A stretch of DNA of 21,946 bases. It comes from a virus. A program made the translations under genes and the position numbers. The notes beneath the pieces are model-generated. The model did not search any database, was not told where the DNA came from, and saw only the letters and a list, made by a program, of their open reading frames with translations. The DNA lies in IMG/VR virus record IMGVR_UViG_3300046011_011804, positions 1 through 21,946 of that record. The stretch is one strand, 5' to 3'. This document shows, piece by piece, positions 1 through 21,946 of the stretch. Each line of letters starts with the position of its first letter. Position 1 is the first letter of the stretch.

Positions 1-806
1 AACTAGCCCTCCGGCATGTTGGGTTCCTTGGCGGCATGCCGCCTGCCGTCAAGGGCCTGACAGATTATGCTTTTGCTGAGGGTGATCCGATATCGTTTGA
101 GTTTATGGAGTGGGAAGAGGCCGACGCATTTCAGGGTATCGGGCGAGTGCTGCGCAAAATGCGCGATTGGCTCATCTCCAAAGATGGTCTTGAACAGGCA
201 GACAGCATCATCCCTGAGTATGAAATCGAATCGCTAAAAAATATCAAGCCAACGCCTCAGCCGGATCCTGTTTCGGCCATGGCATCATATAACGAAGGGG
301 GCACAATGCCAACCGTTGAAGAACTGCAGGCAAAGATCAGCGAATTTGCCGAAAAAGAGACCAAACTCACCGAGCGAGTCACTGCTCTGGAAACAGAAAA
401 CGGCCTCCTCAAAACTGAGGCTGAGAACGTCAAGGCCGCTGCGCGCAAGGCAGATCACAATGCCTTTTGTGAGGCATTGGTCAAGGAAGGCAAAATGATT
501 CCTGCCAATAAGGAAGCTTTTGTCGAGCAGCTTGAGCTTGCGCACCAGGCCAGCCAGCGCAACTTTGCAGAGGGCGAAAAAACCCCAGAGCAGAAGCTCA
601 AAGAAACCCTTAGCTCTGCTCCCGTGGTTATCCAGTTCGTAGAGCTGGCAACGAATAAGCCAGCCTCAGCAGAGGATAGCGCTGGTGACAAGCTCGGCAA
701 AATGGCAGAGGCCCGCAGCAAGGATAAGGGGTGCTCCTTTAGTGAAGCATTGGTACAGGTTTGCCGCGAGAACCCTGAGCTCGAAAAAGCGTATCGCAAC
801 GAATAA
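1..806 (+). CDS. Mu gpI-like head maturation protease, C-terminal part with scaffold region (5' partial)
   Basis: The frame is open to the first base of the window (first full codon at position 3), so the N-terminal protease domain lies outside. The visible start reads LRHVGFLGGMPPAVKGL, a stretch typical of phage prohead protease/scaffold proteins, and it runs straight into the ATG at 36, so that ATG is probably not the real start. Around residues 95-145 (counted from 36) there is a charged coiled-coil-like helix, then a Glu/Lys/Ala-rich tail. In phage Mu, gpI is the head protease and its C-terminal part doubles as scaffold. It sits directly before a decoration protein and the major capsid protein, the expected order. 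The role as protease is inferred from position and family resemblance, since no catalytic residues are in view. Confidence 0.7.
   Translation, partial: LALRHVGFLGGMPPAVKGLTDYAFAEGDPISFEFMEWEEADAFQGIGRVLRKMRDWLISKDGLEQADSIIPEYEIESLKNIKPTPQPDPVSAMASYNEGGTMPTVEELQAKISEFAEKETKLTERVTALETENGLLKTEAENVKAAARKADHNAFCEALVKEGKMIPANKEAFVEQLELAHQASQRNFAEGEKTPEQKLKETLSSAPVVIQFVELATNKPASAEDSAGDKLGKMAEARSKDKGCSFSEALVQVCRENPELEKAYRNE
306..806 (+). CDS. Nested in-frame scaffold protein (Mu gpZ / lambda Nu3-like)
   Basis: An ATG at 306 lies in the same frame as the protease gene and is preceded by GAAGGGG at 294-300 with a 5-base gap, a much better ribosome site than expected by chance inside a gene. The product would be 166 residues, starting MPTVEELQAKISEF, and consists almost wholly of a charged coiled-coil helix followed by a Glu/Lys/Ala-rich tail, which is what capsid scaffolds look like. 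In Mu (gpI/gpZ) and lambda (C/Nu3) the scaffold is made from an internal start in the protease gene. That this internal start is used here is inference from the ribosome site and the composition. Confidence 0.55.
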   Translation: MPTVEELQAKISEFAEKETKLTERVTALETENGLLKTEAENVKAAARKADHNAFCEALVKEGKMIPANKEAFVEQLELAHQASQRNFAEGEKTPEQKLKETLSSAPVVIQFVELATNKPASAEDSAGDKLGKMAEARSKDKGCSFSEALVQVCRENPELEKAYRNE

Positions 807-839
807 AATCACAGTCCCCCTTTTTGTGGAGTTGTAAAA

Positions 840-1250
840 ATGGCCGTAGAAAACGGAATCCTTGACCTGAGCTTTGAAGCTGCAGAGGACCTTAGCAGCG
901 ACCAGTTCCGCATCGTTGTATTGGATGCTTCAACGCGCAAAGTGCGCCGCCCCGATCACGCAACAACCGACAAGCCCTTTGGTGTTCTGCAAAACGCTCC
1001 AGTAGCCGGGGAGGCTGCATCTGTGCGAGTGCTTGGGACCAGTAATGTCGTGCTTGGCGAGGCGGTTGTTGTTGGTGAGTACATCAAGCATGAATATGTG
1101 AGCGCTACCGATGCTGGCAAGGGTCTTGATGCAGATGGCATCAACGATGTCGCAATCGGGATGTGCATTCGCGGAGGGGCCGAAGATGAGCTTGGCGAAA
1201 TCCTGCTCAGCCCTGTTCCGTTCCAGGTTGGCGACACCACTGCCAGCTAA
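840..1250 (+). CDS. Capsid decoration (cement) protein, DUF2190-like
   Basis: A 136-residue protein just before the major capsid protein. The motif KPFGVLQNAPVAGEAASVRV at about residues 45-64, followed by repeated short beta-strand segments with Gly/Ala/Val, is typical of the DUF2190 family of small beta-rich head proteins that bind the outside of the capsid and stabilise it. Family members are about 100-140 residues, so this one is full length. The start at 840 has TGGAG about 9 bases upstream. It is part of the head gene run, 33 bases after the protease/scaffold gene. The family assignment rests on motif and position. Confidence 0.75.
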   Translation: MAVENGILDLSFEAAEDLSSDQFRIVVLDASTRKVRRPDHATTDKPFGVLQNAPVAGEAASVRVLGTSNVVLGEAVVVGEYIKHEYVSATDAGKGLDADGINDVAIGMCIRGGAEDELGEILLSPVPFQVGDTTAS

Positions 1251-1299
1251 TAGTTGACCGATAATAACCTGATCGCCTCTTACTAAAGGAGAATCGAAA

Positions 1300-2283
1300 A
1301 TGCCTCAGCCCGATGTCAGAGCGCAGATTGTTGCCGGTCCGCTGGCCAATGTGTCGCTACAATACCGCAACCAAGAATACGTTGCAGACCGTGTTTTCCC
1401 CTTGATTGATGGCTTGAGCCCCAAGGCCAAGATCACCAAGTACAACAAGGGCGATTATTTCCGCGATGAGGCTGGGGTCCGTGCTCCTGGTACTCGCGCA
1501 AACCGCTCAGGGTTTAAGCTGAGCTCAGTGTCTCTCAACACCGTGCAGTATGCCCACGCTGGGGTTGTTACCCGCGAGGACCTGCGCAATCAGGATGTTG
1601 AAGGGGCTCCAACCATCGATCTCAAGACCGATGCAATGGAGCTGGCCGCTGATAAAATTGACCTGAAAAAGGAACGTATCGTTTCCAGCTACGTCCGCGC
1701 TCAAACGTGGGCAGATGGCAACTCGGGCGGTGAAGACGCTGCCGGTGGTTGGGCTGCATCAAGCGGAAATACCTTTTTCGCAGATATGCGGTTGGGTATT
1801 AAAACCATCCAGAAAAACTCAGGGCGCACTCCCAACAAGTTGCTGGTGGATTTCCAGACATACCAGGGATTGCTCGATAGTGCTGATGTTCTGGACCGGT
1901 TGAAAATCACCGACAACAAGCTTGTCACTCCTCAGCTGGTTGCATCCCTGTTTGACCTTGATGAGGTTATTATTGGTAAATCGATTTACTCGACCGCCAA
2001 TGAGAAAGCAGATGGCACTGATTTTACTTCTCAGTACATTTGGGAAACCACCAGTGGCAAGGGTATGGGCTTCCTGTTCTTCGCGCCATCAAGCCCCCGG
2101 CTGCGCATGCCTTCGGCTGGATACCAGTACCGCATCAAGCAGGACAATGGGCTTGCCCGCCTTACCCGCGAATGGTACGAAGAGGCAGAGGATCAGTGGG
2201 TGTTTGAAGTCCGCGAAGAGACCGACATCGAGGTGTGCGGCTCTGATTGCGGGTATCTGTGGATTGACACATACGCAACCTGA
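1300..2283 (+). CDS. Major capsid protein
   Basis: A 327-residue protein with an excellent ribosome site (AAAGGAGAA at 1286-1293) directly after the decoration protein gene, the normal place for the major head subunit. The N-terminus (residues 8-40) with ANVSLQYRNQEYVADRVFP is typical of a family of phage coat proteins. A long charged helix-like segment lies near residues 100-135 and the C-terminus (about 245-320) is beta-rich. There is no long N-terminal delta domain, which agrees with a separate scaffold being made from the upstream gene. An HK97 fold is expected for this role but cannot be shown from sequence alone. High translation is expected and fits the strong ribosome site. Confidence 0.85.
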   Translation: MPQPDVRAQIVAGPLANVSLQYRNQEYVADRVFPLIDGLSPKAKITKYNKGDYFRDEAGVRAPGTRANRSGFKLSSVSLNTVQYAHAGVVTREDLRNQDVEGAPTIDLKTDAMELAADKIDLKKERIVSSYVRAQTWADGNSGGEDAAGGWAASSGNTFFADMRLGIKTIQKNSGRTPNKLLVDFQTYQGLLDSADVLDRLKITDNKLVTPQLVASLFDLDEVIIGKSIYSTANEKADGTDFTSQYIWETTSGKGMGFLFFAPSSPRLRMPSAGYQYRIKQDNGLARLTREWYEEAEDQWVFEVREETDIEVCGSDCGYLWIDTYAT

Positions 2284-2295
2284 TAGGACTATTCA

Positions 2296-2646
2296 ATGAG
2301 ACACATCAAAATTAAAGCCCCGAAAGGGGCAAAAGTAATGTTTCAAGGCACGCAAGATCTAATCCCTGATAATGTAGAATCAGAGGTTGTGCTCACAAGC
2401 TACTATCGGTCAAGAGTTTTGAGCGGGGCGCTTATTGATGTCCTTGGTGTAATTGCACACCCGGCGTACAATCAGGAGCCAGCGCAAAACGATGATCCTG
2501 TTTTTAGCGGAAAAGCAATCGATGATATGAGCAAAGAAGAGCTGCAAGAGTACGCAAATTTGCACGGTGTCGATCTTGATGGACGCAAAAGTATTGAAAC
2601 TCTGCGTGCGCAAGTACGCGAAATCGGCATCGAGGCCGGTGAATAA
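2296..2646 (+). CDS. Small head-region protein with C-terminal HeH/SAP-like helix pair
   Basis: A 116-residue protein between the capsid gene and the gp36-like connector. The N-terminal 60 residues look beta-rich. After a polar linker, the C-terminal 40 residues (MSKEELQEYANLHGVDLDGR, then an Arg/Glu helix) match the pattern of a HeH/SAP/LEM-like helix-extended-helix motif, often found on phage head proteins at this position and thought to bind nucleic acid or protein. Its stop overlaps the next start (TAATG at 2644-2648), so the two are translationally coupled. The exact function is unknown. Confidence 0.6.
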   Translation: MRHIKIKAPKGAKVMFQGTQDLIPDNVESEVVLTSYYRSRVLSGALIDVLGVIAHPAYNQEPAQNDDPVFSGKAIDDMSKEELQEYANLHGVDLDGRKSIETLRAQVREIGIEAGE

Positions 2647-3074
2647 TGGCGTATTGCACTATCAACGATATCATGGCCGTTGAGCCAGCAGATAGCCTTC
2701 TTGATCTCACCGATGATGAAGGGGCAGGTTCTATCGTTGATAGCAGGGTCAATGCGGCAATCAATGCAGCAGACGCTGAGATAGATTCGCACCTGCACGG
2801 GAGGGCGGGGGAGCTTCCCCTTTCCCCTGTGCCGGAGCTTATCAAAAACCTATCCTGTGAAATTGCAATCATTCGCCTTTACAAACGCCGCTTTGGGATG
2901 AACCTCCCCGAGGGGGTGCGCGAGCGGCTGCGGGCAACAGAAAAAAAGCTGGCCGATATTCAGGCGGGGCGTTCCCTTGTGAATACCGAACATCGCGAAA
3001 TGGCTCCGAGTGTTAGCGCAATAGTATCAAGCCCGGCGCAGCGCTTCACGGCATCAACCCTGGGTGGTTACTGA
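2646..3074 (+). CDS. Mu gp36-like head-tail connector protein (DUF1320)
   Basis: A 142-residue protein starting MAYCTINDIMAVEP, followed by an acidic stretch, then INAADAEIDSHLHGR and the helix PELIKNLSCEIAIIRLYKRR. This string is characteristic of the DUF1320/Mu gp36 family, mostly helical proteins that complete the head neck and connect it with the tail. The length matches the family. It overlaps both neighbours by a few bases (TAATG upstream, TGATG downstream at 3072-3076) and is followed by a gp37-like gene, the same order as in Mu. Function is by family and order. Confidence 0.8.
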   Translation: MAYCTINDIMAVEPADSLLDLTDDEGAGSIVDSRVNAAINAADAEIDSHLHGRAGELPLSPVPELIKNLSCEIAIIRLYKRRFGMNLPEGVRERLRATEKKLADIQAGRSLVNTEHREMAPSVSAIVSSPAQRFTASTLGGY

Positions 3075-3580
3075 TGCTTCGGGAAATTGAGGCGGGAGTA
3101 ATCGCACGGCTCAAGGTCGCGGGGCTCGGGGTTAAAAAAATCGGTTCTGCCGATGATGTTACCGGAATGAACACCCCCGAGATTGCGGTTGCTATCAACA
3201 CGGGGACCTTTGCGCCGCTCACCATAGAGAAACGGCGGCTCAACGTTACGATATCCGTGTATGTGCTCTTTAAGTGTTTGGGAAAACTCGATGAGCGCCA
3301 GCGCGGGATATATCCAATCGTTGAGGGTGTGGTTGGGTATCTGATGGGGCAAACCCTTGGGTTAAGTATCAACCCCATTGCTCCCCGTTCCTTTCGCGAT
3401 GCTACCCCACCGGAATATCGCGAGATTGGCCAGACTGTCTATCAGGTGGATCTCGAAACAGCCTATCCGGTGTCGGCGATTGACGAAAGCGAAGCGGTTG
3501 AGCTGGTAACCCTTGGGCTAAATTATTACATCAAACCGGGCGACGATGTTGCAGATGCCCAGGATATCGTGGAGATTTGA
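3074..3580 (+). CDS. Mu gp37-like tail terminator/completion protein (DUF1834)
   Basis: A 168-residue protein between the gp36-like and gp38-like genes. Its N-terminus has the amphipathic helix MLREIEAGVIARLKVAGLGV, followed by a beta-rich core with DERQRGIYPIVEGVVGYLMG near residues 73-92. This is the layout of DUF1834 proteins such as Mu gp37, thought to cap the tail end that joins the head. The start overlaps the previous stop (TGATG). Assignment is by order plus general pattern, so the family is likely and the precise role is inferred. Confidence 0.7.
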   Translation: MLREIEAGVIARLKVAGLGVKKIGSADDVTGMNTPEIAVAINTGTFAPLTIEKRRLNVTISVYVLFKCLGKLDERQRGIYPIVEGVVGYLMGQTLGLSINPIAPRSFRDATPPEYREIGQTVYQVDLETAYPVSAIDESEAVELVTLGLNYYIKPGDDVADAQDIVEI

Positions 3581-3582
3581 CG

Positions 3583-3774
3583 ATGAGAGCGAAACGGTTG
3601 TTTGTGCGCGCAGCAGTCGGGACCATGAAACTTGGCGGGGTCATTTTTGGAGACGCGCCGATTCACGTTGAAAATAAATTTTTGTTCAGGGCAGCACTTC
3701 GCAATGGTGCGCTGGTTGAGGTCTCTAACGATCTTGCTCTGGCAGTAAAAAAACAGTCCAAAAAGGAGCAGTAA
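3583..3774 (+). CDS. Mu gp38-like small tail protein (DUF2635)
   Basis: A 63-residue basic protein (MRAKRLFVRAAVG, ending in a Lys-rich tail) squeezed between the gp37-like gene and the sheath gene. Mu has a similarly short protein (gp38, DUF2635) at this position. The start at 3583 was chosen over an in-frame TTG at 3577 because GGAGA at 3571-3575 sits 7 bases before the ATG. The function of the family is not known. It may take part in tail assembly. Confidence 0.65.
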   Translation: MRAKRLFVRAAVGTMKLGGVIFGDAPIHVENKFLFRAALRNGALVEVSNDLALAVKKQSKKEQ

Positions 3775-3777
3775 GCG

Positions 3778-5190
3778 ATGTCCAGCCCCAACGTCTCTTT
3801 TTCCGATATTCCCAGCTCAATCAGAAAGCCTGGTGTGTATAGCGAGTTCAATTTGAACGCCGCCCGCCAATCGCTTCCTGCAAACGATGTATCGATGTTA
3901 ATCATCGCCCAGCGCCTTTCTACTGGAAGCGTTGCCGCCTTGGTCCCGACAAAGGTGTTCAGCGATGCCGATGCACGGCTTTACTTTGGAGCTGGGTCTC
4001 AGTGCCATCTGATGGTAAAGGCCGCTCTGGATGCAAACCCAAGCCTTGACCTGACCGTGTGCGCAGTGGCAGACAGTGGCGCAACCAAGGCAACCGGCAC
4101 TATCGCATTGTCCGGGACCGCGACCTCTGCGGGGGTGCTGCGGGCGTGGGTAGGCAATCGCGTTGCAGAGGTTGCTATCTCTTCCGGTGATCTGGCCGCT
4201 GCGATTGCAACCGCCCTGAATACCGCTGTTTCGGCAATCGCCCATGAACTGCCTGTTACCAGTGGCGTTTCAAGCGCCACCGTTACCCTTACCGCGCGCA
4301 ATGCCGGAACCGTTGGAAACTACATCCCTATTGAGTGCAGCTGCACTGCCGCAGGAATCACCGCAACCGTTACGGGGATGGCAAGCGGGGCAACCGATCC
4401 AGACCTTGGCGCAACAAACGGTGCGCTCGATACGGTGTTCCCCGGTAACTATGACATTATCTGCATCCCGTTTGTTGATTCCGGCAATTGGACCGACCTT
4501 GGCACCCATCTTGACGAAATCTCTGGACCGATGGAACAGCGCCCGGCTATCGGGGTGATACAGATGTTTGGCACAGCATCCGAGAGCACCTTGAACCATT
4601 GGCGAATTACCTGCGGATACCTGCCCAGCACAAAGAGCTGCCTCTTTGAAGTAGCCGCTGCATACGCCGCAGTTATCGCTTCGGAAAGCGACCCCGCGCA
4701 ACCGCTAAACAATCGGGTGCTCACCGGGATTGCTGCCCCCGACATTAGCAATCGGCTAACCAGAACCGAAATTGAGAGCCTGCTTGACAATGGCCTTACT
4801 CCAATGCACGTTATCGCTGGGGAGCGGGTCGCAATCGTCAGAGCAATCACCACCTACACCGAAAACGCACAGGGGATTGCAGACCCCGCGCGGCTGGATA
4901 TCTCAGTACCGCGGTCACTTGATTATGTGCGGTTTTCATGCGTCAGCCGGGTGTCGTCAAAGTTTCCTGCGCCGAAGAAAACGCTGCGCTTTAAAAAAGA
5001 CATTCGCTCAGAGCTGCTCGATGTGCTGCTGCAGTTGGAGAGCATCGAGATTGTCGAGAACATGGATTACTGGAAGGCTTATTTGGTAATAGAGGACGAC
5101 CTGCAAGACGCAACCCGAGTGAATGCACGAATCCCTGGTGCAATCGTAAAGGGCGCGCATGTGGTTGCTATGCGCATTGACCTGTTGTAA
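3778..5190 (+). CDS. Contractile tail sheath protein (Mu gpL-like)
   Basis: A 470-residue protein starting with the segment SFSDIPSSIRKPGVYSEFN, the classic N-terminus of Mu gpL-type tail sheath proteins. The central part (about residues 95-220) is a Thr/Ser/Gly/Ala-rich beta domain with the motif TARNAGTVGNYIPI, and the C-terminal third (about 340-470) ends with the conserved-looking DISVPRSLDYVRFSC and ARIPGAIVKGAHVVAMRIDLL-like segment. The sheath surrounds the tube and contracts during infection, driving the spike through the envelope. Length agrees with Mu L (about 495). The ribosome site AAAAGGAG lies just before the start. It is followed by the tube gene, as in Mu. Confidence 0.93.
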   Translation: MSSPNVSFSDIPSSIRKPGVYSEFNLNAARQSLPANDVSMLIIAQRLSTGSVAALVPTKVFSDADARLYFGAGSQCHLMVKAALDANPSLDLTVCAVADSGATKATGTIALSGTATSAGVLRAWVGNRVAEVAISSGDLAAAIATALNTAVSAIAHELPVTSGVSSATVTLTARNAGTVGNYIPIECSCTAAGITATVTGMASGATDPDLGATNGALDTVFPGNYDIICIPFVDSGNWTDLGTHLDEISGPMEQRPAIGVIQMFGTASESTLNHWRITCGYLPSTKSCLFEVAAAYAAVIASESDPAQPLNNRVLTGIAAPDISNRLTRTEIESLLDNGLTPMHVIAGERVAIVRAITTYTENAQGIADPARLDISVPRSLDYVRFSCVSRVSSKFPAPKKTLRFKKDIRSELLDVLLQLESIEIVENMDYWKAYLVIEDDLQDATRVNARIPGAIVKGAHVVAMRIDLL

Positions 5191-5196
5191 TCTCCA

Positions 5197-5216
5197 CGGG
5201 TGGAGCAGTCCACCCG
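5197..5216 (+). terminator. Hairpin between sheath and tube genes
   Basis: Seven perfect base pairs (CGGGTGG with CCACCCG) around a 6-base loop, immediately after the sheath stop. No run of T follows, so it is not a classical intrinsic terminator. It may act as an mRNA stabiliser or attenuator that sets the sheath-to-tube expression ratio. Confidence 0.35.
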
Positions 5217-5243
5217 GTTACTATTAAAAAATGAGGTGTGGCA

Positions 5244-5606
5244 ATGTCAGATGTATTAGTCTCGCGTTGTACTGTATCGATCAATACTGTGCAAGAAACT
5301 GATTTGAAAAATTTCAATGAGGGAGATCGGGAGCTTGCCGCTCCGGTCAATTTGATGCACAAGACAGGCTTCATCCAAAAAACAGCGCGTTATACTTTCA
5401 CGATGGATCGCGCTGTAAACGCAGCCGGATCGCCTATCAACTACGATACGCTCAAAGATGCAACCGTGGTGGTTGAGCGTGACGGAGGGAGCCGCGTGCT
5501 TTACAGTGGTGTGCGCACCATGATGATTGCCAGCGGGGGTATTGACGGGGAGAACGAGGAAGTTCAAACCATCACCTTTGGCGCTGTCAGCAGGACGGTT
5601 GAATAA
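5244..5606 (+). CDS. Tail tube protein (Mu gpM-like)
   Basis: A 120-residue beta-rich protein placed between the sheath and the tail assembly chaperone, where the tube protein lies in Mu and P2. The sequence alternates short strands (CTVSINTVQETDLKNF, TARYTFTMDRAVNAAGSPIN, ATVVVERDGGSRVLYSGVR), in keeping with the tube fold shared with the Hcp protein of type VI secretion. Size is close to Mu gpM (about 118). The start at 5244 was chosen over a GTG at 5238 because GAGGTG (5233-5238) precedes it by 5 bases. The stop overlaps the next start (TAATG at 5604-5608). Confidence 0.8.
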   Translation: MSDVLVSRCTVSINTVQETDLKNFNEGDRELAAPVNLMHKTGFIQKTARYTFTMDRAVNAAGSPINYDTLKDATVVVERDGGSRVLYSGVRTMMIASGGIDGENEEVQTITFGAVSRTVE

Positions 5607-6115
5607 TGGGACTCTTTGAAAAGCTCCGCGCAGGTACTGAAAACCGCAAAATCATCGAGTGGCCTGGGTGCACTGGGGCCATCGTTGGGCTGCGGGTCCT
5701 AAATGATAACGACTACCATGTTGCAGGACTTGCGGCAGACAACATCTATAAGGCCGCAGGGGTAAAAATAGCGATTGAAAACGCAGAGGCCTATGAGGCT
5801 GAGATTGCCACTCAGCTGCTATACCGCGCGTTGTCAAACTCTGAGGACGGCAGCAGTGTTGCCCCTGACATCACACAGTTTCGCATGTTGTTGACAAAAG
5901 GCGTTCGCGAGAAGCTTATCGATGAAATGCAGAGCTGGCAAGCAGAGTGCAGCCCCTCCCCCGGCAACATGGATGAAGGCGCTTTCGATGTGCTTTTTGC
6001 CCGTGTAAAAAAAAATGCCTCAGAGACAGTTCAGAGCGTCTCAGATATCGCTGTGCTGAAAAAGCTTATAGTTATTTTGGCAAGCCAGCTGTCGAGCTCA
6101 CAGACGGGCAGCTGA
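5606..6115 (+). CDS. Tail assembly chaperone, short (G-like) form
   Basis: A 169-residue, mostly helical and acidic protein in the slot before the tape measure gene, where lambda G, P2 E and their relatives sit. These chaperones bind the tape measure while the tube is built around it. The N-terminal region (residues 14-60) is a small globular domain and the rest is helical. The frame ends with the weak-looking tail LIVILASQLSSSQTGS after the shift site. The gene carries a slippery sequence near its end (see the frameshift entry), which is itself a hallmark of this family. Confidence 0.8.
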   Translation: MGLFEKLRAGTENRKIIEWPGCTGAIVGLRVLNDNDYHVAGLAADNIYKAAGVKIAIENAEAYEAEIATQLLYRALSNSEDGSSVAPDITQFRMLLTKGVREKLIDEMQSWQAECSPSPGNMDEGAFDVLFARVKKNASETVQSVSDIAVLKKLIVILASQLSSSQTGS

Positions 6116-6231
6116 TAGTACTCGCCGCGATGGAATCGGCGATAGCAGACAAGGACTCCCCACCTCCCTCGGGCGGGTCAAAAATCAAAGCTGCAGTGCA
6201 CAAGGTGGCGCGCCCCGATGTCAAAAAATAA
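5606..6231 (+). CDS. Tail assembly chaperone, frameshifted long (GT-like) form
   Basis: A -1 shift joins codons 5606-6064 to the frame running from 6064 to the stop at 6229-6231, giving about 208 residues. The added tail reads FGKPAVELTDGQLIVLAAME and then a Ser/Pro/Gly/Lys-rich end finishing in PDVKK, which looks like real protein, whereas the -1 frame just before the shift site is Cys/Arg-rich and does not. There is no good start codon for this segment as its own gene. Its end overlaps the tape measure start by 14 bases, the normal layout of lambda G-GT and P2 E-E'. The shift is inferred from the sequence and from the well-known conservation of frameshifting in tail chaperone genes. Confidence 0.7.
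6058..6064 (+). promoter_or_regulatory. Candidate -1 ribosomal frameshift site
   Basis: The heptamer GAAAAAG, read as G AAA AAG in the chaperone frame, lets tRNA-Lys slip back by one base. Downstream, CAGCTGTC (6086-6093) can pair with GGCAGCTG (6107-6114) to form an 8-bp stem including one G-T pair, although it is about 21 bases away, farther than usual. A second possible site is a run of nine A at 6007-6015 (read A AAA AAA). The -1 frame is open from there too, but its translation between the two sites is Cys/Arg-rich and less credible. Confidence 0.6.
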
Positions 6232-7780
6232 CACTGTAAGCATAAATATTCGCGGCAACCGCAAAGGGTTGCGCCGCGAGCTTGATGGCGCTCAAAAAGA
6301 TGTATCAAACTTTGCAAAGCGCAGTACTCAGGCCCTCTCCCCTTTACAAGACGCAGGTAAAAAGCTTGGCAAGTCACTCGTAGGCCCATTTGCAGGCCTT
6401 GCTGGTGGTGTCGCTATTGTTGCGGCTGCTCGAAACATAATGAATTTCGACAGAAGCCTGACAAGGCTTGCCATCAATGGCCGTCTGACAAAAAAAGAGC
6501 AATTCGAGTTGCGCGAAGAAATTGGAAAGCTCGGGATTGAGTTCGGCAAGTCACGAGAGCATGTGCTTGGCGGGTTGGATGCCATCGTTACACGCACCGG
6601 TGACATTAAATTCGCCAGAGATGTAATGAAGGATCTTGCCGTTGCCTCTACTGCTACCGGAACAAGCATGGAAGATCTCGGCGCGCTCGCATCTAACCTG
6701 CAACAGAAACTTGCGATCGGTCCAGAAGGGCTTGCAGAGGCACTCAATATTATCAACGTCCAGGGAAAAGAAGGCGCATTCACACTCGAAAAAATGGCTT
6801 CATTGGGAGAGCGCCTTTTTGCTGCGTCCGGGCGATTGGGCATGAAAGGTGCTGGTGACCTGAGAAAGTATGGTGCCCTTATTCAAATGTCAAAAATGGG
6901 CACTGGTAGCGAAGAACAGGCTACAACAGCAATGGAAAGAGTGCTTGACGCGATAATAGACAAACAGGACGTTATACGCAAAAAAGCAAAGTTTGATGTT
7001 TTTTCAAACAGATCTCTCCAGCAGTTCAAAAGTATCGATAAGATAGTAAAAGGCATTATTATAGGAACTGGTGGAAATGAAAAGGATCTTGGCGATATTT
7101 TTGGGGCTGAAGGTGTTCGCGGAATCGCCGAATTGGCGCGCTTATACAGGGAGACAAAGGGCTTTGATTTCTTTGACAAGCTCACAAATTCAGATGCAGG
7201 TCGAGCAAACGAAACGTTGAACGATGCTGCCCGTGCCATGGAAGACAGTGCATCAAAATTTGATAAATTGATGGCTATTCTTGAAAACGCATCTGACAAG
7301 CTCCTGGTCAAATCTATTGAAAACCTTAGCGTAGCTCTAACCGAACTGATGAACGACCCGCGAAAAGTCGATGATTTCATTGAGGATATTGGTAATATTG
7401 GGGCTGCTATTGCTGGACTGGTCAAAATTGTTGGCGGTGCCCTTGGTGTTCTTGAAAAATTTTGGAGCGTTGTTGACAAAATTGAAACTGCAGGAGACCC
7501 AAACTCATATAGTCCAACGAAAGGGGTCACTTCTGGGCGTGGTAATCGGCTCCACAAAAACGACTTGGCGAGACAGATGCGTATCGCTAACCGTGGGAAA
7601 GGTGTTTTTGATAGGGCCATTGTAAGTGGAAAAGTTGCTGAGAATCCTGGCTCAAAATCCGAGCAAGTTGTAAACATCACAGTATCCGATACGATGCAGG
7701 TCAGAGCGAGTGCTACTTCAAACGGCAGCACCTCAGCGGTCAGGGTAAACAAAAAAGACAACTCCTTTTTGGTGAAATAA
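6218..7780 (+). CDS. Tail tape measure protein (short)
   Basis: A 520-residue protein directly after the chaperone pair, with the usual overlap. It begins with Lys/Arg-rich sequence, then has a hydrophobic stretch near residues 53-72 (GPFAGLAGGVAIVAAA) and a second one near 389-411 (IGAAIAGLVKIVGGALGVL). Between them it is mostly charged helix (for example REEIGKLGIEFGKSREHVLG). This is the usual form of tape measures, which set tail length and may enter the membrane during DNA entry. At about 1.5 angstrom per residue a tail near 78 nm is expected, shorter than that of lambda. The start at 6218 has AAGGTGG at 6202-6208. Confidence 0.85.
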   Translation: MSKNNTVSINIRGNRKGLRRELDGAQKDVSNFAKRSTQALSPLQDAGKKLGKSLVGPFAGLAGGVAIVAAARNIMNFDRSLTRLAINGRLTKKEQFELREEIGKLGIEFGKSREHVLGGLDAIVTRTGDIKFARDVMKDLAVASTATGTSMEDLGALASNLQQKLAIGPEGLAEALNIINVQGKEGAFTLEKMASLGERLFAASGRLGMKGAGDLRKYGALIQMSKMGTGSEEQATTAMERVLDAIIDKQDVIRKKAKFDVFSNRSLQQFKSIDKIVKGIIIGTGGNEKDLGDIFGAEGVRGIAELARLYRETKGFDFFDKLTNSDAGRANETLNDAARAMEDSASKFDKLMAILENASDKLLVKSIENLSVALTELMNDPRKVDDFIEDIGNIGAAIAGLVKIVGGALGVLEKFWSVVDKIETAGDPNSYSPTKGVTSGRGNRLHKNDLARQMRIANRGKGVFDRAIVSGKVAENPGSKSEQVVNITVSDTMQVRASATSNGSTSAVRVNKKDNSFLVK

Positions 7781-7784
7781 AAAA

Positions 7785-9044
7785 ATGCCTCCTCTTTACA
7801 GTGCACGAATCGCCAATTTCGATATCGACCTCCTTGAGATTCAGGATTCATATTCCAGGGCGATTGCCAAATATGAGTTCCCCCTGAGGGATGGTGCGGC
7901 GCTCGATGATATGGGCGGGAGCGCACGGTCAATCAGGTTCGCAGCATTCTTTTTCAATGAGAAATATTCGCGGCACACCGAGTTCGTTGATCTGATAAAT
8001 CAAGACGCTGTAATTCAGTTAACGCACCCAAAGTATGGGATTTTAAACGGCAGAATCACAGATTGGACCGTCCTGCATGACGACCGGGACGAGTACTGCC
8101 AAATCGATATCACCTTTGTTGAGCAGATTATCGGCGAAGAGCTCCAGTATGTGCACAACGTCCTCAGCGCAGCAGAGGGGGCCTTTCTGGCAACCCAGCT
8201 GCAGGCGAAGGATTCCTTTGCTGCTAAGGCTGCAGTTGAGCTTGGCAGCGATGGGCCGGGGGTGCTAACACGGGCTATCACAGGGACCACAAGCCTTGTC
8301 TCTCAGCTGGGCGGTGGAATATCGAGCAAGGCGCGGGCGTTTGTAAAGCGCATCGATGGAGCTGTTCGGGCCGTTGAGGGGCTTTCCCTTGCGGTCCAGA
8401 ATCCCGCAACATCTATCATCACCGCCATTGATTACGGCACAAGCCTACCGGGGAGAGTGGTGGGGGCCGTAACTCAGTGCATCGAGCGCTATGCCGAGGC
8501 AGCCGCCAGCGTTGCATCTTCCCCCGCACAGATGGTTGCCAACCTTAAAAACTCAATCACAGCAATTAAGGCAGCCGCAAGCGGGCTTGAAGATCAGGTT
8601 GGAAAAATCGGTGCATCCTACGCAGCGCTCAAAGTCGCGCAGGTGTTCGCCGAAGATGAAACCGCGCGGGCACAGGCCGGCACGCTGCAGCCATCATTTG
8701 ACATCGAGGGGAACTACATCGCGCAGGACCAGCCCCCGGCAACGCTTACCGTCAATGACCTTGAGGCTGCGGCCTATGCTTCGCGCCAGATGCTTGATGA
8801 GGCGTACCAGGCAGACCGTACTATGACGGGGTTGAAAGAGGCTGGGCTTGCCCTACAGAGGCACGTTGATGTGGTTAAGGGGTCGCGCGAACGGCTAAAA
8901 AAAATAACCATCACCCACCCCACCCCACTGCACGCAATATGCCTGCAAAACGGACTGCCATACTCAGATGCAGAGCGCATCATTAAAATAAACGATATCC
9001 CAGACCCAGCGCGCGTTGAAGGGGAGATCCTGATCTATGCGTGA
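7785..9044 (+). CDS. Mu gpN-like DNA circularisation / tail protein
   Basis: A 419-residue protein whose N-terminal 130 residues match the DNA_circ_N domain found in Mu gpN and relatives: RAIAKYEFPLRDGAALDDMG, then RSIRFAAFFF and a run of short strands with LINQDAVIQLTHPKYGILNG. The middle (about 140-350) is Ala-rich helix. The end has ITHPTPLHAICLQNGLPYSD and NDIPDPARVEGEILIYA, a pattern also seen in small LysM-like baseplate modules. In Mu, N is a tail/baseplate protein that enters the cell with the DNA. The stop overlaps the next start by 8 bases. Confidence 0.8.
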   Translation: MPPLYSARIANFDIDLLEIQDSYSRAIAKYEFPLRDGAALDDMGGSARSIRFAAFFFNEKYSRHTEFVDLINQDAVIQLTHPKYGILNGRITDWTVLHDDRDEYCQIDITFVEQIIGEELQYVHNVLSAAEGAFLATQLQAKDSFAAKAAVELGSDGPGVLTRAITGTTSLVSQLGGGISSKARAFVKRIDGAVRAVEGLSLAVQNPATSIITAIDYGTSLPGRVVGAVTQCIERYAEAAASVASSPAQMVANLKNSITAIKAAASGLEDQVGKIGASYAALKVAQVFAEDETARAQAGTLQPSFDIEGNYIAQDQPPATLTVNDLEAAAYASRQMLDEAYQADRTMTGLKEAGLALQRHVDVVKGSRERLKKITITHPTPLHAICLQNGLPYSDAERIIKINDIPDPARVEGEILIYA

Positions 9045-10047
9045 TTCAGTGCAGCTGCAAATCGGTTCGGTGACCATCGAGAACTTTTTGAGCTACTCGA
9101 TAGCATCGGACATCTACACCGCTGACGACGCATTTAGCGTTGAGCTGGGGAGGCCTGAATTTGAGGTGCCGCTTGGGTCAGAGTGCACCCTGAAAGTAAA
9201 CCGTGTGCCGGTGATGAGCGGCATCGTTGATTCGGTAACAAAGTCATATTCAAAATCTGGGCGGTCCTATTCCATCGCCGGGCGCGATTTGATGTCGCTT
9301 GCGGTGGATAGCTATTGCGAGAATTTCATTTCTCTCGCTGGAAAGCGGTTGGCCGACATTGCCAAATCGCTTTTTGAAACGGTCCCAATCCTTAATCGAA
9401 AACCGATCGTTTATGATGCCGGAATAGAGCGGCTTTCTGTCCCCGCCACCTTTGAGGCGGTATCCCCTGGGCAAACGGTTTTTCAGGTGCTTCGCGACAT
9501 CGCAACCAGCCGCGGGGTGTTGTTTTATTGCCGCCCGGATGGGACCATCGTTTTCAGCCGCCCCAAAAGCAGCGGGTCCGCTCCTTTTTCAGTGCGGGTA
9601 ACCGCGCAGGGCAACGAGTCGGGGGTTATCGAGGGGCGGGCGGTGCGCAGCTGTGCGCAGCACTACCGAAAGATCATCGTTATCGGGCAAAAGCAGGGGG
9701 GGGAGGATGATTCGCCAGAGGATATCAACATTTTGGAAACCATCACCGACGATGAAGCCCCAATTGCAAAGACAATTGTGGTGACCACAACCGATGGCGA
9801 AGCGCCACAAAAGATTGGTGCTGTGATAAAAGAGCAGAATCGCTACCAGGCCTATCAATACGAATACACCTTTGCAGGGCACACTCAGCGGGGGCACGTT
9901 TGGAGGCCGGAGATGTTTTGTCAGGTGTTCGATGATGAGCTTGGTATTCAGCAGCCGCTCTATATCTACGGCTGCGACTACAGCATGAGCAAAAGCGATG
10001 GCGTGAGAACAACCGTCCGCATGGGCCTCCCAGGGGTGATGGTATGA
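9037..10047 (+). CDS. Baseplate hub protein (Mu gpP/gp44-like, phage late-control D family)
   Basis: A 336-residue beta-rich protein between the N-like gene and the spike gene, as in Mu where gp44 (P) forms the baseplate hub ring. The N-terminal part carries strands such as SVELGRPEFEVPLGSECTLKV and VPVMSGIVDSVTKSYSKSG followed by YSIAGRDLMSLAVDS, a combination typical of gpD/gp27-type hub proteins in which two barrels follow one another. Later the stretch FQVLRDIATSRGVLFYCRPDG is also characteristic. Its product should form a trimer under the spike. The start has GGGGAGA at 9021-9027. It overlaps the following gene by four bases (ATGA). Confidence 0.88.
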   Translation: MRDSVQLQIGSVTIENFLSYSIASDIYTADDAFSVELGRPEFEVPLGSECTLKVNRVPVMSGIVDSVTKSYSKSGRSYSIAGRDLMSLAVDSYCENFISLAGKRLADIAKSLFETVPILNRKPIVYDAGIERLSVPATFEAVSPGQTVFQVLRDIATSRGVLFYCRPDGTIVFSRPKSSGSAPFSVRVTAQGNESGVIEGRAVRSCAQHYRKIIVIGQKQGGEDDSPEDINILETITDDEAPIAKTIVVTTTDGEAPQKIGAVIKEQNRYQAYQYEYTFAGHTQRGHVWRPEMFCQVFDDELGIQQPLYIYGCDYSMSKSDGVRTTVRMGLPGVMV

Positions 10048-10550
10048 ACATAATTCGCGGGATAATCCAGTCGGCGGTTGCCTCTGCATCAAAGCTCATG
10101 CGTATCACCGCATCCGGACGCGCAGGAGAGACGATAACCAGCCGAGAGGCAGTGCAGCAGTATGGACTCCAGTCTCGCCCAAAAAGCGGCTCTGAGTGCG
10201 TTATGCTGCAACATGGCGATGTGATTCTGATTGTTGCCAGCGACGATCGGCGATACCGTCTCGCCCTGGAAGAGGGGGACGCTGTTTTGTACAGCGGCAC
10301 AGATAACTATGTGCGGTGCAAAGGGGATGGCGGGATTGAGGTTTGCAGCAGCGGGCCGGTTACCGTTCAGGCTGGTGATATCAGGCTTGGTAGCGAAACT
10401 GCCGCAGAAGTGCGGGCGCTGGTGGATGAGAGGATCGTCACTATTTTCAATGCCCACACTCACGCATTGGGTTCAGGCGTAACTTTGCAACCAGCAACGC
10501 TAATCACTGCGGCGACACCATGCACTACAACCGCGTTAAAGGGTAAATAA
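10044..10550 (+). CDS. Baseplate spike protein (Mu gp45-like) with His-Thr-His metal site
   Basis: A 168-residue protein with an N-terminal OB-like region (ESVMLQHGDVILIVASDDRR-type strands near residues 50-70) and a C-terminal repeat-like beta part with QAGDIRLGS. Near the end, H138-T139-H140 in FNAHTHALGSG is the H-x-H signature that in P2 gpV and related spikes binds an iron ion at the tip of a trimeric needle. Mu gp45 is the matching protein. The spike punctures the outer membrane, which supports a Gram-negative host. It is coupled with the next gene by TAATG at 10548-10552. Confidence 0.85.
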   Translation: MNIIRGIIQSAVASASKLMRITASGRAGETITSREAVQQYGLQSRPKSGSECVMLQHGDVILIVASDDRRYRLALEEGDAVLYSGTDNYVRCKGDGGIEVCSSGPVTVQAGDIRLGSETAAEVRALVDERIVTIFNAHTHALGSGVTLQPATLITAATPCTTTALKGK

Positions 10551-10912
10551 TGCTGGACACGAAAATAACTGTTGCGGCCAACGCGCTGCCAGACATCGAA
10601 AACGAGCTGACCGACTCGCTGCACAACAACATCTTCCTTTCACTCACCATCGAGCGGGGGGCGTGTTTTTGGAATCCCCAGTTTGGGTGCCGCCTCTATC
10701 TGATTAAAAAAATCACTGCTGAGTCAATGCGGCTGGCAGAGCAGTATTGTGCGGAAGCTCTAAAGTGGCTTGTTGATATAAAGCGGGTGACGGAATTTGA
10801 TATCGTTGTCGAGCGTGATCCGGTGGACCAGTACCGGATGAATATCGGCATCACCGCGCACAGAAAATCAGGAACTCAGTTTGAAACCTCAATGCACTAC
10901 AGCATAGTATAA
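10550..10912 (+). CDS. Baseplate protein, Mu gp46-like (gp25/gpW-type wedge protein)
   Basis: A 120-residue protein in the slot between the spike and the J-like wedge gene, with ENELTDSLHNNIFLSLTIER and GACFWNPQFGCRLYLIKKIT, a pattern of the phage GP46 family. The second half has WLVDIKRVTEFDIVVERDPVDQ-like strands as in gp25-fold proteins (T4 gp25, P2 W), which join the sheath to the baseplate. Length matches Mu gp46 (about 140) roughly. The start overlaps the previous stop. Confidence 0.82.
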   Translation: MLDTKITVAANALPDIENELTDSLHNNIFLSLTIERGACFWNPQFGCRLYLIKKITAESMRLAEQYCAEALKWLVDIKRVTEFDIVVERDPVDQYRMNIGITAHRKSGTQFETSMHYSIV

Positions 10913-10922
10913 GGGGCCAACA

Positions 10923-11882
10923 ATGCCAATCGCCATTCGGACATTCGACCAGATCTTAAACGGGATTCTCATTGATTACCAAAATCAAATCCCTGATATC
11001 GACATCGCCCAGGGGACGCTCACCTACATAAAGGCTGCGGTGCTTGCCTCTACCATTTGGAATCTTGAGCGGATGCAAAAATACATCGCTGATGAGCGCT
11101 GGCCAGATGGAACCAGCCGGGCAGCCCTTGAGCGGTGGTGCTCAGTTTATGGGGTTGCTCGCAACAGCGGCGAGGGCGATGCCTCTCTTTTATCGCGCCT
11201 CCTATCGCGCATCCAGCAGCCACCAGCGGGCGGGAATCGATACGATTGGCCGCGATGGGCCAAAGAAGTTTCAGTCCAGCACACCACCAACGGAACAACA
11301 TTCCACGAGTTGGTGCAGAACGCCTATGTTTATGAGAACCTGCGCGGTAGCGGGACGGTAACGGTTGTTATAACCGCAGATCTTTCAAACGCTCCAGCCT
11401 GGGTTTCCGGCGTTGCGTATTCTGATGGCGAGTTCGTGGTTTATAACTCAAAGCCATACCTGTGCATCCAGACCCACTCTACCGCACAAATCCCCGCATC
11501 GAGCGAGGATTATTGGGAGGATTACGAACAGGGGGCATCTGATGACCTGCTGAATGAGATCACCGACTATCTTGATACCCGTAGACCGCTTGGCGTGTGG
11601 GATTACATCGTGTTGGCACCGGTGCGGAAAACTCAGAGTGTGTCCATCCAGATTTTTGGCACCGACGCGGTTGAGGATGTGATTCGAGACGAAATTGAAA
11701 GCTACATGAAAAACATTGAGCCTGGAAAACCTCTTTACAGATCACAGTTGGTCGCGATTGCGGTGGAGAACGGCGCAGATAACGCTATTGTGAATAGTCC
11801 GTTTGATGATGTTACCTGTGAGGCTGGACCGTTGATATTCGAGCGCATTTGGCCGGGCACATTAACCGTTGTGAGTGTGTGA
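10923..11882 (+). CDS. Baseplate wedge protein (Mu gp47/J-like) with inserted carbohydrate-binding-like module
   Basis: A 319-residue protein. Residues 1-150 resemble the N-terminus of gp47/gpJ wedge proteins (FDQILNGILIDYQNQIPDID, then SAALERW-like and VYGVARNSGEGDASLLSRLL), and residues 204-319 resume with DLLNEITDYLDTRRPLGVW and VQSVSIQIFG-type strands. Between them, about 156-203 (bases 11388-11531), lies a short unit rich in aromatic residues: W160-x-x-G-x-x-Y166-x-x-G, then V-x-Y174-x-x-K-x-Y-x-C181, H185 and a final W198. This is the pattern of CBM5/12 (ChtBD3-like) sugar-binding modules. AAGGGG at 10911-10916 precedes the start by 6 bases. The baseplate role is firm and the sugar-binding role is inferred. 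Confidence 0.83.
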   Translation: MPIAIRTFDQILNGILIDYQNQIPDIDIAQGTLTYIKAAVLASTIWNLERMQKYIADERWPDGTSRAALERWCSVYGVARNSGEGDASLLSRLLSRIQQPPAGGNRYDWPRWAKEVSVQHTTNGTTFHELVQNAYVYENLRGSGTVTVVITADLSNAPAWVSGVAYSDGEFVVYNSKPYLCIQTHSTAQIPASSEDYWEDYEQGASDDLLNEITDYLDTRRPLGVWDYIVLAPVRKTQSVSIQIFGTDAVEDVIRDEIESYMKNIEPGKPLYRSQLVAIAVENGADNAIVNSPFDDVTCEAGPLIFERIWPGTLTVVSV

Positions 11883-11884
11883 TT

Positions 11885-12436
11885 ATGAAAATACTGCAGC
11901 TGTGGTTTGGAGAGAAAGCGCCTGAGCACGTTTTGGAGTGCATGCGGCACAATCAGGCTCTCGGGCATGAATACTGCTTATGCTCTCACTCTAATTTTTT
12001 GGATGCAGAGCGGTTTGTGCGCATCGATGATGCGTTACAGGAGAGTGGCATTGCTGAGGTTGTGGCATCAATGCGCAGAGGGAACAAACTACTGGCTACC
12101 GTTGATTTGCTGCGCATCTGGTTTGCGGCGCGCGAGCGGCTTTTGTATCTGGATGCTGATTGTAAGCTTGTAGGTGACCTTGGGGACCTTGGCGACGATA
12201 CCTGGTTTGTTCGTGATAAGCGAACGGGGCTGATGCTTGACTATTACGCCATCTATAGTGGAGACTCTTCTTTTTGCGCGGAGATGCTTGGGGATATACT
12301 CAAACACATGACTGCTGTCGGTGGTTACATGGATTTTGAGTGTTATCGATATATCAACCGCAACGCGCAAGCGGTGAAGCATTTCGACCCGGCAAACTTT
12401 ATGCACCTTGAGAATCGGTCATGGAGGCGCGGATGA
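11885..12436 (+). CDS. GT32-like glycosyltransferase in the tail locus
   Basis: A 183-residue protein starting MKILQLWFGEKAPEH, close to the start of GT32/GT8-type sugar transferases. Three of their landmarks are present in order: ATVDLLRIWFAARERLLYLD with D74 and R77, the metal-binding D90-A91-D92 in LDADCKLV, and a C-terminal H174-x5-W180 (MHLENRSW). It should therefore add a sugar from a nucleotide sugar, with Mn or Mg. It lacks a signal peptide or membrane helix, so it would act in the cytoplasm. The ATG at 11885 was taken rather than a far upstream in-frame GTG at 11849, which would overlap gp47. The ribosome site is weak, so translation may be coupled to gp47, 2 bases upstream. Substrate unknown: the tail protein next door or host surface sugars are both possible. 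Confidence 0.72.
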   Translation: MKILQLWFGEKAPEHVLECMRHNQALGHEYCLCSHSNFLDAERFVRIDDALQESGIAEVVASMRRGNKLLATVDLLRIWFAARERLLYLDADCKLVGDLGDLGDDTWFVRDKRTGLMLDYYAIYSGDSSFCAEMLGDILKHMTAVGGYMDFECYRYINRNAQAVKHFDPANFMHLENRSWRRG

Positions 12437-13347
12437 GCACTTATTACTTTGATATATCTCCAAATTATGACCCTCCAGAGATAACGGCACCATATTATCA
12501 CTATCTGAACAAGGCCGACCCTGGTTGTTGGTATGACCTGTTAGAGTTCACCAGTGCGGACGCAGATAATACAACGGACATCGTGATTTACGGGTTCCGG
12601 GATATTACCGAGCCTGTTTCGTTCGTTTATAATGGCGGTGGCTGGGACGAACAGTTTTTGGGAATAAAATTCAATGGTTGGGACAGGGCAGACGGATTTG
12701 CACCATGGGGGATAACGGGGAGCTATGTTCTATTTCCGACCGATGCAAAGGTAACTCGATTTTGCACTGATGATGCCATTGTAAATAATCACTATTTTGA
12801 CACAACGCTAAAGTGCTGCTATCTCAAAAGCGAATCGCCAATAATTTTGAACTCGGTTATATCTGCATTCGGATGCACAGTTTCAGCTCCAGTGTTTGAT
12901 CTCGGATATTCAGAAACGGACGATGAACAATACTCATTTGTTGGGTGCGTTTTTAAGGTTGCTGCGTTCAGCTCGTTGTTTGCGCAGGGGTGGGTCACCG
13001 GGGGAATCTCCTTTCGTGATTGCGTTTTCATTGGCACTACTCAAGGTGATGTTGAGACAGATCTGAGCAATGTGCAAAACCTTGAGATCACAAACTGCAC
13101 ATTTGTTCCTGCGGTTTCGTTTGCATTCCCTGATGCCAGCAACGTTTCGGCGCTGTCACTGGATTACAACAAATCCGGTCTGGCAAAAGTGGCGCCTGAA
13201 ACATTTGCCACCGAAGAGTATGATTTTGGATTCTCGGATTCTTACCGGGACGGATACGGTGCGTGGTTTTTTTCGATACCACCAGACAATGCGCACTTTC
13301 CAAAGCGCAACGAAATTAACATGCTTTTCCCCAACAGGTATCGGTGA
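12433..13347 (+). CDS. Probable beta-helix tail surface protein (unrecognised family)
   Basis: A 304-residue acidic protein, beginning MSTYYFDISPNYDPPEI, which I do not recognise. From about residue 125 to 245 it has repeated short rungs of alternating hydrophobic residues with FVGCVFKVAAF, ISFRDCVFIGTT and LEITNCTFVPA, the look of a right-handed parallel beta-helix as in phage tailspikes. An N-terminal domain of about 110 residues is rich in Asp, Tyr and Trp. The start at 12433 overlaps the glycosyltransferase stop (ATGA) and follows TGGAGG at 12422-12427 by 5 bases, so the two genes are tightly coupled. It could be a side fibre or spike, or the substrate of the glycosyltransferase. Function is inference. 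Confidence 0.6.
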   Translation: MSTYYFDISPNYDPPEITAPYYHYLNKADPGCWYDLLEFTSADADNTTDIVIYGFRDITEPVSFVYNGGGWDEQFLGIKFNGWDRADGFAPWGITGSYVLFPTDAKVTRFCTDDAIVNNHYFDTTLKCCYLKSESPIILNSVISAFGCTVSAPVFDLGYSETDDEQYSFVGCVFKVAAFSSLFAQGWVTGGISFRDCVFIGTTQGDVETDLSNVQNLEITNCTFVPAVSFAFPDASNVSALSLDYNKSGLAKVAPETFATEEYDFGFSDSYRDGYGAWFFSIPPDNAHFPKRNEINMLFPNRYR

Positions 13348-13350
13348 TAT

Positions 13351-13869
13351 ATGTTCCATTTTGGGCAGACATTCAACGCTGAGGTTGATGTTGAGGCAAG
13401 GGCCTTGCTGATTGTTGATGGTTTGGCAAAAACGCTGCGCGATGAGTTATTCCCCGATGGCGCAACCGATGCAGGCACCATGGAAGATTGGGAGAGGCTT
13501 GTCGGGATAAACGGCGGTTCCAGCGTCACAAGCGAGGGCGATCGGCGCAATGCAATTATCGCGAGCCTCAGAGCAACCAACGCCATAACGGTTGCGGCAT
13601 TTGAGAGCATCGCCGGGGGGTTTGGATATACGATTGGTCCAGCCGGAACGCCAGGCAAACACCTGCGCATTGTTGAGGGGAACCAGTGGCCAGCCTTTCG
13701 CGCGGGAATATCAAAGGCGGGCGACAAGGTGTATTCCTCGTACGCGGGAGACTACACCCCCTACACCGTGCGGGTATATGGAACTGACGTAACGACAAAC
13801 TCAGAGTTGCAGAGAATTTTTAATAAGGCGAAACCAGCGGGCATAACCTTTATTTTTGTCAACGAATAG
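13351..13869 (+). CDS. Mu gp48-like tail protein (DUF2313)
   Basis: A 172-residue protein with an acidic helical N-terminus and the signature TMEDWERLVGI at residues 43-53, then EGDRRNAIIASLRATNAITVA, found in Mu gp48/YmfQ (DUF2313). Its C-terminal half (SYAGDYTPYTVRVYGTD and KAKPAGITFIFVNE) ends as family members do. Related tail proteins link the baseplate to fibres. Normally it follows gp47 directly. Here two genes of a different kind have come between them. The ATG at 13351 is 3 bases after the previous stop, so translation is probably coupled. Confidence 0.85.
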   Translation: MFHFGQTFNAEVDVEARALLIVDGLAKTLRDELFPDGATDAGTMEDWERLVGINGGSSVTSEGDRRNAIIASLRATNAITVAAFESIAGGFGYTIGPAGTPGKHLRIVEGNQWPAFRAGISKAGDKVYSSYAGDYTPYTVRVYGTDVTTNSELQRIFNKAKPAGITFIFVNE

Positions 13870-13877
13870 GAATTATC

Positions 13878-14681
13878 ATGTTAGCAAAAACGACTTTTAT
13901 TGACGGCACAACCGTTGAACCTGCATGGCTAAACAGCATCCCCGCCCGAAATTGCGAGCCACTGATAAATTATATAGGTGGCATGGATATGTTTTTTAGC
14001 AGTGCTCCCAGTGCTGTTATTGGTGTTCGACCAGGGGTTGCTACCTGCTGGGGGTCGTCGGAATATATTGCTCTAAGTAATACCTGTTATAAAAATATTG
14101 AAAACACATGGGTTGCTGGAAGCGGAGTAGGAGGCAGGCCTCCGGCGGTTGAGCTTCAATGGAATCGCTTCTACCATGTTTTTGTAATATGCAACACGAC
14201 AACTGGGGTAGTAGATTGCGGCTTCGATACAAGTATTTCCGCTAATAATTTGCTTCAATATAGCGGGTACAACCTGCATAGGAGGGTTGGCTCAGTGTAT
14301 TATGCTGGCAGTTCGCTTAAAATATTGCCGTTTTTGCAGTACGGCGACATGGTGATCTATAACTTCCTTGGTATCGATAATCTGGTTGCTCTGCCTGCAG
14401 ACAACGTACAGCGCTTTCGCCATACTTATTCACCACCCTGCAAGACAACTCTGATATGCAAGACGACTGGGTTAGTTGGCGGGTCCGCCCATGTATGGCC
14501 TTGTGGGATTGGAGAAGGCGCAAACTTTGCGACTTCGGAGCTTTATGCCATCGCGGCGCCATTTAGTTATGCGTTAGTTGCGACTGATTATGATGGGTAT
14601 ATTAACGTTAGGCGCAATGCCTCCGTCACATCATGCCAACTGAGTATACTTGGCTACTATGACCGTCGGGTTTTAGAGTAA
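13878..14681 (+). CDS. Short tail fibre protein
   Basis: A 267-residue protein that begins TTFIDGTTVEPAWLNSI, an attachment motif found at the start of many phage fibre proteins. The central block (about residues 90-170), with WNRFYHVFVI, VDCGFDTSISANNLL, RVGSVYYAGS and LPFLQYGDM, is a widespread fibre C-terminal beta domain. There are no collagen-like or long repeated shaft regions, so it should be stubby. No fibre assembly chaperone follows. The start has AGGA at 13868-13871. As the last gene of the rightward structural run it is the expected place for the host-range determinant. Confidence 0.82.
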   Translation: MLAKTTFIDGTTVEPAWLNSIPARNCEPLINYIGGMDMFFSSAPSAVIGVRPGVATCWGSSEYIALSNTCYKNIENTWVAGSGVGGRPPAVELQWNRFYHVFVICNTTTGVVDCGFDTSISANNLLQYSGYNLHRRVGSVYYAGSSLKILPFLQYGDMVIYNFLGIDNLVALPADNVQRFRHTYSPPCKTTLICKTTGLVGGSAHVWPCGIGEGANFATSELYAIAAPFSYALVATDYDGYINVRRNASVTSCQLSILGYYDRRVLE

Positions 14682-14739
14682 TTGAACCATTGATTAATCG
14701 CCGTGTATGACGCTGGAATGACACAGGATACTCAACTTT

Positions 14740-15144
14740 TCACCGCTTGTGTATAGATCCACTCATCACATACCCTTCTGCGCCTGCAAAATCACCCGCG
14801 ATAATGCGCACAAGCCCCCATCCGAAACCTGAGTCGAGATAATCGGCTCTTGTTTCGTTTGGGACAACAAGCACTTTCCCTTTTGTGATCATCTCGTCAG
14901 CAGCTCGACCATTCTGGGCCCCCATAAACCGGACAAACTCCTTATGGTCTTGCAGGCTTCGCGCCAGATATACGCTTTTAACGCCAAAGCGCAAAACACA
15001 CTCTTCCCCTGGGAGTGACATCTCCTCAGCCGCTTTTTCTGTACTTGGTGAGCTGTCTTCGCTTTGCTTGTTCTTTTCGGCAATTGCACCGAGATACAGT
15101 ATAAATACGAATATGATCGCGACAGTCCCCAAGAACGCCTTCAT
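14740..15144 (-). CDS. Membrane-anchored SH3-like moron protein
   Basis: A 134-residue protein starting MKAFLGTVAIIFVFILYLGA, with a single N-terminal hydrophobic helix (about residues 4-22). A Ser/Glu/Lys-rich linker (23-43) follows, then a globular part. Near the end, GFGWGLVRIIAGDFAGAEGYV followed by MSGS resembles a bacterial SH3 domain. It is read opposite to the structural genes, has its own promoter and a strong ribosome site (AAGGTGG, 6 bases before the ATG), so it can be expressed in the lysogen. The ATG at 15144 was chosen over two upstream ATGs because of that site. This fits a lysogenic-conversion gene. Superinfection exclusion is one possible function, not proven. Confidence 0.65.
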   Translation of the reverse strand: MKAFLGTVAIIFVFILYLGAIAEKNKQSEDSSPSTEKAAEEMSLPGEECVLRFGVKSVYLARSLQDHKEFVRFMGAQNGRAADEMITKGKVLVVPNETRADYLDSGFGWGLVRIIAGDFAGAEGYVMSGSIHKR

Positions 15145-15207
15145 TTGAAACCACCTTTTAAAAAAGAAAGTTGGCATTTTCCGCCCGGTGATAGTCCGGC
15201 ATTTCAA

Positions 15208-15237
15208 ATTATAGCATAAACCACACTAAAAGAACAA
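15208..15237 (-). promoter_or_regulatory. Extended -10 promoter for the moron
   Basis: On the minus strand TGCTATAAT is a perfect extended -10 element (TATAAT at 15208-15213 and TG two bases before it). A poor -35, TTGTTC at 15232-15237, lies 18 bases upstream. Extended -10 promoters tolerate a weak -35. The transcript would have a leader of about 55 bases before the ATG at 15144. Confidence 0.65.
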
Positions 15238-15245
15238 CCAGCAGT

Positions 15246-15674
15246 CTATAGGACCGTTTTGGGCTCGGTCCTGGTCTGCTCCTTCTCCCCCTTCCTCTCG
15301 TGCCCACCCACCGGGTTCCTCAGTCCCGTGCGATACCCATGTTGTTTTGATGAGAGCGCGACCTCCGTGCGCTCAAGTACCTTATCGATCCTCTCTAACA
15401 TGTCCTTATACATCCGGTAGGCCATATCGGCTTGGCCACGGTAGTAATCGGTTGAGTTTTCGTCTACAGAATCAACCGCAATTACCGCATCAGGTTGTTT
15501 TTGCGGACCTATAAAGCCAACACTTTCAAGTTTAAACATCATTCTCTCAGAAATACTATTCCTTTTTATCGCACTTTGCACAGCTTGTTGAGAGACACCA
15601 AGTTTTTTTGCGAACTCAATCTGTGTAAGCGAGTGTTGTTCCATCAATGAAATCAACAACTTACGAGGCTCCAT
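15246..15674 (-). CDS. CI-type phage repressor (HTH XRE family), no S24 peptidase domain
   Basis: A 142-residue protein with an N-terminal helix-turn-helix (about residues 5-50): LISLMEQHSLTQIEFAKKLG followed by VSQQAVQSAIKR. The rest is a polar linker, a helix at about 75-107 (DMAYRMYKDMLERIDKVLER) that could form a coiled-coil dimer, and a basic tail. There is no LexA/S24 autocleavage region, so RecA-driven cleavage is not expected. The start at 15674 was chosen because GGGGGTGA lies about 5 bases upstream. A longer reading from 15773 would cover the promoter region. It is divergent from the early operon, the classic position of a lysogeny repressor. Its own promoter was not resolved. Confidence 0.78.
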   Translation of the reverse strand: MEPRKLLISLMEQHSLTQIEFAKKLGVSQQAVQSAIKRNSISERMMFKLESVGFIGPQKQPDAVIAVDSVDENSTDYYRGQADMAYRMYKDMLERIDKVLERTEVALSSKQHGYRTGLRNPVGGHERKGEKEQTRTEPKTVL

Positions 15675-15695
15675 TGTTTCACCCCCTAAAAAATA

Positions 15696-15773
15696 ACCGC
15701 AATTACTGCAATTGCTATTGACATGGCGTTGTATTTGCGGTATATTTTCATTGTGTGCAGCAATTACATGCAA
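15696..15773. promoter_or_regulatory. Operator-like repeats of the lysogeny switch
   Basis: Between the repressor and the early genes there are repeated elements: GCAATTAC at 15699-15706 and 15760-15767, both followed by a TGCAA (with one extra base in the second), the palindrome GCAATTGC at 15708-15715, and an inverted pair ACCGCAA (15696-15702) and TTGCGGT (15735-15741). The last one overlaps the rightward -10 element. This is the layout of operators for the repressor and a Cro-like partner. Binding is inferred. No footprint can be drawn from sequence alone. Confidence 0.55.
15718..15746 (+). promoter_or_regulatory. Rightward early promoter (PR-like)
   Basis: TTGACA at 15718-15723 (perfect -35), a 17-base spacer, and TATATT at 15741-15746 (5 of 6 matches to -10). 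This is a near-consensus sigma-70 promoter. Transcription would start near 15753 and run through the early operon, leaving about 155 untranslated bases before the first strongly supported gene. Operator-like repeats overlap it, so the repressor should shut it. Confidence 0.8.
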
Positions 15774-15909
15774 ACAAAGATAAGTGATGCAACTCTCATT
15801 ATATCAAAAAACGCTCAGTGAGTTAAACAGCAATATGCAATCTAAACAGCGCAAGCAAAGTACCAGATGTGGTTGTGAATCCATTAAAACAAACGCGGGA
15901 GGTGAGTGT

Positions 15910-16092
15910 ATGAAACCGAAAGCTGAAGGTGTCCAGAAGCCAGAGCGGGCCAGAACTAACCTGATGGTAACCAGGGCGGTGAATCGCAGAATCCGAATTA
16001 TCTGCGCATTCAACGACAAAACGGCAAACCAAGTGATCGAGGAGATGCTTAATCAAATTCATCCTGAAACATCATTTCAAACAGCGGCATAA
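15910..16092 (+). CDS. Small ribbon-helix-helix DNA-binding protein (Arc/CopG type)
   Basis: A 60-residue protein and the first gene of the early operon. RTNLMVTRAVNRRIRIICAF at about residues 15-34 fits the short strand and first helix of a ribbon-helix-helix fold, and NDKTANQVIEEMLNQI the second helix. Such proteins bind DNA as dimers and often act as phage regulators, so a Cro- or Arc-like role is plausible. The ATG at 15910 was picked because GGAGGTGA at 15898-15905 is near perfect. The same frame is open upstream to starts at 15787 and 15835 without a good site. Function is inferred from fold and position. Confidence 0.65.
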   Translation: MKPKAEGVQKPERARTNLMVTRAVNRRIRIICAFNDKTANQVIEEMLNQIHPETSFQTAA

Positions 16093-16104
16093 GGGGGAAT
16101 GGCG

Positions 16105-16335
16105 ATGTTAGCAGTTGCAGGGCGTATCGGGGGCGGGGTGGAATGCACGGCAACATGCCGGGCCGACATCGACGGCCTTAAAATCTATTTCGACTGGACT
16201 CCGGGGGACCCCAACACGGGGACCTGTCAGGGCTTCGACATCCACGAAGTTTTGGACGCTCGGGGGCGCTCGGTCAATCTCCCAGAGCGGGAGATAATCA
16301 AAAAGCTGATTCAGTACAAACAGAAAGCGGCCTGA
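16105..16335 (+). CDS. Unrecognised small early protein
   Basis: A 76-residue protein, MLAVAGRIGGGVECTATCRA, which I do not recognise. It has a C14-x3-C18 pair, a third Cys (C41), a stretch of acidic and aromatic residues (LKIYFDWTPGD at about 25-35) and a Lys-rich C-terminal helix (EIIKKLIQYKQKAA). The start at 16105 was chosen over ATG 16099 because AAGGGGG at 16091-16097 gives a 7-base gap to it but only 1 base to the other. It lies between the RHH regulator and the exonuclease, where phages often carry small host-modifying or recombination-accessory proteins. Confidence 0.55.
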   Translation: MLAVAGRIGGGVECTATCRADIDGLKIYFDWTPGDPNTGTCQGFDIHEVLDARGRSVNLPEREIIKKLIQYKQKAA

Positions 16336-16356
16336 GAGTTCGCCCTCCCAGACCGC
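16327..16356 (+). terminator. Imperfect hairpin before the exonuclease gene
   Basis: GCGGCCTGAGAG (16327-16338) pairs with CTCCCAGACCGC (16345-16356) with 10 of 12 matches and a 6-base loop. It overlaps the stop codon of the preceding gene. No T run follows, so it may be an attenuator or processing site rather than a strong terminator. Confidence 0.3.
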
Positions 16357-16391
16357 CAATCACAAACAACCTAACAGAAGGAAAAATAATC

Positions 16392-17342
16392 ATGGGAACG
16401 CAGGTAGCACAATTAAGCGCATGGAATCGCACTCGCGGTGTGAAGGCTTTGCGCCTGGTCGAGACCACAAATTTAAGCCGTGAGGACTGGCTGCAGGTCC
16501 GCAGGGCAGGTATCGGTGGCTCTGATATTGCCGGAATACTGGGGATCTCCCCATTCTCCACCCCCCTTGAAGTTTACGCCGAAAAGGTGATGGAAATCCA
16601 GTCGGAAGAGTCTGAGGCAATGCACTGGGGCAACATTCTTGAGCCGGTCATTGCCAGTGAATTTGCTTTGCGCCACCCTGAGTATCGGGTTGAGGCGGTG
16701 AACGCTGTTTTGCAAGACCAGGATGTACCGCACTTCCTCACCAACGTTGACCGACTCCTGATCGGCAGCGAGGCGAATGCAATCCTTGAGGTAAAAAACA
16801 CCTCAGAGTACCTCCGCAAGCTCTGGGAGGACGAAAACACCCCTGACTACTACATGACACAGGCTCAGTGGTACATGGGCGTTGCTGGCCTTCCCTGCGC
16901 ATGGGTGGCGGTGCTCATCGGTGGGAACAAGTACGTCGAGCGCTACATCAAGCGAGATGATGATTTGATTGCCATCCTACGCAATCGCGCTGATGAGTTC
17001 TGGCAAAACAATGTGCTGGCAGGTGTTGCTCCAGAGCCAACAGCAAAAGATAAAGACATCCTCAACAAAATCTTTACCAGCACCTACGGCGAGACGGTCG
17101 ATTTGCCGGAAGGCACGGCAGCGCTTTGCACAGACCTCCTAAACATAAACGAGAAGATCAAAGATGGAACCCAGCTCAAAGAATACTTCCAGAATCGTTT
17201 GAAGCACCTGCTCGGGAATGTAGAGGTTGGGTATGTCAGCGATCGGTTTGAGGTTTACTGGGCTCCCGATAAAAACGGCACCCGCAGATTCAGGTTAAAA
17301 GAAGTTGTGTCTAAAACTACCGAAACCACAAAAACAGCATAA
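16392..17342 (+). CDS. YqaJ-family phage recombination exonuclease
   Basis: A 316-residue protein with the YqaJ/lambda-exonuclease signature: RRAGIGGSDIAGILG at residues 37-51, the acidic E84 in WGNILEP, D120 in LTNVDRLL, and E133-x-K135 in AILEVKNTS, together forming a PD-(D/E)xK active site. QAQWYMGVAGL (157-167) is the usual substrate helix. It digests one strand of double-stranded ends to give 3' overhangs for the annealase encoded directly after it. The RBS is AAGGA just before the ATG. The pair exonuclease + RecT is common in phages. All expected active-site residues are visible. Confidence 0.92.
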   Translation: MGTQVAQLSAWNRTRGVKALRLVETTNLSREDWLQVRRAGIGGSDIAGILGISPFSTPLEVYAEKVMEIQSEESEAMHWGNILEPVIASEFALRHPEYRVEAVNAVLQDQDVPHFLTNVDRLLIGSEANAILEVKNTSEYLRKLWEDENTPDYYMTQAQWYMGVAGLPCAWVAVLIGGNKYVERYIKRDDDLIAILRNRADEFWQNNVLAGVAPEPTAKDKDILNKIFTSTYGETVDLPEGTAALCTDLLNINEKIKDGTQLKEYFQNRLKHLLGNVEVGYVSDRFEVYWAPDKNGTRRFRLKEVVSKTTETTKTA

Positions 17343-17354
17343 GGGGGTCCTATC

Positions 17355-18170
17355 ATGGCTAAAACAGGAGCAGAACTCGCGGCACGTCTCACGACAGCAC
17401 CGGTAGCAGCAGACCCGGTGAAGACCATCGCCAATCTTCTGGAAACAATGCGTCCACAGTTCGCCGCGGCACTTCCCAGTATTATGAAGCCTGAGCGCCT
17501 GATTCGTTTGGCGGTTACCGAACTTCGGAAAAACCCCAAGCTCATGGAATGTTCAACACCTTCGTTTATCGGGGCAATCATGCAGTGCGCCCAAACGGGG
17601 TTGGAACCTGGTATTGATGGGCAAGCCTATCTGGTGCCGTACAAGGGAGAATGTACGTTTATCATAGGGTACAAGGGCTTTGTCTCCCTCATGTATCGCA
17701 ACCCCAAGGTGAAAAAGGTTTTCGCGAATTTCGTGTGTGAGAATGACCAATTCGAGTACAGCTATGGCATAGACGAAAAGTTCAACCACAAACCAGCTTT
17801 TCAGGACCGTGGTGAGGTGATCTACTACTATGCCTATGTTAAGCTGGACGGCGGCGAATCGACCTATCTGGTAATGAGTAAGCCCGATGTAATTGCCCAT
17901 GCCAAGAAGTACTCCCCAGCTTACAATCGGCCAGGTAGCCCATGGCAGGATGATTTTGACTCAATGGCGATGAAAACCTGTCTTCGTCAGCTGGAGCGGT
18001 GGATACCTAAATCAGTCGAGTTTCGCGACACGGCTTCGCGGGATGAAACAGTGAGAACAGACATTGAAAACGATGTTTATTCATCGCCAATCACCGCGAA
18101 CTCAGAAGTTGTCGGCCAGCGTGTTGACCAAGACGGCATCGATAATAGCCAAGAGCCTTTTGTAGAGTAA
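17355..18170 (+). CDS. recT: RecT single-strand annealing protein
   Basis: A 271-residue protein close in length to E. coli Rac RecT (269). Family landmarks are clear: ALPSIMKPERLIRLAVTELRKN in the N-terminal part, GAIMQCAQTGLEPGIDGQAY and YKGECTFIIGYKGFVSLMYR in the core, then SPWQDDFDSMAMKTCLRQLE near residues 195-215. The C-terminal tail is acidic (EVVGQRVDQDGID and on). It coats single strands and anneals homologous ones, acting with the YqaJ nuclease, which ends 12 bases upstream. The AAGGGGG ribosome site (17341-17347) is excellent. No SSB gene follows. Confidence 0.95.
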   Translation: MAKTGAELAARLTTAPVAADPVKTIANLLETMRPQFAAALPSIMKPERLIRLAVTELRKNPKLMECSTPSFIGAIMQCAQTGLEPGIDGQAYLVPYKGECTFIIGYKGFVSLMYRNPKVKKVFANFVCENDQFEYSYGIDEKFNHKPAFQDRGEVIYYYAYVKLDGGESTYLVMSKPDVIAHAKKYSPAYNRPGSPWQDDFDSMAMKTCLRQLERWIPKSVEFRDTASRDETVRTDIENDVYSSPITANSEVVGQRVDQDGIDNSQEPFVE

Positions 18171-18184
18171 TTCGATACAACCAC

Positions 18185-18209
18185 TGGCGGCGGGGCCCTC
18201 TCGCCGCCA
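18185..18209 (+). terminator. Strong GC hairpin after recT
   Basis: TGGCGGCG (18185-18192) pairs perfectly with CGCCGCCA (18202-18209) over 8 bases with a 9-base loop. The T-rich run expected for an intrinsic terminator is absent, although TTTTT appears 22 bases farther on. It may lower expression of the replication genes relative to recombination genes, or protect the recT mRNA end. Confidence 0.45.
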
Positions 18210-18238
18210 CTCTCACATTCTCTCGGGATTTTTGACTT

Positions 18239-19150
18239 ATGAAAAAAGATGCTTTTTACTTTCCTCACTACAGCAACGCACGACATGACAGAAAGGTCAA
18301 GCGTGTGGTCAAGGAATTAGGTCTTGAAGGATACGCAATTTACTTCTTACTTTTGGAGGTTTTGAGAGATCAAAGTGACATGCGTTATCCGATGAGCGAT
18401 ATCGATTTGCTTGCCGATGAGTTCTGTACAAGCGAGCCTAAAGTAAGGACTGTTGTTTGCAATTATGACCTTTTTGACATTGACGAAGACGAGCACTTTT
18501 TTAGCCCGAAACTGATTGTAATCCTATCACCTTATCTTGACGAAAAGAAAAGAAGGAGTGAAGCTGGACGACTCGGTGGAAAGGCAAAAGCGGCAAAATT
18601 TGCCCACCAAATTGTAGCATTGCCAGAGCATTGCCATAGCAGTGCTACAGATGTGCCAGAGCATTGCCATAGCAGTGCTGTAGCAAAGAGAAGAGAAGAA
18701 AAGATAAGAGAAGAGATAAAAGAAAACACACACTCCGTGCGTGTGCGTGACGTGCGCGAGGCTGAGGAGTGTAATTGGGATTTTAAAAAACTTGCTGACT
18801 ACGAGCGAGTGAAGGAAGTATTCCCCAAAAACGGCAGCTGCCGAAACCCCGAGGCTGAGCGGGAGTTTTACACCGCAATGAAAACCGATGGTGCAGAAGC
18901 TATAATCTCCGGCGCAGCAAAATACTCCGCCTACTGCGCAAAGAAGTACGGTCCGAATCAGATGTGCGGCTACATCATGCAGGCAAAGAATTTTTTCAAA
19001 CACCGCCGCTATCGCGATCCGTGGGACGAGCTGACAGCTGCTCTATCCCTGGACAGTTTCAAACCTACCACTGTGAACTCCATTGTCTTCGACGGAACAA
19101 ACCCGAACAAGTACGACAACCTTGATATCGAGGTGGTGCAAAATGGATAG
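18239..19150 (+). CDS. Replisome organizer-like replication initiator (DUF4373 / Lin1244-Lin1753 N-terminal domain)
   Basis: A 303-residue protein starting MKKDAFYFPHYSNARHDRKV, then VVKELGLEGYAIYFLLLEVL, the start of DUF4373 (Lin1244/Lin1753) proteins, winged-helix DNA-binding modules of phage replisome organizers. Residues 103-120 (KKRRSEAGRLGGKAKAAK) form a basic stretch usual after this domain. A linker follows with PEHCHSSA twice (129-136, 140-147) and a long Arg/Glu/Lys stretch, then a C-terminal domain (about 180-280) with YSAYCAKKYGPNQMCGYIMQ. The next gene encodes a helicase loader, so the pair matches lambda O-P or E. coli DnaA-DnaC logic. The linker DNA may hold the origin (see separate entry). 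Confidence 0.82.
   Translation: MKKDAFYFPHYSNARHDRKVKRVVKELGLEGYAIYFLLLEVLRDQSDMRYPMSDIDLLADEFCTSEPKVRTVVCNYDLFDIDEDEHFFSPKLIVILSPYLDEKKRRSEAGRLGGKAKAAKFAHQIVALPEHCHSSATDVPEHCHSSAVAKRREEKIREEIKENTHSVRVRDVREAEECNWDFKKLADYERVKEVFPKNGSCRNPEAEREFYTAMKTDGAEAIISGAAKYSAYCAKKYGPNQMCGYIMQAKNFFKHRRYRDPWDELTAALSLDSFKPTTVNSIVFDGTNPNKYDNLDIEVVQNG
18616..18733. other. Candidate replication origin inside the replisome organizer gene
   Basis: AGCATTGCC occurs at 18616, 18627 and 18660, offset by 11 and 33 bases, whole helical turns apart. The last two are each part of an interrupted palindrome, AGCATTGC-CATA-GCAGTGCT (18627-18646 and 18660-18679), within a 26-base direct repeat. Directly after it comes a purine-rich, G-poor and unwinding-prone tract (18684-18733) of mostly AAGAGAAG-like sequence. 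Phage lambda has just this plan: iterons plus an AT-rich stretch inside the initiator gene O. The alternative is a simple coding duplication (PEHCHSSA repeated). Confidence 0.45.
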
Positions 19151-19808
19151 CTTTCAGGCAACAGTCGAGCGGATGCTCAAGGATATCGCCGATAACGCTC
19201 CGGACGATACTCCCGACGTTTCGGCAACGGCTCAGAAGGTTGAAGCGGCAAAGCGGCGGTTTATCGAGGCGATACCAAAAATCTACCGCAAAGCCAAAAT
19301 AGCCGACTTTGCAGCAATCCGCGGTATAAGCGAGTGGATTAGTAATCCAGATGGCTTCTTGTACATCAACGGGCCATGCGGATGCGGTAAAACGCACCTC
19401 AGCTATGCCATGGCAATCGAGTTTGCACGCTCATGGGTGGAGGCAGCGGATTTTTCAGGACCGTTCGTTGAATCAATCCCGCAGCTTCGCTACAACGCCA
19501 CCTCAATTTTCAGGGAGGTAGTTGAGGCAATCAGGGCCGACCGCGACACTGGGCTCATTGGAAAGCTCAAAACCTCAAAGCTGCCGCTGATATTCGACGA
19601 CATTGGCAGCGAGAAGCCCACCGACTTCGTTAGGTCCACATGGTTTGAGATTATCGACGAGCGCTATTCATGGGGATACCCAACGGTGTTCATCAGCAAT
19701 CTAAACATCAGCCAGATTGCCGACGCTCTCACCGACCGGGTTGCATCCAGGATATCAAGCGGCAAGGTGGTTGTCATGGGTGGGAAGGATCGGCGGGTAG
19801 AGAAATGA
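19143..19808 (+). CDS. DnaC/IstB-like helicase loader (AAA+ ATPase)
   Basis: A 221-residue ATPase with Walker A GPCGCGKT (residues 77-84), Walker B with D152-D153 in LPLIFDDIGS, sensor-type S185-N186 in FISNLN, and a likely arginine finger in DRVASRIS near 199-205. A helical N-terminus (2-65) should contact the helicase or the initiator. Such proteins load the host replicative helicase at the phage origin. The start at 19143 overlaps the initiator stop by 8 bases and has GAGGTGG at 19130-19136. An earlier in-frame reading from 19083 lies inside the initiator gene and is unlikely. With the neighbouring initiator it forms the replication pair. Confidence 0.9.
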   Translation: MDSFQATVERMLKDIADNAPDDTPDVSATAQKVEAAKRRFIEAIPKIYRKAKIADFAAIRGISEWISNPDGFLYINGPCGCGKTHLSYAMAIEFARSWVEAADFSGPFVESIPQLRYNATSIFREVVEAIRADRDTGLIGKLKTSKLPLIFDDIGSEKPTDFVRSTWFEIIDERYSWGYPTVFISNLNISQIADALTDRVASRISSGKVVVMGGKDRRVEK

Positions 19809-19922
19809 ATCGAAGGACTGTTAGCGAAATTAGGCCCGATCATTGGCGATGGGCACCATAACCACCCTTGAGCAATCTTCACCCCCATTAACCGTTTAAC
19901 GCAACACGGAGAAATAAAAATT

Positions 19923-20216
19923 ATGCAGACAATAGAAACGAGCTTCAACAGATTCGGTGCAAAAAACACACTTGTACGAAGAGTTGGCAATGTCACGCTG
20001 TTTAGCCTTGCATATCCCGGTGTAAAAAAACCGATAGGTTACGACGTTGCAGTTGTCAGGGTTGGTATGCCAAGCGTTTTCCTGAAAAAGCCAGAGGAGT
20101 TCGAGTATTTGCCAGGCCCAGAGGAGTGGGGGAAAAAGGCATGGTCATTTACAACGATCGAAGCTGCGACAAAAAAGTTTGACGAAGTGGCAGAACACTA
20201 TGACCACAAAAAATAA
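19923..20216 (+). CDS. Unrecognised 97-residue early protein
   Basis: A 97-residue basic protein (MQTIETSFNRFGAKNTLVRR) that I do not recognise. The middle has beta-like strands (VGNVTLFSLAYPGVKKPIGY and DVAVVRVGMPS), the end is acidic/aromatic with EYLPGPEEWGKKAWSF and a final Lys/Glu helix. The ATG at 19923 has ACGGAG ending about 11 bases upstream. It starts a new group of small genes after the replication pair, where phages often carry accessory factors. It overlaps the next gene by 17 bases. No membrane segment or metal site is visible. Confidence 0.55.
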   Translation: MQTIETSFNRFGAKNTLVRRVGNVTLFSLAYPGVKKPIGYDVAVVRVGMPSVFLKKPEEFEYLPGPEEWGKKAWSFTTIEAATKKFDEVAEHYDHKK

Positions 20217-20601
20217 GCTCAGCGACAAGGAACGCATTTTAAAGGCCCTTTTAGCCTCAAAGAGTTCCGGAGTGTTCTACCCTACCCATAAGCTTGCTTT
20301 GATGGCTGGATGCGCTGCAAACAGTGTTCAGCGGGCACTTTGGGAGCTTAGAGCAATGGGCTACCGCTTTGAGGACCGCTTTTTGCCCGGGAAAAAGGAA
20401 AAAGAGTACCGATTAGCGCAGGATCATGGCTCCGAACCAGCAAAGCAAATGAGCGCCGCAGATATTAAAAAATTCTCATGCAAGTGCTGTGGGGTTTCCC
20501 TGTTCTACTCCACGAAAATCGACCGTTATAAACCGCTCTACCGCTGCAGCGAATGTGGGCATGAGTGGACACAATCAGCAGAAAGAACCGTTTCAGCGTG
20601 A
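20200..20601 (+). CDS. HTH-zinc ribbon protein of unknown role
   Basis: A 133-residue protein. The N-terminal part (about 8-60), DKERILKALLASKSSGVFYP then HKLALMAGCAANSVQRALWE and LRAMGYRFEDR, has the size and spacing of a winged helix-turn-helix. The C-terminal part carries two Cys pairs: C94-x-x-C97 and C116-x-x-C119 in LYRCSECGHEW, a zinc ribbon. Such a mix suggests binding of DNA or RNA polymerase, perhaps an early transcription regulator or anti-terminator. The ATG at 20200 was chosen over a TTG at 20179 on codon quality. The ribosome site is weak. The stop shares bases with the next start (GTGA). Confidence 0.6.
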   Translation: MTTKNKLSDKERILKALLASKSSGVFYPTHKLALMAGCAANSVQRALWELRAMGYRFEDRFLPGKKEKEYRLAQDHGSEPAKQMSAADIKKFSCKCCGVSLFYSTKIDRYKPLYRCSECGHEWTQSAERTVSA

Positions 20602-20771
20602 AAAGACTCAGAATTATCGCAATTCAGGCAATCGTCGTTTTTGCCGCATCGTTTATCGTGGCAGTGGCTTTTGCCTGCGCTGCGCTGCAAATATCCCAAA
20701 CAAATTTAACCCTCACCGACTTAGGACTGGAGATTGTGCCATGGAACAACAGTACCGTATCTGCAAAATAA
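20598..20771 (+). CDS. Tiny membrane protein
   Basis: A 57-residue protein from a GTG start whose GTGA overlaps the previous stop. The first six residues are basic (VKRLRI), then a long hydrophobic helix of about 22 residues (AIQAIVVFAASFIVAVAFAC) and a polar tail (about 30 residues). A single-span inner membrane protein or a signal anchor is expected. It is in the middle of an early regulatory run, so a role in host takeover or superinfection control is possible. The family is not recognised and the gene could be a translational by-product. It overlaps the next gene by 31 bases. Confidence 0.45.
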   Translation: MKRLRIIAIQAIVVFAASFIVAVAFACAALQISQTNLTLTDLGLEIVPWNNSTVSAK

Positions 20772-21259
20772 CCGACAAGGGCAACGCTGGGTTGGTGATC
20801 GTGTGGGAAACCCCAAAGAAGTCTGGAGGATGGGAAGAGCACACTGTCAAAAGTTCAGACCTACCGAGGCCGGATTTCCGCACCATAAAAAACGCTCTCA
20901 TACCGGACGTTGTCGAGATCCTTGAGCTTCCGGTTGAGTACGAAAACCGGGTGAGCATCATCGAGGTTCTGTGCAAATATGAGCCAGTTGGGACTGTTAA
21001 GGGCGAGTCTGCCCCCGACCGCATGGGAGTTCGGTTCAAGTTTGAGCGCATAATCCCAACCGCTGGAGCGGCTCTGGTGGCGGTTACTCCCGAGAAGCGG
21101 GAAAAACCGCACAACCAGGAGAACGCTGACATTATGAACCTATCGGACATGTGTGTTCGTCGGCTCAACCGTCTATTTGCTGAGTGTGAGGCGTACATCG
21201 ATGGTTTCCGCATGCAGGGAGACCTATTCAACGGCGAGGAGGATGCGGATGTTCACTAA
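20741..21259 (+). CDS. Unrecognised 172-residue early protein
   Basis: A 172-residue protein, MEQQYRICKITDKGNAGLVI, that I do not recognise. The first 110 residues look like a small beta domain (VIVWETPKKSGGWEEHTVKS, VVEILELPVEYENRVSIIEV, DRMGVRFKFERIIPT). A helical tail (about 130-160) with LSDMCVRRLNRLFAECEAYI follows. It may bind DNA or a host protein. The ATG at 20741 has TGGAG at 20728-20732. A longer in-frame reading from 20489 would run inside the two upstream genes and is rejected. The stop overlaps the next start, supporting coupling. Confidence 0.55.
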   Translation: MEQQYRICKITDKGNAGLVIVWETPKKSGGWEEHTVKSSDLPRPDFRTIKNALIPDVVEILELPVEYENRVSIIEVLCKYEPVGTVKGESAPDRMGVRFKFERIIPTAGAALVAVTPEKREKPHNQENADIMNLSDMCVRRLNRLFAECEAYIDGFRMQGDLFNGEEDADVH

Positions 21260-21602
21260 GAGCTACGGCGCAGCGACACGGCGCGGAAAGTACAACAACC
21301 GCATTGTTGAGATTGATGGGGTCAAATTCCAGAGCAAAAAAGAAGGTGATTACTACCTAAGCCTAAAACTGCAACTACAAGCCGGCATGATAGCCGGCTT
21401 TGATAAGCAGGTCCCGTTTCAAATCATCGTCAACGAGGTAAAGGTGTTCAAGTACATCGCGGACTTTGTTGTTTATCACAAAGATGGGCGGCGAGAGGTG
21501 ATTGATGTCAAGGGGTATTGCGGCGGGAGCACATACGCAATCTTCCGTCTCAAAAAAAAGTGTGTCGAAGCCCAGTTTGGTGTAAAAATCGTCGAAGTTT
21601 AA
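21249..21602 (+). CDS. DUF1064 family phage nuclease-like protein
   Basis: A 117-residue protein with the DUF1064 pattern: KYNNRIVEIDGVKFQSKKEG at the start (E32 after the Lys pair), then KQVPFQIIV, YIADFVVYHKDGRREVIDVK with D72 and D86-x-K88, and FRLKKKCVEAQFGVKIVEV at the end. D72 and D86-x-K88 form a PD-(D/E)xK nuclease-like centre, and E32 may add to it. The family is found in phage early regions and is thought to be a junction-resolving or similar endonuclease. The ATG at 21249 follows GAGGAGG by 6 bases. An ATG at 21243 is too close to the site. It overlaps the gene before. Confidence 0.8.
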   Translation: MFTKSYGAATRRGKYNNRIVEIDGVKFQSKKEGDYYLSLKLQLQAGMIAGFDKQVPFQIIVNEVKVFKYIADFVVYHKDGRREVIDVKGYCGGSTYAIFRLKKKCVEAQFGVKIVEV

Positions 21603-21642
21603 CGCTTAAACATTCCGAAACATTGCAAAAAGGGCACTTTTT

Positions 21643-21864
21643 ATGCAACAAAACGCCAAAACTATCAAAAAAAGCTACACCACCGCAGAGGCGGCAAAGA
21701 TGGTCAGATGCAACCCCCAAACCATTTCGATTTGGGTACGCTCTGGAAAAATAGAGGGGTGCAAAATTGGACTGCGGACACTTGTTGATGCCAACGCTTT
21801 TGACCAGCGCGTAGCTCGAGCGTTTGCTGGTGGCGATTTCTTCGGGGACCTTGATAACGAATAA
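21643..21864 (+). CDS. Excisionase/MerR-like HTH protein
   Basis: A 73-residue protein with SYTTAEAAKMVRCNPQTISI and WVRSGKIEGCKIGLRTLVDA, the helix-turn-helix of the HTH_17/excisionase type (winged, MerR-like). The C-terminus is Asp/Phe-rich. Such proteins direct integrase in phage excision or act as regulators. No integrase is visible in the window, so the regulator reading is equally possible. The ribosome site AAGGG (21630-21634) lies in a small inverted repeat (AAAAAG with CTTTTT, 21627-21642), which might hinder translation a little. Confidence 0.65.
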   Translation: MQQNAKTIKKSYTTAEAAKMVRCNPQTISIWVRSGKIEGCKIGLRTLVDANAFDQRVARAFAGGDFFGDLDNE

Positions 21865-21889
21865 CCACACATTTCAGGAGGGCTAAACC

Positions 21890-21946
21890 ATGGCTACGGC
21901 GGCAACCAGGGCGATGGATAGAGTTGATGCAAAATGGGCATTGTTG
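21890..21946 (+). CDS. Start of an unknown gene (3' partial)
   Basis: An ATG at 21890 follows the perfect ribosome site AGGAGGG, 5 or 6 bases upstream, and the frame is open to the window end (19 codons, MATAATRAMDRVDAKWALL). Too short to identify. The strong ribosome site supports a real gene. Confidence 0.55.
   Translation, partial: MATAATRAMDRVDAKWALL

Follow-up and report, generated by a model that had tools for sequence, protein, structure and literature searches.

A Probable GT32-Type Glycosyltransferase and a Putative Beta-Helix Protein Inserted Between the Baseplate Genes gp47 and gp48 of a Mu-Type Phage Tail

In a 21.9-kb IMG/VR virus record of an uncultured phage, the whole of which is called the window in the following, two overlapping genes are inserted between the baseplate genes gp47 and gp48 of a Mu-type contractile tail. 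The first gene very probably encodes a GT-A enzyme of GT32 type, as judged via an intermediate homologue, while the second gene is likely to encode a protein containing a beta-helix. We tentatively propose that the enzyme is expressed late and glycosylates a virion surface protein, the likeliest acceptor being its coupled partner, so that both genes would form a baseplate decoration cassette.

Genomic context of the insert

The window contains a head module consisting of protease, scaffold and major head protein, as well as a contractile tail of the Mu type comprising Gp36, sheath, tape measure, DNA-circularisation protein, gp44 hub, gp45, gp46, gp47 and gp48, and genes for Mu transposition were not recognised there. 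Pfam matches identify the two genes flanking the insert as Baseplate_J (E 9e-20) and Phage_Mu_Gp48 (E 9.5e-10). The enzyme gene begins 2 nt past the gp47 stop codon. The partner reading frame offers two in-frame ATG codons, at 12421 and 12433, of which the latter is most likely the start, as it is closely preceded by GGAGG and gives an ATGA overlap with the TGA of the enzyme gene, both features being retained in the other allele of the locus. Coordinates and overlap confirm the first-pass annotation in that two coupled genes are wedged between gp47 and gp48. The fibre-like protein encoded behind gp48 gave no family match below E 0.08 in Pfam or PHROGs. On the 3' side of the tail, 15246–18170 holds an HTH_3 regulator (15246–15773, minus strand) and a recombination module with YqaJ and RecT, and an IstB/DnaA-like ATPase is encoded as well. 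Relatives of this RecT are spread over many hosts, so it does not allow a host assignment.

Table 1. Features at and around the gp47/gp48 junction of the window.
Feature	Position	Strand	Basis
gp47, Baseplate_J protein with CBM5/12-like insert	10923..11882	+	Pfam; insert by alignment with relatives; context
Probable compact GT32-type (GT-A) glycosyltransferase, 183 aa	11885..12436	+	Homology to E. coli phages, motifs, dN/dS 0.126
D-A-D, residues 90–92, D-x-D motif	12152..12160	+	Translation; same in both alleles and in the homologues of the E. coli phages
ATGA stop/start overlap, putative translational coupling	12433..12436	+	Sequence; retained in the other allele
Probable beta-helix surface protein, 304 aa (308 aa if start at 12421)	12433..13347	+	Rungs, dN/dS 0.175; without family match
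gp48, Phage_Mu_Gp48 baseplate wedge protein	13351..13869	+	Pfam, PHROGs; context
Short fibre-like protein, 267 aa, possible second acceptor	13878..14681	+	Follows gp48, most diverged module gene (73 % identity); context

To place the pair in a wider context, the gp47/gp48 junction was surveyed in relatives found via the hub protein and in Mu-type phage records, giving 65 loci outside the clade of the window with a detectable gp48; as some of these are close relatives, the loci are not independent. The two genes overlap or lie at most 55 nt apart in 63 of the 65 loci, an 11-nt overlap being commonest, which bears out the earlier view that they normally lie side by side. As the junction is closed in these 63 loci, the pair is an insertion and stands outside the usual tail core, just as the first-pass annotation had assumed. 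No insertion mechanism can be read from the repeats nearby, which are short and imperfect and fail to flank the insert.

One further locus (L079) has a 200-nt gap between gp47 and gp48, the plus strand of which holds no open reading frame of at least 90 aa. Another one (the IMG/VR phage L028) carries an independent insert of two extra reading frames at 6409–9590. The first encodes a Gp80-like fibre protein (PF23140, 8e-8), while the second encodes 889 aa up to the contig end, with a Polysacc_deac_1 domain (1.6e-6) followed by a gp48 domain (1.8e-21) and an N-terminus that reads like a beta-helix, its profile support being a weak DUF1565 match. Like the pair in the window, this insert places two reading frames exactly at the junction and combines a beta-helix-like protein with a carbohydrate-active domain. 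It differs in consisting of a fibre and a deacetylase/gp48 protein, and the sequences are not detectably related (Smith-Waterman score of 40 between the two beta-helix-like proteins, with a shuffle mean of 36). Due to this independent insert at the same position, the gp47/gp48 junction may accommodate host-glycan modules. Two more contigs, in which other reading frames follow gp47 and gp48 was not recognised within reach (L112:9942–11706 and L117:10292–14992), may carry junction inserts as well. At L037:9614–11164, the reading frame matching gp46 measures 516 aa versus about 120 aa usually, and here a further baseplate gene has apparently acquired additional domains.

Identity and conservation of the two proteins

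HMMER searches of the enzyme against Pfam, PHROGs and NCBIfam gave no convincing family, and the PF04488 profile, with its curated cut-off, was not matched at E values up to 10. A permissive tblastn search revealed a relative in the two E. coli phages IME392 and EP_H11 (E 0.01 and 0.08), which is a 263-aa 'hypothetical protein' with 27 % identity to the enzyme. One-to-one comparison gave 2e-10 in BLASTP and 9e-7 in hhalign, and the Smith-Waterman score of 103 over about 150 residues compares to 30 ± 4.5 for shuffled sequences (P about 6e-10). The relative itself scores 1.8e-4 and 22.6 bits against PF04488 Gly_transf_sug, the cut-off being 23, with Caps_synth as second weak profile match. Furthermore, the enzyme displays the motifs LQLWFG, DLLR (74–77), YLDAD (88–92, with D90-A-D92) and H174-x5-W180 in the order expected and without difference between the alleles, among them all three noted previously, namely D-x-D, LLR and the final H-x5-W. 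The DLLR helix is followed by the DxD behind a hydrophobic strand, as expected for GT32 type, and both align with the homologue. Pairwise homology, an intermediate close to PF04488 and the ordered motifs together make a GT-A fold of GT32 type likely, whereby the earlier label of a GT32-like enzyme holds with regard to motifs and intermediate homology, but not as a direct PF04488 match.

The homologues in EP_H11 (WBU87766) and IME392 (AXY86097) share the N-terminal QLW-x-G, the DxLR helix and Y-x-D-A-D with the enzyme of the window, whereas the latter is about 80 residues shorter, missing them on the C-terminal side, is encoded in a tail locus and has the partner gene beside it. Both homologues are PF04488-like 'hypothetical' genes located upstream of helicase genes (L042:3986–4777 in EP_H11, L041:5986–6777 in IME392) and outside any tail locus. 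Two scans of genome contigs with the enzyme, a search of viral contigs with the E. coli phage homologue as query and plasmid searches gave no further relatives, and sequence searches of the PDB returned nothing meaningful. In the complete records of both E. coli phages, the partner alignment retrieved nothing, while the enzyme is retrieved with its own alignment, of which these relatives form part. A general coupling of enzyme and adhesin is not supported by these two phages, in which the enzyme occurs without a detectable partner, an outcome that the first-pass annotation had named as counter-evidence, although it is seen only at 27 % identity; on this comparison, the enzyme family is not bound to this partner, while the pairing within the clade is unbroken. 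A distant and fast-evolving partner could have been missed in the E. coli phages.

For the partner, neither a profile match in Pfam, PHROGs and NCBIfam nor a relative outside the clade was detected. It contains three [FI]xxCxF motifs at residues 169, 194 and 219 (counted from ATG 12433) with a spacing of exactly 25, which resembles the cysteine ladder of a parallel beta-helix, and shuffled sequences rarely reach this motif count (P 0.0002). Of the beta-helix-like rungs proposed previously, the evenly spaced motifs are present, but hydropathy does not follow a 25-residue period, its autocorrelation at lag 25 being not significant. The AlphaFold model obtained from a two-row alignment shows low-confidence strands at the rungs at a mean pLDDT of 31. 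GC content at third codon positions is 47 % for the partner and 44 % for the fibre gene, compared to 55 % for the enzyme and 55–63 % for most tail genes, except for the tape-measure gene with 43 %. No other proteins of the module diverge as strongly as partner and fibre (86 % and 73 % identity). Such GC3 and divergence would be in keeping with a surface protein that contacts hosts, but do not prove it.

The pair is retained in all three IMG/VR relatives found (L002, L003 and L004), and within the clade enzyme and partner always occur together. Both proteins of L002 are identical to those of the window, while L003 and L004 share the other allele, in which the enzyme is 91 % and the partner 86 % identical. 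Both inserted genes are under purifying selection between the two alleles, on the basis of about 47 substitutions in the enzyme and 131 in the partner, and their dN/dS values (Table 1) are similar to those of gp47 (0.147) and gp48 (0.207). Chance reading frames are ruled out by these values of 0.13 and 0.18.

Proposed function and alternative readings

Promoter-like sites in the insert region show no excess over shuffled sequences, which together with the 2-nt distance to gp47 and the ATGA overlap suggests late co-expression of the inserted genes with the baseplate. During virion assembly, the first gene product, a small and soluble glycosyltransferase, would then most likely take a nucleotide-sugar from the host cell and transfer its sugar moiety to a protein on the virion surface. 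The first candidate acceptor would be the translationally coupled beta-helix protein, probably a baseplate spike or adhesin, followed by the fibre-like protein or gp47. We infer late co-expression, virion location and acceptor from gene position only, the activity of the enzyme and the transferred sugar being putative, too. Against such a decoration speak the missing direct profile matches of both proteins, their poor structure models, the partnerless homologues in the E. coli phages and the shortening of the enzyme by about 80 residues, which leaves its activity unassured. The gp47 protein contains a CBM5/12-like carbohydrate-binding insert at 11397–11486 (residues 159–188, 2.2e-6), and in the alignment some relatives have another insert at this site, others none. 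Counting both inserted genes, the baseplate has three possible carbohydrate-related features.

The enzyme might instead alter, late in infection, a glycan of the host surface or a precursor of it, for instance to keep progeny from re-adsorbing to debris or to exclude rivals, with the beta-helix protein being an independent spike. This is unlikely, although PF04488 and Caps_synth, the weak matches of the homologue, are families frequent in surface-polysaccharide synthesis, and the E. coli phage homologue is located outside any tail locus. Known seroconversion clusters include membrane partners, whereas the enzyme is a soluble protein of 183 aa without such partners, and its gene lies in a late baseplate operon and not beside the HTH_3 regulator. 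Alternatively, the enzyme domain may have become part of the virion as a glycosyltransferase-derived, lectin-like and sugar-binding baseplate decoration with little or no catalysis. The shortened C-terminal side, the other carbohydrate-binding insert in gp47 and the structural appearance of the L028 insert genes would suit such a role, but both alleles agree in the DxD and in the remaining motifs of catalytic type, which a purely structural function would not require. We regard this reading as quite unlikely.

That the first gene does not encode a glycosyltransferase at all, but an unrelated accessory protein of superficial resemblance, appears decidedly unlikely. The direct profile match is missing, and the AlphaFold model from a two-row alignment is of low confidence (mean pLDDT 47.6) without a significant Foldseek match; on the other hand, there is an alignment of about 150 residues at the shuffle P given above, the order of the motifs is as expected, and the intermediate lies near the PF04488 cut-off. 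We regard it as very improbable that the enzyme acts elsewhere, for instance on a host target in the cytoplasm or on modified phage DNA, or that the tail carries it as cargo. The helicase genes near the E. coli phage homologue would be in line with another target, and glycosyltransferases are known as cargo of tail-derived particles (PMC4518317). The enzyme gene, however, lies among those of the baseplate, and the scanned reading frames of the window, which is a fragment, include no recognised gene for base modification.

Glycosylation of the phage's own virion, our preferred reading, has precedent in mycobacteriophages, where phage enzymes glycosylate capsid and tail-tube proteins (Che8, Corndog and Myrna; PMC12363180). 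Virion modification is demonstrated in those phages, whereas it is only inferred for the window. In both cases a phage-encoded glycosyltransferase is proposed to act on the phage's own virion, and unlike in the mycobacteriophages, the enzyme gene described here stands among those of the baseplate and is coupled to the gene of a probable adhesin. The most far-reaching version, in which a dedicated glycosyltransferase would modify its own coupled beta-helix adhesin in a contractile-tail baseplate, receptor binding or shielding would need the phage-made sugar, and the gp47/gp48 junction would dock such modules, appears doubtful when taken as a whole. While virion glycosylation by phage enzymes is already known, a baseplate enzyme translationally coupled to an adhesin would, if true, link glycosylation with host recognition. 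The junction also offers a straightforward genomic address at which to look for more tail decoration modules.
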